This document shows positions 1 through 64,000 of a DNA stretch of 64,000 bases, one piece after another. This stretch comes from an uncultured Opitutia bacterium (GTDB lineage Bacteria; Verrucomicrobiota; Verrucomicrobiia; Opitutales; UBA953), in the NCBI GenBank assembly GCA_903889525.1, contig CAISXT010000030.1, forward strand, positions 1 through 64,000, written 5' to 3'. How positions within the stretch are numbered: position 1 is the first letter of the stretch; every line of letters begins with the position of its first letter. Under the pieces are notes generated by a model. That model did not search any database and was not told the DNA's origin. It worked only from the letters and a program-made list of their open reading frames with translations. The position numbers were made by a program, and so were the translations under genes.

Positions 1-108
1 CTTAGCCGAGGCGAGGAGGGCGTGCGCCAAGGTAAGGCGAGCACCATCCTTTTCCCGGGAGCTCAGGCTCACGACTTGAGCAGCACCTTGAACAAGCCCC
101 GTAAACAT
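1..108 (-). CDS. ribE: Riboflavin synthase alpha chain, N-terminal fragment
   Basis: Reading the minus strand from an ATG at 108 gives 36 codons that run off the window edge with no stop. They begin MFTGLVQGAAQVVSL, the classic N-terminus of riboflavin synthase (MFTGIV-x-G-x-G-x-V). The enzyme dismutates two 6,7-dimethyl-8-ribityllumazine molecules to riboflavin in the cytoplasm. Only the start of the first lumazine-binding domain is visible. The usual Gly of the VEGxG segment reads Ala-Ala here. No Shine-Dalgarno is evident. The gene lies immediately downstream of a hairpin with a T-run that follows tatA, so its own promoter would have to lie inside tatA or transcription must read through. 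Confidence 0.8.
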   Translation of the reverse strand, partial: MFTGLVQGAAQVVSLSSREKDGARLTLAHALLASAK

Positions 109-112
109 CTGG

Positions 113-140
113 AAATAAAAAGGGGCCTTTAAAAGGCCCC
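113..140 (-). terminator. Intrinsic terminator or attenuator between tatA and ribE
   Basis: Positions 122-140 read GGGGCCTTTAAAAGGCCCC, a near-perfect inverted repeat. On the minus strand it is followed by TTTTTATTT (121-113), the pattern of a Rho-independent terminator downstream of tatA (stop at 148). The ribE ATG at 108 follows within a few bases of the T-run, so the element may also modulate ribE expression. Confidence 0.75.
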
Positions 141-147
141 GGAGGTC

Positions 148-444
148 TTAGTTCTGCTTGCCGTCTTGGGCTCGCTTGGCGCGTTCTTCAGCCTCAATCT
201 TGGCGCGGACCGCGGCGCGTTCGTCTTCTTCGATCTGCTTTAGGCGGAGCTTCTTGCGTTCGTCTTCTTCGGCGACGATACGCATTTCGTTTTCGACCTC
301 CTCAGAAGCCTTCTTTAATTCGCCTTTGGCCTTACCCCAGCCGCGGGCGAGCTCGGGGAGCTTGCTGCCTCCAAAAAGGAACACGACGACTACAAGGATG
401 ATAATGGCGGTTTCGGCATTGAGGAATGCGAGGGGGGGGTGCAT
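148..444 (-). CDS. tatA: Twin-arginine translocase subunit TatA/TatE family
   Basis: A 98-residue protein when started at the ATG at 444 (MHPPLAFLNAETAII). An upstream in-frame ATG at 495 would add 17 residues atypical of the family. It has one short transmembrane helix (about residues 10-24), the hinge FGGSKLPELARGWG, and an amphipathic helix. A long, highly charged, probably coiled-coil tail rich in Glu, Lys and Arg follows. TatA assembles the pore of the Tat system that exports folded proteins; a Tat signal is visible on the Gfo/Idh protein at 60190-61569. It is divergent from the acylphosphatase gene, with 65 bases between. Confidence 0.85.
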   Translation of the reverse strand: MHPPLAFLNAETAIIILVVVVFLFGGSKLPELARGWGKAKGELKKASEEVENEMRIVAEEDERKKLRLKQIEEDERAAVRAKIEAEERAKRAQDGKQN

Positions 445-509
445 GGTGAGAGATGATTGGTGTGGATTAGTCCCGATAGGTAAACCAATAATCACAAGGC
501 CTCTCGCTC

Positions 510-791
510 ATGTCAACCCATGTCTCCCATCGTGATGTCTGGTATACTGGACATGTCCAAGGGGTCGGTTTCAGAGCCCAAGTCCTAGCTTTAGCCCGCG
601 GATTTGATGTCACGGGATATGTTCAAAACCTTCCGGATGGCCGGGTTTACCTCCATACTGAAGGTAAAGGTGCGGAAGTGGAGGGCTTTACCGATGAGAT
701 TGTGAAGTCGCTCGATGGGCATATTAAATCGGAAGAAATCAAGGATTTCTCCGGCCTCCGCACCTGCAAAGATTTTTCAATCAAGCGATGA
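510..791 (+). CDS. acyP: Acylphosphatase
   Basis: A 93-residue protein of normal family length that hydrolyses acyl phosphates. The signature GHVQGVGFR carries the phosphate-binding Arg22. The second motif GYVQNLPDGRV carries the catalytic Asn40. It is the first gene of a plus-strand run: its stop overlaps the ATG of the ABC ATPase (ATGA at 788-791), which implies translational coupling. No clear Shine-Dalgarno precedes the ATG. The assignment rests on both catalytic motifs; the reason for pairing with an exporter is not evident. Confidence 0.93.
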   Translation: MSTHVSHRDVWYTGHVQGVGFRAQVLALARGFDVTGYVQNLPDGRVYLHTEGKGAEVEGFTDEIVKSLDGHIKSEEIKDFSGLRTCKDFSIKR

Positions 792-1639
792 CCTCTGCGA
801 TCTCCGTCCGCAACCTCACCAAGGATTTCCGCATCGGCATCCGCGGCCTCAAGCTCCGCGCCGTCGACGACCTCACCCTCGAAATCCCGCGCGGGCAAGT
901 CTACGGACTGCTGGGGCCCAACGGTTGCGGCAAGAGTACAACGCTCAAGATTATCCTGGGACTCGTTCCTGCCACCGCTGGTGAAATCACTATCCTCGGC
1001 CAACCCTCAGCCACGGCTTCCGCCCGTGAGCGCACTGGCTTTCTGCCGGAGGCGCCTTACTTCCATAAGTTCCTCAGCGGCCGGGAGCTGGTTCGCTACT
1101 GCGCACAATTGAGCGGCGTCACCGCCGAGCGCGTTGATCAATCCGTCGAAGAGGCCCTTGCGCTAGCTGCGATGACCGAAGCCGCCAGCCGACCCATCGG
1201 CACCTATTCCAAGGGGATGCTCCAACGCATCGGCTTCGCACAAGCCATTGTCCATGATCCCGAATTGGTCATCCTCGATGAGCCCACGGCGGGCGTTGAC
1301 CCTGTCGGCTCTGCCGCGATTGGCAGAATGATCCATGCGATGCGCGATAAGGGAAAGACCGTCGTGCTGTGCTCTCATTTACTCGGCCAGGTCGAACAAG
1401 TCTGCGACCGCGTCGCCATCATGGATCGCGGCAAGCTGGTCCTTGAAGGCAAGGTCGATGACGTACTCGCGCGCCGAGATCGCCACGTCATGACCATCGA
1501 AGCGCTCACGCCGGCCGCACAGGACGCGGCCGAAACAGCCCTGGCTGCCCACGGCGCCAAGGTTACCTCCGTCACCCATCCACGCCGCTCCCTCGAGGAT
1601 CTCTTCCGAGAACTCGTGACCGGCAGCCGCGACGCCTAA
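788..1639 (+). CDS. ABC-2 type transporter ATP-binding protein
   Basis: A 283-residue ATPase with Walker A GPNGCGKST (residues 43-51), a signature variant SKGMLQR (141-147), Walker B VILDEP (161-166) and the H-loop His197 (CSHLL). SKGMLQR in place of LSGGQ is common in ATPases of ABC-2 type exporters. It should energise the permease encoded two bases downstream. The substrate cannot be read from the sequence. It belongs to the operon acyP, ATPase, permease, 256-residue protein. Confidence 0.92.
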   Translation: MTSAISVRNLTKDFRIGIRGLKLRAVDDLTLEIPRGQVYGLLGPNGCGKSTTLKIILGLVPATAGEITILGQPSATASARERTGFLPEAPYFHKFLSGRELVRYCAQLSGVTAERVDQSVEEALALAAMTEAASRPIGTYSKGMLQRIGFAQAIVHDPELVILDEPTAGVDPVGSAAIGRMIHAMRDKGKTVVLCSHLLGQVEQVCDRVAIMDRGKLVLEGKVDDVLARRDRHVMTIEALTPAAQDAAETALAAHGAKVTSVTHPRRSLEDLFRELVTGSRDA

Positions 1640-1641
1640 TC

Positions 1642-2475
1642 ATGAAAGCCTCCCTGCAACGCACCTATTTGATTTCGCGGGTCACCTTCCTCGAAGCGGT
1701 CCGGCAGCGTTTCTTCGCATTCCTCATTGTCCTCGGAGCCACGATGGTACTTTCTTCGCTTTCATTTCGTTTCTTGGATTTCGGGCACGGAGAACTCAAG
1801 TTCATCGCCGACTTCGGCTTTGGCGGTATGTTCCTCTTCGGCTCGGTGCTTGGGGTCGTCATGACTGCCCAATTATTCTTCTCGGAGATGGATAACCGCA
1901 CCGCGCTGACCTTGCTAGCAAAGCCGCTCAGTCGCACAGAGTTCCTCCTTGGTAAGTTTTTTGGTGCTTGGGCGGTGCTGGCTGTTTTCCTCGGCGTTCT
2001 CTCTCTGCTCCTAGGCGGCGTAATGTGGTGGCGGGAGCAGGCAATCCTTGTGCAAGCTGAACAGCGCGGCCTGTTACCGGGGGTTTTCAGCGCCAGCGGA
2101 ATGTTCGCCTATGCACTCCTGCAATGGCTGCGCCTCGGAGTCGTCATCGCAATTGTCCTCACCATCTCTTCCATCGCCCGGACTTTTCTTTTCGCCGTCA
2201 TTGTGGGCGCGCTGGCCGTCGTGGCCGGACAGCTTCAATGGATCGCGCAAGACGTCCTACTCAAGCCGACAGAAAGCCTAACCTACAAAGCGTTCCTTTG
2301 GACCAGCAGTCGCCTGCTACCCAACTTACAGCAATTCAACATCGGGGATGCACTTGTGCTCGAGCCTGCCTCTGTCCCTGCTGACGCGATTCCCTGGGTG
2401 GTGGCGTCCGGCGTCTTCTATATGGCGGCCTATTTGGTGCTAGCCGCCTTCATCTTCCGTCGACGAGAAATTTAA
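1642..2475 (+). CDS. ABC-2 type transporter permease
   Basis: A 277-residue integral membrane protein with about six hydrophobic segments, roughly residues 20-45, 55-80, 100-130, 155-180, 185-205 and 250-270. The ORF starts two bases after the ATPase stop. The layout (cytoplasmic N-terminus, large hydrophobic blocks, a short RRREI tail) fits the NosY-like/ABC-2 permease group. It presumably forms the membrane part of an exporter with the preceding ATPase. Substrate unknown. Confidence 0.88.
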   Translation: MKASLQRTYLISRVTFLEAVRQRFFAFLIVLGATMVLSSLSFRFLDFGHGELKFIADFGFGGMFLFGSVLGVVMTAQLFFSEMDNRTALTLLAKPLSRTEFLLGKFFGAWAVLAVFLGVLSLLLGGVMWWREQAILVQAEQRGLLPGVFSASGMFAYALLQWLRLGVVIAIVLTISSIARTFLFAVIVGALAVVAGQLQWIAQDVLLKPTESLTYKAFLWTSSRLLPNLQQFNIGDALVLEPASVPADAIPWVVASGVFYMAAYLVLAAFIFRRREI

Positions 2476-2477
2476 CC

Positions 2478-3248
2478 ATGAGGAAGTTAGCCCCATGGCT
2501 GGCCTCGCTGGCCTTAATCACTGCTGCTGGAATTTTTTCCGAGTATTCCTGGATTAAGGTCCGCCCCTGCATCCCGGAAATTGGCCGGAAAGAGTTAGAA
2601 CCCACCTTAGGGCAGGGGGTCTTACTCGGGATCATGGGCGGGTTACGCACCGTGGTGGCAGATCTTACCTGGATTCGGAGTTATGTCCTCTGGGAACGTA
2701 AGGATCGGCCTGGGTGCGAAGCATTGATGCGCACCGCCTGTGCGCTTGACCCCCATTCCCGATACTTCTGGGAAAATACCGGTTACGCCATTGGCTATGA
2801 CCTCGCACACTGGGAAGTCCGCAAGCGGGGAGGGTACGCCAAGGTCCCTAAAGAAACCCAAGATAGGCTCTTTCGTACCTATGCACGGCGCGGTCTCGAC
2901 GTGATCGACGAGGGCCTCAAATACTCTAAAAATAAAGTCTCTTTACTGCTCCTTGCCGCCCAGTTGTCCGACATGAAACTAGGCGACAAGCATCTGGCCT
3001 CCGCGTACTATCGTCAGGCCGCCGAGTTGCCCAACTCACCTTGGTATGCCGCTCGTCTGCACGCACGCATGGAATGGGAGGCCGGTAACAAGCCCGCTGC
3101 TTATACTTGGTATCGCCAATACTGGCTTGGCCGTATGAAAGACGTCGATGACGGCTCGCCGGACGATCTGATGGAGCTACGCGAGATGGAGAACCAACTC
3201 AGACTCCCCATGCTCAGTCGAATCCCTCGGCAGTCCTGGGAAAAGTAA
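2478..3248 (+). CDS. Membrane-anchored protein of unknown function, exporter-associated
   Basis: A 256-residue protein that starts two bases after the permease stop, so it is very likely co-transcribed with the exporter. A hydrophobic N-terminal segment (residues 6-21) looks like a signal anchor. The remainder is soluble and mainly helical, with two stretches resembling tetratricopeptide repeats, around residues 75-100 (cysteine- and alanine-containing, ending LDPHSRYFWENTGYAIG) and 155-215 (LLAAQLSDMKLGDKHLASAYY, then the aromatic YTWYRQYWLGRM). I recognise no named family. A periplasmic partner of the ABC transporter is an inference from position only. Confidence 0.75.
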   Translation: MRKLAPWLASLALITAAGIFSEYSWIKVRPCIPEIGRKELEPTLGQGVLLGIMGGLRTVVADLTWIRSYVLWERKDRPGCEALMRTACALDPHSRYFWENTGYAIGYDLAHWEVRKRGGYAKVPKETQDRLFRTYARRGLDVIDEGLKYSKNKVSLLLLAAQLSDMKLGDKHLASAYYRQAAELPNSPWYAARLHARMEWEAGNKPAAYTWYRQYWLGRMKDVDDGSPDDLMELREMENQLRLPMLSRIPRQSWEK

Positions 3249-5984
3249 TCAGAACGGTTCGTTGTCGGACTTCTTCTCAGCCGGGGCGCCCTTGCCCGCC
3301 TTCGGCTTGCGCGGAGGGAAGGCGAACCACCAGCCTTTTTCCTTATCGGCTACCAGGAACGCCTCAAAAGCGCGACGGGTACGGTTGGAAACAAATTTCT
3401 TCAGGCCCGTCTTACCCTCATTAAGGAGCTTTGATACGTCCTCTGCGGAGAGCGGACACTTCAGCATCTCCGAATTGAGGCTAAAGGTCTTCTTTGCTCC
3501 GGCCTCTTGGGCTTTATGCGGGCAGACGCGATAACCTGCGGTCGGCGTATGCTGGACGGGCAGCCCGCTCACGGGACACATGCCCAGCACAGGCCAGTCG
3601 GTATCGAAAGCATCGGGATTACCGTCGGCACCTTCGCGCGGCGGGAAGAACAAGACAGCCTTAAGCTTACCGCTCGGGGCCTTGGGCTTGGTCTTGCGGG
3701 GTTCCTTTGCGGGGGCGGCTTCTGCGCCTTCGACGACCGGGGGAGGGGTCTCTGCCTTGGCTTCAACTCCGCGGGGCTTAATCGTGTCGGGGTCGACAAG
3801 GTCAATGAATCCCGTGAAGTTCTTGCCCGACTTCATCGAGCGGAAATCGGCAAAGGGACCGATGCGACGCTTCTCAACCAGTTCGGCGACTTCGGCCGGA
3901 GTAATGTTATGACCATTCATGGCCACGTAGATGGTCAGCTTCGGACGATCTGTGGTTCCCACCGTGTCCTGAGAGAAATACTTCTCACCATCGGTCAGCA
4001 GCGGCTTACCATCCGTCGGAGAGAGGACAGATGGCTCAAGCGCGGCCGAAGGCAGCTTCTCGGCGCCGGCGGCCACCATAGAGCGCACCTGTTCTTTAAT
4101 CTCGGAGATAAATTCTTCAGCGGTCAACTTGCCGTGCTCGATCTGCTTTAACTTGTACTCCCACTCGCCCGTCAGTTGCGGCTCAGTGAGGAAAGCCATA
4201 CCCTTGGCATGCAGGAACTGATGAAGCTGGAAAGCCTTGGACAGCGGCACGAGCTCTTTACCTTGGCGCTCGATGTAAGACTTCGTGAGGAGTTCCTCAA
4301 TCGTAGCAGCACGGGTGGCGGGCGTACCCAAGCCACGTTCCTTCATCGCCTCAGCGAGAGCTTCGTCGTCGACGAGCTTGCCGGCATTCTCCATCGCACC
4401 GAGTAACGAAGCTTCGTTATAGCGGGCCGGCGGCTTGGTCGCGTCTTCCTTGACATCAATCCCGTGGACCTTGGCCTTGGCAGGCGCACCGTCCTTATCG
4501 GAGAGTGCGGGGAGGCTCGCGGCGCCTTCCTTATCCTTATCTTCTTCGGCTTCGGCTTCCTGCCCCCAGACGGAGCGCCAACCGGCGACGACGAGGACCT
4601 TGCCAGTCGTCCGGAAAGAATGTTCACCGACGGTCGTGGTGCGAACCGTTTCCTCGAATTCGGCCATCGGGAAGAAGACGCCGACGAATCGACGAACCAC
4701 CAGATCGTAAATCTTCTGTTCAAACGGATCTAACCCCTGGGGCACCGTACCCGTGGGAATAATCGCGAAGTGATCGCTGACCTTACGGTTATCAAAGACG
4801 CGTCGACCGCAGCTATCTACCCAGCCCTTCTGGAGGGCTTCCTTGGCAAAAACCCCAACGGGGTGGGCGCCTTCCAACGATTGGAGCGCGGCCTTGGCAT
4901 TGGGGATATAATCTTCAGGGAGATATTGGGAATCCGTACGAGGGTAGGTGAGTGCCTTATGGCGCTCATACAACGCCTGTGCCGTGCGCAACGTCGTCTG
5001 GGCGGAAAAACCAAAGCGGCGATTACTCTCGCGCTGCAAAGTTGTGAGATCGAATAGGCGCGGAGCGCTTTCTTTCTTCGGCTTACGCTCATCGGAAACC
5101 GTGCCGGTGCCAATCTTGAGCGACTCTTCGGCCACCTTGCGGGCCTGGGCTTCGTCGTAAAAACGCTCAGCCTCCTTGCGGTCGGTGACGCCAGGAACTT
5201 GGGCGGCACCGAGATAGCCGCCGAGGGTGACGCCGAAATTTCCTTCAATCTTCCAGAAAGTTTTGGGAACGAAGCCGCGGATTTCGAGCTCGCGCTTCAC
5301 AATCAACATCAGGGTCGGAGTCTGGACCCGGCCGACTGAAAAGACATCCCGCTTAGCCCCACCGATGATAATGGTACTGAAACGACTCCCATTCATGCCG
5401 ACCAGCCAATCCGCCTGCGAACGGCCGATGGCCGAGCCAAGCAGGCCTGCCTTAGCCGATTCATCGAGGAGATGCTCAAAACCCTCTGCAATCGCGCTGT
5501 TGGTCATACTCGTGAGCCAAAGGCGCTTCAACGGCAGACGGCATTTCGCGAGTTGGTAGATGTAGTGAAGAATCAGTTCACCCTCACGGCCGGCGTCGCA
5601 GGCATTGACGACCGTGCCAATATCTTCGCGACCCAGCAGCTTCTTGAGTAGCTTGAAGCGTTCACCGTTATTGCGCTCACTAATGACGACCTTAAGGATG
5701 TCCGAACTGGCGGAACCATCGAACTTATCAGGAAGAATCGGTAGGTCCTTCAGCGTCCAGCGTTTGAACTTCTCATCAATATCCTGCGGGTCCTTCAAAC
5801 GCACCACGTGGCCGATGGAAGAACTAATCACCCACTGGTCGTTCTCGAAAATCTCGCCCTGCTTGGCCACCTTGAGCACCTTGGCAAGATCCGCGGCCAC
5901 CGACGGCTTTTCGGCGATGACGAGGGTCTTCGAACCAGCAGGGGCGGACTCGGTGGACTTAGACTGGGAAGGCTTCTTGCGCAT
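3249..5984 (-). CDS. topB: DNA topoisomerase III (type IA)
   Basis: A 911-residue type IA topoisomerase that relaxes or decatenates DNA through a transient 5'-phosphotyrosine link. The Toprim domain shows Glu25 in VIAEKPS and the metal site DAGREGE at 130-136. The catalytic Tyr347 lies in ALTYPRTDSQYLP. The C-terminal region (from about 690) has topoisomerase repeat-like segments (KKRIGPFADF-type and GLKKFVSNRTRRAFEAFL) separated by a Lys/Pro/Ala-rich linker around 780-805. The first 17 residues are a low-complexity Ser/Lys extension. The stop abuts the stop of the converging exporter-associated gene with no bases between. Confidence 0.93.
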   Translation of the reverse strand: MRKKPSQSKSTESAPAGSKTLVIAEKPSVAADLAKVLKVAKQGEIFENDQWVISSSIGHVVRLKDPQDIDEKFKRWTLKDLPILPDKFDGSASSDILKVVISERNNGERFKLLKKLLGREDIGTVVNACDAGREGELILHYIYQLAKCRLPLKRLWLTSMTNSAIAEGFEHLLDESAKAGLLGSAIGRSQADWLVGMNGSRFSTIIIGGAKRDVFSVGRVQTPTLMLIVKRELEIRGFVPKTFWKIEGNFGVTLGGYLGAAQVPGVTDRKEAERFYDEAQARKVAEESLKIGTGTVSDERKPKKESAPRLFDLTTLQRESNRRFGFSAQTTLRTAQALYERHKALTYPRTDSQYLPEDYIPNAKAALQSLEGAHPVGVFAKEALQKGWVDSCGRRVFDNRKVSDHFAIIPTGTVPQGLDPFEQKIYDLVVRRFVGVFFPMAEFEETVRTTTVGEHSFRTTGKVLVVAGWRSVWGQEAEAEEDKDKEGAASLPALSDKDGAPAKAKVHGIDVKEDATKPPARYNEASLLGAMENAGKLVDDEALAEAMKERGLGTPATRAATIEELLTKSYIERQGKELVPLSKAFQLHQFLHAKGMAFLTEPQLTGEWEYKLKQIEHGKLTAEEFISEIKEQVRSMVAAGAEKLPSAALEPSVLSPTDGKPLLTDGEKYFSQDTVGTTDRPKLTIYVAMNGHNITPAEVAELVEKRRIGPFADFRSMKSGKNFTGFIDLVDPDTIKPRGVEAKAETPPPVVEGAEAAPAKEPRKTKPKAPSGKLKAVLFFPPREGADGNPDAFDTDWPVLGMCPVSGLPVQHTPTAGYRVCPHKAQEAGAKKTFSLNSEMLKCPLSAEDVSKLLNEGKTGLKKFVSNRTRRAFEAFLVADKEKGWWFAFPPRKPKAGKGAPAEKKSDNEPF

Positions 5985-6014
5985 GCGTAGGATGATAACC
6001 GAATGTCAACCCGG

Positions 6015-7094
6015 TCACATCCCCTGCTCGGCGAAGGAGTCGTCGAGGGCGGCGATAAGAGTGGCGATAGTGGCGTCAGATTCGTCGCCCATATTGGAAA
6101 TCCGGAAGGTCTTGCCCTTCAGTTTGCCATAACCGCCGTCGATCACCAGTTGGTGGCGGGACTTAAGCGTCTTGTTAAGGCGCTCCAGATCGGCGTTGCG
6201 GTCATTCTTAAAGCAATTGAGGCCGCGGGTACCGAACTTTACTTCCGGTAGCAACGAGAAGCCCTTGGCGAGACCCCAGGCGCGCATCCTCTCATTCAGG
6301 CGGATATGGCGGGCGTAACGATTGTCCAATCCTTCGGCTTCGACTTCAATCAAGCGCTGCTGGAGACCGTAGAAGAGGGAGATGCACGGGGTCGAAGGGG
6401 TCATGCCTTTGACGTGGTTATCATGAAACTCGATGAGGTCGAAATAGTAACCACGGTCGGACGCCTGCTTGGCGCGCTCCCGGGCACGTGCACTCACGGC
6501 AAAGATTGCGAGACCAGGGGGGAGGGCGAGGGCCTTCTGGGAACCCGTCAGGAAGATATCAATTCCCAGCTCATCCTTCTTAATCGGAATCGTAGAGAAG
6601 GAGCTGACCGTATCGGCGATGGAAATAACTTCAGGGAATTCACGGACGACCGCCATGATGTCGGCGATGGGCGAGAGGGTACCCGTGGAGGTTTCCGAAT
6701 GGATAAAGGTGATACAGTCAAACTTACCGGTGGCCAGAGCCTTGCGCACGGCGTCAGGGTCGACGGGCTGACCCCATTCAAACTTGAGAGCTTCCGCATA
6801 TTTTCCGCAGCGCTTGGCGACATCATTCCACTTGTCGGAGAAAGCGCCGTTCATGCAATTGAGCACACCCTTCTGGCAGACGTTACGCAAAGCACCTTCC
6901 ATCACACCCCAGGCGGAACTGGTGCCCAGGTAAACTGGGTCCTGCGTGTAGAACATCGCTTGCAAGCGAGGCTGCATGTCGTTGTAAAGTTTGACGAAAT
7001 CGCCGGAGCGATGCCCGATCATGGGTTTCCCCATGGCTTGGACGATCGAGTCGGAGATAGTAAGCGGTCCGGGGATATAGAGACGATAGCTCAT
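6015..7094 (-). CDS. Class V pyridoxal-phosphate aminotransferase (serine-pyruvate / alanine-glyoxylate type)
   Basis: A 359-residue fold-type I PLP enzyme. The Schiff-base lysine is K187 in TGSQKALALPPG, a motif typical of alanine-glyoxylate and serine-pyruvate aminotransferases. The cofactor Asp161 sits in SIADTVSSF, and the N-terminus (YIPGPLTIS) matches the family. It would move amino groups between Ala or Ser and glyoxylate or pyruvate. Its ATG overlaps the panD stop (ATGA at 7091-7094), so the two are translationally coupled. Link to beta-alanine metabolism is possible but unproven; substrate specificity is not readable. Confidence 0.88.
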   Translation of the reverse strand: MSYRLYIPGPLTISDSIVQAMGKPMIGHRSGDFVKLYNDMQPRLQAMFYTQDPVYLGTSSAWGVMEGALRNVCQKGVLNCMNGAFSDKWNDVAKRCGKYAEALKFEWGQPVDPDAVRKALATGKFDCITFIHSETSTGTLSPIADIMAVVREFPEVISIADTVSSFSTIPIKKDELGIDIFLTGSQKALALPPGLAIFAVSARARERAKQASDRGYYFDLIEFHDNHVKGMTPSTPCISLFYGLQQRLIEVEAEGLDNRYARHIRLNERMRAWGLAKGFSLLPEVKFGTRGLNCFKNDRNADLERLNKTLKSRHQLVIDGGYGKLKGKTFRISNMGDESDATIATLIAALDDSFAEQGM

Positions 7095-7492
7095 CGTTGG
7101 AAGGTGGTAAGGAGGTCGACGGGGACTTCAGGGTTCTCGAGGCGGACAATCCGGCGGTTACCCTCGGCCAGGGTCGCCGTCTTCGGCTTCCAGGAAGGGG
7201 CCTGGGCAGGGTCAACCTCGGCAAAGGTCATGATCACCAGCAGGTCGCCAGGCTTGCCCAGATGGGCGGTGGCGCCGTTTAGGCAGACTTCGCGGCTCCC
7301 GGCAGGGGCAGGGATGGCATAGGTCTCAAATCGCTCCCCATTAGCCAGATTCCCGACCAAGATCTTCTCATAGGGAAGCATACCCACAAGGGCCATAAGC
7401 TCGCGATCGATGGCCAAAGAGCCCTCGTAATCGAGACGAGCCGCGGTGACCTCGGCTCGGAGAAGTTTGGTGCGCAACAGGTGAACAAGCAT
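7091..7492 (-). CDS. panD: Aspartate 1-decarboxylase (pyruvoyl)
   Basis: A 133-residue protein matching the PanD family in length and motifs. The self-processing site is Gly24-Ser25 in YEGSLAID, which generates the pyruvoyl cofactor. Also seen are YAIPAPAGSR, the NGATAHLGKPGD block, and the N-terminal LLRTKLLRAEVT. It makes beta-alanine for pantothenate and coenzyme A. Coenzyme A also supplies the phosphopantetheine arm used by the peptide synthetase at 49720-53658. It is the first gene of a minus-strand group and is divergent from lpxK. Confidence 0.95.
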   Translation of the reverse strand: MLVHLLRTKLLRAEVTAARLDYEGSLAIDRELMALVGMLPYEKILVGNLANGERFETYAIPAPAGSREVCLNGATAHLGKPGDLLVIMTFAEVDPAQAPSWKPKTATLAEGNRRIVRLENPEVPVDLLTTFQR

Positions 7493-7558
7493 GGCGCTGG
7501 GTCGTCCTTCTCAATCGGGATGCTTGCCTGCGTCAAACAACTTTGCATCAATTCGTCT

Positions 7559-8764
7559 ATGTCAGCGAAGCACAGAGGGTTCCTTTCCTCGCTAGGAGAG
7601 TCCATTGCGGGCTTCGCCGTAGACGTAGTCTACGAACGCCGCAAGGGGGTGGGGGCGACGGTTCTCGGGGGGGTGCTCCGGGTGCTTTCGTGGATTTTTG
7701 AGGTTCTGGTCCGTCTCCGGCTCTGGCTTTACCGCAATCGGCTCTTTCGGGATACCCCGCTAGGCTGCAAGGTAGTCGTCGTGGGGAATCTGACGGTCGG
7801 CGGTACAGGCAAGACCCCGATTGTTCTCAAGATGGCCCACGTACTCGCCAGCCGGGGTCGCCGGGTCGCTATTCTTTCTCGCGGATATAAAGGGGCGAGC
7901 GATTCGATGGTGAAACGTTTCTGGCGCTGGCTCACCCAGGGAAGCCGACCGGACCCGCTCGTGGTCTCGGACGGTAAGTCCGTCCTCGCCGGCCCGGATG
8001 AGGCAGGAGACGAGCCATACATGCTCGCGACAAATCTCTGCAAAGACGGCGTGGTCGTCATCGTTGATCGAGATCGCGTCGAGGGTGGACGCTTCGCCCT
8101 TCGCCGCTTCGGGGTGGATACCATCCTGCTCGACGACGGCCTGCAGTACCTGCCATTACGCGGACAGATTAATCTACTGCTCGTCGATAGTCGCGATCCG
8201 TTTGGCAACGGCGCCCTCCTACCCCGTGGCATCCTCCGTGAGCCCGTCGCCAATCTCTCGCGTGCCTCGTATGTCTTCCTGACTAAATCAGTGGGGCAAC
8301 CGGACCCGACACTCGTGAGCCTCATCCGCCGGCATAACCCCAAGGCTGAAATCATCGCTTGCGCCCACAGCGCCAAGGAGCTGGTCGAAGTGGAAGGAAC
8401 CACCCGGCTGCCCATGACTGCACTCCAAGGTAAGCGGGTGGCGGCCTTCTCAGGTATCGCCACCCCGGAACGCTTTGAGGAAATCCTCCTGGCCCATGGC
8501 GCCATCCTCGCCTCTAAACGTCGCTTTCTGGACCACCATGCCTTCAATGATGAAGACCTTGATGAGGTCTTGGATCAGGCAATTCGCGCCAAGGCGGAGA
8601 TGATCATTACGACCGAGAAAGATGCCGTCCGGCTCCAGGCACGTTTCCGACCGCCGATCCCCTTGATGTATGTCCGGCTAGAAGTGGAAATCCTCGGCGA
8701 TGCCGAAGGGTTCAACGCGGCCGTCGAACGGATCTGCCTCGGGCCTTCTTCGGCGGGCCGATAA
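7559..8764 (+). CDS. lpxK: Tetraacyldisaccharide 4'-kinase
   Basis: LpxK phosphorylates the lipid A precursor disaccharide at the inner membrane. The frame is open from 7481, but that start would overlap divergent panD. I prefer the ATG at 7559 (MSAKHRGFL), giving 401 residues, within the usual size range. An N-terminal membrane-associated helix precedes the P-loop VGNLTVGGTGKTP. The LLDDGLQYLPL motif is the family hallmark (conserved Asp-Asp-Gly-x-Gln). Its last 53 bases overlap the 3' end of ppk on the opposite strand. Its presence indicates a lipopolysaccharide-type outer membrane. Confidence 0.93.
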   Translation: MSAKHRGFLSSLGESIAGFAVDVVYERRKGVGATVLGGVLRVLSWIFEVLVRLRLWLYRNRLFRDTPLGCKVVVVGNLTVGGTGKTPIVLKMAHVLASRGRRVAILSRGYKGASDSMVKRFWRWLTQGSRPDPLVVSDGKSVLAGPDEAGDEPYMLATNLCKDGVVVIVDRDRVEGGRFALRRFGVDTILLDDGLQYLPLRGQINLLLVDSRDPFGNGALLPRGILREPVANLSRASYVFLTKSVGQPDPTLVSLIRRHNPKAEIIACAHSAKELVEVEGTTRLPMTALQGKRVAAFSGIATPERFEEILLAHGAILASKRRFLDHHAFNDEDLDEVLDQAIRAKAEMIITTEKDAVRLQARFRPPIPLMYVRLEVEILGDAEGFNAAVERICLGPSSAGR

Positions 8765-10796
8765 TCGACTCCGGCGCCAATCGACGGGAAAGTGATAAAA
8801 AGGCATCCTGGGCGCAGGCTGCCTGGCGGCCGTTAGGCTGACAGGGAAGGTATGAACCATCACCCTGCAACTCCTTGGCATCGCCCGTGCGCTCACTATA
8901 GATGGCGAGAATTTCCGTGTCGATGCGCTTACGCAGGGACTTCGAGCGGAGGGGGAAGACACATTCCACCCGACGAAGGAAATTGCGCGGCATCCAATCG
9001 GCGCTCCCCATGAGCACGATGGAATCGCCCCCGGAGTTCTCAAAACGAAAGAGCCGACTGTGTTCCAAGAAGCGGCCCAGAAAACTCCGAACGCGGATAT
9101 TGTCACTCTTACCGGGCACCCCAGGCTTTAGACAGCAGATACCACGCACCACCAGCTCGACCTTCACGCCGGCGGAAGAGGCCCGGTAAAGCGCCTTAAT
9201 CACGTCGGGATCGACGAGACTATTCACCTTGGCAAAAATCCCCGCCGTGCGGCCGGCGGCGGCGGCCGAGGTTTCCGCATCAATCAAATCCACAATGCGA
9301 CGGGACAGATCGAAAGGTGCGATTAAGAGATGCTTAAACTTCGGACGGCTAAGATTGCCGGTGAGCACATTAAAAAGTAAACCGACATCCGCAGTGACCT
9401 CCTCGTCGGCGGTAAAGAGCGAGAAGTCGGTATAGATGCGCGCCGTCTTGGGATTGTAGTTACCAGTACCAAGATGGGCATAGCGTCGCAGGACGCCCTT
9501 TTCCTGACGGACGACGAGGCAGGCCTTACAGTGCGTCTTTAGACCCGAGAGACCGTAAACGACGTGGGCACCCGCTTCCTCCAACTGACGCGCCCATTCG
9601 ATGTTATTCAATTCATCAAAGCGGGCGCGCAACTCGACCAGGGCGGTCACCTGTTTGCCGTTGCGAGCGGCCTCCTTCAAGGCTTCGACGACGGGTGAAT
9701 CGCCACTGGTGCGGTAAAGGGTGAGTTTGATCGCGACCACGGCATCGTCGCGCGCGGCTTGGCGGATAAATTCCACTACGGGCGTGAAAGATTCGTACGG
9801 ATGATGAAGCAGTAAATCCTGCTGCGCGATCCGGGAGTAAAGTTTGGTTGGATCGGCAAATTCAGGCGGCAGGGCAGGAATGAAGGTCGGGAATAAGAGA
9901 TCCGGGCGGGGGATCATGTCGATGAGGCTTCCGAGGCGGAGCAAGTTGACTGGCCCATCGATACGAAAGGCGTTTTCGGCTGATAACCCCAATGATTTCA
10001 AGAGCCAGAGCATCTCTCCTTCAGGCACATCTGCTTCAATTTCAAGCCGCACCGGCGCCCCTTTGCGCAGGTTGCGGATCTCCTCCTCGATAGCCTCGAG
10101 CAAATTCCCTGCCTCTTCTTCATCGACGTACAGGTCGCTATTCCGCGTGATGCGGAAAGCCCACGAGCCCTGCAGCTCCAATCCGGGGAAAAGCCGGTGA
10201 ATGAAAAGTTGCACCACGTGGCTGAGCAACGTGAAGGAGCGACGCTCAGCCTGACCGACCGCCAAAACACGTGCAAGCACGCGAGGTACCGGCACGACCG
10301 CACGACGGATTTCGCCATCAGTCGGGTCCCGCAGAAGGGCGAGGAGGTATAGACCTTTATTGGTCAGGACCGGGAAGGGGTGCGAAGGGTCAATCGCCAG
10401 AGGGGTCAAGGCGGGCAGAATTTCCGTATCAAACCGAGGGGAGAGCTCCGCACGGTCGAATTCATCCAATTGCTCGCGAGACTTAAAACTAATGCCCTGC
10501 GCAATCAACGCGGGCAAGAGGCTCCGCTTCCAGCAGGCCTGCTCAGCCTCGACCAACAGACGAGCCTTACCGAGCACCTCTTGAAGGAACTCCCGGGTAG
10601 CGGGATGGCTGGAGGACTCCTCTTGCTGCATGATACCGGCGACCCGAATCTCAAAGAACTCATCGAGGTTCGAACTGGCGATGGATAGAAAGCGCACGCG
10701 CTCCAGCAGCGGCAGGGTTTCATCCTCGGCCAATTCAAGGACCCTTCGGTCAAAACTAAGCCAACTGAGTTCGCGATTAAACATCGGTGTATCCAT
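8712..10796 (-). CDS. ppk1: Polyphosphate kinase 1
   Basis: A 694-residue PPK1 that reversibly transfers the ATP gamma-phosphate onto polyphosphate. The N-terminal segment NRELSWLSFDRRVLELA is typical. The candidate autophosphorylated histidine is His422 in LKTHCKACLVV, and the second active-site histidine is His441 in HLGTGNYNPKTARIYTDFSLF. The phospholipase-D-like C-terminal domains follow. A purine-rich AGGGAG lies a few bases before the ATG, one of the few plausible Shine-Dalgarno sequences here. It follows the Rsm22-like gene after a 110-base gap and converges on lpxK with a 53-base coding overlap. Confidence 0.96.
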   Translation of the reverse strand: MDTPMFNRELSWLSFDRRVLELAEDETLPLLERVRFLSIASSNLDEFFEIRVAGIMQQEESSSHPATREFLQEVLGKARLLVEAEQACWKRSLLPALIAQGISFKSREQLDEFDRAELSPRFDTEILPALTPLAIDPSHPFPVLTNKGLYLLALLRDPTDGEIRRAVVPVPRVLARVLAVGQAERRSFTLLSHVVQLFIHRLFPGLELQGSWAFRITRNSDLYVDEEEAGNLLEAIEEEIRNLRKGAPVRLEIEADVPEGEMLWLLKSLGLSAENAFRIDGPVNLLRLGSLIDMIPRPDLLFPTFIPALPPEFADPTKLYSRIAQQDLLLHHPYESFTPVVEFIRQAARDDAVVAIKLTLYRTSGDSPVVEALKEAARNGKQVTALVELRARFDELNNIEWARQLEEAGAHVVYGLSGLKTHCKACLVVRQEKGVLRRYAHLGTGNYNPKTARIYTDFSLFTADEEVTADVGLLFNVLTGNLSRPKFKHLLIAPFDLSRRIVDLIDAETSAAAAGRTAGIFAKVNSLVDPDVIKALYRASSAGVKVELVVRGICCLKPGVPGKSDNIRVRSFLGRFLEHSRLFRFENSGGDSIVLMGSADWMPRNFLRRVECVFPLRSKSLRKRIDTEILAIYSERTGDAKELQGDGSYLPCQPNGRQAACAQDAFLSLSRRLAPESIIGPPKKARGRSVRRPR

Positions 10797-10906
10797 GATT
10801 ATGACTCCCTAATCTTTTTTGTCAGCAAGGAGCATACGATAGAGACGTTTTGGGCCAAAATTAGCAATTCACCCCCTGTTAACTCGTTGTTTCGGGCAGG
10901 TTACGT

Positions 10907-12073
10907 TCAGGTCAATTCACCCGGATGCCAAATAACCTCAAAATTGGCAGGGCCTGCCAAACGCAACTTCGGGCTAGCCGGTGCCGGGTGGCGGATGATG
11001 TCACCGCGACCGAAAGAGGCGGCCAGTTTCTTGACTTCATGCTTAGACAAACCCCGGGTCGGAACCTCAACCGATTCCAGATTGCCGTCACGCACCGTGA
11101 CAAATCGCAACAAGCCTTTGATGATCTGTACATCGGAAACTAAACGCGATAAAGCGGCGGGCAACTCGGCCAAAGGAGCATCGGAAAAAGCCGCGAAAGC
11201 GAAACGTACTTCGCGCAAATCTCGGTGCAGCCGACGATTAACGAATTCAGTGGACGCCGGTGTCTTCCAAGCCCTGGCCTCATGCGTCCAATACTCGCCA
11301 ATCTTCAAGAGGGGATCGGGGAGCTGATTGAGATCCGGAGCGACCCGTCGGATGAGTCCGGTATCAGCGATCTCATCACTCAACCTTTGCAACCGCTCAG
11401 CGGTAATCTTCAAGGCGGGCTCCAGGATCAAGATTAACCCACCGGGGCGAAGACGTCGCTTCAGCGCCCCAACCCATTTTAATAATCCTTCCGCATCAAG
11501 GTGCGGCATTTCATTCATAACGAAGCCTGCGACAATAACGTCAAAGTCTCCCTCGGGCCAACTGGAAGGGTCGGCGGCGTCACCGACGCGGGTACGCACC
11601 GTTCCTCGCTCACCCAAGACAGCTCGTCCAAATTCTTCCATCGCGACAAGCGCCATCGGTGATTTATCCAATCCAGTAAGTTCAACCGCAGGGACACCGG
11701 CCGCGAGGAGGCGATAGGCCGCACTGACACCGCATGAACCGGGACCCGAACCGAGATCCAATACCGCCGGAGTTACCGAGGTCGGACGCCAGCCCCGATA
11801 TCCACAAACCTGCGCCAACGCCAAGGATGTCCGGATGAAGCTTTGTGGCAAAAAGAACACGCCGTAGCCGGCGAGCAATTCATCATCGGCAAAGTAATCG
11901 GGGAATTTCTTCTCTGGTCGTTCCGTCGTGAAAAGGTCTGAAAGTCTGCCGACCGGGGACATCATCTTCTCCAAGGCCAACTCTCCCGTGGAGGTAGTCA
12001 CGAACTCCGCCTTGGCGACCCAGAAACCCTCCGCTACTTGCGGATAGGTGGACCAGCCCTCAGTTGATGACAT
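10907..12073 (-). CDS. Rsm22-like class I methyltransferase (small ribosomal subunit family)
   Basis: A SAM-dependent methyltransferase of 388 residues from the ATG at 12073 (MSSTEGWSTY). An open extension to 12118 would overlap recR further. The SAM motif I is VLDLGSGPGSCG, followed by TGLDKSP (motif II) and DVIVAGFVMNEMP (motif IV region). The architecture, with a helical N-terminus, AYGVFFLPQSF-like segment and a beta-rich C-terminus, matches mitochondrial/bacterial Rsm22. Zinc-binding cysteines of some Rsm22 proteins are not visible. The start overlaps the recR stop by 14 bases, so the two are coupled. The target is unproven. Confidence 0.75.
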   Translation of the reverse strand: MSSTEGWSTYPQVAEGFWVAKAEFVTTSTGELALEKMMSPVGRLSDLFTTERPEKKFPDYFADDELLAGYGVFFLPQSFIRTSLALAQVCGYRGWRPTSVTPAVLDLGSGPGSCGVSAAYRLLAAGVPAVELTGLDKSPMALVAMEEFGRAVLGERGTVRTRVGDAADPSSWPEGDFDVIVAGFVMNEMPHLDAEGLLKWVGALKRRLRPGGLILILEPALKITAERLQRLSDEIADTGLIRRVAPDLNQLPDPLLKIGEYWTHEARAWKTPASTEFVNRRLHRDLREVRFAFAAFSDAPLAELPAALSRLVSDVQIIKGLLRFVTVRDGNLESVEVPTRGLSKHEVKKLAASFGRGDIIRHPAPASPKLRLAGPANFEVIWHPGELT

Positions 12074-12662
12074 CACGGCGTCCCTCCAATGCGCTCCGGA
12101 GCGTCGCAGGGTCGGCAAAAGTCAGGCCACTCCCACTGGGCAAACCGAAACCAATACGGGAAATCTTTATCGAAGGACGAATGCCCTGGATCGCCTCCCG
12201 GATATAATGGCAGGTGGCTTCGCCTTCGATATCATTACCGAGTGCCAAGACAACCTCCGTGATGGGCTCATCTTTGAGCCTTTGCTCGAAACTGCTTAAA
12301 TTCAACTGTTCTGGTCCGACTCCATTAATCGGGGAAAGCCGACCATGGAGAACGTGGTAAGTGCCCCGGTAAGCGGCCGACCGCTCGATCGCCATCATGT
12401 CGGGAACCTGTTCAACGACGCAAACCGATGTGGGCTCGCGCTTCGGATCGACACAAACCCCGCAGAGGTCGGATTCGGCCAGACTCCCGCATCGGGTGCA
12501 CCTCCGTACAGCCAAAGTGGCCGCCTGCAATGATTCCAATAACGGTGCGAGCTTACCCGGGCGCTCCACTAAAAGATGGAGGGCAATCCGCTCCGCAGAG
12601 CGATGCCCCATCCCGGGTAGCATTTTAAGCAACTGTCTAACCTTGTCGAAAGAAGGAGTCAC
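12060..12662 (-). CDS. recR: Recombination mediator protein RecR
   Basis: A 200-residue RecR of standard length, which acts with RecO/RecF in loading RecA on gapped DNA. Visible are the helix-hairpin-helix LPGMGHRSAERIALHLL (about 15-31), the four-cysteine zinc finger CTRCGSLAESDLCGVC, and the Toprim domain. The Toprim residues include the Glu of VVEQVPDMMAIE and GNDIEGEATCHYI, where most homologues read NPTVEGEAT. It is the second gene of the conserved pair ybaB-recR, here without dnaX in front. Confidence 0.96.
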   Translation of the reverse strand: MTPSFDKVRQLLKMLPGMGHRSAERIALHLLVERPGKLAPLLESLQAATLAVRRCTRCGSLAESDLCGVCVDPKREPTSVCVVEQVPDMMAIERSAAYRGTYHVLHGRLSPINGVGPEQLNLSSFEQRLKDEPITEVVLALGNDIEGEATCHYIREAIQGIRPSIKISRIGFGLPSGSGLTFADPATLRSALEGRRDVIN

Positions 12663-12667
12663 AAGCG

Positions 12668-12973
12668 TTACATACCCGGCAGCGAAAAGCCGGCCGTCGC
12701 CTTCGCCATCGTAGCCTCATGAAGCTCTCGAGCCTTCACCGATGCTTCCTGCAAGGCTGCCACTAAGGCCAGCTCAACGACGGACTTCTCCTCTTTCAGG
12801 AACTCCGGGTCGAGCACCAGCGATTGGACTAAGCCGTGACCGTTGACGACAATCCGGATCGCACCGCCGCCGTGGGAGATTTCGACGCGCTCCGTGGCGA
12901 GCCGCTCTTGTGCCTCGGCGATGCCACGTTGCATTTTTTGTGCCTGTTTAAGTAATTTGCCAACGCCTGCCAT
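12668..12973 (-). CDS. ybaB: YbaB/EbfC family nucleoid-associated protein
   Basis: A 101-residue protein. The N-terminal coiled-coil (KLLKQAQKMQRGIAEAQERL), central beta segment VEISHGGGAIRIVVNGHG and C-terminal helix are the pattern of YbaB/EbfC dimers, which bind DNA. It starts a minus-strand operon with recR, the Rsm22-like gene and ppk; its stop is five bases from the recR start. It is divergent from the DUF971 gene across 98 bases that must hold both promoters. Confidence 0.94.
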   Translation of the reverse strand: MAGVGKLLKQAQKMQRGIAEAQERLATERVEISHGGGAIRIVVNGHGLVQSLVLDPEFLKEEKSVVELALVAALQEASVKARELHEATMAKATAGFSLPGM

Positions 12974-13071
12974 AGTCCCGACAGCCTTTATAAGAGTGCG
13001 GGGGAGTCAAGGGCGTCCCACCACAACTGTCCCTGCTTGCGCCATCATGGTGTCAACGGCAACTTCCGACC

Positions 13072-13374
13072 ATGCAAGCGCCTCGCGACCTCCAGATTGT
13101 CGGAGATTTTGTGGCCGTCACCTGGTCCGACGGCTCCGAACAACTCTTTAAGGCGGAACACCTCCGCGAGCGTTCACCCAGTGCAGAGAATATGGGGGAA
13201 GTCGATATCCTGGGGCAACGCTGGGGTGGGGACGGCCCCCGACGCTTCCCAGGAGTCACTGTCACCGGACTGACGAAGATCGGGAACTATGCCGTCACCT
13301 TTGAGTTCAGCGATGGACATCGCACGGGCATTTACAGCTGGGACTACCTAGCCTCGCTCGCCGAAGGTATCTGA
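13072..13374 (+). CDS. DUF971 domain protein
   Basis: A 100-residue protein matching the DUF971 family (the fold found at the N-terminus of gamma-butyrobetaine hydroxylase). Landmarks are the IVGDFVAVTWSDGSEQLF opening, the LRERSPSAEN segment and the closing SDGHRTGIYSWDYLASL with its conserved Gly-Ile-Tyr-Ser-Trp. Stand-alone members are often linked to Fe-S cluster or Mrp-type proteins, but no Mrp gene is adjacent. Function not established. phoH2 follows after 45 bases on the same strand. Confidence 0.88.
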   Translation: MQAPRDLQIVGDFVAVTWSDGSEQLFKAEHLRERSPSAENMGEVDILGQRWGGDGPRRFPGVTVTGLTKIGNYAVTFEFSDGHRTGIYSWDYLASLAEGI

Positions 13375-13419
13375 TTTTTACGGGTTGCCCCGTCGGTCGA
13401 TATCGCTTTAAATAAGAGA

Positions 13420-14955
13420 GTGAAAAAGACTTACGTCCTGGACACCAACGTTCTTATTCACGATCCCGAGTCCCTGTTCAAGTTCGACGAGCATATTGTC
13501 GCCGTACCTGTCGAGGTCTTGTCCGAACTGGATCGTCTTAAGACCCAACAAGGGCAGCTCGGCGCCAGTGCGCGTCGAGTGAACCGCTCCATTCGAAGTC
13601 TTTTCGAAAACCGAAGCTTGAAAGAAATCGCTGAAGGCAATCCGACCAAGCCTGGGGCACTTCACGCGAAGCTGCGTGACGGTGGCGAACTCCGCATTGT
13701 CATCAACGAGTCACTCATCCGTGATCACTTCAACGGTGCCAAAGCGGAGCGACTCCGGGCCGTCTTCATGCAAGTCGACGCACCCGACCACCGCATCATC
13801 GCTTCAGCCTTGTACCTGCGGGATACTTCCAAGGGTGCCGTGGTACTCGTAACGAAAGATGCCTGCATGGCACTCAAGGCCCAGGCCCTCGGGATGGACG
13901 TACAGGACTACCGCAACGATCGCGTCGAAACCAGCGATGTCGGGGATTATCGCACCATCAACGTTACCGCGGCTGCCATGCAGGATTTCCGCGAACTCGC
14001 CCAAGTCCAAGTAAAGGTTAAAGCCGAGCCGCCCCTCATCATCAACGAATACGTGATGCTGACTTCGGACGCTTGGACCGAACCAGCCCGGCACGTCGGC
14101 GAGGGGGCCTTTGTCCCGCTGGGACTTTACCGCGAATTCCTCTCCGCAGACAGTGGTGCCCGGAAGGGACTGCAGATGCCCCGCGGCATGCGCGTCATCC
14201 CGAAGAACTTCGAGCAATGGATTTTCCTCGATGCACTCCTTAACCCTGAGATCAAACTCGTGACCTGCTTCGGTCGGGCGGGTACGGGCAAGACGTTCCT
14301 CTCCATCGCCGCTGCCTTGTCGCAAGTCCTCAGCGACTTCTCGCCATACAAGAAACTTTACGTCTCCCGACCCGTCGTGCAAATCGGCAAAGACATCGGC
14401 GCACTCCCGGGCTCCAAGGAGGAAAAGCTTTCACCCTACATCCAGCCGTACTTCGATAATCTGGAAGTACTGTTCTCCAAAAATGGGAGCGCTGCACAGA
14501 CCCCGACGGCCAAGGAATCCGTCGCGACCGACTCTCAGCGCCGTCAGAAAAAAGCCCAAGCAATGAAGTCGGCTCAGCCTATCTTCGGTTCGCAATTCCA
14601 GGCCGTCAATCAGCCCCGCAAGCCTTACCAATGGCTGATTGATTCCGGATTAATTGAAATCGAAGCGATGACGTTCATTCGCGGTCGCTCCATCGGGCAC
14701 GCCTTCATGATCGTCGATGAAGCCCAGAACATGACTCCCCACGAGGCCAAAACCGTCATTACCCGTATTGGCGAAGGCTCCAAAGTCGTCCTCATTGGTG
14801 ACCTTGATCAAGTCGACACCCCTTACTTGGACGGCAAATCTAATGGGCTAATTCATACACACGAACGCATGAAAGGCCATAGCGTCACGGCCAACGTCCG
14901 CCTGCTCCATGGCGTCCGGAGCGCCCTCTCCGAACTCGCCGCCCAACTCATGTGA
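13420..14955 (+). CDS. phoH2: PhoH2: PIN-domain RNase fused to PhoH ATPase
   Basis: A 511-residue protein starting at GTG 13420, preceded by a weak purine run (AAGAGAG). The N-terminal PIN domain (about 1-150) begins YVLDTNVLIHDP with acidic metal ligands (Asp8), plus Glu/Asp residues near 36-39 and 142. The C-terminal PhoH ATPase has Walker A GRAGTGKT (285-292, usual form GPAGTGKT) and Walker B IVDEAQN with Asp433. PhoH2 proteins are described as sequence-preferring RNases with ATP-dependent helicase-like activity. A poorly conserved Ala/Gln/Lys-rich insertion lies near 365-390. Confidence 0.92.
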   Translation: MKKTYVLDTNVLIHDPESLFKFDEHIVAVPVEVLSELDRLKTQQGQLGASARRVNRSIRSLFENRSLKEIAEGNPTKPGALHAKLRDGGELRIVINESLIRDHFNGAKAERLRAVFMQVDAPDHRIIASALYLRDTSKGAVVLVTKDACMALKAQALGMDVQDYRNDRVETSDVGDYRTINVTAAAMQDFRELAQVQVKVKAEPPLIINEYVMLTSDAWTEPARHVGEGAFVPLGLYREFLSADSGARKGLQMPRGMRVIPKNFEQWIFLDALLNPEIKLVTCFGRAGTGKTFLSIAAALSQVLSDFSPYKKLYVSRPVVQIGKDIGALPGSKEEKLSPYIQPYFDNLEVLFSKNGSAAQTPTAKESVATDSQRRQKKAQAMKSAQPIFGSQFQAVNQPRKPYQWLIDSGLIEIEAMTFIRGRSIGHAFMIVDEAQNMTPHEAKTVITRIGEGSKVVLIGDLDQVDTPYLDGKSNGLIHTHERMKGHSVTANVRLLHGVRSALSELAAQLM

Positions 14956-14958
14956 GCA

Positions 14959-14982
14959 ACTTCCCGCCTTCAGGGCGGAAGT
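14959..14982 (+). terminator. Hairpin after phoH2
   Basis: An imperfect inverted repeat (ACTTCC/GGAAGT plus GCC/GGC, one bulged base, loop TTCAG) begins a few bases after the phoH2 stop. No strong T-run follows, so it is only a weak terminator candidate before mutS. Confidence 0.35.
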
Positions 14983-15033
14983 GAAGTCAGTCCGTTCTTG
15001 CGCACATCCTGAACGAGGGCATCCCTTTTCCTT

Positions 15034-17574
15034 GTGGAAAAAGAGACCCCCATGCAGCGGCAGTACCGCGAGTTTCGCGAGAAACTATCGCCTGGGACTA
15101 TCTTGCTTTTCCGGCTGGGAGACTTCTATGAGGTCTTCGGTGATGACGCGGAAGTGGCCGCCCGCGTCCTCGGCCTCACGTTGACCAAACGCCATGAGAC
15201 GCCAATGGCCGGCCTCCCTCATCATGCCGCACCGGCATACGTCAACCGATTGCTCGCCGCAGGCTGGAAAGTTGCCATTTGCGATCAACTCGAAGCCCCT
15301 GTCGCCGGGAAACTAGTTCGTCGAGGGCTCACCCGAATTCTGACCCCGGGCACAGCGCTCGAAGACTCCCAGCTCGATTCCAAGCGCGGTAATTTCCTCG
15401 CCGCAATCTCGTGGGATAAACATGGCTGGCAGGCTGCGTGGCTTGATGTCTCAACCGCTGATTTCCGGTTGGCCGCAGACACCTCGCCGGCACGCCTACT
15501 CCCGTTACTGCATTCCGTTTCCCCCCGGGAAATCATCCTACCGGAAGGGCTGGAACCACCGCCCGAACACCGCGAAGCCCTTGAGGTATTCCTCCAGGGG
15601 CGGGCAGTCTCCAGACTTCCCGGATGGAACTTTGATGTTTCCGCGGGTGCCCGGCTGGTGACCCAGACGCTCGCCGTCCACGGCCTGGCGGGATTTGGAT
15701 TTAACGACGACCATCCCGCCCTCGGCACCGCCGGGGCAGTCCTAGGCTATGTTACAGATTCGCTCTGTGACCGGCCCAAGAATCTTTTCCGACTGATCGA
15801 AGCCAAACTCGGCTCTTCCGTCCTCCTAGATGCGGCCTCTTCTCGTAACTTGGAATTATTTTCTACCTCGAATGGCTCGCGTGAGGGCTCACTCCTCGAA
15901 ACCATCGATCGGACTAGCACACCGGCGGGCTCGCGCCTTCTCGCATCTTGGCTCGCGGAGCCATCGACCGACCTCGCTATCATCGGGCAACGTCAATCCG
16001 CGGTCGCAGAGTTCTTCAAACACCCCGGCGCCTCCGACCGCGTCGGCGACTCGCTCCGCGGAGTGCGCGACATCGCTCGCATCATCGCTCGTCTTCAAAA
16101 TCGTCTACGCAATCCACGCGAGCTAGGCGGAGTCCGCGACACCCTTCGTTCGATTCCATCTATCAAGGAAGAACTCGGCGCCTTACCCGCCGGATCATTG
16201 TCGGAACAGACGGGTCGTCTGAATCCGGAGTCCAGCTTGTTGGCCAAACTTGATGCCGCACTCGCAGCTGAACTCCCGGTCGACCTCAGCGAAGGTGGGG
16301 CATTACGCTCGGGGTTCGATGCCGAACTAGACCGCCTCCGCAGCCTAGCCTCTGACAGTAAAAGCTGGATCGCTGAGTTTGAACGGAAGGAACAGACACG
16401 TACTGGCATCAAATCATTAAAAGTACGCTACAACGGGGCCTTCGGCTACGCCATCGAGATCACCAAAGCCAATCTCGCGGCTGTGCCCGTTGATTATATT
16501 CGCAAACAAACAATGGTGAACGCGGAACGCTTCACCACCGAAGAACTAAGGACCAAAGAACGGGAGGTGCTGCGCGCCGACGAACAGGCCCTCGCCCGAG
16601 AAACCGAACTCTTCCAATCGCTCTTAGCGGAAGTACTTGCCCGGGCTGAATCACTCCTCGCCACCGCTCAGGCGATTGCGGAAATCGATATCATCCGCGG
16701 ATGGGCCGAACTCGCCCGGGATTCTAGTTGGTCTAAACCCATCGTAGACGATTCCGATCGCCTCGAAATCATCCAGGGCCGCCACCCCGTGGTCGAACGC
16801 ATGCTGCAATCCCGCCCAGGGGCCGGCTCCTTCGTCCCAAATGACACTGGCCTGAGCTCTACGGGAGAGCAGATCGCATTACTGACTGGACCCAACATGG
16901 CGGGTAAATCGACTTACATCCGGCAGGTGGCACTCATTGCTTTACTTGCCCATCTGGGTTGCTGGGTGCCGGCACAATCCGCCCGCATCGGCCTGATCGA
17001 CCGTATCTTTTGTCGTGTCGGCGCGTCCGACGAACTTTCGCGTGGTAACTCGACTTTCATGGTCGAGATGAATGAGACGGCGAACATCCTTAATAATGCC
17101 ACCGCTCGCTCCCTGGTGGTGCTTGATGAAATTGGCCGAGGCACGAGCACCTACGACGGCATCAGTATCGCCTGGGCGGTGGCAGAACACCTCCACGGAG
17201 CAGGGGAGGCTGGCCCGCGCACCCTCTTCGCCACGCATTATCACGAATTAACTCGTCTGGCAGATTCTATGCCCCGCCTTCGCAATTGGTCGGTGGCCGT
17301 CAAGGAATGGAAAGATGAGATTGTTTTTGTTCGAAGGGTCGTCCCAGGTTCGGCTGATCGTTCCTACGGCATCCAAGTCGCGCGCCTCGCCGGCATGCCG
17401 CCCATCGTCGTCCAACGTGCACGCGAAATTCTAGGCGGTCTTGAGTCAGGCACGGGATTGCCCGCCAAAGCCGCCATGACCCAAAGCATCCAAGCCTCCC
17501 CTGAGATTAAGAAACCGAAGGTCACCAAAACCAACGAGAAGTCTGAAGGCCCACAGTTGGATCTATTCAGCTAA
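15034..17574 (+). CDS. mutS: DNA mismatch repair protein MutS
   Basis: An 846-residue MutS1. I took the GTG at 15034 (MEKETPMQRQY), as homologues usually have residues before the conserved TPM-QQY; the ATG at 15052 is possible. The mismatch-reading Phe-x-Glu motif is F31-Y-E33 in GDFYEVFGDD. The ATPase has Walker A GPNMAGKST (619-627), and Walker B LVVLDEIGRGTST. A C-terminal helix-turn-helix-like segment and a LDLFS end follow. The stop TAA shares three bases with the stop TAG of the converging lipoate ligase gene (17571-17574). No mutL is in the window. Confidence 0.97.
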   Translation: MEKETPMQRQYREFREKLSPGTILLFRLGDFYEVFGDDAEVAARVLGLTLTKRHETPMAGLPHHAAPAYVNRLLAAGWKVAICDQLEAPVAGKLVRRGLTRILTPGTALEDSQLDSKRGNFLAAISWDKHGWQAAWLDVSTADFRLAADTSPARLLPLLHSVSPREIILPEGLEPPPEHREALEVFLQGRAVSRLPGWNFDVSAGARLVTQTLAVHGLAGFGFNDDHPALGTAGAVLGYVTDSLCDRPKNLFRLIEAKLGSSVLLDAASSRNLELFSTSNGSREGSLLETIDRTSTPAGSRLLASWLAEPSTDLAIIGQRQSAVAEFFKHPGASDRVGDSLRGVRDIARIIARLQNRLRNPRELGGVRDTLRSIPSIKEELGALPAGSLSEQTGRLNPESSLLAKLDAALAAELPVDLSEGGALRSGFDAELDRLRSLASDSKSWIAEFERKEQTRTGIKSLKVRYNGAFGYAIEITKANLAAVPVDYIRKQTMVNAERFTTEELRTKEREVLRADEQALARETELFQSLLAEVLARAESLLATAQAIAEIDIIRGWAELARDSSWSKPIVDDSDRLEIIQGRHPVVERMLQSRPGAGSFVPNDTGLSSTGEQIALLTGPNMAGKSTYIRQVALIALLAHLGCWVPAQSARIGLIDRIFCRVGASDELSRGNSTFMVEMNETANILNNATARSLVVLDEIGRGTSTYDGISIAWAVAEHLHGAGEAGPRTLFATHYHELTRLADSMPRLRNWSVAVKEWKDEIVFVRRVVPGSADRSYGIQVARLAGMPPIVVQRAREILGGLESGTGLPAKAAMTQSIQASPEIKKPKVTKTNEKSEGPQLDLFS

Positions 17575-18266
17575 ATTCTTTCGTTCCACTCACGCGAAGC
17601 AAACTTCGCCCAGGTGCCTTCGTGATCAAACTGATTGTAAATCGGCTCTGCGACCGGCACGGGCGGACTCTCCAGGACTTTTCCAAGGGCCTCGGTGAAA
17701 TCCTTCTCGAAACGAAGCCAGTCGCAGCCTTCGAGAAATGGACGCCAGATATAACCTTCAATCAGTAGGCCGTTGCGGTTCCGCTTCTGGGCAGCTCCAG
17801 CGACCTTTCGACCATCATCCGTGCGCACCAGGTCATAGGGTTCGGCGCGCTGAGAGCAGGCATCCGGTGAAGCGAATTCCCGCTTACCAGCTGGAGCCGT
17901 CACGAGTTTAACCGGCAAAGATTGCTGCAGCAGGGCCGCGACCAAGGCCTCATGGACCACCGCATAGCTGGCTAAAGCCTCCGCCGTGAAAAGCGGATGG
18001 GCCGGCGGAATCACCAGAGCGAAGGTCCAATCATCAAGGTGTGAGACCAAGCCGCCCCCGGTGCTGCGGCGGATGAGCGGGAATTGTGCAGGAACCTGGG
18101 CCCGATATTTATTCCAATTTTGGGAAACGCCGAAAGTGTAGGCGGGCTCTGACCATGCAAACGGACGAAAGCGTAGCTTGGATGGGTGCGGGTAGTGCTC
18201 CAGCAACATCAAGTCTGCTGACATATTGACGACTGCATCGGCAGCTTGGCGGGGGAGAACATCCAT
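17571..18266 (-). CDS. Lipoate-protein ligase A family (BPL/LplA fold)
   Basis: A 231-residue protein with the lipoyl/biotin ligase fold. Visible are RRSTGGGLVSHLDDWTFAL, the RRxxGGGxVxH lipoate-adenylate loop, and the catalytic lysine in KVAGAAQKR. It would attach lipoate or octanoate to E2 or GcvH domains. The family includes LplA, LipM and scavenging ligases, which sequence alone does not separate. Position in tandem two bases after the RmlD-like reductase suggests one transcript. No lipA or lipB is adjacent. Confidence 0.85.
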   Translation of the reverse strand: MDVLPRQAADAVVNMSADLMLLEHYPHPSKLRFRPFAWSEPAYTFGVSQNWNKYRAQVPAQFPLIRRSTGGGLVSHLDDWTFALVIPPAHPLFTAEALASYAVVHEALVAALLQQSLPVKLVTAPAGKREFASPDACSQRAEPYDLVRTDDGRKVAGAAQKRNRNGLLIEGYIWRPFLEGCDWLRFEKDFTEALGKVLESPPVPVAEPIYNQFDHEGTWAKFASREWNERI

Positions 18267-18268
18267 GC

Positions 18269-19234
18269 TTAGAAATCTATCCCTTTCACCAGAAGACGCA
18301 CGACCTTTCGGCCAGTCTCTTGCTCATACCACTCCTCGCAACCCCGTGGAACCCGGAGTTCACTGAGCTGTTCCGCAAAAGCCTGAACCGGGGTGCGCAA
18401 TTTACCAGCCAACGGGTGAAGCTGAAGGCTAAGGTCGCGCGGGCGGGTACCAAGGTCAGCCAGTTCCGAACGTGAAGCCGCCTTGATAAACTTGTCCGAA
18501 TCTAATCCGAAATATTCCGCGATCCTCACCCCGATCTCATATCGACTCAAAGCGTCTGCCCCGGCCCAGTGGTAAACTCCGGAAAGGTTAGAGCGTTCAC
18601 AAAGCTCCACGGTCACGTCGGCCAGATTAGTTAACCCGACTGGCTGCCGGATCTCGTCGGTAAAAAGCGGGGTCGTCTTGCCAGCAGACCAATCCCTGAA
18701 CAATCGCTCGTGGAGACCCCGGACTCCGGGCGGGTGATTCCCGTTCAGCAGGGTGGCACGAATGACCGCAGCATGTTCGCGTCCGTACTTGAGCACCTCA
18801 ACCTCGCCAGCCGCTTTAGTCAGACCATACCGGCTAAGCGGGCGAGGTTGATCGGTGTGTTGGTAACGACCGACCTCACCATCAAAAACCATATCTGTGG
18901 ATAAGTGCACCAGCTTAGCGCCTACATGAAAGGCGAGCTGAGCCATCCGCCGAGGCACCTCCGTGTTTAATTTATCCGCTAGGTCAGGGTTGCGATCGCA
19001 ATCCTGGATGGTGGGGAGCGCGGCGCAGTTGATGACCGCCTGGGGAAACTCATCCAGCATGACCGCTTCGAGTCTCCCCGGGATGGTCAAATCCAGGTGC
19101 ATGGTGCGATGCACCTCAGGAATGCTGGGTAAATGGGTCCCCCCAATCGCAAGCAACTCGTGTCCTCGGCGCAAGGCGGCGAGGCAGACCTCACGACCCA
19201 AGAATCCGGAGGCGCCGGTTACGACGATTTTCAT
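18269..19234 (-). CDS. RmlD-like NAD(P)-dependent sugar-nucleotide reductase
   Basis: About 321 residues from the ATG at 19234 (an in-frame ATG at 19243 adds three). It is an extended SDR with nucleotide motif GASGFLGREV near the N-terminus, the serine of HLSTDMVFDG and the catalytic YGLTKAAGE (Tyr-x3-Lys). The layout follows dTDP-4-dehydrorhamnose reductase RmlD. No rmlA, rmlB or rmlC is nearby, so a rhamnose-nucleotide role is uncertain and other SDR reductase roles are possible. It is divergent from hisC, with a 9-base inverted repeat between them, and is followed by the lipoate ligase. Confidence 0.78.
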   Translation of the reverse strand: MKIVVTGASGFLGREVCLAALRRGHELLAIGGTHLPSIPEVHRTMHLDLTIPGRLEAVMLDEFPQAVINCAALPTIQDCDRNPDLADKLNTEVPRRMAQLAFHVGAKLVHLSTDMVFDGEVGRYQHTDQPRPLSRYGLTKAAGEVEVLKYGREHAAVIRATLLNGNHPPGVRGLHERLFRDWSAGKTTPLFTDEIRQPVGLTNLADVTVELCERSNLSGVYHWAGADALSRYEIGVRIAEYFGLDSDKFIKAASRSELADLGTRPRDLSLQLHPLAGKLRTPVQAFAEQLSELRVPRGCEEWYEQETGRKVVRLLVKGIDF

Positions 19235-19263
19235 ACTGCACATTAAGACCTAGGCTAGGGCAG

Positions 19264-19298
19264 TGGCAAGCGGGTAGGGCAGTCGCTCACGCTTGCCA
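19264..19298. promoter_or_regulatory. Inverted repeat in the RmlD-like/hisC divergent region
   Basis: TGGCAAGCG at 19264-19272 and its exact complement CGCTTGCCA at 19290-19298 flank a 17-base spacer. They lie in the 97-base region from which hisC and the RmlD-like gene diverge. It could be a repressor operator or a hairpin in the hisC leader. No regulator is identified. Confidence 0.45.
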
Positions 19299-19331
19299 AG
19301 CGTCTGAACAGTCGCATTGATTGGGACATTC

Positions 19332-20420
19332 ATGGCTTCTTATTCAGACCTAGCCAATCGGCCCGTCCTCACTCAGCCCGTCTATGAAGCTGGGCGGCCC
19401 ATCGAAGTCGTCGCCCGGGAATTTGGCCTCAATCCCGCGGACGTGATCAAGCTCGCCTCGAATGAGAACCCACTCGGACCTTCTCCGCTCGGCCTAGCCG
19501 CCGCCCGCAAGGCGCTCGACACTTGCCATCTCTATCCCGATGGCGGCTGCACCTTTCTTCGTGAGAAATTGGCACGCAAATGGTCGATGGAGCCGGGCAA
19601 CTTCGTCATCGGTAATGGCTCCAATGAGGTTATGATCCTGCTGGCGCAGGCTTTCCTTCGGCCCGGAGATGAAGTCGTCTTCGGGGCCCAAGCCTTCATC
19701 GTCTACAAGCTCGCCACGATGCTCTTCGGGGCAAAACCGGTCGAGGTACCCATGCCTGGCTTCCGCCATGATCTCGCCGCTCTCCGCGCCGCCGTTACCC
19801 CCAAGACGCGCATCCTCTTCCTCGCTAGCCCCAATAATCCAACCGGCGGAACGGATGATCCCGCCGATATTCTAGCTTTGGCCGCCTCACTGCCGGAGGA
19901 TGTTATCTTCTGCTTAGACGAAGCCTACACGGAATACCTCGAAGCATCGGCGGATTTACGCCCCTTGATGATGTCGGGCCGGAAAGTCGTGCTCTCTCGT
20001 ACATTTTCAAAGGCCTACGGATTGGCCGGATTACGAGTCGGCTACCTCATGGGCTCAACGGAAGTCTGCAGCCTGTTGAATCGTGTACGTCAGCCCTTTA
20101 ACGTCAATCTACCTGCCCTGGCCGCCGCGGAGGCGGCGCTGGATGATGAGGAATTCGTTCACCGCACCCGCCAGGTCAACGCCGAGGGTATCGTCCAGCT
20201 TTCCGCCGGACTTAAAAAACTCGGGTTCGCGTTTATCGAGGGCAAAGCCAACTTTTTGGCCACGCAAGTTCCTCAGGCCGAAGAGGCCTTCTTGAAGCTC
20301 CAGAAAGCTGGCGTGATTGTCCGCCCCCTCCGTGGGTATGGCATGACTGGCTGGTTACGACTTACCGTAGGTACGGCTGAGCAGAACGCTCGACTGTTAA
20401 CCGAACTTGCCAAACTCTGA
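19332..20420 (+). CDS. hisC: Histidinol-phosphate aminotransferase
   Basis: 362 residues from the ATG at 19332. The frame is open to a TTG at 19317, but MASYSDLANRPV is the more likely N-terminus. It is a fold-type I PLP enzyme: KLASNENPLGPSP at the N-terminus, SPNNPTGG, the LDEAYTEY segment, and the cofactor lysine in SRTFSKAYGLAGLRVGYLMGS. These are HisC hallmarks; the family also handles aromatic amino acids. hisF lies elsewhere in the window (26347-27105), so histidine genes are scattered. The Minf_1886 gene starts four bases after its stop. Confidence 0.93.
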   Translation: MASYSDLANRPVLTQPVYEAGRPIEVVAREFGLNPADVIKLASNENPLGPSPLGLAAARKALDTCHLYPDGGCTFLREKLARKWSMEPGNFVIGNGSNEVMILLAQAFLRPGDEVVFGAQAFIVYKLATMLFGAKPVEVPMPGFRHDLAALRAAVTPKTRILFLASPNNPTGGTDDPADILALAASLPEDVIFCLDEAYTEYLEASADLRPLMMSGRKVVLSRTFSKAYGLAGLRVGYLMGSTEVCSLLNRVRQPFNVNLPALAAAEAALDDEEFVHRTRQVNAEGIVQLSAGLKKLGFAFIEGKANFLATQVPQAEEAFLKLQKAGVIVRPLRGYGMTGWLRLTVGTAEQNARLLTELAKL

Positions 20421-20424
20421 GCTC

Positions 20425-20817
20425 ATGGACTTCGACGACGCCGTTCGGATAATCCGACTGAAGGATGCGCGCTATCAGCCGCAGGCCTATGAAGTTGTCC
20501 GCCAGGGCCTAGATCACGCCCAGAAAATCATCCACGGAGAGCCTAAGAAAGGGCGCAGCACGACCAATCGACATGTCACGGGCCCCCAACTCCTCGAGGG
20601 ATTTCGGCTCCATGTTCTCGAAACCTACGGCCCGATGGCCTATCCACTGCTTCATAACTGGGGGCTCCGCAAATCGGCGGACGTCGGGAACATCGTTTTT
20701 AACATCATCGACACTGGGCTTTTCGGCCGTTCCGAAGACGACAACCTCGAGGCCTTCAGTAATGTTTATGACTTCAAGGAGGCTTTCCATAAGCCCTTCG
20801 AGCCAGGCCAGAACTGA
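20425..20817 (+). CDS. Minf_1886 family conserved protein
   Basis: 130 residues from the ATG at 20425, four bases past the hisC stop. I recognise the Minf_1886 family, restricted largely to Planctomycetes-Verrucomicrobia relatives: DFDDAVRII near the start, RYQPQAYEVVRQGLDHAQ, RHVTGPQLLEGFRLHVLETYGPMA, and a DVGNIVFNIIDTGLFGRSEDD core, ending DFKEAFHKPF. No catalytic motif is evident and the function is unknown. It is a useful lineage marker. Its stop is two bases from that of the converging HAD-DciA gene. Confidence 0.88.
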   Translation: MDFDDAVRIIRLKDARYQPQAYEVVRQGLDHAQKIIHGEPKKGRSTTNRHVTGPQLLEGFRLHVLETYGPMAYPLLHNWGLRKSADVGNIVFNIIDTGLFGRSEDDNLEAFSNVYDFKEAFHKPFEPGQN

Positions 20818-20819
20818 GT

Positions 20820-21875
20820 TCAAGCGTTCACAAAACTAATCGAGCGAACATCTTGGCAGCCCCGCAAGGTGCGGATCTTTGCCAGCATCGCTCTTTCGTG
20901 GAAGCGAACTTCGGATTTAATGACCGAGTTCTCGCACTGAACTACCAATTTTCCACCTTCGAGCACGCGCAAGGGTGCGCAGCGCTTGGCCAGCTTAACC
21001 GGGAGTAATTCGTGCCAATTAGCCACAATGGCATCTTCCGGGACAGGCTTATCTAGGCGTAGTTTCTTGAAGGCATCCAAAACCGCCTCATCCATCGATT
21101 TCATGGGGCGATCTGAGGAACGTCCGCGATCTTCCGGCAGCCCGCGCAAGTTTGCCAAGAGATTTTGCACGGTGCGAGAAAACTTACCCTTTAAACGACC
21201 CTCCGTGATTAAAGCCCGAATGATGTAAGGCGTCTCGATAATCTTCTCGGCGCGCATACATTTCTCTGGTGCGTGTGCGCCCCCCACGACGACACCCGTT
21301 GCGCCCGCATCTCGCGCACCGACACCATCGTCGGTCGGACTATCGCCGAAGTGCACCAAGGTGGAAGTTGTTCCGCCCAGTGCTTTCGCAGCATGAGCAA
21401 AGGCCTTAGCATCGGGCTTGGCGAAGCCGGTTTCTGCGGAAAGAAATATGCCATCAAGACGACGGGCAAGACCATGCCCCTCAAGCACGGCGTTCATGCG
21501 CGAATCCGCATTCGAAAGCACGGCAACCTTAACCCCGAGGAAACGTATGGCGGAGATCGCATTCAAAGCTCCGGGTGCCAGCCGCCATGACTCTGGTTTC
21601 GCAAAGGCATCCCAACATTCCTTGTAGACGGGCCCGATTTTAGCCAAAGGAAGTGCTGGCCCAAAACAACGCTCAACCACCTCGCGCCAGAAGACTTCAG
21701 GCTTAGCGCCCTTCGGCCCACCCTTGAAAGCCAGAGGGAAAGCAGCATCGAGCACCGATGCCTCGACCACGAGGCCATGCTTCAAGGCACAGGCAGCATA
21801 GATTGTGCCGACACTGGGGGTCGGGGAGAGCAGGGTGCCTGCGAGGTCAAAGGTGACGGCATGTATTTTGGCCAT
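20820..21875 (-). CDS. HAD-like hydrolase domain fused to DciA/DUF721 domain
   Basis: A 351-residue single frame with two parts. Residues 1-225 are HAD-like: motif I FDLAGTLLSP (nucleophile Asp10, but Ala12 where Asp is usual), motif II VLSNAD, the lysine of FAKPDAKAF and motif IV HFGDSPTDDGVGARDAG. Residues about 255-351 match the DUF721/DciA fold: a helix-rich linker with LRGLPEDRGR, then ANWHELLPVKLAKRCAPLRV, GGKLVVQCENSVIKSEVRFHERAML and a VRSISFV end. DciA is the ancestral loader of the replicative helicase DnaB. Loss of the motif-I second Asp suggests weak or no phosphatase activity. The coupling of the two domains is unusual. Confidence 0.8.
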   Translation of the reverse strand: MAKIHAVTFDLAGTLLSPTPSVGTIYAACALKHGLVVEASVLDAAFPLAFKGGPKGAKPEVFWREVVERCFGPALPLAKIGPVYKECWDAFAKPESWRLAPGALNAISAIRFLGVKVAVLSNADSRMNAVLEGHGLARRLDGIFLSAETGFAKPDAKAFAHAAKALGGTTSTLVHFGDSPTDDGVGARDAGATGVVVGGAHAPEKCMRAEKIIETPYIIRALITEGRLKGKFSRTVQNLLANLRGLPEDRGRSSDRPMKSMDEAVLDAFKKLRLDKPVPEDAIVANWHELLPVKLAKRCAPLRVLEGGKLVVQCENSVIKSEVRFHERAMLAKIRTLRGCQDVRSISFVNA

Positions 21876-21956
21876 GGTAAACGCCGCGGTATGCTCCGCG
21901 GATAATCACAACATGTACCTGCTTGTCTAATTGCGAGAATCGGTAATAAACAAGTT

Positions 21957-22424
21957 ATGCACCACCTGCTTAAGGCCTCCGCTCTTCTCCTAGCTGTTTT
22001 GGCCGCTTTTCTCTCTGGTTGTGCCACCGGCGGGACCACCCACGTCTCCCTTTCGACTATTTCTCGGGTTTATGTCGCCGATACGGTCGGCGCCAGCACC
22101 TCCGAGACCGCCAGCGCCTCCAATGCGGTGCATGACGCAGTAGTCAGTGAACTTCGCCGCCTGGGCTATGTGGTGGTCACCAACGCCTCCGAAGCGGACG
22201 CCGTGCTTAAAAGCAGCTGGCGGATCAAAAAGAGTGAAGACAATCGCAACGATCTCCAGGTCGCTTCTCTTTCCGTGAGCCTCTTTGATAAGAAAAACCA
22301 TCGCTTGTTCGACACCGACTCCGGCCCCTCCGTCCCGGCCAACTTTTGGAATGAGTCCCGCGCCAGCACGGAAGTCGCGAACATGCTGAATCGTCTCGGC
22401 AGGGCGACGACTTCGCAAAAGTAA
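21957..22424 (+). CDS. Small lipoprotein of unknown function
   Basis: A 155-residue protein with a lipoprotein signal peptide: positively charged start, hydrophobic stretch ALLLAVLAAF and lipobox LSGC (acylated Cys23 by count). The mature part contains a beta-alpha pattern, a VYVADTVG strand then VVSELRRLGYVVV, resembling the GNA1162/DUF4136-like periplasmic lipoprotein fold. I cannot assign a family with confidence. It is expressed divergently from the HAD-DciA gene and ends three bases from panE. Confidence 0.8.
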   Translation: MHHLLKASALLLAVLAAFLSGCATGGTTHVSLSTISRVYVADTVGASTSETASASNAVHDAVVSELRRLGYVVVTNASEADAVLKSSWRIKKSEDNRNDLQVASLSVSLFDKKNHRLFDTDSGPSVPANFWNESRASTEVANMLNRLGRATTSQK

Positions 22425-22427
22425 GCT

Positions 22428-23345
22428 TTAAGCGCGTCGGTCAGCGATTTTCAGCCTAATCTCGCTAATCAATCGAACGAGTTCGGGCATCGCTACGCCG
22501 GCGCCTTGACCGCGTTTGAGTGGCTCGCCCCAGATCCCCTCAATCTCGACTTCGCGGCCTTCAATAAAATCAATGAGACTGGACGGGCGGTACGGCCCCA
22601 TGCCCACGGTTACTTCGAATTGTCGCTGCACATGCTGGTCATTGAAGCCGTACCCACGAGCAACGGACGCGGCTTGAACTTCTTTCATTAAAACGCGCGC
22701 CCGCTCCGCAAGCACAGGGTGCGCCAGGATGACATCCGTGGTAATAGCCCCTCCCGCGATTGAAAGTCCGTTAAAAGGAATATTCCAACAGAGTTTCTTC
22801 CACAACACCGACTCAAGCGATGCTTCCGCGGCCGTATCTACGCCCGCCGCTTTGAACACTTCGACACATGTCGTCACCGCTGGATTAATGTCGCCCCGGG
22901 CCGCCGCCATCCGGACATAACCGGCCAAGGTCGTATCGATCACCCCAGGGGCTACCCGATTGATACACACGAAACAGAGGCCAGCGACAATGCGCTCGTA
23001 AGGCATCGCCTGCGCGATGACTTCGACGTTCCCCATCCCATTCTGCAAAGTGACCACCAACGTAGCAGGGCCGAGCAAAGGTTTAAGTATTCTCGGCAAA
23101 ATGGGGTTAGCCGTGGACTTAGTCGTCACCACGACCAGATCACAAGGACCCACCGCCTGACCGTCAGCCGATGCCGAAGCCACCCTGACAGCTATCTCCT
23201 GGCCTTTATTCTTAAGCAGTAGCCCCCTGACCGAAATGATTGCATGGTCGCTCCGGGCGAGACAGTGGACCTCATGGCCGGCCTGAGCGAGCAAGCCAGC
23301 ATACCATCCACCGAGAGCGCCGGTGCCAACGACGGCAATCTTCAT
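22428..23345 (-). CDS. panE: 2-dehydropantoate 2-reductase
   Basis: A 305-residue NADPH-dependent ketopantoate reductase of the pantothenate pathway. The Rossmann motif is AVVGTGALGGWYAG at the N-terminus. The catalytic lysine lies in LWKKLCWNIPFNG (family form K-x3-N). The C-terminal helical domain carries SSLIDFIEGREVEIE, the substrate-binding Ser and Glu motif. Its ATG overlaps the nadB stop by four bases (23342-23345), indicating coupling. With panD at 7091-7492 it supplies coenzyme A synthesis. Confidence 0.9.
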   Translation of the reverse strand: MKIAVVGTGALGGWYAGLLAQAGHEVHCLARSDHAIISVRGLLLKNKGQEIAVRVASASADGQAVGPCDLVVVTTKSTANPILPRILKPLLGPATLVVTLQNGMGNVEVIAQAMPYERIVAGLCFVCINRVAPGVIDTTLAGYVRMAAARGDINPAVTTCVEVFKAAGVDTAAEASLESVLWKKLCWNIPFNGLSIAGGAITTDVILAHPVLAERARVLMKEVQAASVARGYGFNDQHVQRQFEVTVGMGPYRPSSLIDFIEGREVEIEGIWGEPLKRGQGAGVAMPELVRLISEIRLKIADRRA

Positions 23346-24952
23346 GGTCGGCTCTGCGGACGGCGCACCGAAGTATGCCGCGCAACCTCCAACTTGGCCG
23401 GGTAATCTAAAGTGTAATGCAACCCCCGACTTTCATGACGTTGCAACGCACAATCGATAATCAATTCGGCGACCTGAATAAGGTTACGCAACTCGAGCAG
23501 CCTAGGCTCGATCCGGAAGTTCCAATAGTACTCCCGGACTTCATCCGCGAGGGTTCCGATGCGAGTCCGTGCACGTTGTAGCCGCTTGGTGGAACGAACA
23601 ATACCGACATAGTCCCACATCGTTCGGCGCAATTCGTCCCAATTGTGCGTAAGTACGACTCGCTCATCTGGATCGCCTGCCGAACCGTCAATCCAGGCAG
23701 GCAAATCAGCGCGGACCCCCTTAACCTTGGCAATCTCCCGGTCGGCCGCGACGGCGCCATCATGCGCGAGCACGACCGCTTCGAGCAATGAGTTTGAAGC
23801 GAGTCGATTGGCCCCGTGTAAGCCCGTGCAGGCTACTTCCCCCACCGCGAAGAGGCCGGCAAGGGTCGTCTGCCCCTGGAGGTCAGTCGCCACGCCGCCA
23901 CAAAGGTAATGGGCAGCAGGCACGATCGGCACCGGCTCCTTCGTGAGATCAAAGCCAGCTTTTCGGCAGGTCGCGTAAATATGCGGGAAGCGTTCGGCGA
24001 AGTGGCCTTTGGCCACCTGAGTGGCGTCCAGTAAAACGTGCGGAGCGCCGTCGCGTTTCATGACAGAGTCGATGGCTCGGGCTACGATATCGCGCGGTGC
24101 GAGGTCGCCGAGGGGGTGGAAATCCTTCATGAACGCCCGCATCGAGACATCGCGCAGGATGGCGCCTTCGCCACGGACGGCCTCGGAGATGAGCGCCCGG
24201 CTGCCGTCGGGTGCCTTGAGCGCGGTCGGATGGAACTGGACCATCTCCATATCACGTACTTCGGCACCAGCACGATAAGCCATGGCGATACCGTCGCCGG
24301 TGGCGATATCCGGATTAGTCGTGAACTGATAAACCTGCCCCATGCCCCCGGTCGCCAGCACGACAGCCGATGCGGAAAGCGTCTCCACGCGCCCGGCCTT
24401 AGTATTCAGGACGTGTACACCCAGGACACGGTCATCCGTCGCCCCAACCTGACACTGCCCAAGCTTCGCCTTGGTGATGAGATCGATGGCCAGGTGATGC
24501 TCGAGCATCGACACCGAGGGCAGGGCGGCGACCGCACGCAAGAGTGCGGATTCGATGGCGCGGCCAGTCATGTCACGAGCATGGAGAATGCGCCGCTGCG
24601 AATGCCCACCTTCCCGTCCGAGATCAGGTCGACCATCCGCGCCATTCTCAAATTCCACGCCCCAACTAATTAATTCAGCGATGCGCTCCGGCCCAGCCTC
24701 AATGATATGCTTCACCACCTGAATGTCGCAAAGCCCATCCCCGGCCACGAGTGTGTCTTGGACGTGGCTATTGAAATCGTCGGTCTGATCGGTAACACAG
24801 GCGATACCGCCCTGGGCCCAATTGGTATTCGAATCAGAACGGGTCTTCTTGGTCACAATGGCGACGGCATGGCCTCGCTTCGCTAGATTGAGCGCGAAGC
24901 TCAGGCCGCCGATGCCGCTGCCGACGATGATTGCCTCGAAATGGGTCGCCAT
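23342..24952 (-). CDS. nadB: L-aspartate oxidase
   Basis: A 536-residue flavoprotein that oxidises L-aspartate to iminoaspartate for de novo NAD synthesis. The FAD site is IVGSGIGGLSFALNLAKRG at the N-terminus, with NTNWAQGGIACV and the REGGHSQRRILHARDMTG segment typical of NadB. The substrate Arg and C-terminal helical domain follow (HYTLDYP near the end). It precedes panE in one transcript and is divergent from the CNNM/CorC transporter. nadA and nadC are not in the window. Confidence 0.95.
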   Translation of the reverse strand: MATHFEAIIVGSGIGGLSFALNLAKRGHAVAIVTKKTRSDSNTNWAQGGIACVTDQTDDFNSHVQDTLVAGDGLCDIQVVKHIIEAGPERIAELISWGVEFENGADGRPDLGREGGHSQRRILHARDMTGRAIESALLRAVAALPSVSMLEHHLAIDLITKAKLGQCQVGATDDRVLGVHVLNTKAGRVETLSASAVVLATGGMGQVYQFTTNPDIATGDGIAMAYRAGAEVRDMEMVQFHPTALKAPDGSRALISEAVRGEGAILRDVSMRAFMKDFHPLGDLAPRDIVARAIDSVMKRDGAPHVLLDATQVAKGHFAERFPHIYATCRKAGFDLTKEPVPIVPAAHYLCGGVATDLQGQTTLAGLFAVGEVACTGLHGANRLASNSLLEAVVLAHDGAVAADREIAKVKGVRADLPAWIDGSAGDPDERVVLTHNWDELRRTMWDYVGIVRSTKRLQRARTRIGTLADEVREYYWNFRIEPRLLELRNLIQVAELIIDCALQRHESRGLHYTLDYPAKLEVARHTSVRRPQSRP

Positions 24953-25002
24953 TGAGGCATTGACCGTAGGGGGGCGAGGATTGTGAACAAGCGGATTTGA
25001 CG

Positions 25003-25019
25003 GGGGGTGTCACACCCCC
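25003..25019. promoter_or_regulatory. Perfect palindrome at the CNNM/CorC gene start
   Basis: GGGGGTGT-C-ACACCCCC (25003-25019) is an 8-base perfect inverted repeat. It overlaps the annotated GTG start at 25007 and lies 51 bases upstream of nadB. It may be an operator for both genes, or a hairpin if the true start is the GTG at 25034. Confidence 0.45.
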
Positions 25020-26350
25020 TAAATCCCCCAAAAGTGGAAATCATCCTCATCGCCATCTGCCTGTTGGTCACCGCTGTCTTCGTCTTGGCCGAGATGGCCC
25101 TGGTTTCGTCCAATCGGCGCCGATTGGCCAAGATGGCTGAAAACGGCGACAAAGGAGCTGCCCGGGCCTTAGCGCTCCTCGCCGACCCGTCTAAATTCCT
25201 GTCGACCGTCCAGGTAGGCATGACCTTCGGGGGCATCATTGCGGCCATTTACGGCGGGCCGCCTTTAGCTAAAAAGCTCGTGCCCTTCCTGAGTGGTTCC
25301 AACTGGGGCATACTCGTCGAACATTCGACGGTAATCTCTGAAGGCGTCATCTCTTTCATCATCGGCGCCTTGACGGTCATCTTCGCTGAGATCGTGCCGA
25401 AGCGACTCGCCTTGATTGAATCCGAGAAACTCGCCGCCGCCCTAGCTCGCCCAATGGCCGTGGTCGCAGGCCTCTCTTCACCTTTGGTCAACTCGATGAG
25501 CTGGTGCGCTGACATTGTGATGCTCGCCTTCGGCCGCAAGCGCGCACCCGAGGACAGTATGTCCGAAGATGAATTACGGATGATGGTCGACCAAGGCATG
25601 GCCTCAGGCGTCCTTCACGCGGCCGAACATCGCATGGTGCACGGGGCGCTCTCCTTGGATTTGATTACGGCCGAACAACTCATGACCCCGAGCAATCGAG
25701 TCGTCTGGCTTAATCTTGAAGACACGGACGAAGTCAATTGGCGCAAGGTTGTGGCCTCGGGCCACACCTGGTTTCCCGTCTATCGAGGTTCACCCGACCG
25801 TCCGCTGGGCGTCGTTTCGGTGAAACGCCTCTGGGCCAACCTCTCACTCGTCGGCACTGCCTCGATCAAGGACTTGCTCACCGAGCCTCCGACCGTGCCG
25901 ACCAATTACACGGGGACGCAGTTGCTGGAGATTTTCCGCAAGGATAAGATTCATATCGCCCTGGTCATGGACGAGTTCGGCCGGGTCCGTGGCGTCGTCT
26001 CGTTGAACGACGTGCTTGAATCGGTCGTCGGCGAGCTCCCGAACGAAGGTTCACCCATCGCTCAACCCAAGCCAATTCGCCGTCGTGATGATGGTAGCTG
26101 GATTGTCGATGCGGTCGTCTCGCTGGACGATTTCCGGGAAGCTACGGGCATCATTGGTCGCTTCCCGGGCGAAGGCTCCGGCCGCTTCACCGCGATCTCC
26201 GGCTTCATCATGCGCACCCTCGGTCGCATTCCCGCCGAAGGCGACCGCGTCGAGGCCTTGGGTCATATTTTCGAGGTCGTGGACATGGATGGCCACCGCC
26301 TGGATAAGATCCTGGTGATGCCGAAAGCCGTCCCGACGCCCGTCGCTTAA
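25007..26350 (+). CDS. CNNM/CorC-family transporter with CBS domains (hemolysin-C type)
   Basis: A 447-residue membrane protein with three parts. A DUF21/CNNM transmembrane domain occupies roughly 1-190 ([27 protein letters not shown]). A CBS pair covers about 200-340 ([33 protein letters not shown]). A C-terminal CorC_HlyC domain ends at 440. Such proteins act in Mg2+ or cobalt transport. The GTG at 25007 is the longest start; the GTG at 25034 is an alternative that removes nine Pro-rich residues and the palindrome. Its stop TAA and the hisF stop share TTAA at 26347-26350. Confidence 0.88.
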
Positions 26351-27105
26351 AGCCGGACGGGCAAACCAGCGGCACGGAGGTGCTCCTTGGCCTGACGGAC
26401 GGTATAAGTGCCGAAGTGGAAGATGCTGGCGGCGAGGACCGCGCTCGCGCCGCCTTGCTTCAGGACGTCGGCCATGTGGTCGAGGTTGCCGGCGCCGCCT
26501 GAGGCGATCACGGGGACTTCGACGGCCGAGGAGACGGCGAGATTGAGCGGGATGTCATAACCGGCGGCCGTGCCGTCGCGATCCATGCTGGTCAGGAGGA
26601 TTTCGCCGGCGCCGAGGGAGTGGGCCTTACGGGCCCATTCGACGGCGTCGAGTCCCGTGGCGTTACGCCCACCGTGCGTGAAGACCTCCCATTTGCCCGG
26701 GGCGATGTTCTTGGCGTCAATCGCCACGACGATGCACTGACTGCCGAACTTGCGGGCTGACTGGAGGATGAGGTCGGGGTCCTTGATGGCTGAGGTGTTG
26801 AGGGAGACCTTGTCGGCGCCGGCATTGAGCATCGTGCGAATGTCTTCGACGGAACGAAGTCCACCGCCGACGGTGAGCGGCATGAAGACCTGGTCGGCAG
26901 TGCGTTCGACGACGTCGACCATGGTCCGACGTTCGTCACTGGAAGCAGTGATATCAAGAAAGACCAACTCATCGGCGCCCTGCTTCTCGTAGGCGGCAGC
27001 GACGGCGACCGGGTCGCCGGCATCGCGCAATTCCTCGAACTTAATGCCCTTGACCACGCGCCCGCCGTGGACGTCGAGACAAGGGATGATACGGACGGAA
27101 AGCAT
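26347..27105 (-). CDS. hisF: Imidazole glycerol phosphate synthase subunit HisF
   Basis: A 252-residue TIM barrel that makes imidazole glycerol phosphate and AICAR with ammonia from HisH. The catalytic Asp of [15 protein letters not shown] (residue 11) and the second Asp in VVAIDAKN (about 130) are present. Also seen are [22 protein letters not shown] and ASGGAGN. It is the distal gene of a minus-strand run metG, menF, dtd, hisF; hisH and hisA are not next to it. dtd is 48 bases upstream. Confidence 0.97.
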
Positions 27106-27153
27106 GGGCGGACTTCAGAGGGTGGGACAGCGGGGTCAGAGGTTAAGCCTAAA

Positions 27154-27591
27154 CTATTCAAGTACCACGGTCACCGGACCGTCGTTCACGAGTTCGACCC
27201 GCATGTCGGCACCGAAGACCCCGGTCGGCACGGCCTGTCCAAGGTGGGTGGAAAGTTCTTGGACGAACAGGTCGAACAGCGGCTTGGCGACTTCTGGCTT
27301 GGCGGCACCATTGAACGACGGCCGGTTTCCTTTGGAGAAATCGGCCAGCAAAGTGAACTGGCTCACGGCTAAGGCCTGTCCGCTGGCGTCCCTAAGATTG
27401 ACGCCCATCTTGCCGAGGGCATCGGGCATAAGTCGCGCCTTAGAGACATCCGTAGCCAGCCTGCGGACGGTGGCTTCGTCATCGCCGGCGGCCAAGCCGA
27501 CAAGCAGGAGGTAGCCGGGGCCGATTTTTCCGGTGGTGCTTCCCTCCACGGATACGGAAGCCGAGAGTACGCGTTGGAGGACGACCTTCAT
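27154..27591 (-). CDS. dtd: D-aminoacyl-tRNA deacylase
   Basis: A 145-residue DTD that removes D-amino acids from mischarged tRNA. The two diagnostic motifs are present: SQFTLLAD (around 77-84) and NDGPVTVVLE near the C-terminus (Gly-Pro motif). The start MKVVLQRVLSASV is typical. It sits between menF (gap of two bases) and hisF, and near metG, in one minus-strand operon. Confidence 0.96.
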   Translation of the reverse strand: MKVVLQRVLSASVSVEGSTTGKIGPGYLLLVGLAAGDDEATVRRLATDVSKARLMPDALGKMGVNLRDASGQALAVSQFTLLADFSKGNRPSFNGAAKPEVAKPLFDLFVQELSTHLGQAVPTGVFGADMRVELVNDGPVTVVLE

Positions 27592-27593
27592 TC

Positions 27594-28970
27594 TCAGAAC
27601 AAAGCTTCCAGGATCGTCCGTAGCTTCATCTCGGTTTCTGTCGACTCAGCATCGGGATCCGAGCCGGCCACGATACCGGCGCCGGCAAAGGCGCGGGCTT
27701 CGGAACCTTTGAGTCGGGCACAGCGAAGGGCGACGAAGAGCTTGCCGGCGGCACCATCCGAACGAACCCAGCCGACGGCACCGGTATAGAGACCACGCTG
27801 GTGGGGCTCGAATCCGGGGATGAACGGAAGGGCCATCGCACGCGGCTTACCGCCGACGGCCGGGGTCGGGTGAAGTTCGCCGGCGACCTCGAGGAAGCGA
27901 CGGTCGATCGGCATGATCCCTTCGATCGGCGTACGCAGGTGCATCACATTGCCCAGACGCAGGAGTTCGGCGTTACGCGAGGTCGCGGCAAGCACGCCGA
28001 CCATGCGCAGTCGTCGTAGGATCGAGGCGGTGACTGCGCGATGTTCGCGGAGATCCTTTTCACTGGTTAGGAGGGCTTCAGCCAGGCTGGCGTCTTCAGA
28101 GGCTGATTCGCCGCGCCGGGTCGTGCCGGCCACGGATTCCGAACGGACGGCGCCGTCGAACAGGGAGAGTAGCGTCTCGGGCGTGGCGCCGACCAACGCG
28201 CCGTCGGCCTCGTCGACGAGGAAGGTATGGCACTGCGGATTTCCGCGACGAAGACGGTGCAACGTCGCGTAGATGCTGAAGGGCTCAGCTCGGCGCCAAT
28301 CAAAGGCACGCGAAAGGACGATTTTCTCGAAGGAGCCTTCCTTGATCAGCTCGGTCGCACGGATGACCGCGGAGGGGAACCATGAGCCGCCGACTTCCGA
28401 AAGGACGGTCGGGACGGGTGCGCGCGGGGGCGGAGGATTGGAGCGGTAGCTGAACTTGCGGAAGCTTTCCGCCCGGATGGCCAGGCGGGCCGCGCAACCA
28501 GGCGCTGCCAGCTCGCAAAGGGTGACGGTCGTCAGGCCGTCTTCGCTCACGACCTGCCAGCCGGGCAGGAAGAGTTTGGCCTGTGCGCCATCGGTGTCGC
28601 TGCCGGGGTAGAAGGGGAACGTCGCGATGACGCGTGGGCGCGGGCCGACGCAGGTCAGGCTCGCATCCAGTGCACGAAGCCAGCGATCGGCCTCGTCAAA
28701 GCGTTGCTCGCCGCGTCCGGCCCATTGGCGGAGCGGCGCGCCGGCCGCATGGGAACGCTTGCGCGAAGGATTTTCGAAGTACCCGCGCGGAGCTGGTTCG
28801 TTCAGCGTCTCTAACACCGCCAGTGGATCGAGTTCGGGTACCGAAAAGGCGTAGCTGACGAAACCTTGGCCACCGGCGCGTTTTTCAGCGTCGGCCAGCA
28901 AGGCAACTTCGTCGATGGTCTTGACGGAATCCACAGCGGGGAAGGTAAGGTCTCCGCGGGAATTGTCCAA
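27594..28970 (-). CDS. menF: Isochorismate synthase (MenF/EntC type)
   Basis: A 458-residue chorismate-utilising enzyme. The catalytic domain occupies about the last 260 residues: IVLSRAFDWRR, LVGATPETLLSL, SVAGTTRRGES, HPTPAVGGKP and the terminal YTGAVGWVRSD. The N-terminal half is Pro-rich and divergent. It makes isochorismate for menaquinone or siderophores. No other men genes are adjacent, so the pathway is inferred. It lies within the metG-dtd operon; its start is on the first base after the metG stop. Confidence 0.85.
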   Translation of the reverse strand: MDNSRGDLTFPAVDSVKTIDEVALLADAEKRAGGQGFVSYAFSVPELDPLAVLETLNEPAPRGYFENPSRKRSHAAGAPLRQWAGRGEQRFDEADRWLRALDASLTCVGPRPRVIATFPFYPGSDTDGAQAKLFLPGWQVVSEDGLTTVTLCELAAPGCAARLAIRAESFRKFSYRSNPPPPRAPVPTVLSEVGGSWFPSAVIRATELIKEGSFEKIVLSRAFDWRRAEPFSIYATLHRLRRGNPQCHTFLVDEADGALVGATPETLLSLFDGAVRSESVAGTTRRGESASEDASLAEALLTSEKDLREHRAVTASILRRLRMVGVLAATSRNAELLRLGNVMHLRTPIEGIMPIDRRFLEVAGELHPTPAVGGKPRAMALPFIPGFEPHQRGLYTGAVGWVRSDGAAGKLFVALRCARLKGSEARAFAGAGIVAGSDPDAESTETEMKLRTILEALF

Positions 28971-30536
28971 TCAGGCCGAAGGAGTTTCGAGCGGAGCCTC
29001 GATCGGCGGGAAAAGAATGCACTTTTCGGCGACCTTTGAGCCCGTGCAGGCGGCGGACCACGTTAACTGGCCTTCGAAATGGGTGGCGACGGGGCGACCG
29101 ATGTTAACCAGGAGCTTGTCGCAGGTGGCCGGCATTACCGGTGTGAGGATCGTCCCGACCAAGCGAAGGCCTTCCGCAACATGCGCGAGGCAGGCATCGA
29201 GGCGAGCGCGATCAGCGGCGTCTGCGGACTTGGCAAGTTTCCAGGGCGCCCGGGCCTCGATGTACGCGTTCATGGCGCTAATGAAGACCCAGAGCGCTTC
29301 AAGGGCATGGCTGACCTGGTATTCGGCAAACGATTCGTCGTACTTCTTGATCGAATCGCACCAGAGCTGGCGGAGGTTCTTTTCGAGATCTTCGTCGGCC
29401 GCGGCGGCCGGAATCGAACCGCCATAATTACGGCCGACCATGTTCAGGAGACGGTTGACGAGGTTGCCGAGATTATTGCCCAGGTCCTGTCTATACCTGG
29501 ATGAGAATGTGATTCTTCCAGGGTTCTTTTCATCAGAAACCACAAAGTCTGCGTCTTCGCCGACTACCATCTCGCGGCAAAGGTAGAAACGGAATGCATC
29601 GGCACCGTAGGTCTTGACTACAGAAAGTGAATCCGTGGCGTTGCCGGAGCTTTTAGAGGCCTTCTGGTTATTGACGGTCCACCAGCCGTGGACGAGCAGC
29701 TGGCGCGGCGGCTCGATGCCGAGGGCCTTGAGCATGCAGGGCCAGTAGACAGCGTGGGGCGGCGACAGGATGTCCTTACCGATGACATGGACGTCGGCGG
29801 GCCAGAGCCCCTTGTCGACTACGGCAGAGTAGTAGTTGGTCAGCGCATCGAACCAGACGTAGGTGACGTAGGAGGTGTCGAAAGGGAGCTCGATGCCCCA
29901 GGTCAGGCGGGCCTTCGGACGGGAGATGCAAAGGTCGTTCATCGGCTCCTTGAGGAACTCGAGGACTTGGTTCTGGCGAAAGCGCGGCGTGATGAAGTCG
30001 GGATGAGACTTGATGTACTCAACGAGCCAGGACTGGAATTGCGACAGCTTGAAGTAATAGTTCTCCTCGGTGGTCTGTGTGACCTCGCCATAGATTTCCG
30101 GCCAAGAGCCATCGGGATCGCGATCTTTGTCCGTTAGGAATTGCTCCTGGCGGGTCGAATACCAATCGGTCTTCTGACCCTTATAGATGAGCCCCTGGTC
30201 AAAGAGACGCTGAAGGAAATCCTGCACCACGACCTTGTGCCGGGATTCGGTCGTCCGGATATAGTCGTCGTTAGAAATATTCAGGTCGCCCAGCATAGCC
30301 TGGAAGACGGCAGCGATTTCATCCACCAGTACCTGCGGTTCAATCGCCCGCTTCTGGGCGGCCTGTTGGACCTTTTGGCCATGCTCATCTAAACCCGTAA
30401 GGAAATGCGTCTTCCGGCCGCTCATGCGGGCGTGACGGGCAATGACGTCAGCCAAGACCTTTTCGTAGGCATGCCCTAAGTGCGGGGAGCCATTGGCGTA
30501 ATCGATGGCCGTGGTGATATAGAACGAACTAGGCAT
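28971..30536 (-). CDS. metG: Methionyl-tRNA synthetase
   Basis: 522 residues from the ATG at 30536 (MPSSFYITTAIDYANG); the frame is open to 30578. The class Ia HIGH motif appears as PHLGHAYEK. The second signature reads KASKSSGN (about position 29651) where the usual form is KMSKS. The connective knuckle lacks the four zinc cysteines, as in single-domain or two-domain bacterial types. A C-terminal tRNA-binding domain is absent. Anticodon-binding helices (RLLNMVGRNYGG, YEVSHALE-like) are present. The substitution is unusual and is flagged separately. Confidence 0.93.
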   Translation of the reverse strand: MPSSFYITTAIDYANGSPHLGHAYEKVLADVIARHARMSGRKTHFLTGLDEHGQKVQQAAQKRAIEPQVLVDEIAAVFQAMLGDLNISNDDYIRTTESRHKVVVQDFLQRLFDQGLIYKGQKTDWYSTRQEQFLTDKDRDPDGSWPEIYGEVTQTTEENYYFKLSQFQSWLVEYIKSHPDFITPRFRQNQVLEFLKEPMNDLCISRPKARLTWGIELPFDTSYVTYVWFDALTNYYSAVVDKGLWPADVHVIGKDILSPPHAVYWPCMLKALGIEPPRQLLVHGWWTVNNQKASKSSGNATDSLSVVKTYGADAFRFYLCREMVVGEDADFVVSDEKNPGRITFSSRYRQDLGNNLGNLVNRLLNMVGRNYGGSIPAAAADEDLEKNLRQLWCDSIKKYDESFAEYQVSHALEALWVFISAMNAYIEARAPWKLAKSADAADRARLDACLAHVAEGLRLVGTILTPVMPATCDKLLVNIGRPVATHFEGQLTWSAACTGSKVAEKCILFPPIEAPLETPSA

Positions 30537-30623
30537 GGGACAGTCCCATGGATAGGGCATAGGCAGGGGGCAGGACAATCCCGAAGCCCGGCCAAGGAGC
30601 CATTTACCTGCCTATGCGGCTAA

Positions 30624-32408
30624 TCAGACCCCGTCACCAGCCCGGACGACGTGAGGCTGGTAAGCGATTTCGAACGAGTAGGAGGAACCAGCGCGGAGAG
30701 GCATTGGTTTATCCCGCTCAAGGGTTTGATAAAAATGGATTTTCCCCCAGCAGCTCCGGTGCTTGGGGCTTTCGCTCACCACCTTGGTTTCCGCCCAGGT
30801 CGCATGGAAATCATCCTTCAATACCTCGCAGCGATGGGATTCCGCCCCAAGGACTAACGCATTACCAGGGGTCATGCGCGAATGGGTAGCTGCGATGGGC
30901 AAAATAAGGCGAAACTCCTCCAGCATCACCGCAGACTTAGCCGTCAGGGTAAAGCGACCGATAATCCGCCCGCTGGCGAATTCCCATTCAACCTTCAAAG
31001 AGCCGATGTTCGTCGAAAGTTTTTCTTCCCGATCGATGAGATCGGGCTGCTCATAGCGGAAGAGATAAGTCCCGGCCTTGGTACCCATCGCCACCTGGGC
31101 GTTCTTACCGTAGTATGAGGGCGTATACACTTTACCTGCGATGGTGAACTCGGGGATGAAAGGGGAGGACTCCACGTTGGACGGCCAATCAAAGACTCCC
31201 GGCATGTGCGGGAAAGCCAGCGAATCACAAAAGCGATGGGAACCTGCGGCGACTAAGGGGAGAATGATATGCACGCCAGAAGCCGGATCCATGTACGACA
31301 GCAGCCCTTGCTCCTTGCGGGGCGATTTATCGAAAGAGAAATAGCGGCAAACGGGCAGCTTACTGACCGGTTTAACAACTTCAAGCGAGCCACCGATGGT
31401 CTTGGCTAGACGCGACCATTGGGAAAGGTAGCGAGCTGCGTCGAAATTGGCCATCCGGGTCGTGTGACCAGGAATGGTGTCACGTTCACCGTCGCGAATG
31501 ATAATTAGGCCATGTTCCGCATCGAAGAATGTCGTGAAGAAATTGGCGTAAAGGCGACGGACGAGGTCGCGAGCGGGCAGCTCCTTGTCGACCGGTACCC
31601 AGCGGTCGCGCAAAGCCTGAAGTAAAACGGTGATGCAATGCATCTGGCCGTAAGCCCCGATACCACGTCCATAGCACCAACCCAGACCATCATCCCGTAC
31701 CGTATCCATAATCACGCGGATATATTTCTCCGCCAAGGCACGCAACTTGGGCAACTTGGAATCGCGGAGCTGAATATTCGCATGTAACTGCAGCGACTGA
31801 CGGATGAAAATAAGGCCGACAACACCGTAGAGATCATAAACCCCGCCGAAATTAGCTGGATCGGCTGCACGCGAAGCCTCGTCGTGAAATCCTCCGGTCG
31901 AAGAGGCGATAACCCGCTCCATGAAGCGATCGACGAGCGGACCCGTTTCGTCCTTCTTGGTCAAGCCAAAGGAAAACCTGCAGACCGCCTTGGCGATATC
32001 GAAGGCCTGCACGTGATCGTGATGATCGTTCTCGATGGCTAGACGCTCATCAATGAGCGCGCGGGTGGACTCGTCGAGAATCTCCCAGACGGGATTACGT
32101 TCCCGAGTCGGACCGAAGGCCAACAGGCCCAGACAGGCGAAGGCCATACCATTGTCCGAACCCTTACTGAGCTTGACCTGAGCCGTAATCGAACGAGCGA
32201 CAATCTGGGCGATATTATGTCGCTCCAGCGTGAGCTCACCCGTGGCACGGAAGTATTCCCCGAAGGCGAGCGCGGCGTGGCCCGGCTCATCCGCGCGAGA
32301 GACCTCACCCGCGACCGGCGTAACGGAGCCGTCGGAAGCGATTGAAGAAAGGTTAAGTTTGAGGAGGGCCTTGGTCTGGTCCAGGCACTGGCTCGCGAAA
32401 TTCTGCAT
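30624..32408 (-). CDS. Large protein of unknown function, helical-toroid-like
   Basis: About 594 residues from the ATG at 32408 (MQNFASQCLDQ). The frame is open to 32636, but the upstream stretch is Cys-rich and unprotein-like, so I do not use it. No signal peptide is evident. The first half is alpha-helical with repeats resembling an (alpha/alpha)6 barrel, e.g. AGHAALAFGEYF, NGMAFACLGLLAFG, GLGWCYGRGIGAYGQMH. The second half (from about 350) is beta-rich, as in polysaccharide lyases and heparinase-like enzymes. I cannot name a family or a catalytic residue. It lies upstream of metG on the same strand. Confidence 0.6.
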   Translation of the reverse strand: MQNFASQCLDQTKALLKLNLSSIASDGSVTPVAGEVSRADEPGHAALAFGEYFRATGELTLERHNIAQIVARSITAQVKLSKGSDNGMAFACLGLLAFGPTRERNPVWEILDESTRALIDERLAIENDHHDHVQAFDIAKAVCRFSFGLTKKDETGPLVDRFMERVIASSTGGFHDEASRAADPANFGGVYDLYGVVGLIFIRQSLQLHANIQLRDSKLPKLRALAEKYIRVIMDTVRDDGLGWCYGRGIGAYGQMHCITVLLQALRDRWVPVDKELPARDLVRRLYANFFTTFFDAEHGLIIIRDGERDTIPGHTTRMANFDAARYLSQWSRLAKTIGGSLEVVKPVSKLPVCRYFSFDKSPRKEQGLLSYMDPASGVHIILPLVAAGSHRFCDSLAFPHMPGVFDWPSNVESSPFIPEFTIAGKVYTPSYYGKNAQVAMGTKAGTYLFRYEQPDLIDREEKLSTNIGSLKVEWEFASGRIIGRFTLTAKSAVMLEEFRLILPIAATHSRMTPGNALVLGAESHRCEVLKDDFHATWAETKVVSESPKHRSCWGKIHFYQTLERDKPMPLRAGSSYSFEIAYQPHVVRAGDGV

Positions 32409-32782
32409 GCGAAAGGTTTGGTTTGAGGCATGGCACCCCCCTGTCAAACCCTCACTGTAAAAAATTGGTAATTTCGGACCATGGTAGCTGTCCAGCGCGG
32501 CCGGATTAGCCCAGCGACCCATAAGAATTGAACAATGCCTCAACAGTAGCGGCAGAAAGACGGGCCCGAAGCCTTCCTTGGCGCCTTCGCAGCCACCAAC
32601 GGTGCAACATAATGTCGATAGGCTTCCAACGGCCAAGCTACCCTCAAATGTTCAAATCTTCACGAATCTAAGCGGCGGCAACCTTCGCCAGCCGGAACTA
32701 GGCTGCGTAGCGCCAAGCTAACGGCCAAGAAGGCCAGACGGAGTTCAATGAGACGGGGGGAAGGAGCTGGGAGGGGGATGGG
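32409..32782. other. Gene-less stretch between unknown gene and DPP4-like peptidase
   Basis: A 374-base stretch on the side of two minus-strand genes. No ORF in it has convincing amino acid composition. A minus-strand TTGACA (complement of 32442-32447) may be a -35 box for the gene at 30624, but no fitting -10 lies 16-18 bases away. A 9-base direct repeat GCCAAGCTA occurs at 32632 and 32712. I see nothing else. Confidence 0.3.
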
Positions 32783-35011
32783 TCATTTTAAGGGAATCGA
32801 TCCACCGAGGGCTGACTGGAAGAAGCGGGCGCGCTTTTCGCGGAAATCATTGCTGTCCCCGCCGCCGTGGTTGGCACCCGGAACAACATGAAACTCAAAA
32901 AGATCCCTCTTGCCCGCGGCAAGCAAGGCATCGCGTAGGTCATAGCTACACTTGACGTCCACATTAGTATCCGACTCGCCGACGGTCAGAAAGAGCTTCC
33001 CGGTCAAATTGCGGGCATAATGGGCACAGGAGTTTTCCTCATACGATGGGCCGACTGGATAACCGAGCCACTGCTCGTTCCACCAAAGCTTATCGATACG
33101 ATTGTCATAACAGCCGCAGTCAGCGGCGCCGGCTTTATAGAAATCGCCATGAAGCAACAAGGCGTGGGCGGTATTCTGACCGCCAGCGGAGCCACCGTAG
33201 ATACCCACGCGGCTGATATCCATAGAAGGATTAACTTTGGCCGCGGCCTTCAGCCACGCAATGCGATCTGGGAAGCCGCCGTCCTTGAGGTTGCGCCAGC
33301 TCATCTGATGGAATTCCTTCCCGCGATTATTCGTCCCACGGCCATCCATCTGGACGACATAAAAACCCATCAAGGAAAGCTCACGCTGGGTTCGATTCCA
33401 AAGATTAAAAGCATGGGGGGCGAAGGATCCATGCGGCCCGGCATAGATATTTTCGATCACGGGATACTTTCTACTCGGATCGAAAGGGTAGGGACGCGTG
33501 ATGACACCCCAGATATCAAACAGTCCATCGCGATCCTTAGCCACGAAGGGCGCGGGGGCAGACCAGCCGACCTTCTGCAACGAGACAAGCGAAGTTGCCC
33601 CCAATTCCGCGATCGCTCGGCCGTCGTGGCCACTTCTCAAAGTGAAGACTGGAGCCGCATCCACCCGGGAAGACGCGTCCACAAGATAACGACGGTCCGG
33701 CGAAAACAACGCCGTGTGATTCCCGTCGCCCGGAGTGAGGTCGATCACACCACCCCCGCTCAAGGAGACCCGAAAAATATGCTCGTGATAAGGGTTCTCG
33801 CCTGGATAACTCCCAAGGGCGGTAAACGTGACGAAGCGGGCAGCGGTATCGACATGGAGTACTTGCTTCATGACCCATGCACCCGAGGTCACCGCTCGCA
33901 ACGTCTCACCGCTGCGCAGATTAACCATGTAAAGGTGATTCCAACCCGTGCGCTCAGAGACCCAGAGGGTTTCCGCTTCCGATAAATCATAGCGAAACCG
34001 CGTGGCGAAACTATAGACGAACTTCGGATCTTCTTCCGCGAAAAGTTTCCGCCACCCGCCCCGCACCACATCATACTCGATCACGCCGTGGCCGGTGAAT
34101 CCCCGGATGATATACTCCGACAGTAGCCGTTTGGAATCGGCTGACCAATCTAGTCGACCCGTATCATAAGTCCGGGGCAAAACCGCCATCGTCGGACTCG
34201 TCGCTATTTTGCCATCGATTCCGAAGATCCAAGGGGTCCGCACGGTGCGATCATCACCAGGCTTCTCATAATTGATGTCTTTCTTGGTATTCTTGACCGA
34301 ATCCGTCACGGTGTACTGACGTACTGGCGCCACCCGCTCGCGCCAAAGCGCGAAGTGCTGGCCATCGGGCGACCAATGCACGGGCCCAATCCAGCCATCT
34401 TTCCCAGGCAAGCCATCCTTGGTCAGCTGAATCTCGGACGGGGTTGCGCCTAACTTCCGTAAAAAAACGTTTCCATCCCGCACCTCGACCCGATGCGTGC
34501 GCAAAGGAGCATCATCACCCACCTTGGTGAAACCCACATATCGACTGCTCTCGACGGAACGGACATTCTTCGACGGGACCGGTGCGGACCGCGAAAATTG
34601 CTGGCTGGGTTTAGTTTCGGTAAGGTCGCCATTAGACTCCAACAGCCAGGCGACCTCCTTGCCTTCCAGCCTCATGCTTCCGTTCGCGAGAGGCACGACT
34701 CTTACAAAGGGCCAGTTCTTGGCGGTGATTTTTCGTTTGGTTAAATCTGACAAGACTGAGGCGACCTTCGCATGATCAAAAGCCGGCGCGATTCGGCCGG
34801 TAGAACAATCGACCATGCGCCAATGAACGCCGGTCGTTTCCGCCCAAGTAAACGTCATCCGATTACCATCATCCGACCAGCCGAGATTTTCCGGGGCCGT
34901 CCGCGGAGCCTCGCGATACCATTCGTCATACTGCTTCTGCCATTGCTGCACCAAGGTCGGCTGGGAGAGGGCAAGCAGTGGAGCGAGCAGCAGCAGGAGG
35001 CGAAGCAGCAT
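32783..35011 (-). CDS. S9-family prolyl oligopeptidase, DPP4-like
   Basis: A 742-residue secreted or periplasmic protein with an N-terminal signal (MLLRLLLLLAPLLALS). An eight-bladed-type beta-propeller (DPPIV_N) fills residues 40-500. The C-terminal alpha/beta hydrolase has Ser608 in GIYGGSAGGQNT, Asp681 in GESDTNVD and His715 in GANHGGGD, the usual Ser-Asp-His order. Dipeptidyl-peptidase IV cleaves X-Pro from peptides. It lies 53 bases after the c-heme gene. Relation to sugar catabolism upstream is not evident. Probably scavenging of peptides. Confidence 0.9.
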   Translation of the reverse strand: MLLRLLLLLAPLLALSQPTLVQQWQKQYDEWYREAPRTAPENLGWSDDGNRMTFTWAETTGVHWRMVDCSTGRIAPAFDHAKVASVLSDLTKRKITAKNWPFVRVVPLANGSMRLEGKEVAWLLESNGDLTETKPSQQFSRSAPVPSKNVRSVESSRYVGFTKVGDDAPLRTHRVEVRDGNVFLRKLGATPSEIQLTKDGLPGKDGWIGPVHWSPDGQHFALWRERVAPVRQYTVTDSVKNTKKDINYEKPGDDRTVRTPWIFGIDGKIATSPTMAVLPRTYDTGRLDWSADSKRLLSEYIIRGFTGHGVIEYDVVRGGWRKLFAEEDPKFVYSFATRFRYDLSEAETLWVSERTGWNHLYMVNLRSGETLRAVTSGAWVMKQVLHVDTAARFVTFTALGSYPGENPYHEHIFRVSLSGGGVIDLTPGDGNHTALFSPDRRYLVDASSRVDAAPVFTLRSGHDGRAIAELGATSLVSLQKVGWSAPAPFVAKDRDGLFDIWGVITRPYPFDPSRKYPVIENIYAGPHGSFAPHAFNLWNRTQRELSLMGFYVVQMDGRGTNNRGKEFHQMSWRNLKDGGFPDRIAWLKAAAKVNPSMDISRVGIYGGSAGGQNTAHALLLHGDFYKAGAADCGCYDNRIDKLWWNEQWLGYPVGPSYEENSCAHYARNLTGKLFLTVGESDTNVDVKCSYDLRDALLAAGKRDLFEFHVVPGANHGGGDSNDFREKRARFFQSALGGSIPLK

Positions 35012-35064
35012 AGGAGTATCACAGCCACCCCCGGGCGTGACTCAACCCTTCATTCCCAGTCAGG

Positions 35065-38000
35065 CTATTTCTTTCCTTTAAGATCCTTGGACTTCGCCTC
35101 TGGCGACTTGGCAACCCGTGGTTTAAGCGATGAAAGGTAAGTCACGACGTCACGAATCTCCGCCGCGGTGAGGGTTCCTAACATCGGAGGCATGATCGAT
35201 AAGGGTGTAGACCGTGCGGTCACGATGGCCGATTTGATCTTCCGCGTCTTTCCATCCAATGTACGCAGTTCCAGCGTCTTCCCGTCATCGTTCAGCACAT
35301 TACCGGAAAGGGACGAACCATCCTTCAAAGTCAGCGTTTCTAGTCCGAAGCCCGGGACGATTTTGGCCGAAGGTTCGATTAACGACTCGAGCAGCTCGGC
35401 TTTACTACGGGTGGCACCGATGGCGGTCAGCTTCGGCCCAACTTCGCTCCCCTCATCGGAATCGACCCGGTGGCAGGCCGTGCAATTCGCGCCAATGTGA
35501 CCGTTAATGATTTCCCGGCCGCGGGGGGCGTCGCCACCGTCGAGGAGCAATTCAAATGGCAAATCAGGCGAAGCCATCCGGAGGCCGGCCTTCGCCGTCG
35601 AGGCGAGGTATTTGGCCCATGCATCTTTTACAGTGAGAATCGTTGAATCATGAGCCGCCAAATAGACATCGAACCTGAGGCCTGCATCTAGATTCCGGGC
35701 ATTGAGACGGTCGAGAAGCTCGAGCACCATCCGTCCAGCCAAGGGTTCCGTGCTGTCCCTCAGCTTAGCGATGATGGCTTGTTTTTCCGGCAATTGGGCG
35801 GACTTCGAATTGATGATACTACGCATGACCTCCAGTGCACCCGACAAATCCCGGACGAACAGTTGATTGACCGCTTCAATGCGCACCGTTGAAGGATTTC
35901 CTTCGCCCGCGGCGCTTCGCAGAATTCGGTTAATGGATTCAGTTTCGACCGTCTTGGCGCCGAGCAATCTTAGGGTCTGTTGACGAACCGCGGGGCTGGC
36001 TTTCAAGTCGTCCGCAAACGCCAGCAATACCGGAAGGGGGATGTCTAATTCGTATTTCACCATCGCCTCCAAGGCGAGGGCACGCTGCCCGGGCACAGGG
36101 ATATCCAACAATCTGGCCTGATAGCGCTGCAAGACTCCAGCGATAGCTCGCTTATCGCGTTCGGGGTAAATCTTAGAAGTGCCATCCACCCCATCCAGCA
36201 CCGGTGGCTGATTGAATAAGAGTACCGCCTGCAGGGCCTGCGTTCGTAACGCCGGGTCGGCGGCCTGGGCAAAGTACCAGTCAAGCAGGCGAGTGAGCGC
36301 ACTTTCCGTGCCGATTCGTAAATTCGCGTTAATCGCGCGACGCGTCACCAAGGTGGACAGGGGAGACTTCGGCAGGGTATCGGCCAGCGCCCCCAGCGCC
36401 CCGGGGATACCAACGTCATCATGAATCGCCCGGGCCGCCTCCTTGACGACATCTTCGTTCGAATGGTCAAATAAGCCACCCAGTAAGACGGACTTCTGGC
36501 GGGCGAGCGCGAGCGTCGCAAAAATCGCATCCGCACCTGACTTCGCTTTCGCGATGGCGAAGAGTTGCTCCGGGGAGTTCGTCGCGGCGATTCCCGAAAC
36601 TAACCCATGACGCAACCAAGGGAGGTTCAGATCAGCCGCTGGATCGCGGAGGAAGGCCCCCAACGGCACGCTCCCGCCGATGCGGCCCAAGGTAATCCCT
36701 GCTTGCGTGCGGACGCGGAGATCACCGTGGGCCAGCTGTCCGACGACCTTAGCCTGAAGTGCTGGCGTGACCTTGGCTTCGCTCAAAACCTTAAGGACCT
36801 GCACGCGAATCTCGACATCTTCATCATCCAGCAAAGCGAGATATGGCTCCAGTTCGGCAATCTTACCGTGGCGCAACCCCATACCGCACCCCCAGATGGC
36901 ATGAATCCGACCCAAGCGTGGTGACGTCTTGGCCTGAGCAATCCGCAGCATGTCATCCCATGCGCCCAAGCGGTCCAGCCGGATCGAAGCATTGATCCGT
37001 ACGCGTTGATCGCGGTGCCCGAGCAAGCCGAGTAACTCCTCCTTCGGCACCGGCGTGCTGTAAGGCTTAGCCAGGAATTGCTCTGAGGTCCCGTCAATCT
37101 GCGGGGCGACCTCCATCCGCCAGACCGCCCCTTTTTGCTTCAATGGATACCCGCCCATCCAATCGACAAAATATGCACGTCCGTCCGTCCCCCAGGACAT
37201 GCCGATACCCATGATGCCTTTGTTAATCGTCCGTAATCCGACCATCCGGAAACTATCCCGATCAGCCTCCAGGGTAAACGCATCCATCGCCCCCTTCGGA
37301 AATTGATCCAAGATGAAATGGCCGCGCAACGTACCATCTAATGCATGCCCTGGTTCGCGGAGGAAACCGGCCGGCCCGTCGGAGTAATTCGCAATCGGCG
37401 GGGTGATGAAAAGGGGTTGATCAGGCTGACCAGCGGGCATCCAGATATTCTCCTTCATCCATCGGCTCTCGAGCTTCATGTACTGATGCTGGCAACGCCA
37501 ACCGGAATCCGAACCCTCAAGCAGATAGACCATCCGTTCGCGCTCCTTCGGTTGATCGGCATCGTTATCCACCCCGAGGACATTTCCGAAATCGTCGAAG
37601 GCGATTTCTTGAATATTGCGGACGCCGTGGGCAAAAACCTCGAAGTTTGCCCCATCGGGCTCGCAACGCATAACCGCACCTTCATGGGGATAGAAGAACT
37701 TACGACCTTCCTTGCTCGTCACGTTTAGACCCTTGTCACCAATCGACCAATAAATCCGCCCGTCTGGGCCGAGACGCAAACCATGCATGTCGTGCCCAGC
37801 ATAGGCGATGTGGCAGCCAAAGCCGCTGGCGACAATCTCCTGAACATCGGCGACCCCGTCGCCATTGGTATCCTTAAGCCGATATAGGTTAGGCAACGCC
37901 GTCACGTAAACCCAACCGTCAAAATAAAGTACCCCCGCCGCAATCCCTGCATTCGGCAGATTGAAGCCTTCCGCAAAGACGGTGAGTTTATTGGCGACGC

Positions 38001-38394
38001 CGGCCCCATCGGTGTCGGACAACTTGTAGATTTTCTCTTTATTGAAACTCAGATCCTGCCAGTCGATTACCCCGTCCCCATTGAAATCTTTTATGCCGCC
38101 CCGCGGCGTCCGGAATTTCCCCGGAGCCAGTTCACGGCGGAAAAAAGCGGCTTTCTCCTCCGGGGAGGTCAAAGCCACATCAAAGGGCACCCACAGCGGA
38201 TGCTCCCGAATATCGACATCGCCGGCTTTGCGTCGGCTGGTCGAACTCACATACACGTTCCCGAACTCATCGACGGTGCAAGCGGTGGGGTCGGGCACAT
38301 TGAGTACACCCGACCATTTACGAGGCGTGACCTCCGCCGCTGAAACCATCCCCACCACCACAAACAGCACAATGGTGAGTCTGGTCGTGCGCAT
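35065..38394 (-). CDS. PVC-type c-heme protein with beta-propeller and HEAT repeats
   Basis: About 1109 residues from the ATG at 38394; a TTG at 38403 is in frame. A signal peptide (TTRLTIVLFVVVGMVSAAE) leads a sugar-dehydrogenase-like beta-propeller with EF-hand-like loops (DFNGDGVIDWQD, DTNGDGVAD). A long helical HEAT-repeat-like region follows (about 430-960). Near the C-terminus lies a c-type heme site CTACH (about 971-975) and a Met in MPPMLGTL that may be the distal ligand. This multi-domain type is found almost only in the PVC superphylum. It starts five bases past the lutC stop. It could pass electrons from an extracytoplasmic oxidation; the substrate is unknown. Confidence 0.88.
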   Translation of the reverse strand: MRTTRLTIVLFVVVGMVSAAEVTPRKWSGVLNVPDPTACTVDEFGNVYVSSTSRRKAGDVDIREHPLWVPFDVALTSPEEKAAFFRRELAPGKFRTPRGGIKDFNGDGVIDWQDLSFNKEKIYKLSDTDGAGVANKLTVFAEGFNLPNAGIAAGVLYFDGWVYVTALPNLYRLKDTNGDGVADVQEIVASGFGCHIAYAGHDMHGLRLGPDGRIYWSIGDKGLNVTSKEGRKFFYPHEGAVMRCEPDGANFEVFAHGVRNIQEIAFDDFGNVLGVDNDADQPKERERMVYLLEGSDSGWRCQHQYMKLESRWMKENIWMPAGQPDQPLFITPPIANYSDGPAGFLREPGHALDGTLRGHFILDQFPKGAMDAFTLEADRDSFRMVGLRTINKGIMGIGMSWGTDGRAYFVDWMGGYPLKQKGAVWRMEVAPQIDGTSEQFLAKPYSTPVPKEELLGLLGHRDQRVRINASIRLDRLGAWDDMLRIAQAKTSPRLGRIHAIWGCGMGLRHGKIAELEPYLALLDDEDVEIRVQVLKVLSEAKVTPALQAKVVGQLAHGDLRVRTQAGITLGRIGGSVPLGAFLRDPAADLNLPWLRHGLVSGIAATNSPEQLFAIAKAKSGADAIFATLALARQKSVLLGGLFDHSNEDVVKEAARAIHDDVGIPGALGALADTLPKSPLSTLVTRRAINANLRIGTESALTRLLDWYFAQAADPALRTQALQAVLLFNQPPVLDGVDGTSKIYPERDKRAIAGVLQRYQARLLDIPVPGQRALALEAMVKYELDIPLPVLLAFADDLKASPAVRQQTLRLLGAKTVETESINRILRSAAGEGNPSTVRIEAVNQLFVRDLSGALEVMRSIINSKSAQLPEKQAIIAKLRDSTEPLAGRMVLELLDRLNARNLDAGLRFDVYLAAHDSTILTVKDAWAKYLASTAKAGLRMASPDLPFELLLDGGDAPRGREIINGHIGANCTACHRVDSDEGSEVGPKLTAIGATRSKAELLESLIEPSAKIVPGFGLETLTLKDGSSLSGNVLNDDGKTLELRTLDGKTRKIKSAIVTARSTPLSIMPPMLGTLTAAEIRDVVTYLSSLKPRVAKSPEAKSKDLKGKK

Positions 38395-38399
38395 AGGGG

Positions 38400-39080
38400 T
38401 CAACCGACCAGAATCAGGAAGAGTTCCTTGGGGCCGTGGGCTCCGAGGACGAGAATACGCTCAATGTCACCGGTACGACTAGGTCCGGTGATGAAAGAGA
38501 GCATGCTGGGCATATCAGTACCATGGCGGGCCTTCACCAAAGCCAAGGCAGCGCCGAGATCAGGGACCACCTGAGAAGTCTCGGCGATAACGACATGGAC
38601 GTGAGGGAGGATGGAAAGGGCGCGTCCGCCCGAACTAGTGCTCGAGACGAGGATTGAGCCGAGCTGGGCGACGATGGATTCGCAGGTGGTGATGCCGGCG
38701 TCGCATCCTTCCAGACGCTGCTTATCGAAGGAGGCATCCGCTTCCCAATTCTCGCAGGTCAGTGCGGCGGCAACAGGGCGTAGTAAGTCATGCCCATGGT
38801 AGGCGACTTTCTTCCAGTTCTTAGAAACAGAGAGCTCTGCGACGGCCTTGGCGGCGGAGGCGTGATCCGGTACGCGGATGAGTACGGCTTTCAGTTTCGC
38901 CAGCTGCTCGGCCAGGATGGTTAAGCTGTCTTCGGCGGTCTCGCCGCCGTCCGGCAGCCAAGGCTTGGCCACGGTGGAGGTCTTGCCGGGGGCACCATCG
39001 CCTTTAAGATGCGGCTTCGGGGCCTTGACCTTGAGCGCCTCGCGGATGCGGGCGAAGATATCGGAGCGGGCGTCAGACAT
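38400..39080 (-). CDS. lutC: Lactate utilisation protein C (LUD domain)
   Basis: A 226-residue protein of the LUD/DUF162 family. Typical segments are DARSDIFARIREAL at the N-terminus, a Val/Ile-rich core, CDAGITTCESIVAQLGSILVSSTSSGGR and HVHVVIAETSQVV, ending TGPSRTGDIERILVLGAHGPKELFLILV. LutA, LutB and LutC together oxidise L-lactate to pyruvate. The ATG overlaps the lutB stop by eight bases. The gene is in the operon that follows the deoxysugar genes. Confidence 0.93.
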   Translation of the reverse strand: MSDARSDIFARIREALKVKAPKPHLKGDGAPGKTSTVAKPWLPDGGETAEDSLTILAEQLAKLKAVLIRVPDHASAAKAVAELSVSKNWKKVAYHGHDLLRPVAAALTCENWEADASFDKQRLEGCDAGITTCESIVAQLGSILVSSTSSGGRALSILPHVHVVIAETSQVVPDLGAALALVKARHGTDMPSMLSFITGPSRTGDIERILVLGAHGPKELFLILVG

Positions 39081-40461
39081 TCTGGTTCTTCCACTGGTCG
39101 CGGAAGGATTGAGCAGGTGCTTTGGGGAGATCGCGGGTCTTCATCCAGGCGCCCATGTAGGGAAGCGGAAGTTTCTGCAACAGCGGTAAGGTGGCGCGGA
39201 AGATGCGTCCACCGAGGGCGAAGAGCCACGGACGCTTAATCACGAAGGTGAACCCGTGATGGAAGGCCAGGTCAAAGAGCGTCGGCGACTCCTTGCTGGC
39301 GTTCCGGCGGTTGCGGAGAAGGTGGTGGTGAAGGTCGATGCGGACCGGACAGGCGTCGGTACAGGCCCCGCAGAGTGACGAAGCAGCCGAAAGATGATTC
39401 CACTGCTTGAGTCCGCGGAGGTGGGGCGTGATCACCGAACCAATGGGCCCTTGGTAGGTGGTGCCGTAGGCCAGCCCACCGATGTTCTTGAAGATCGGGC
39501 AGACGTTAAGGCAGGCGCCACAACGGATACAGTGCAGGGAATCGCGTTGCTCGGGGTCGGCCAGGATACGGGTGCGGGCGTTATCCATGAGGACGAGGTG
39601 AAATTCCTCAGGTCCATCGCATTCGCCTTTCTTCCGCGGACCAGAATAGAGCGTATTGTAACACGTCATCGGCTGACCAGCGCCAGCGGTAGCCAGCATC
39701 GGCAGGAGGACGGACAAGTCGTCGAGATGGTTCACAACCTTCTCGATACCCGAAAGGGCAATATGAATGCGGGGAAGGGCGGCGGTAAGGCGCGCATTGC
39801 CTTCGTTCTCGGTGATTGAGATTTGGCCGGTCTCGGCGACGAGGAAGTTGGCGCCAGTAATGCCGATGTCGGCGTCGATGTAAAGTTGGCGCAAATGACG
39901 ACGCGCAATCATCGTCAACTCTTCAGGGCTATCGGTCGGGGCGGTGCCGAGATGCTTCGTGAAGAGCTCGCTGATCGCCTCGCGCTTAACATGCATGCAC
40001 GGAAAAACGAAGTGATAGGGAGCCTCGCCGCGCAATTGTTGGATAAATTCACCGAGGTCGCTCTCGACCACGCCGTAGCCGGCTTTCTCCAGGGCGTCGT
40101 TCAGGTGAATCTCTTCGGTCGTCATGCATTTTGACTTCACGATGGCCTTGGCCTTTACGTCTTCGGCGATTTTCAAGATAATGACACGGGCTTCCTCGGC
40201 ATCGCGCGCCCAGTGGACTACGCCTCCGTTGCGTTCAAAGTTGCTGACAAACTTCTCGAGAACATTGGCGAGGTCATTGACGGCGCTCCACTTGGCCATC
40301 GAGGCCGCGTCCCGCGCACGTTCCCAATCGCGATAGCGGGCTTTCTGGAGGTCGCGGTTAGTGTAATAGCCGCCGAGCGCCTTGTTGATGAAAGCACGCT
40401 GGTCGCCATCCGCGGCGTTGACCGTAGCGTCTTTGAGAAAGATAGCCTTGGAGTCGTCCAT
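39073..40461 (-). CDS. lutB: Lactate utilisation iron-sulfur protein LutB
   Basis: A 462-residue protein with an N-terminal LUD-type domain (residues about 60-290) and a ferredoxin-like region. Cluster cysteines are C311, C314, C317 and C321 (CIRCGACLNVCP) and C364, C367 and C371 (CGACTDACP), consistent with two [4Fe-4S] sites. The C-terminal domain continues after 380. LutB is the core electron carrier of LutABC. It is separated from lutA by two bases and overlaps lutC by eight. Confidence 0.95.
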   Translation of the reverse strand: MDDSKAIFLKDATVNAADGDQRAFINKALGGYYTNRDLQKARYRDWERARDAASMAKWSAVNDLANVLEKFVSNFERNGGVVHWARDAEEARVIILKIAEDVKAKAIVKSKCMTTEEIHLNDALEKAGYGVVESDLGEFIQQLRGEAPYHFVFPCMHVKREAISELFTKHLGTAPTDSPEELTMIARRHLRQLYIDADIGITGANFLVAETGQISITENEGNARLTAALPRIHIALSGIEKVVNHLDDLSVLLPMLATAGAGQPMTCYNTLYSGPRKKGECDGPEEFHLVLMDNARTRILADPEQRDSLHCIRCGACLNVCPIFKNIGGLAYGTTYQGPIGSVITPHLRGLKQWNHLSAASSLCGACTDACPVRIDLHHHLLRNRRNASKESPTLFDLAFHHGFTFVIKRPWLFALGGRIFRATLPLLQKLPLPYMGAWMKTRDLPKAPAQSFRDQWKNQNV

Positions 40462-40463
40462 GT

Positions 40464-41183
40464 TCAGGCGTCGTTCGCCAGGACTTCGGCGATATGGAGC
40501 GGGAGGATCGGTTTACCTTCGCGGGACAGCCAGCCACCGATCTGCAGGAGACAGGAGGGGTCCGAAGAGACCACGTAATCCGCCCCAGTCCGGGCGAGGG
40601 CGCCGCCTTTGACTTGGGCCATTGCGGTCGAGATCATGGGGAATTTGGCGGAGAACAGGCCACCGAAACCACAGCAAGTCTCGCCTTCGTCGGCCTCGAT
40701 GAATTCCAGTCCACGGACGGCGCGGAGCAGTTGGCGCGGTTCTTCCTTGAGGCGCAGTTCACGCATGGCGTGGCATCCATCATGGTAGGTCACCTTCTTA
40801 GCGAACTTGGCGCCGACGTCGGTGACGCCGAGTTTCTTCACGAGGAATTCCGAGAACTCGAACGTACGTGCAGCGAGGTCATCGGCTTCCGCCGCATGCG
40901 GCGTCCCCTTGAGCAGTTCGGGATAGAAGTTGCGCATCATCGCCACGCAGGAACCAGAAGGACCCACGACGACATCGGCGCCACGGAAGACGCTGAGCGC
41001 GCGGATGGCACCCTCGCGGGCAACGTCCCACTGTCCGGAGTTGAAGGAAGGCTGACCGCAACAGGTCTGCGCCGAGCGGAATTCAACATCGTGCCCCAAG
41101 CGTTTAAGCACCTTCGCGGTCGCCAGTCCGACCTTGGGGGTCAGCTGATCGACGAAGCAGGGGACAAAGAGAGAGACACGCAC
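40464..41183 (-). CDS. lutA: Lactate utilisation iron-sulfur protein LutA
   Basis: About 239 residues from the GTG at 41183 (MRVSLFVPCFVDQLTP), chosen because family proteins begin V-SLF-PC-VDQ and the GTG lies five bases past the upstream stop. An ATG at 41222 would overlap the preceding gene by 35 bases. Two CCG motifs, CCGQPSFNSG and CCGFGGLFS, are the cysteine-rich domains of heterodisulfide-reductase-like proteins. It forms the LutABC L-lactate oxidation system with the next two genes. Confidence 0.92.
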   Translation of the reverse strand: MRVSLFVPCFVDQLTPKVGLATAKVLKRLGHDVEFRSAQTCCGQPSFNSGQWDVAREGAIRALSVFRGADVVVGPSGSCVAMMRNFYPELLKGTPHAAEADDLAARTFEFSEFLVKKLGVTDVGAKFAKKVTYHDGCHAMRELRLKEEPRQLLRAVRGLEFIEADEGETCCGFGGLFSAKFPMISTAMAQVKGGALARTGADYVVSSDPSCLLQIGGWLSREGKPILPLHIAEVLANDA

Positions 41184-41187
41184 GAGC

Positions 41188-43380
41188 TTAGCGCAGGAAC
41201 GCCTCGTGCAAACCACCGTCAACGGTGATGACCTGTCCGGTCGTCTTGCTTAAGCGATTAGTCACGAGAAGGAAGTAAGCTTCGGCTTGGTCAGCGGGAG
41301 TGATGGGGTTCTTCGTCAGGGTGCGATCGGCGTAGAAGCGGGAAAGCTTCGTGGTCAGTGAATCGGTCGCCTCATCATCGGTGTAGGGAATGCCGTACTT
41401 AGCAAGCGAGGCGATCACTCGGTCACGAGGGAACATCGCCGACCCTTGGACGACGGTGGCCGGAGCCACGCCGTTGACGCGAATAAGGGGCGAGAGCTCC
41501 ATCGCCATCTCGCGCACGAGGTGGTTGGCGGCAGCCTTCGAGGTGTCGTAGGCGACGGAGCCCTTCTTGGCGACGGCAGCATTGGCGCTGGTGGTCAGGA
41601 CGAGGTTACCGCGGAGACCCTGTTCCTTCCAGGTCTTGAACGCTTCGTCGGCGACGAGGTAGCTGCCGGTGACGTTAAGGGCGAAGGTAAGCGCCCACTT
41701 GTCGTCCGGAATGTGTCCAGTGGTGTCGGGCGACACGAAGATACCCGCGGTGACGCAGATGGAGTCGAAGCCGCCATAAGCGAGGGCGACCTGGTCGAGC
41801 ATCTTACGGATGGAATTACGATCCATGATGTCACCCGAAAGACCGATGGCCGGACCGCAATTGGAGAGGCCAGTGCCGGCGACGCCGATGCCCGTCCCGA
41901 GCTTGTCGGTAATTTCCTTCGCCGTGGCCTGAGCGGCCTCGACGTTCTTGTCGACGCAGACGATGTGGGCGCCTTCCTTAACCAGACGATGGGCGGTTTC
42001 CTTGCCGATGCCTGAGCCGGCGCCGACGACGATGATGATCTGGCGGGCGAGTTCCTTCTCGGCTGGCATGCGCTTCAGCTTAGCCTCTTCGAGCAGCCAA
42101 TATTCGATGTCGAACGCTTCCTGCTGGGGGAGGGCGATATACTCGTCAATCGCCTCGGCTCCACGCATGACTTCGACGGCACAGTTATAGAATTCAGCGG
42201 TGACGCGGGATTCGGACTTATCCTTGCCCCAAGCAATCATACCGAGACCGGGAATAAGGACGACCGTCGGATTCGGGTCGCGCATGGCCGGAGAGTTGGC
42301 TCGCTTGCAGGTGTTATAGTAAGCGGCGTAGTCCTTGCGGTACTGCTCGAGGGCGGCGGCAAGCTTGGTCTTCAGTGCGGCGGTGTCTTCGGACTGGGGA
42401 TTCCAGTTCACGTAGAGGGGCTTAATCTTCGTGCGGAGGAAGTGATCCGGGCAGGAGGTGCCCAGTTCAGCCAGACGAGGAGCGTCCTTCGAATTGACGA
42501 AGCGGAGAATCTTTTCGTCATCTTGGATCGTACCGATGAAACGCTTCTCACTGGAGACCTGGCCACGCAGCCAAGGTAAGATTGCGGCGAAGGCCGCGTG
42601 GCGCCTCTCCGTATCGAGGGTCTGGTAAAGGGCACCGCCAAAGGCCTTGGCGTCCCCACCCTTGGCTTGGTACTTAGCATCGATATAGGCCGAAGCCTGC
42701 TCGATCATCGCAAGCGTGAGCTCGTAGCAGGCCTTATCATCATCTGCCCAAGAAATGAACCCATGCTGGCCCATCATGATAGCCTTGATGTCGGGCTGCT
42801 TGCCGGAGATTTCCTGCATGGCGAGGCCGAGTTCGAAACCCGGGCGCATCCACTTCACGTAGGCCATCTTGCCAGCGAAAATCTGCTGGGTGAGGGCTTC
42901 GCAGTTATGGGAAGCAGCGATTGAGATAATCGCGTTCGGGTGCATGTGGTCGACATGCTTACCTGACAGGAAACTGTGCAAAGGGGTGTCGATGGAGGAT
43001 GCCCGCGGATTCAGATTGAAGGTGGTGTGATTATACATACCGACCATGTCATCTTCGGCCTGCGACTTGAGACCCTTATCGGCGCGAGCGGCGTAGGACT
43101 TCTGGAGACCGACGAGCTTATCCTGATAGAGGGAGGAAAAATTCTCGCGGTTGCTCGTCCGGAGATCGCCACCGGAACCCTTGACCCAGAGGACCTGGGT
43201 TTCGGACCCGGTCAGAGGATCTTTTTCGACAATCTTCGAGGAAGTGTTGCCACCGCCGGTATTGGTAATGCGCTGATCGGCACCGAGCTTGTTCGAGCGG
43301 TAGACCAGACGGCCGACCGGATCGAGCTTCGCGGCTTCGGCATCATTCCAGAGATGAGAGACGTACTTATAGGAGGACAT
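41188..43380 (-). CDS. rhaEW: Bifunctional rhamnulose-1-phosphate aldolase / lactaldehyde dehydrogenase (SDR)
   Basis: A 730-residue fusion. The N-terminal class II aldolase (about 1-400) has the zinc ligand block HMHPNAIISIAASHN and MGQHGFISW. The C-terminal SDR (about 440-730) has VGAGSGIGKETA (nucleotide loop) and the YDTSKAAANH catalytic Tyr-x3-Lys. This architecture matches the RhaEW enzyme of Bacillus, which splits rhamnulose 1-phosphate to DHAP and L-lactaldehyde and oxidises the latter to L-lactate. The product is the substrate of LutABC encoded directly downstream. Sugar specificity is not proven by sequence. Confidence 0.92.
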   Translation of the reverse strand: MSSYKYVSHLWNDAEAAKLDPVGRLVYRSNKLGADQRITNTGGGNTSSKIVEKDPLTGSETQVLWVKGSGGDLRTSNRENFSSLYQDKLVGLQKSYAARADKGLKSQAEDDMVGMYNHTTFNLNPRASSIDTPLHSFLSGKHVDHMHPNAIISIAASHNCEALTQQIFAGKMAYVKWMRPGFELGLAMQEISGKQPDIKAIMMGQHGFISWADDDKACYELTLAMIEQASAYIDAKYQAKGGDAKAFGGALYQTLDTERRHAAFAAILPWLRGQVSSEKRFIGTIQDDEKILRFVNSKDAPRLAELGTSCPDHFLRTKIKPLYVNWNPQSEDTAALKTKLAAALEQYRKDYAAYYNTCKRANSPAMRDPNPTVVLIPGLGMIAWGKDKSESRVTAEFYNCAVEVMRGAEAIDEYIALPQQEAFDIEYWLLEEAKLKRMPAEKELARQIIIVVGAGSGIGKETAHRLVKEGAHIVCVDKNVEAAQATAKEITDKLGTGIGVAGTGLSNCGPAIGLSGDIMDRNSIRKMLDQVALAYGGFDSICVTAGIFVSPDTTGHIPDDKWALTFALNVTGSYLVADEAFKTWKEQGLRGNLVLTTSANAAVAKKGSVAYDTSKAAANHLVREMAMELSPLIRVNGVAPATVVQGSAMFPRDRVIASLAKYGIPYTDDEATDSLTTKLSRFYADRTLTKNPITPADQAEAYFLLVTNRLSKTTGQVITVDGGLHEAFLR

Positions 43381-43418
43381 AGGTGTTACGTGGAAGAGGG
43401 GGTGTTGAGTAAGGGGGT

Positions 43419-44888
43419 TTATGACTTCTTTAAACCATTAAACTTGGATTGGGCGGAAGCCCAGGCAGCCGTGGCGTTCGGCTTGTAAGTCACTACCTCA
43501 AAAGAGTTTCGGACAACCTTGCGCAGTTCGTCGAGGTTCTTGAGCTCCTTCATAGCGATGGCTTGGACTAAGATATTACCCGCAGCGGTGGCTTCAACTG
43601 GGCCGGCGATAACGGTTCTCCTGGTGGCATCGGCGGTCGCCTGATTGAGGAGCGCATTTCGGCAACCACCGCCGACGATGTGCAAGCGCTTCAACTTACG
43701 GCCAGTCAACTTCTCCATGCCGTCCATCTCGATGCGGTAAAGCAGGGCAAGGGATTCGAGTACGCAGCGGGCGATTTCCCCGTGGGTCTTCGGAATCGGC
43801 TGCTTGGTCTCGCGGCAGAAGGCTTGAACCTTCGCCACCATGTCGCCGCGCTTGGCAAAGCGAATATCATCCGGACGGATGAAGGAGCGTAGCGTCGGAG
43901 CCTTAAGTGCCAGCTTAACGATTTCGCCATAATCGGAGACTTCCCCTTTTTCCATCCACTCCCGGCGGCACTCCTGGAGTACCCAGAGGCCCACGAGATT
44001 CTTCAGGAAGCGAGAGGTGCCGCCGAAACCGACTTCATTGGTGTACTTGGCCTTGCGCACCGTCTCGTTCACGAGCGGCTTCGGCAGTTCAACTCCCAGG
44101 AGAGACCAGGTGCCCGAGGATAAATATGCCCAATCATCTCCCTTGGTAGCCGGCACCGCCGCGACGGCGGCAGCCGTGTCGTGGGCGCAGGTCGTGACCA
44201 CTTCCGTCTGACCGAGGCCCGTTTCTTTAGCCAAATAAGGGAGCATCTTCCCGAGCTTCACGCCGGGTGCGACTGGCTTCGGCAAGATATGCTTAGGGAT
44301 GCCCAGCTTCTTTAATACCGGCAAGGCCCACGCACGCTTGCGCGTGTCCCAACACTGACTTCCGGAAATTAGCGTCTCTTCGGCGCGAGCTTTTCCCGTA
44401 AGTAGCCAAGTAATGTAATCACCGATAAGCAGGAATTTATCAGCAAATTTCAACATCTCCGGACGATTCAGGGCATCGTCGAAAAGCTGGTAGAGCGTGT
44501 TGATGGAAATCGAAGCGATACCCGTCCCTTCAAAAATCTCTTTCTGGGAGAAACGCCGCATGGCCAGTTCGTAGGATTTGAAACTCCGTTCGTCGCGATA
44601 GGTGAACGGCAAAGAGAGCAACGGTCCGTCTCCCTTCAGGAGCACGTAGTCGACACCCCATGAATCGCAGGCCACGGACTTGATCGGCCCAAGCTTGGCA
44701 CCCTTCGCGAGGCCAATCCGGATTTCCCGAAAGATGCGGATAATGTCCCACCGGAGTGTGCCATTGGCAGTAATCGCACCATTGGAGAAACGGTGCACCT
44801 CCTTCATGCTAAACTTTCCTGACTTCAGGGTGCCGAGAATGACGCGGCCGGATTCGGCGCCGAGATCGATGGCGAGATAATGAGACAT
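43419..44888 (-). CDS. rhaB: Rhamnulokinase (FGGY carbohydrate kinase)
   Basis: A 489-residue FGGY kinase. The N-terminus YLAIDLGAESGRVILG and the CDSWGVDYVLL segment fit rhamnulokinases, as does the C-terminal GGGCRNALLNQATADAT and VEATAAGNILVQA. It phosphorylates L-rhamnulose (or L-fuculose). It precedes the aldolase/dehydrogenase by 38 bases and follows the free class II aldolase by 27. Specificity between rhamnulose and fuculose is an inference from the neighbours. Confidence 0.9.
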   Translation of the reverse strand: MSHYLAIDLGAESGRVILGTLKSGKFSMKEVHRFSNGAITANGTLRWDIIRIFREIRIGLAKGAKLGPIKSVACDSWGVDYVLLKGDGPLLSLPFTYRDERSFKSYELAMRRFSQKEIFEGTGIASISINTLYQLFDDALNRPEMLKFADKFLLIGDYITWLLTGKARAEETLISGSQCWDTRKRAWALPVLKKLGIPKHILPKPVAPGVKLGKMLPYLAKETGLGQTEVVTTCAHDTAAAVAAVPATKGDDWAYLSSGTWSLLGVELPKPLVNETVRKAKYTNEVGFGGTSRFLKNLVGLWVLQECRREWMEKGEVSDYGEIVKLALKAPTLRSFIRPDDIRFAKRGDMVAKVQAFCRETKQPIPKTHGEIARCVLESLALLYRIEMDGMEKLTGRKLKRLHIVGGGCRNALLNQATADATRRTVIAGPVEATAAGNILVQAIAMKELKNLDELRKVVRNSFEVVTYKPNATAAWASAQSKFNGLKKS

Positions 44889-44915
44889 ATGAGCAAAGAG
44901 GGGAGGGTGGACGGG

Positions 44916-45671
44916 TTATAACCCAAGCATTTTTTGGCGGTAATGCTCATCCGGGCGACCTGCAATACGTTCACACTGGGCGGCCGTAAGGAACACGGGG
45001 CCACCGAGGGCGGCCGCCCCAATGAAGATCTCCGCAGCCTTTTCCGCCATCAAGAGAGAGCCAAGGACGGCCTTAGGGGAGGGGCCCACGGCGATGATAC
45101 CGTGGTTCTGAAGGAGGATGATTTTGGGGTCACGACCCGTACGCTTCACAAAAGCCAAGACTTCCTGGCGGATGCATTGAGACAGACCCAGCCCAGGATC
45201 GGCATAAGGAACAAAGACAGACTCGATGCCGCACATGACAATCTCATCGGGACAGGCCCGTCGTTCCGCGAACTCGCGGGCCCGCGGCGAACAAAGTATC
45301 TGGTTAACCGTAATGGCATGGACGTGACCAACGCAACCCACGCCAGGGAGAGTTAATAAATAGGCGTGAAACAAAGCCTCGATGGAAGGCTTCTTGGCCT
45401 GTTCGTCGACCCGAGCGGCAAACAATGCGGTATCCACTTCGGTATCCGTCGCGCTCGTGGATTCAATCAATGGCAATAAGCGATCGAAACGGCAGGTAGT
45501 CACATCACCCGGACGCAGGCTAGCGAGATTAGACCCCGAAGCCTTGACCGCAAACGTATCGGCATCGAGCCGGACGGACGTGTTGCCTTCACCCAAGATA
45601 GCCATGCGTAGACGGTCACCCCCTAATTGATGAGAAAGTTCCAGCAGGCTTTGGATGGCTTCGACGGACAT
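44916..45671 (-). CDS. Class II aldolase/adducin family protein
   Basis: 251 residues from the ATG at 45671, three bases after the isomerase-like gene stop. Zinc ligands appear as GHVHAIT and the HGIIAVG segment. It has the FucA/RhaD-like fold. Two aldolases are therefore in one operon: this one and the fused RhaE domain. It may act on fuculose 1-phosphate or on another keto-sugar phosphate, or on a 5-deoxy-ribulose-type substrate. Which, is not readable. Confidence 0.85.
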   Translation of the reverse strand: MSVEAIQSLLELSHQLGGDRLRMAILGEGNTSVRLDADTFAVKASGSNLASLRPGDVTTCRFDRLLPLIESTSATDTEVDTALFAARVDEQAKKPSIEALFHAYLLTLPGVGCVGHVHAITVNQILCSPRAREFAERRACPDEIVMCGIESVFVPYADPGLGLSQCIRQEVLAFVKRTGRDPKIILLQNHGIIAVGPSPKAVLGSLLMAEKAAEIFIGAAALGGPVFLTAAQCERIAGRPDEHYRQKMLGL

Positions 45672-45673
45672 GG

Positions 45674-47284
45674 TCAGATTTCTCCGCAAAGAGAGACGTT
45701 CAGGCCGAGTTCTGCAAGCGCGGCGGCCTTGGCCGTGAGGCCACGTTGGGCCGCGGAACGGGAAGGCGCATACACGACTTGAATATGATTAGAAGGGTGT
45801 CGAGCCATCATCTGATCCCGGGATATGCCGGGAAGCACAACATGCATGATCGGCCACTGGGACGTTGTGAGTTTCCAGCGTTCTTCAGTCTCCGCCTTGG
45901 GGAGTTCCACCACTTCACCGAGGCCAAGATCGGCATGCAGTTGACCATCCTTCACGAAAATACGTGACCAGACAATCCAGCCGGGCTTGGCGACTCCCTT
46001 GAGCGTGCCACCGCCGAGTCGGAAATACATTGGAGGTTGGCGCTCCGAACGGGCACCCCTGTAGCCACCGATGAAATGCTGAGCGGGCGCCGCGCCGGAA
46101 ATCAGGAAGACCCAAACATACTCATCAATAACCCGGCGACCCGATGGCCCCTGATACTGCCGACCCCAGCGCAAATCATGAAGTGTGTTCTCCGGGTCGA
46201 AGCCCAGTTGCTTCCAAAGTTGGTAGGTAATTAAGCCGTCGAGACCGGCACATTCATCGACTTCATTGAAGTGGGGGAGGGCGTCGCCTTTAAAGAGTTC
46301 CTTGCCGGTCTTAGCGTGGAAAACCGGCGGTCGCTCACGGTTGTTAAGCAAACCCTCGACCAAGTCAGAGGCCGGGGCGAGATCCTTAAGACCCTGCTGG
46401 TATTGAATTCCGATCGAGGCACAGCCGAATTCATCCGCCAGACGCACGGCAGCGATATACATCTTCAGTTGCTCCAATGTCTGTCGGCGAGTGAGTTCGG
46501 TTTTTTCGCTCTTTCCCCAAGCAAAGGTGAGACCCTTGCGAAGAAGCCAGCGCAAGGCAGCCGTAGCTTCGGTCTGCTTTACCGTGAGCATCGTTGCAAA
46601 TAGACTTGATTGACTCAACCGCTCCTTAAAAACACCCGTAGGATGCAAAAGCTCATCCGGGATGATGGCATTGTACATGCCCATGCATCCTTCATCAAAG
46701 ACCCCCATGATGGCCTTGCGGCGACGGAAATCCTGAGCGAAGCGGCGGCCGAGAAGGGCGTCCTTAGATAAAGACGGCTGGAGCTTGCGAACGTGCGACA
46801 CGGCATGAGTCACCAGCCCCGACTTGAGCCACTTACGAAGACCGACGAGGAATTTTTTGTCGGTGAAATCCTCGCTCCAAAGCGTGGAGAAGTTGACGCC
46901 CGCCTTAAGCAAGGACCCGTTAAGATTAAGCATGCCGACGAGTCCGGGCCAAGTCCCTGACCAGTTGGCGACCGTGAGGATCGGGCCACGATGTGAAAGC
47001 AAACCAGGCAAGACATGATGGGAGTATTGCCAAACCGCTTCCGCGACCACCAAGGGGGCATCCGTGGGAATGCCGCGAAAGACCTCGATGCCGTATTTCT
47101 GCGAATCGATAAAACCATGCCCGACCTCGGCACGAAAACCATGGGCGCGCTTCACCTTCCAGCCTTCACGACGTAAAGCCTGGGCGAGCAGGGCCTCCAT
47201 GGCCAATTGAGCGGCTTCACACTTTTGATTGGCCGAGGCGCGCAAGTCGCCGTTCGCCACAAGATAGACGGTTCGGTTCTTCAC
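45674..47284 (-). CDS. L-fucose isomerase-like protein
   Basis: A 536-residue protein of the fucose/arabinose isomerase superfamily. The N-terminal Rossmann-like part contains [36 protein letters not shown]. The metal-site candidates are the Glu of [17 protein letters not shown] and the Asp/Glu of [20 protein letters not shown], and a C-terminal His in [11 protein letters not shown]. It is shorter than E. coli FucI (591). No rhamnose isomerase gene is seen, so this protein may supply the ketose. It is the first structural gene after the DeoR regulator. Confidence 0.8.
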
Positions 47285-47302
47285 AGCAAAACAGACCTAC
47301 GC

Positions 47303-48082
47303 TCAGTGAGCCGTCAGAACCCGTTCCGGAGGCAGATTCACTTTAGCCTTCTGCACGGCCGCCGCATCCGCATCGGTGACCAAAAAGAGCGAGGCCACAT
47401 CACGATGGACGAGGCAAGGCCCCCCGCGACCGAGCTTGACCTTATTCATGCAAATCAAGACTTCGGCGGAGCGGCGGATCACCTCGCGTTGCTGATTGGA
47501 AATATCACGCTGGGAATTCCAAAGACCACCGTCATTAATACCTTCGGCACCGAGCAGGGCAGTATCGTAATTCCAGCGGGCAACTTCTTCCAGCGTACGA
47601 TCTCCAGCCACCATCGCATGACGCGTAAGGAAAAGTCCACCGGGGATATACACCTCGACCCCGGGGAGACAGGAAATCAACTGAGCCGTCGGGAGACAGG
47701 TCGTGATAATCCGTAAATCCGGGATGCCCGCGGAGGCGATCGCTTCCGCGGCGAAGAATATCGTGGAGCCCGAATCCAGGTAAACCGTCATGCCCGCCGT
47801 AACCCGTGATGCCGCCTTGATGCCAATGCGTCGCTTGGCTTCAGCGTCTTCGATTTTGCGATCATCGAGCGGCGGGAAGTTGCGATTGAAGTCAGAGAGT
47901 GCGCCGCCATGGGTGCGCGTGATGCGTCGCTGATTCTCCAGCTCCGTCAAATCACGACGGGCCGTGGCCTCCGAGACGTTGAACTGCTTACAGATCTCCA
48001 AGACGGGGACGTATCCGACCTTAGAGAGTAATTTGGCAATCGCCTCACGGCGGGCTTCGATGATGTGTCGGGCGACTTTCAT
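47303..48082 (-). CDS. DeoR/GlpR family transcriptional regulator
   Basis: A 259-residue regulator. An N-terminal winged helix-turn-helix (about 10-60) reads YVPVLEICKQFNVSEATARRDLTELENQ, the DeoR hallmark. A C-terminal sugar-phosphate-sensing DeoRC domain follows (GMTVYLDSGSTIFFAAEAI and DTALLGAEGIN). It is the first gene of the sugar block and likely senses a phosphorylated pathway intermediate. The divergent intergenic region carries a candidate operator (48166-48180). Confidence 0.92.
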   Translation of the reverse strand: MKVARHIIEARREAIAKLLSKVGYVPVLEICKQFNVSEATARRDLTELENQRRITRTHGGALSDFNRNFPPLDDRKIEDAEAKRRIGIKAASRVTAGMTVYLDSGSTIFFAAEAIASAGIPDLRIITTCLPTAQLISCLPGVEVYIPGGLFLTRHAMVAGDRTLEEVARWNYDTALLGAEGINDGGLWNSQRDISNQQREVIRRSAEVLICMNKVKLGRGGPCLVHRDVASLFLVTDADAAAVQKAKVNLPPERVLTAH

Positions 48083-48301
48083 AAAGTAATCGTTGTCTCA
48101 GGGGTAAGAGCCGGATTTATGAGCGTATCCAATCGAGCAATCAATAACCTAGTTTCTCCACCCGGTACACCCTTGGTGTATTTCGCACAATATACATTAT
48201 GTCTAGTTCTTAATTATTCAATAAATGGAGGCTTTAAACGCTTTTAGCCGTATTATCTTGGGGCAAGTCATGGAATAAACTAAGTATTCGACCCAACAGT
48301 G
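48083..48301. promoter_or_regulatory. Divergent promoter region with candidate DeoR operator
   Basis: A 219-base AT-rich region between the deoR-type gene and amiD. TACACC-CTT-GGTGTA (48166-48180) is a perfect 6-base inverted repeat with a 3-base spacer, in a position suited to autoregulation. An AT-rich stretch (TATACATTATG near 48191-48201) could be a -10 area. Promoter boxes cannot be assigned firmly. Confidence 0.5.
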
Positions 48302-49186
48302 ATGAACAACCCCATATGGTCATATTACGTGCGTTTGTACGTTTTGGTGATTTTGACCCTTTTCCTTTCCGGCTGCGCGACGAGCACAAATCCCAGCAAA
48401 CCCGCCGCGCCTGCAACCCAGGTTAGCAAATTCACGGGACTTCCCATTGAACAAGGCCCGAGCTCCCTGGGGGCCGAACCCCGGAAGGAAAAGGTCACCC
48501 ACTTGATTCTGCATTATACCGCGGGCACCCTACCCTCATCCCTGGATATCCTCCAAGGCAAGGATCACGCCCACAAAGTTGGCATTCATTACGTGGTCAC
48601 GGATGAAGCCACCCCGAGGGTCATCCGGATGGTCCCTGAAAACATGTCCGCTTTCCACGCCGGCAAAAGCGGATGGGCGGAACTGAACGCCCTCAATCAA
48701 CGATCGGTAGGAATTGAAATCATCAATCTCGACGGAAACGTTCATCCGTATTCCGCCGCTCAGGCAGAAGTCCTGTTCACGCTCTGCGCCGACATCATTC
48801 GCCGCCATGACATCAAGCCCGTGAACGTCCTCGGTCATTCAGATATCGCCGTCGGACGTAAAATCGATCCGGGCACGCTCTTTCCGTGGGCTAAATTAGC
48901 CGCCCTGGGTATCGGGGCGTGGCCGCTACCCGACGAAGTGAAAGCGAACTTGGCGAAAAGCAAAACTCCGAACGCCGTGGATGTCAGAAAACTTCTAGAG
49001 TTATACGGCTACCATCTTGAAGCTGGTGAACCCGGCCTGAAACTCGGCCTCGAAGCCTTTCAGCGTCATTTCCGTTCCGCCAAGATCACGGGCGTGGCTG
49101 ACTCCGAAACCGTCGCTATCCTCCGCGCCCTGGTTCGGCGCTATCGATCGGAAGAACTCCGCCGGGCCCGCCTCCCCAAAGTCTAA
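48302..49186 (+). CDS. amiD: N-acetylmuramoyl-L-alanine amidase, AmiD-like lipoprotein
   Basis: 294 residues from the ATG at 48302 (a GTG directly precedes it). The lipobox is LSGC (TLFLSGCATS). The Amidase_2 domain has zinc ligands in LILHYTAG and LGHSDIAVGRKIDPGTLFPW, with the histidine near 100 as well. A C-terminal peptidoglycan-binding domain (about 225-280) ends the protein. This order matches E. coli AmiD, an outer-membrane amidase that cleaves the amide bond of muropeptides. It ends with no bases between its stop and the converging phosphopantetheinyl transferase stop. Confidence 0.9.
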   Translation: MNNPIWSYYVRLYVLVILTLFLSGCATSTNPSKPAAPATQVSKFTGLPIEQGPSSLGAEPRKEKVTHLILHYTAGTLPSSLDILQGKDHAHKVGIHYVVTDEATPRVIRMVPENMSAFHAGKSGWAELNALNQRSVGIEIINLDGNVHPYSAAQAEVLFTLCADIIRRHDIKPVNVLGHSDIAVGRKIDPGTLFPWAKLAALGIGAWPLPDEVKANLAKSKTPNAVDVRKLLELYGYHLEAGEPGLKLGLEAFQRHFRSAKITGVADSETVAILRALVRRYRSEELRRARLPKV

Positions 49187-49723
49187 TCAGGCGCCCTCCT
49201 GTGCCACGGTGACAATGATATCCTGGTGCCGGTGGTGAAAAATCGTGAGCGGGACGTTGGCTTTAGGATGTTTTTCGCCCAGCACACCCCCGCGGGCTTT
49301 ATGCGACGCCTCCATCTCCGTCCAGCGACGGGTGAATTGGATTGAAGCATCGACATCCATCAAGTCATCGGCAGCGGTCCCGGATAGATATTGCTCCGTC
49401 AATTCACGGGCCTCGGGGATGAAACGAATTCTCTCAGCGTCGACCCCGATACGGCCAGTGCGTGACCATGCCACCCAACCATCGCACCCATCGTAGGAAA
49501 ACGAAACCCGCCAAGGGGCGCCGAGCAATTCCGGACCAAGTGCAGATTCGATAATCTCCACCCCGCCGCCATGCCAACCCCTAGCCACGGTCAGGACGGC
49601 TCTGCGCAATAGCAGCTTCGAGCCTGCGCCGCGCCCGACGGACGGGACCAGCATGAGCCAGATATTATCTGTCGGCTTAGCCTTCAAGATAGAGGCCTCC
49701 TCTGGTGACAGCACCTTCATCAT
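49187..49723 (-). CDS. 4'-phosphopantetheinyl transferase (Sfp-like)
   Basis: A 178-residue protein, short for the family. It carries GVDAERI (93-99, the GxDxE magnesium motif) and WTEMEASHKARGG (134-146, the W-x3-E-A-x2-K motif). These are the two core Sfp motifs. It transfers the phosphopantetheine arm from coenzyme A to the Ser of a carrier domain. Its ATG overlaps the peptide-synthetase stop (ATGA at 49720-49723), so it is probably dedicated to the carrier at Ser542. The usual His of the first motif is not clear. Confidence 0.85.
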   Translation of the reverse strand: MMKVLSPEEASILKAKPTDNIWLMLVPSVGRGAGSKLLLRRAVLTVARGWHGGGVEIIESALGPELLGAPWRVSFSYDGCDGWVAWSRTGRIGVDAERIRFIPEARELTEQYLSGTAADDLMDVDASIQFTRRWTEMEASHKARGGVLGEKHPKANVPLTIFHHRHQDIIVTVAQEGA

Positions 49724-52700
49724 CCGCGTGCAGCCGGGGCAGAGGGAGTCCCTTCCCAGCGGGTGTTTTCAGGAATATGCTCACCCTTCGCGACAAGGGT
49801 CAGCGGCCCAAGGTGAGCCCCATCGCCAACCGAAGCATCATAAAGCACGGTTGTGCGGACGCCAATCGTACAGCGAGTTCCAATCCGGACCAAACCGATA
49901 CGCATCACCCGATCCTCGAATAAATGTGTCTGCGGGCCGCTGTGATCATTCAGTTCAGCTTCGTCGCCGATACTCACGCAGTCGAATTCCGTAAGGTCCG
50001 TCGAATTCATCCAAACACCCTTGCCCACCTTGACGCCCAATAGCCGGAAAGCCCATGGCAACATCGGCGTACCCTTGAGCAAATTAAGGAGTGCCGGTAC
50101 AGCCAAAGATTCATGTAACGTGGTCACTGCCTCGCTGACCCAGACAAAAAGCGTCCACATCGGGGCTAACCTCGGACGATACTTACCGATAAGAATCCAC
50201 TTGGCGACGAGCACTAGGCCAAAGGAAATCAGTCCGTAAAGCATGCCGGCAATCGTCAAGGCTAGGCAAAACCCGGACCAATTCTCCTCCTCCAGGTAGG
50301 GCATGGTTTCGAAGACGGTCACATAGCCCGCCGCAATGACAAACGCTAGCGGGACAACAATCCGCAATCCTTCGATGAAGGCTCGAGCCCAACGGCGACT
50401 CCGCGATGGGCGAAAGGTCAGCACCGGATCCTGTTCCGCGATGACTTCTCGCGCTGGCAACAACATGGGGGGCGAACCCATCCATGTCTGCCCAGGACGC
50501 ATCTGTTCATTTTGAGGCGCGGAGGATTGCACACCCAACAAGACATCATCAGGAAACTGCGCCCCATCGGGCACGTACGCTCCATTCCCCACAAAGGAAC
50601 GGGCGCCGATGCGCGTCCGACTCAAGGTCATCCAGCCGTCCTGCTGACCTTCGTCCCCAAGCATGGCCCCATCCGCGATAAACGACTCATCACCCAACTC
50701 TAATAGTTCAGGAATAATCCCTTCCGCTGTCGAAACCTCCGCATCACGACCGACCTTTGTTCCCATGATGCGTAACCAGGAGGCGACATAAACCGAAGCA
50801 TACAGACCATGCAGGACCTGCAGGGATGCATCCAAGACAGCCGAAAGCTGCCACTTCCAGAAATATTCACGGCCCTCAATGGGGAAGCGGCCAGCCTGCT
50901 GGCGGGGCAGACATCGGCGAAGTAGGCCGGCCAATCCGACCGTAATGAGTAACAAGATAGCCGTAGCAGGAATCGCGAGCAGGAAAAATATTGGTAAGGC
51001 TAGCCACCAATGCTCGAAGTTTTCGAACACGTCTAACCAGCGCGTATCGAGTGCATCAATAACGACGAAACTTGGGAATACGGGAATGTAGAACAGCACC
51101 GCGACCAGCGCCGCACCGATAACGAACCCAAGGATACGCAGACCTGCGGACCAAACTCCCAGCCTCGGCGGGGGCGTAAGCCTTGCGGCCGAACCTGTCT
51201 TGCGTGCAGGGGCCCCAGCCCAGATTTCGCCGGCGGGGATAGATACCCCTTCGGCCAAGGCCGATTGACCACCAAGTTTTCCGCCGGCACCGATTTGGGT
51301 GTCATTCTCTAACACGGAATACGAGTCGACGGATGCGCCATCTCCAATCGCCACGCGACCAATGATCAGGCGGCCACCCTCGACCCGCGCGTTCTCAATG
51401 TTGACGAACGTACCCAAGCAGACCCCATCGCCGACAACGAGTAGCTCGGGGACGGAGACGGTGACCGAATTAATCGTACAATGTCGGCCGACTTTGGCTC
51501 CTTGCATCCGGAGATGGAAAGATTTCAAAGGCGTACCAGAAATCAGATGTACCGCCGGAATCTCGGCGAGGCGAACGCCCAACCACCAGCGGAAATAGGT
51601 GAGACCCCAGAGCGGATAGCTGCCGGGTCGCAGTCGCCCCACCAGGATCATGCGTAAGAAAATACCAAGGGGGAAAGAGAGTGCCAACGCGGCCAGATAG
51701 GCAGCCAGCGCCATCGCGATTGCGAAAATGGCACTATCCTCCGGCTCACCCGTCAGCCAGTGATAGGCAAAGAATGGTGAAAGCCATTGCAGCATCTGGA
51801 GCAGTACAAGGAACGGCAGACAACTGGCCTGAGCAAAGCCGCAAGCAAAACGTCGCCATAACGGCGCCGACTCATGATGGGGTGCGGCCTCAGCCGTTCG
51901 ACCAGCCTCCGCTAGCTCACGCATGGCCAGGGCAATGGCCTGCAGCGAACGACCTCGATAGATATGCTGGACGCCGACAGCCGCATAGCGGGCATCGCGA
52001 CGAAGCCTCGTCACCAGCCGAGCAGCGAGTAACGAATGCCCACCGAGGTCGGCGAAGAAATCGGCCGATGGCGACAGGTGGCGACCAGGAAGTAATTCGC
52101 ACAAGATGACGCGCAAGGCGGCCTCATGCTCATCGCGAGGCGGAGGCAACGCTTCGGAGCTAGCAACATTCACCGCCAATTCACGACGGCGCAACGCGCC
52201 AAGGTCCGTCTTCCCAGAACTCAGCCGCGGCATCTCCTCAATGAACACGAATCTTGCTGGCACCATGTAAGTTGGCAGTCGCGCCATCAGTGCCGCGCGC
52301 AGCGATTCTGCATTCGCCGCCCCCGAAGACAAAACCACGAAGGCGACGATTTCATCGCTCCCGGCGAGCGGCCGGACGACGGCGGCGGCCGTACCGACCC
52401 CAGGCTGATCACTCAAGGCAGCGGTGATTTCGTCGAGTTCGATGCGAAAACCTCTCAACTTGATTTGATTATCGACTCGGCCCAAACAGCGAACTTCCCC
52501 GTCGGGGCCGACACTTCCAAGATCTCCCGTGAGGTAGGCTAGCTGGCCGGCTATTTCCACGAATCGGGCTGCGGTCAGCTCGGGCCGGCCAAGATAACCA
52601 CCCGAAACGCCAGGCCCAAATACAACCAGTTCACCCGTTTCACCAGCAGCCAATAACCGACGCTCGGGGGTGCAGACCCCGATACCATAATTCGGAAGCG

Positions 52701-53658
52701 GGATACCGATATTAACCGACTTGCCGGGCTGAAGAATGGCGATGGTGGCTGTCACCGTCGTCTCGGTTGGCCCATAGGTATTCAAAACCCGGTACCAATG
52801 TCCCGTCAACCTCGTCGCCAGAGAGTCCGGACAGGCTTCACCTCCCAGATTCAGCAAGCGAAGGCTTGGGGGGAAATTCGTGATCAACGCAGCCAACGTC
52901 GGCACGGCATGCAATACCGTTATTTTCTGTTTCAACAGCGCATCCTGAAGCGCCTCCGGGTCCGCCACGATTTCGGCGGGTGCCACCCAGAGACTCGCCC
53001 CGGCGAAAAAGGAGATCCAAATCTCTTCCAGTGACATATCAAACGCGACGGAAAAACCCTGGTAGACGCGATCGGCTGCCGTGACCCCCAGGACGTCATT
53101 CTCACTACGAATGAAATGGCAGACATTACGCTGGGTGATCGCGATGCCCTTCGGTTCACCCGTGGAACCCGAAGTGTAGATTGCATACGCAATATCCTCG
53201 GGTGCCGCACGTCGTAGTTCTACCTGTACATTCTCCCCCTCCAGCTCCGCCAGAACCAGCGGCTCCAGACCGCGAGCCCGGATGCCTTGCGCGCCTTCAT
53301 GGTCGGTTACGACGTAACGCGCACGGGCATCACGCATGCACGTCGCAAGGCGATCAAGCGGCACAGCGGCGTCAAAAGGCAACCAAGCGGCACCCGACAA
53401 GGCGATACCGACCTGGCCGAGAATCAAAGCATGGCCACGCGGCAACCATAGTCCCACGCATTCACCGGGACCACATCCGCGCGAAGCCAAAGCATGAGCG
53501 ACCTTACGGGAGCGCAACCAAAGTTCACGGTAGGAAAGACGTGTCGAACCATCCTCGATGGCTAAGGCGTCCGGCTGACGTCGCACCGTATCTGCAAGCA
53601 AGTCAGCCAACGTCTCATGGCGGAGTAAATCAGGTCTATGGGCACCCTGCAGAATCAT
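49720..53658 (-). CDS. Pls/PosA-family single-module peptide synthetase with membrane beta-helix domains
   Basis: A 1312-residue protein. Residues about 15-485 form an adenylation domain: A3 YTSGSTGEPKG, A5 NTYGPTETT and the A10 Lys473. The carrier Ser542 is in GGHSLLAARL. No condensation or thioesterase domain follows. The rest is membrane-embedded, with hydrophobic clusters near 605-675, 835-915 and 1095-1155, and three left-handed beta-helix hexapeptide modules (about 705-825, 960-1065, 1195-1305). This matches epsilon-poly-lysine synthetase (about 1319 residues) and PosA. By hand alignment the specificity residues read D207, M208, E211, H250, N270, G272, T294, V302, T303, K473. D-M-E resembles ornithine codes. 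Product unknown; basic amino acid inferred. Confidence 0.9.
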   Translation of the reverse strand: MILQGAHRPDLLRHETLADLLADTVRRQPDALAIEDGSTRLSYRELWLRSRKVAHALASRGCGPGECVGLWLPRGHALILGQVGIALSGAAWLPFDAAVPLDRLATCMRDARARYVVTDHEGAQGIRARGLEPLVLAELEGENVQVELRRAAPEDIAYAIYTSGSTGEPKGIAITQRNVCHFIRSENDVLGVTAADRVYQGFSVAFDMSLEEIWISFFAGASLWVAPAEIVADPEALQDALLKQKITVLHAVPTLAALITNFPPSLRLLNLGGEACPDSLATRLTGHWYRVLNTYGPTETTVTATIAILQPGKSVNIGIPLPNYGIGVCTPERRLLAAGETGELVVFGPGVSGGYLGRPELTAARFVEIAGQLAYLTGDLGSVGPDGEVRCLGRVDNQIKLRGFRIELDEITAALSDQPGVGTAAAVVRPLAGSDEIVAFVVLSSGAANAESLRAALMARLPTYMVPARFVFIEEMPRLSSGKTDLGALRRRELAVNVASSEALPPPRDEHEAALRVILCELLPGRHLSPSADFFADLGGHSLLAARLVTRLRRDARYAAVGVQHIYRGRSLQAIALAMRELAEAGRTAEAAPHHESAPLWRRFACGFAQASCLPFLVLLQMLQWLSPFFAYHWLTGEPEDSAIFAIAMALAAYLAALALSFPLGIFLRMILVGRLRPGSYPLWGLTYFRWWLGVRLAEIPAVHLISGTPLKSFHLRMQGAKVGRHCTINSVTVSVPELLVVGDGVCLGTFVNIENARVEGGRLIIGRVAIGDGASVDSYSVLENDTQIGAGGKLGGQSALAEGVSIPAGEIWAGAPARKTGSAARLTPPPRLGVWSAGLRILGFVIGAALVAVLFYIPVFPSFVVIDALDTRWLDVFENFEHWWLALPIFFLLAIPATAILLLITVGLAGLLRRCLPRQQAGRFPIEGREYFWKWQLSAVLDASLQVLHGLYASVYVASWLRIMGTKVGRDAEVSTAEGIIPELLELGDESFIADGAMLGDEGQQDGWMTLSRTRIGARSFVGNGAYVPDGAQFPDDVLLGVQSSAPQNEQMRPGQTWMGSPPMLLPAREVIAEQDPVLTFRPSRSRRWARAFIEGLRIVVPLAFVIAAGYVTVFETMPYLEEENWSGFCLALTIAGMLYGLISFGLVLVAKWILIGKYRPRLAPMWTLFVWVSEAVTTLHESLAVPALLNLLKGTPMLPWAFRLLGVKVGKGVWMNSTDLTEFDCVSIGDEAELNDHSGPQTHLFEDRVMRIGLVRIGTRCTIGVRTTVLYDASVGDGAHLGPLTLVAKGEHIPENTRWEGTPSAPAARG

Positions 53659-53677
53659 ATAAGCGTTTTACCCCGCC

Positions 53678-55264
53678 TCAGCGACGGAGTCGCAATAGTC
53701 GGAGTAATTTATCCCGATAAGAAAGGACTAAATCTTTCTCCGGGTAACCCCAGACGCAGAGAATCCATGCATAGAGCGCGGCGGAAACCGATGCGGTCAG
53801 GAGCATGGCCAAGAACAGGCTAAGCTTGGGGTGAAGCCATACCCCATTGAAGTCATGCAAGATGGCAAAACCCTGATAAGCCACAAGACCCAACGCCGTC
53901 GATCCGGCCAACACCTTCAGCGTGGGGATTAGAAGGTTTTCACCCAAGAAAGCGGGCGCACTACGTTGCAGCAAGCGGCGAAGTACTAGATACTGCCAGA
54001 CGGTGGAAATCCCATTCGCGACCGCGAGCCCCTCGATACCCCAGCCCATCCAGACGGCAATCAGCGAGGCCACGAGATTGACCCCGAAAGCATGGACGGC
54101 CGCCCCGAAAGTGGCCTTGGTGTTACCCGCCACATTGAGCGCACGCGTCACCATTGAGATCATGGCGTAAAACGGCATGACGAAGGCAAATAACACCAAG
54201 ATGATTCGGGTGTGTCCGCAATCAACCTCTGTGAATTTTTGAAATTTAAAAAGCAGCTGAACAATCGGACCCGAAAGGACAATGAGTCCCACAGCCGCAG
54301 CGATGTTTACCGCGATAATCAGCCGCATACCACGGGCATAGTTCCGGGAAAGCGCCGCTTCGTCTCGAGCCGCGAAAGCGGTCGCCATCGCCGGGAACAT
54401 CACCGTCGCGATCGAAGCCGAAAATAGACCAATGGGAAGTTCGACAATCCGATTGGCGATGTAGTAATAAGTCAGGGACGCATCCGAGACCCCGAAAGCC
54501 AGAAAACGTGAGACGAGGAAGTTTATCTGCTGAATCCCTGCGCCAAGAGCCGCGGGTATAAAAGCGGCCAACAGAACGCCCCAGGCGGCTTTATCGGCAA
54601 TCGCAGGACGAGGGCGCCACCCTTCTTGGCGCAGACCCCAAAGAGGGATTAATAACTGTAAAACGCCTCCGGCAATCGCCCCGGCGCAAAGCCAGCGCGC
54701 CTTGCCCATGTCACCGGACGCAAAGTTTTCCCCCATGACCGCCAGGGCGAAAATCATGCATAGGTTGAGCATCGCTGAGGCGAACTCTGCCAAACCGAAG
54801 CGCCCGCTCAGATTAACGGCGGAGGTAAAAAGCGCCGCCAGACAGATTAACGGCATGTACGGCATGCAATAGGCCGTCAGTTCCGCTGCCCGACTCGCCT
54901 TAGAATAATCCATCGCGAGATAAGACCACGCAATGGCGATACCCATGCCGAGTAAGGTGATCCCCATCATCCAAGGGAGCACCCGGCGGATGACATAATT
55001 GAGGAAAGCAAACGCGGAGGCCTTCCCTTCCCTCGCCGTCTTATCGGCGAGCACTGGCACAATCGCCACCGTGAGGGCACCTTCACCGAGTAAACGGCGG
55101 AAGAGATTCGGGATTTGAAAAGCGAAGAGAAAAGCGGCTCCGACCGGACCAGCGCCGAAGACGGCGGCAGTGAGCTGATCACGCACCAGCCCGAGCACTC
55201 GCGAAACCATCGTCCAGGAGGCGGTCTTCGCCATATCCCCGTACTGGCGCGTCTGCTCGCTCAT
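53678..55264 (-). CDS. murJ: Lipid II flippase MurJ
   Basis: A 528-residue polytopic membrane protein (about 14 segments). The family start is MAKTASWTMVSRVLGLVRDQLTAAVFG; an in-frame upstream start gives ten more residues. The segment IPNLFRRLLGEGALTVAIVPVL is a strong MurJ signature. It flips lipid II across the inner membrane. It lies between hisS and the peptide synthetase (gap of 19 bases), which puts cell-wall precursor export in the same transcript as cationic polymer synthesis. Confidence 0.95.
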   Translation of the reverse strand: MSEQTRQYGDMAKTASWTMVSRVLGLVRDQLTAAVFGAGPVGAAFLFAFQIPNLFRRLLGEGALTVAIVPVLADKTAREGKASAFAFLNYVIRRVLPWMMGITLLGMGIAIAWSYLAMDYSKASRAAELTAYCMPYMPLICLAALFTSAVNLSGRFGLAEFASAMLNLCMIFALAVMGENFASGDMGKARWLCAGAIAGGVLQLLIPLWGLRQEGWRPRPAIADKAAWGVLLAAFIPAALGAGIQQINFLVSRFLAFGVSDASLTYYYIANRIVELPIGLFSASIATVMFPAMATAFAARDEAALSRNYARGMRLIIAVNIAAAVGLIVLSGPIVQLLFKFQKFTEVDCGHTRIILVLFAFVMPFYAMISMVTRALNVAGNTKATFGAAVHAFGVNLVASLIAVWMGWGIEGLAVANGISTVWQYLVLRRLLQRSAPAFLGENLLIPTLKVLAGSTALGLVAYQGFAILHDFNGVWLHPKLSLFLAMLLTASVSAALYAWILCVWGYPEKDLVLSYRDKLLRLLRLRR

Positions 55265-55270
55265 CGTCGA

Positions 55271-56608
55271 TCAGGGCTGAATGGCCCGCATCCCTTCCTC
55301 CAGCACCGCCCGCAAGGCAGGAACTAAATCCGTCCGAGGCACCTCGGCCTCGGCGCGATCCTGCAGGCTGCGCACCTTGGCGACACCCTTCGCCACCTCC
55401 GTGCCACCATAAATAAGGGCATACTTGGCACCCGCGATTTCCGCCGCCTGGATAAGTTTGGGAAACTTGCCGTCCTTAAGATTATATTCCACGCGAAAGC
55501 CGGCGCGGCGCAGATTGGCCAAGTCTTCCAAGGCGGCATTCCGGGCGTCATCCCCGAGAATCATAACGTAGAAATCCGGACCATCGGCATAGGCTGGGAT
55601 CAACTTCTTCGAATCCAGCAAATCGCGGAGGGTGACGTCACCCATCCCGAAGCCGACGGCAGGGAGATCTGGGCCACCGAGTTTCTTCACCAAAGCATCA
55701 TAGCGACCGCCACCCGCCAGGGCACGAGCTTCGCCACCCGTCTCGAATGCCTCGAAGACGAAGCCAGTGTAATAGGCGAGGCCACGAACGATGGTGAGAT
55801 CGATAGCCACGCATTCAGCGAAACCCATCGCCTGGAGCGTACCGAGCAACTGCTTCCATTCGGCGAGGCGCAGCGTCATGGCTTCATCGCCGGCTGCAAG
55901 TTTCTCCAAGTCTGCAAGGGATTTCGTGTTCGTAAAAGAGCGGGCAGACTCGAGCACCTGGACAGGGTCAACCGACGTACCGACTAACGCGGCCGTCATG
56001 GCCTCAAGGAGATCCTTGGGGGCGCCACGTTCGAGTTTATCGACGACACCGAGTACTGCGGTCGCCTGTGCTTCCGGAATACCCAGACTACCAAGATAGC
56101 GGACCCAGAGCGTGCGGTCAGAAATGCGAATCCGGAAATCAGCCTGAGTGAGCCCAAAGCCTATAAGGCAATCGGCACAGAGGGCGATAATCTCAGCGTC
56201 GGCGGCCGGACCGGCTTCACCAAGCAAGTCGGCGTTCAATTGGTAGAATGCACGGAGACGTCCCTTCTGCGGCTTCTCGTAGCGGTAATTTTCACCGATG
56301 GCGAACCACCGAATCGGCTTCGGCATCCCATTAGCCTTGGCCCCAACCATGCGAGCTAAGGACGGCGTCATCTCGGGACGCAGGCTGACCTTACGGCCGC
56401 CCTTATCTTCAAAGTTAAAAAGCTGCCGGACGATCTCCTCGCCTGACTTCTCCGTGAAAAGTTCCAGCGGCTCAAGCACCGGCGACTCCCATTCACGGAA
56501 ACCATAACGTCGGCAGGCTTGCCGCCACACATCCATGACATGACCCAGGACGGCGCGGTCCTCGGGATAAAACTCCCGGAAACCGGGGAGCGTTCTGATA
56601 TCAGACAT
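55271..56608 (-). CDS. hisS: Histidyl-tRNA synthetase
   Basis: A 445-residue class II synthetase. Motif 2 FAIGENYRYEKPQKGRLRAFYQ, the HisA segment LAYYTGFVFEAF and the GGRYDALVKKLGG segment are typical; the start is DIRTLPGFREFYPED. The anticodon-binding domain occupies the last 100 residues. It precedes murJ by six bases and follows the HU-like gene by 11. The genes are likely one transcript. Confidence 0.96.
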   Translation of the reverse strand: MSDIRTLPGFREFYPEDRAVLGHVMDVWRQACRRYGFREWESPVLEPLELFTEKSGEEIVRQLFNFEDKGGRKVSLRPEMTPSLARMVGAKANGMPKPIRWFAIGENYRYEKPQKGRLRAFYQLNADLLGEAGPAADAEIIALCADCLIGFGLTQADFRIRISDRTLWVRYLGSLGIPEAQATAVLGVVDKLERGAPKDLLEAMTAALVGTSVDPVQVLESARSFTNTKSLADLEKLAAGDEAMTLRLAEWKQLLGTLQAMGFAECVAIDLTIVRGLAYYTGFVFEAFETGGEARALAGGGRYDALVKKLGGPDLPAVGFGMGDVTLRDLLDSKKLIPAYADGPDFYVMILGDDARNAALEDLANLRRAGFRVEYNLKDGKFPKLIQAAEIAGAKYALIYGGTEVAKGVAKVRSLQDRAEAEVPRTDLVPALRAVLEEGMRAIQP

Positions 56609-56619
56609 CGCGAAGCGAA

Positions 56620-56934
56620 TTACTGAGCGGGCTTCTCAACGTCGTACGACTTCAACTTGGCCTTAAGTTCCTTGCCAGCCTTGAACTTGATGACGGCACG
56701 CTTGGGGATCACGACATCGGTTTCGGGGCGATTGGGATTACGCCCAATACGGCTCTTACGTACCTGAACCTGAAAGACACCAAAATTGCGGAGCTCGACA
56801 TCACGGCCAGATAGCAGTGCCTCGCTAATAGCATCGAGCGTCATCTGGACGGAATCGCGGATATGCTTCTGCGGGTAGCCCTTGTCCGTGAAAATCTTGA
56901 GGACGATGTCGCGCTTTGTGAGGTTGTTGGACAT
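56620..56934 (-). CDS. HU/IHF-family DNA-binding protein
   Basis: 104 residues from the ATG at 56934 (MSNNLTKRDIVLKI). The frame extends to 56994 but adds 20 unlikely residues. The family pattern is TKRDIVLKIFTDKGYP, GRDVELRNFGVFQVQVRKSRIGRNPNRPETDVVIPKRAVIKFKAGKELK, including the Gly-x-Asn-Pro intercalating turn. It bends or coats DNA. IHF-like rather than HU is suggested by the RNFGVF and GRNP, but the two are not separable here. Confidence 0.93.
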   Translation of the reverse strand: MSNNLTKRDIVLKIFTDKGYPQKHIRDSVQMTLDAISEALLSGRDVELRNFGVFQVQVRKSRIGRNPNRPETDVVIPKRAVIKFKAGKELKAKLKSYDVEKPAQ

Positions 56935-57004
56935 GGACGTTGCGTAAGTGTTGATAGACAAAGGCATGGGAAAGCGGTCGTGGCAACACCACACCCCAAA
57001 AACC

Positions 57005-57880
57005 TTATTCGAGGTTCTGGACCTGCTCCCGGATGCGCTCGATCTCGGTTTTCGCCTCTAAAACCAGCTTAGTCGTGGCAATTTCGGCCGCTTTACTCCC
57101 AATAGTATTTACCTCTCGCAGGAGTTCCTGGACTAGGAAATCAAGTTTTCTACCACAATTAGGCTGGTTCAATTCATCCCCAAACTGAGAAAAGTGACTT
57201 TTCAGACGAACCACCTCTTCGGTGATATCCGAACGATCGGCGAACAAAGCGAGTTCCTTCAGCACCCGCTCATCACCGACATCGAGGCTGAGCCCTGCTT
57301 CCTTCAACCGCTTAAGCATGGCCTCCCGATGACGAATGGCTGAGCCCTGCTCCGCGACAATCATACCTTCGACCATCCGCCCCATCTGGGCAAGCCGTAG
57401 GCGAAGGTCATTAGCTAAGGCGGAACCTTCTTGGGCGCGCATGCTCACGAGCGCCGAAAGTGCCGATTCAAAAGCCGATTTAATCTGTGATTCTACCTCA
57501 GCCATCTCGGGCAAAGATACGGACGCGCGCCGGCTGGATTCGGCAAGCCGGTGAAGCAGTTCGGTATCGGGGGAAAATTTGATTCCAACCCGCTGGGCAA
57601 TCTTTGCCAGTTCGTCTAAGGAAGCCTCAACGGCCTCGGCATCCCATTGGCGGGTCGAGACTGAGGCGGCGGCCTGCGTAACGCGGGCTGTCACCTTACC
57701 CCGCTGGAGGCGGGTGCGAATCCAGCCCGAAGCCGCGGATTCCAATGCTGGCCATGCTTCGGGCCCGTACACTGAAACCTGCAGGTTTTTCTGATTAACT
57801 GAGGCGATCTCAACGGCAAGATGGGCGCCCGGCAGATTGAGTTCTGCCCGGCCGAATCCCGTCATCGAGGAGGCGGCCAT
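57005..57880 (-). CDS. yicC: YicC/YloC family endoribonuclease
   Basis: 291 residues from the ATG at 57880, two bases past the trpB stop. An in-frame TTG at 57886 is overlapped by trpB. The start SMTGFGRAE, the SVNQKNLQV segment and the C-terminal EVVRLKSHFSQFGDEL-NQPNCGRKLDFLVQELLREVNTIGSKA are diagnostic. Bacterial YicC/YloC proteins are endoribonucleases. Next in the operon is the HU-like gene. Confidence 0.94.
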   Translation of the reverse strand: MAASSMTGFGRAELNLPGAHLAVEIASVNQKNLQVSVYGPEAWPALESAASGWIRTRLQRGKVTARVTQAAASVSTRQWDAEAVEASLDELAKIAQRVGIKFSPDTELLHRLAESSRRASVSLPEMAEVESQIKSAFESALSALVSMRAQEGSALANDLRLRLAQMGRMVEGMIVAEQGSAIRHREAMLKRLKEAGLSLDVGDERVLKELALFADRSDITEEVVRLKSHFSQFGDELNQPNCGRKLDFLVQELLREVNTIGSKAAEIATTKLVLEAKTEIERIREQVQNLE

Positions 57881-57882
57881 GT

Positions 57883-59118
57883 TCAAAGTTTAATTTCCGT
57901 ACCCATGGCGCGGGCGGCGCTCCACACGTCCTTATCGCCCCGACCGGAAAGATTGATGATGACGACCTGTTCCCGGGGCAAGGATGCCGCGAGCTTCACG
58001 CCATGGGCGACGGCGTGGCTGGACTCGAGCGCCGGGATGATTCCTTCCTTGTGTGAGAGAAGCTGGAAGGCCTCGAGGCATTCGCTGTCGGTGGCGTGAG
58101 CGTAGTCAACGCGACCCTTCTCCCGGTAATAAGCATGCTCCGGCCCCACGGCGGCATAATCCAGGCCGGCAGAGACGGAATGCGTTCCTTCGATCTGCCC
58201 CTCTCCGTCCATTAAAATATTCGTCATGCAGCCCTGTAGCACGCCGAGACGCCCGCCCGCGAAACGCGCGGCGTGTTCACCCTTACTGATCCCACGGCCG
58301 CCGGCTTCGACACCGATGAGGCGGACGCTTGGTTCGTCAAGGAACTCGAAGAAAGCGCCGATGGCATTGGAGCCGCCTCCGACGCACGCGACGATGTAGT
58401 CCGGCAGACGGCCTTCAGCGCGGAGAATCTGCTGCTTGGATTCGATGGAGATGATGCGATGGAAATCACGGACCATCATCGGATAAGGATGCGACCCGTA
58501 GGCCGTCCCCAAAATGTAATGCGTCTCGCGAACGTTGGTGACCCAGTCGCGCATGGCCTCGTTGACGGCCTCCTTAAGCGTGCGCTGGCCGGCTTCGACG
58601 CCACGGACCTCGGCGCCCATGAGGCGCATGCGGTAGACGTTGAGGGCCTGGCGTTCCATGTCGGTCGCGCCCATGTAGATGACGCACTTGAGGCCGAAGC
58701 GGGCGCAGACGGCGGCGGTCGCGGTACCGTGCTGCCCGGCGCCGGTCTCGGCAATGATACGTTTCTTGCCCATCCGGCGAGCCAGCAAGGCCTGGCCGAC
58801 CACATTATTGATCTTATGGGCGCCCGTATGGAGCATATCCTCCCGCTTAAGATAGATTTTAGCCCCACCCACGTGCTTGGTCAGTGATTCCGCAAAATAG
58901 AGACCCGTCGGGCGACCGGCGTAATCGCGCAACATGTCGGTGAAATCCTTTTGGAAGCCAGGATCACGGCGAGCCTCCGCGTAGGCCTTCGTAAGGTCCA
59001 GCAAGGGGGTCATCAAGGTCTCGGGCACATACATTCCACCGAATTGACCGAAGCGACCATGCGCATCGGGAACCGTGAAGCGCGGCTCGGTAGTCGGGAT
59101 GAGGCTGGAGGCCGACAT
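57883..59118 (-). CDS. trpB: Tryptophan synthase beta chain
   Basis: 411 residues from the ATG at 59118 ([14 protein letters not shown]); the open frame to 59196 adds 26 residues that look spurious. The cofactor lysine lies in [32 protein letters not shown] and the C-terminal LSGRGDKD are TrpB hallmarks, and the sequence appears to be the TrpB1 type. trpA is not adjacent. It heads a long minus-strand group (yicC, HU-like, hisS, murJ, pls, PPTase). Confidence 0.96.
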
Positions 59119-59219
59119 AGTAATACCCACATAAAGCGGGAAGCCAACCGAAGGGCAAGCGACAAGGGCTTTTGACGGCTTTCCTTGCCCCGGCACGACC
59201 GCAAGCCTATTGCCCTGCC

Positions 59220-60182
59220 ATGCTTCGATTCGCCTTCGGTCTTTGGTTGCTCTCTTCCCTGCCAGCGATCGCGGCCGGGGAAACGCGCTCTCCTGAGGAA
59301 GTTCGCGCTGACTTCACCTACGGCCGTGCGCTCGTCACCGGCACCGTCGAAGGCGTCACGGAATACCTGCCTGTCAGCTCCACCGGTCACATGATTATCA
59401 GCGATCGCCTACTGAGAGTTCCGAACGACCCGCATATCACCGTGGCCGGCCTCACTGATCGTAAAGGCCGGGCAATCTCTTTGGAGCGTGTCGCCGACGA
59501 CTATATCGTCATCATTCAACTTGGGGCGATTCTCGCCGTCATCGTGGCGTTCTTCGGGCGGATCCGCAATCTGCTGATCGGCCTATGCCGCGGCGAGCGT
59601 CGGTCCGTCGATCTCGCCACGGCCATCGTCGTAGCTTTCATCCCCGCGGCTTTGCTCGGATTCCTGTTCAAGGACGTGATCTCAGCTTACCTTTTCTCGG
59701 TCGAAGTCGTTGCCGCCGCCTTGCTGGTCGGCGGAATTGTCATTCTGGTCTTCGAACACTTACTTCCAAGGAAATCAGCCGAGTCCACCGACGAAGTCGC
59801 TGCGATCAGTTGGCGCTCGGCCCTGGTGGTCGGCCTCTGTCAGTGCTTTGCACTGATTCCCGGCACCAGTCGTTCGCTGTCGACCATCCTCGGCGGGCGT
59901 CTCGCCGGACTTTCCCACGCCGCCGCCACGGAGTTCTCCTTCCTCGTAGGCCTGCTCACCCTTTCCGCCGCCTCGATCTATAAGATGTGGGCGCTCGGCC
60001 CTGCCCTGACCCAGATCTACCCCGCCGGCCCAGCGAGCGTCGGTCTGCTCGTCGCCGCGGTCACCGCATTTGTTTCCGTGAAGTGGCTCGTGGGCTATGT
60101 CTCGCGCAATGGACTGGGCGTGTTCGCCTGGTACCGCATCGCCTTAGGCGGTGTGATACTGGCGACCCTGGCCTTGAAGTGA
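59220..60182 (+). CDS. uppP: Undecaprenyl-diphosphate phosphatase (BacA/UppP)
   Basis: 320 residues from the ATG at 59220. A first hydrophobic stretch ([19 protein letters not shown]) resembles a signal peptide, longer than in many UppP proteins. Active motifs are [14 protein letters not shown] (about 45-58) and [17 protein letters not shown]. Several transmembrane segments follow. It regenerates undecaprenyl phosphate for cell-wall synthesis. Its stop is seven bases from that of the converging oxidoreductase. Confidence 0.95.
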
Positions 60183-60189
60183 GCAGGGC

Positions 60190-61569
60190 TTAGGTGCCGA
60201 GTTCGAAACCCTTACGGTAGACGCGGTTGACGTAAGCATTAGCGCCTTCGTCGTTCATGACTTTCATCTTCGCTCCGTCCCAGAGCAGTTTGCGGTCGGG
60301 GAAGCGGGAGGCGAGATTTCCCATGAGTACCATCTCGGAGAGCGGACCGGAGTAATCGAAGTTCGACGAAGCGGCGACGCCGCCCTTGCAGGCGCGGATC
60401 CAATCCTTCTCGTGACCGGAGGTATTGCCTGGGATGCGCGGAATAGTCTTTGTGAGCTTCTTAGCTGCCTCACGAAGGTCGGCGTTGAGGAGACGAGGCT
60501 TTTCGCCATAGCAACCGCAGACGAGCTTGCCCTTGTCGCCGATGAAGTAGCAGCCGCCATTGGGGTCGCCGAACGGCATGTCGTCCTCGAGTTCGTCCGG
60601 GCGCTGGGGCATCAGGCCGCCATCCCACCAGGTGAGAGTCAGGGGGGGCATTTCGCCACGGGCCGGGAACTTGTAGCGGACGATCGAGGAGCGAGGATAG
60701 GATTCATTCTTGCCGGAGGTCTTCTTGCCGAAGGTCTCGTAGACGGTGGAGAGGTTGCCTTCGACGCTATCAGGGTAGCCCAAATTGAGCGCCATGAAGG
60801 CGGGGTCGATGATATGGCAGCCCATGTCGCCCAGGGAACCGGTGCCAAAATCCCACCAGGCACGCCACTTGCCTGGGTGATACGAGGCGTGGAAAGGACG
60901 AAGAGGCGCGGGGCCGCACCACTGGTTCCAATCCATACCTTGGGGGGCATTCTGCACATCGCTCGGGCGGTCCATCTCAAGGCTCTGCGGCCAGATGGGG
61001 CGGTTGGTCCAGGTGTGGACTTCGCGCACCTTGCCAATGAGTCCGGCGGCAATCCATTCGGTGACCTGACGGATACCTTCGCCAGAGTGGCCTTGGTTGC
61101 CCATCTGGGTGACGACTTTATATTTATGGGCCGACTCGGTGAGGATGCGGGCCTCGAAGACGGAGTGGGAGATCGGCTTCTGAACGTAGACGTGCTTCCC
61201 GCGGCGCATGCACTCCATCGCGATGTAGGCGTGCGAATGGTCGGGGGTGGCGATGATCACGGCGTCGATGTCCTTCTGCTCGTCGAGCATCTTGCGGAAG
61301 TCGGTGAAGAGGGCCGCCTTCGGCTGCTGCTTGATCGTGCCGCCGCAGCGGCTGAGGTCTAGGTCGCACAGCGCGACAATGTTTTCGTCCGAGGAATTGC
61401 GGACATTGCTCCCGCCCACGCCACCGAAACCAATGGCCGCAACATTCAGCTTCTCATTAGGCGAAACCGTCCGGGCGGCGGAATTAAGCCAGGGGCGAGT
61501 CACCGCGAAAGCGGCGGCCGCCATGCCGGTGTTACGAAGAAAACTACGACGATTCAGTTGGGGTGTCAT
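60190..61569 (-). CDS. Gfo/Idh/MocA-family oxidoreductase with Tat signal
   Basis: A 459-residue protein with a twin-arginine signal at the N-terminus (RRSFLRN then AAAAFAV). The NAD(P) Rossmann domain begins NVAAIGFGGVGGSN. EKPISHSVFE-like (VQKPISHSVFEARIL, conserved Lys-Pro) follows. The C-terminal part is a GFO/IDH C-domain. Export of the family by Tat is typical in PVC bacteria and matches the tatA gene of the window. Substrate probably a sugar or sugar derivative; not determined. Confidence 0.93.
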   Translation of the reverse strand: MTPQLNRRSFLRNTGMAAAAFAVTRPWLNSAARTVSPNEKLNVAAIGFGGVGGSNVRNSSDENIVALCDLDLSRCGGTIKQQPKAALFTDFRKMLDEQKDIDAVIIATPDHSHAYIAMECMRRGKHVYVQKPISHSVFEARILTESAHKYKVVTQMGNQGHSGEGIRQVTEWIAAGLIGKVREVHTWTNRPIWPQSLEMDRPSDVQNAPQGMDWNQWCGPAPLRPFHASYHPGKWRAWWDFGTGSLGDMGCHIIDPAFMALNLGYPDSVEGNLSTVYETFGKKTSGKNESYPRSSIVRYKFPARGEMPPLTLTWWDGGLMPQRPDELEDDMPFGDPNGGCYFIGDKGKLVCGCYGEKPRLLNADLREAAKKLTKTIPRIPGNTSGHEKDWIRACKGGVAASSNFDYSGPLSEMVLMGNLASRFPDRKLLWDGAKMKVMNDEGANAYVNRVYRKGFELGT

Positions 61570-61910
61570 GGGTTAGGGGTGAGTCTTGTCTACGACCGCG
61601 GCGGGCCTCCGCAAGTTCCTTGAATCGTCGCAGAGGACCGACTTATGGCGACCGCGTCGCCTAGACGCCATAATGTGTAGTAATAACGACAATATGAGAC
61701 CGCCCGAGCTCGGCCCTCCGGCGACACCAACGCCAGAGGCGACCGCGGCGAAAAGAAAGTTACTCCCAACCCGGGATGGAGACGGGACACCACCTCGCCT
61801 ATCTCCCTGTCAGATTGTATCTTATGACTAGGTAAACCACGGCTGACCGTTCACTTTCCTTTTGACTATGCTGTGAATAAGATGTTCATAAAGGAAACCA
61901 CACGACCCTG
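61570..61910. other. 341-base gene-less region upstream of mreB with overlapping inverted repeats
   Basis: No convincing gene lies here. Two nested inverted repeats overlap: TTATGGCG (61643-61650) with CGCCATAA (61666-61673), and GGCGAC (61647-61652) with GTCGCC (61656-61661). The arms share 61647-61650, so they cannot both form at once. A possible -35 TTGACT is at 61862-61867, without a good -10. AAGGA at 61891-61895 is rather far from the mreB ATG (61911). Promoters of mreB and the oxidoreductase must lie here. Confidence 0.45.
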
Positions 61911-62927
61911 ATGTTCAAGCGCTTCCCCGGGCTATTCACCCAAGCCATCGGCATCGACCTTGGCACGGCCAACACTCTCGTATTTTTAAAAGATCGTGGC
62001 GTGGTTCTTCGCGAGCCGAGCGTAGTGGCGATTCGCACCAGTACGCGTAAGCCCATCGCGGTCGGCAATGAAGCCCGCATGATGCTCGGACGCACCCCAG
62101 GAGATATCCAGGCTCTGCGCCCAATGAAAGACGGCGTCATCGCCGATTTCGAAATCAGCGAGCACATGCTTCGCTACTTCATCGGTAAGGTCGCCCGTAA
62201 ATCCCTCTTCACTAATCTCACGGTCGTCGTCGCCGTTCCCTATGGCATCACGGCCGTCGAACGCCGGGCCGTCATGGATTCCGCCTACCGTGCCGGTGCG
62301 GATGACGTGATCACTATTCCCGAACCCGTGGCTTCGGCGATTGGTGTCGGCCTACCCGTTGAAGAGCCCACGGGCTCGATGATTGTCGACATCGGTGGCG
62401 GCACGACAGAAGTCGCGGTCCTTTCCCTCGGTGGCATCGTCCACGCCCGCTCCATCCGCGTCGGCGGCGACGAGTTTGACATGTCCATCACCAAGTACAT
62501 CCGCAATTCGTACAACCTGATTATCGGCGAACGCACCGCGGAAGAAATTAAGATCAAGATTGGTTCGGCCTACGCCCTCGAACAAGAACTCACTTATGAA
62601 GTGAAAGGACGCGACAATGTCACCGGCCTCCCCCGCCAGCTGCACCTCACTTCTCAAGAAGTCCGCGAAGCCATGGCGGATAACATCAACCAGATCATTG
62701 AAGCCGTAAAGGGCTCGCTGGAACGCATCCCCCCTGAACTCTCCTCCGACCTCGTCGATCGCGGCATCGTGCTGGCCGGTGGCGGCTCGCTCATCCGCAA
62801 GATTGACCGGGCCATCTCCGAAGCCACCGGATTGCCGGTCATTGTGGCCGAAGACCCCCTCTGCGCCGTGGTCAACGGTACGGGTAAAATCCTGGCCAAC
62901 TCCTCCCGCTGGAGCGGCCGCGAATAA
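61911..62927 (+). CDS. mreB: Rod shape-determining protein MreB
   Basis: A 338-residue actin homologue that guides lateral wall synthesis. The N-terminus FTQAIGIDLGTANTLVFLKDRGVV, the phosphate 2 segment VDIGGGTTEVAVLSLGG and the adenosine segment VLAGGGSLIRKIDRAI are typical. A short amphipathic start MFKRFPGLF may insert in the membrane. mreC follows after 21 bases. Confidence 0.97.
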   Translation: MFKRFPGLFTQAIGIDLGTANTLVFLKDRGVVLREPSVVAIRTSTRKPIAVGNEARMMLGRTPGDIQALRPMKDGVIADFEISEHMLRYFIGKVARKSLFTNLTVVVAVPYGITAVERRAVMDSAYRAGADDVITIPEPVASAIGVGLPVEEPTGSMIVDIGGGTTEVAVLSLGGIVHARSIRVGGDEFDMSITKYIRNSYNLIIGERTAEEIKIKIGSAYALEQELTYEVKGRDNVTGLPRQLHLTSQEVREAMADNINQIIEAVKGSLERIPPELSSDLVDRGIVLAGGGSLIRKIDRAISEATGLPVIVAEDPLCAVVNGTGKILANSSRWSGRE

Positions 62928-62948
62928 GCCCCCGCGGGCCAACCCGCC

Positions 62949-63821
62949 ATGGAACAGAATCGCCGCGGAGCCCAAGCTTCTTACGTCGCCCTGACGATCT
63001 TTATCGCGGTCTGGATTTTCATGCCCAGCACGGTTCGGCGCCTCAACCGCGAGGCCTTCACGGAGTTTCAAGCCCCCGCGTTGCATCTCGTCTCCAAGAG
63101 TCGCGACCTGGCTCGCTTCTGGGAACTCAAGAGTCGCAGCAGTGAAGACATGGCCGCGGCCGGACGTGATCTGGCTCGCGTGAATGCTGCCCTGGAATTA
63201 AAACTGGCGGACTTCGAGGATGTCCGCCGAGAAAATAAACGACTCCGGAAAATCGACTCATACACCGTGCCGGCCGACTACATGTCGGTCGTCGCCCGAG
63301 TTGCCTCCCGTGATAGTTCCTCCTGGTGGAATCGTATCGTGATCCGCAAAGGACGTAATGATGGGATTCGCCCCGGGGCACCGGTCGTCTTCGGAAACTC
63401 CGTGGTCGGACGAGTTACCGCTGTCCATCTCACGACGAGCGAGGTGGATCTCGTGACCAGCCCAGGCTTCCGCTGCACCGCGTTCCTGGAAGGTGATGAA
63501 CAAAACCGCATCGTCCTTGTGAACGGGCTGGCTGGCAATTCGCTCCGAGCACCCCAAGCCCGCATCAGCGTGATCCCGGTCGATTATGAAGAGCGCGTCG
63601 GACAGGTCTCCAAAGTTTACACGACGGGCATGGGTGGGGTCTTTCCCAGCCACCTCATTCTCGGCACGATAGATCTCGAATCCCAAGCCACCAAGCCAGG
63701 TGTGAGTTTCAAAGAGGGCCGACTCAATCCAGTGCGCGACCTGTATAACCTCCAGGAAGTCTCCGTACTCGTCCCCCTCCATCAGAATCCGGGCGAAGCC
63801 TTGCTCGACCAGTTCCAATAA
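62949..63821 (+). CDS. mreC: Rod shape-determining protein MreC
   Basis: A 290-residue periplasmic scaffold protein. One transmembrane anchor (about 12-27) is followed by a coiled coil (around 60-105, ARVNAALELKLADFEDVRRENKRLRK). The beta-rich MreC domain has SSWWNRIVIRKGRNDGIRPGAPVVFGNSVVGRV, a family hallmark. It sits between mreB and the mreD fragment; the next ATG is two bases after its stop. Confidence 0.93.
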   Translation: MEQNRRGAQASYVALTIFIAVWIFMPSTVRRLNREAFTEFQAPALHLVSKSRDLARFWELKSRSSEDMAAAGRDLARVNAALELKLADFEDVRRENKRLRKIDSYTVPADYMSVVARVASRDSSSWWNRIVIRKGRNDGIRPGAPVVFGNSVVGRVTAVHLTTSEVDLVTSPGFRCTAFLEGDEQNRIVLVNGLAGNSLRAPQARISVIPVDYEERVGQVSKVYTTGMGGVFPSHLILGTIDLESQATKPGVSFKEGRLNPVRDLYNLQEVSVLVPLHQNPGEALLDQFQ

Positions 63822-63823
63822 CG

Positions 63824-64000
63824 ATGGGCTGGGCTTGGCTGATTCTCTTACTGGCGACTTACCCATGGTTGCTCGGCGCCGACCTCGCAACGGACATGCT
63901 CGCAGGTGCCGGCGTGATCATGTTCATCTCGGGCGCCTGCATCATCGCCCCCTGCCGCCGTCTTCGGCCAATCCAAGCCGTGCCCTTCGCTGCCTGCGTG
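63824..64000 (+). CDS. mreD: MreD-like membrane protein, 5' part cut by the window edge
   Basis: An open frame from the ATG at 63824 to the window end, 59 codons without a stop. It starts two bases after the mreC stop and reads MGWAWLILLLATYPWLLGAD, then GAGVIMFISGACIIAP, two hydrophobic segments. The position and topology fit MreD, the membrane partner of MreC. The fragment is too short for family motifs. Confidence 0.6.
   Translation, partial: MGWAWLILLLATYPWLLGADLATDMLAGAGVIMFISGACIIAPCRRLRPIQAVPFAACV

Follow-up and report, generated by a model that had tools for sequence, protein, structure and literature searches.

We found that one gene in the window, a 64,000-nucleotide stretch of a contig from an uncultured Opitutales bacterium, encodes the only DciA of its lineage and carries a REG-2/HDHD3-like HAD domain tethered at the N-terminus of that DciA (Table 1). 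DciA is the ancestral bacterial loader of DnaB; it is used by most bacteria and has no ATPase domain. To our knowledge no regulator of DciA has been reported. The best explanation of the whole, which we consider probable, is that the HAD serves as an accessory module dedicated to the loader and tunes it via a small substrate.

Table 1. Positions of the fused gene, its domains and its conserved motifs in the window.
Feature	Position	Strand	Basis
Fused HAD-DciA gene, 351 aa	20820..21875	-	uninterrupted ORF with ATG start; Pfam; fusion in 51 loci
REG-2/HDHD3-like HAD domain with cap, residues 1-226	21198..21875	-	PF00702, 3k1z, Foldseek, pLDDT
Motif I, residues 10-14 DLAGT, nucleophile D10, acid/base position A12	21834..21848	-	alignment with relatives
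Motif II, Ser121	21513..21515	-	alignment with relatives
Motif III, Lys153, invariant	21417..21419	-	alignments
Motif IV, residues 177-183 GDSPTDD	21327..21347	-	alignments
Low-confidence link and DciA N-terminal extension, residues 227-260	21096..21197	-	pLDDT about 50
R..NLLANLRGLPED helix motif, residues 234-249	21129..21176	-	invariant alignment columns; starts of stand-alone genes
DciA DUF721 KH-like domain, residues 261-351, Trp287 invariant	20823..21095	-	PF05258; 7ykm and 8a3v by Foldseek

The earlier note on this DNA had read a HAD domain and a DciA/DUF721 domain in a single frame, and both assignments were borne out by Pfam matches above cut-off and by fold. PF00702 (HAD) matched residues 4-191 (E 6.2e-20, above the curated cut-off), and PF05258 (DciA/DUF721) matched residues 268-348 with 51.4 bits against a cut-off of 24 (E 1.3e-13), an E value that improved to 1.5e-14 when the C-terminal part was searched alone. 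The best-scoring HAD subfamily was TIGR02252 (REG-2-like), but its 128.7 bits lay below the cut-off of 155.2, which the fused homologue G031 passed with 158.6 bits. Human HDHD3 (3k1z) was the closest solved structure by sequence (E 1.2e-19) and also ranked first when the whole model was searched with Foldseek (E 8e-15). When the DciA part was modelled alone, Foldseek matched it to Deinococcus radiodurans DciA (7ykm, E 1.7e-4, TM 0.75 by target length) and to Vibrio cholerae DnaB-DciA (8a3v, E 7e-4), with the top three matches all being 7ykm or 8a3v, in contrast to a PDB sequence search with the same part, which returned no match. The HAD and DciA identities are therefore backed by both sequence and fold. 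AlphaFold, run with 46 sequences, gave a pLDDT mostly above 90 for the HAD, about 50 for the link (residues 227-260) and about 90 for DciA, and a pTM of 0.63 for the fusion, that is, two confident domains with a disordered link between them. With this flexible link and pTM, the predicted model offers no evidence of a fixed interface between HAD and DciA.

The DciA part shares the PF05258 domain and KH-like fold with DciA of V. cholerae (8a3v), D. radiodurans (7ykm), Caulobacter crescentus and Mycobacterium tuberculosis (Rv0004). It further resembles known loaders in its N-terminal extension before DUF721, a Trp that is presumably their conserved one, its exclusivity with DnaC/DnaI and its single copy, and differs from them in the full HAD domain in front. 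Residues 234-249 matched the N-terminus of stand-alone DciA when gene starts were compared, and the R..NLLANLRGLPED helix that they span (R234 to D249) was conserved across fused and stand-alone Opitutales DciA. Trp287 was invariant in all aligned homologues and is presumably the equivalent of W113, the conserved DUF721 Trp of M. tuberculosis (PMC5720831). DciA binds ssDNA through the DUF721 domain and the N-terminal extension, and in Caulobacter the extension is needed for DnaB loading (PMC12547741). V. cholerae DciA touches DnaB via a C-terminal hairpin (PMC9865707) that is absent from the protein described here. Since this protein stops directly behind its KH-like domain, we infer that it must contact DnaB elsewhere.

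The fusion is a property of the whole family. DciA was matched in 67 of 79 same-family genomes, almost always within a frame of at least 300 aa. At 51 loci, drawn from many independent assemblies, the HAD and DciA queries hit one and the same frame. All five sampled genera carried the fusion, and no sampled family member has reverted to separate genes; the shorter same-family frames that we examined (L006, L069) run off contig ends. Throughout the genus, nadB, panE, hisC, rmlD and a small ORF hold their positions around the fusion. Outside the family, no HAD-DciA fusion was found in the order and phylum samples, where DciA is stand-alone and its frames are mostly about 120-300 aa long. The longer DciA frames that we examined there (L098, L118 and L119), candidates for independent fusions, proved to be chance open frames in GC-rich DNA, and a search of viral contigs found no relative. 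The fusion-bearing records are uncultivated, mostly Opitutae/Opitutales, and come from lakes and reservoirs according to their titles. Two MAG records labelled Akkermansia muciniphila (L120) and Polynucleobacter meluiroseus (L154) hold contigs clearly of this Opitutales family, and look misnamed or like mixed bins. We found no published description of a HAD-DciA fusion; the main DciA diversity survey (Blaine 2022) lies outside the literature covered, so a prior mention is possible.

Two neighbouring frames without a Pfam match were also observed. The small, conserved ORF at 20407-20817 (+), which we take to resemble the Minf_1886 family, overlaps the end of hisC and is convergent with the fusion gene. 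The divergent ORF at 21957-22424 (+), predicted to be lipoprotein-like, evolves much faster than its neighbours (27-92% identity) and is sometimes undetected. Elsewhere in the phylum, DciA was undetected in all sampled f43/g109 (7 of 7) and f30/g93 (4 of 4) genomes, and the f30/g93 genomes have a diverged REG-2-like HAD (L228-L230).

In its own genome (2.24 Mb, 90% complete, 192 contigs) the fusion was the single DciA match, alongside one DnaB. The earlier note had left room for a separate dciA or dnaC, and neither was found: both PF01695 matches, which might have hidden a DnaC/DnaI, were DnaA and ClpX. A second dciA may have been missed, since the genome is 90% complete. Same-family relatives with a match had a single DciA copy each; the exceptions were one genome in which the fusion occurs twice and another with an extra fragment. 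In the former, G021 (L009; L123 and L148 of the BS8 record), the two fused HAD-DciA genes of one assembly were 80% and 64% identical to the gene in the window and probably represent two strains in one bin.

We traced the origin of the fusion in sister families of the order. In six of them (f5, f8, f15, f18, f20, f21), dciA is stand-alone, and the gene immediately upstream of it, in the same orientation, codes for an orthologous HAD. The HAD stop and dciA start overlap by 4 nt (ATGA/GTGA) in L058, L097 and L113, which belong to three families; such an overlap is the classic arrangement for coupled translation. We then took strong REG-2-like HAD matches in relatives regardless of position. Five of the six stand-alone strong HADs in the order had dciA as their neighbour; three further strong HADs in f21 were not beside dciA, so that in all four of the order's strong HADs are located elsewhere in their genomes. 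Of those examined outside the order, none lay within 1.5 kb of dciA. In several Opitutales families no HAD neighbours the DciA gene. Because of these families and the four HADs elsewhere, DciA does not in general depend on the HAD for its function. In the HAD tree the fused HADs formed one clade (support 99/96) inside a larger supported group with the dciA-adjacent HADs of f20, while a clade of fused together with adjacent HADs was neither supported nor rejected (p-AU 0.058). The tree of the short DciA domain was poorly resolved and did not resolve the fused group. The simplest history is one fusion of a pre-existing adjacent HAD-dciA pair, with the single origin resting on the HAD tree.

The active site qualifies what the HAD might do. 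Motif I reads FDLAGTL, so that the nucleophile D10 is kept and, as the earlier note had seen, position 12 of the acid/base residue is Ala. In the comparison, every one of the 25 fused proteins whose HAD is intact retained the nucleophile Asp, as did every unfused relative. With few exceptions, these 25 also retained the Ser/Thr of motif II, the Lys of motif III and the Asps of motif IV. An Asp at the acid/base position was found in none of the fused proteins or unfused relatives compared; Ala, Thr, Val, Phe, Gly or Tyr-like variants stood there, and Lys in HDHD3 (PDB alignment). Since the unfused relatives also lack this Asp, its loss predates the fusion, and Ala12 was rejected as the mark of a HAD repurposed by fusion. 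DLAGT departs from the classical phosphatase motif I, DxDx(T/V), and judged from these residues the classical two-Asp mechanism is unlikely. A dead sensor does not follow from the Ala, because L-2-haloacid dehalogenase and L-azetidine-2-carboxylate hydrolase (3smv), which share the HAD fold and Asp nucleophile, lack the acid/base Asp and yet are active; they differ from our HAD in subfamily and substrates and have no DciA. HDHD3 (3k1z) and TIGR02252 are the best match in sequence and fold and share the cap, the nucleophile Asp and a non-Asp acid/base position, but no replication protein is joined to HDHD3.

Selection has acted on both parts. The omega of the HAD was 0.03-0.24 in the 40 of 85 pairs listed, that is, purifying selection; in most pairs the DciA part was under the stronger constraint. 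No internal start codon near the joint was conserved, and an internal translation start yielding free DciA was rejected. Within genus g22 the fused HADs form a natural series of decay. Three of them, L078, L080 and L081 (in G064, G061 and G058), have no nucleophile and have lost most or all of the cap, and their N-termini are collinear HAD remnants (E 3e-17 to 1e-10) still fused to DciA. Since these three stay fused, the link to DciA can persist after catalysis is lost, and no other indirect evidence favours a loader-linked role as strongly.

By analogy with other DciA proteins, helicase loading, with binding of both ssDNA and DnaB, would fall to the KH-like domain together with the NLLANLRGLPED helix, and the conserved helix from R234 to D249 is the likely contact site for DnaB or ssDNA. 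The HAD sits directly before this helix, joined by the flexible link, and would bind, and perhaps turn over, a small substrate. Its substrate might thereby tune the availability, stability or activity of the loader. This regulatory step, taken alone, is the least certain part of the proposal, and we put it forward tentatively. The long association of HAD and dciA, first as neighbours and then as a fusion, suggests a loader-linked role over general metabolism.

The HAD could instead be an independent small-molecule hydrolase that was co-transcribed and translationally coupled with dciA, then fused neutrally and fixed. The mostly conserved catalytic residues fit an ordinary enzyme as well, and such a hydrolase is favoured by the low omega, the disordered link, the REG-2-like HADs away from dciA in other Verrucomicrobiota, and the fact that most fused proteins keep the nucleophile and the residues of motifs II-IV. 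We nevertheless regard it as rather unlikely, since HAD and dciA are adjacent in six families of the order, the fusion was never split again in sampled family members, and in three members the HAD core has stayed fused although nucleophile and cap are gone. A more specific reading is that the HAD acts as a metabolite- or nucleotide-responsive switch, in which ligand occupancy or slow turnover controls the delivery of DnaB by DciA. Metabolite gating of replication, which the earlier note had suggested, is plausible, and if true the switch would provide DciA, which lacks an ATPase, with its own chemical input and couple the initiation of replication to nutrient state in these lake bacteria; in this specific form we think it unlikely. 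If the HAD core were simply a ligand-less structural module for folding, solubility, dimerisation or positioning of the strongly basic DciA part (pI 10.1), then the degenerate g22 HADs that remain fused without cap and nucleophile would be readily accounted for, but the active-site residues, for which a pure scaffold would have no need, are conserved in the other genera over large divergence, and we consider this improbable. An assembly or sequencing artefact, conceivable for a window from a genome in 192 fragments, can be set aside, because dozens of independent assemblies show the identical in-frame fusion with the same genes around it.

We therefore return to the HAD as a probable module dedicated to the loader. 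The permanent attachment of a conserved, enzyme-like domain, which in sister families has its forerunner in a translationally coupled gene, is a Rosetta-stone clue that a HAD protein works with DciA. The HAD is thus a defined candidate partner of DciA to examine, also in those Opitutales in which the two genes are still separate, and the fusion raises the possibility that a metabolite or an enzyme activity is tied to DNA replication.
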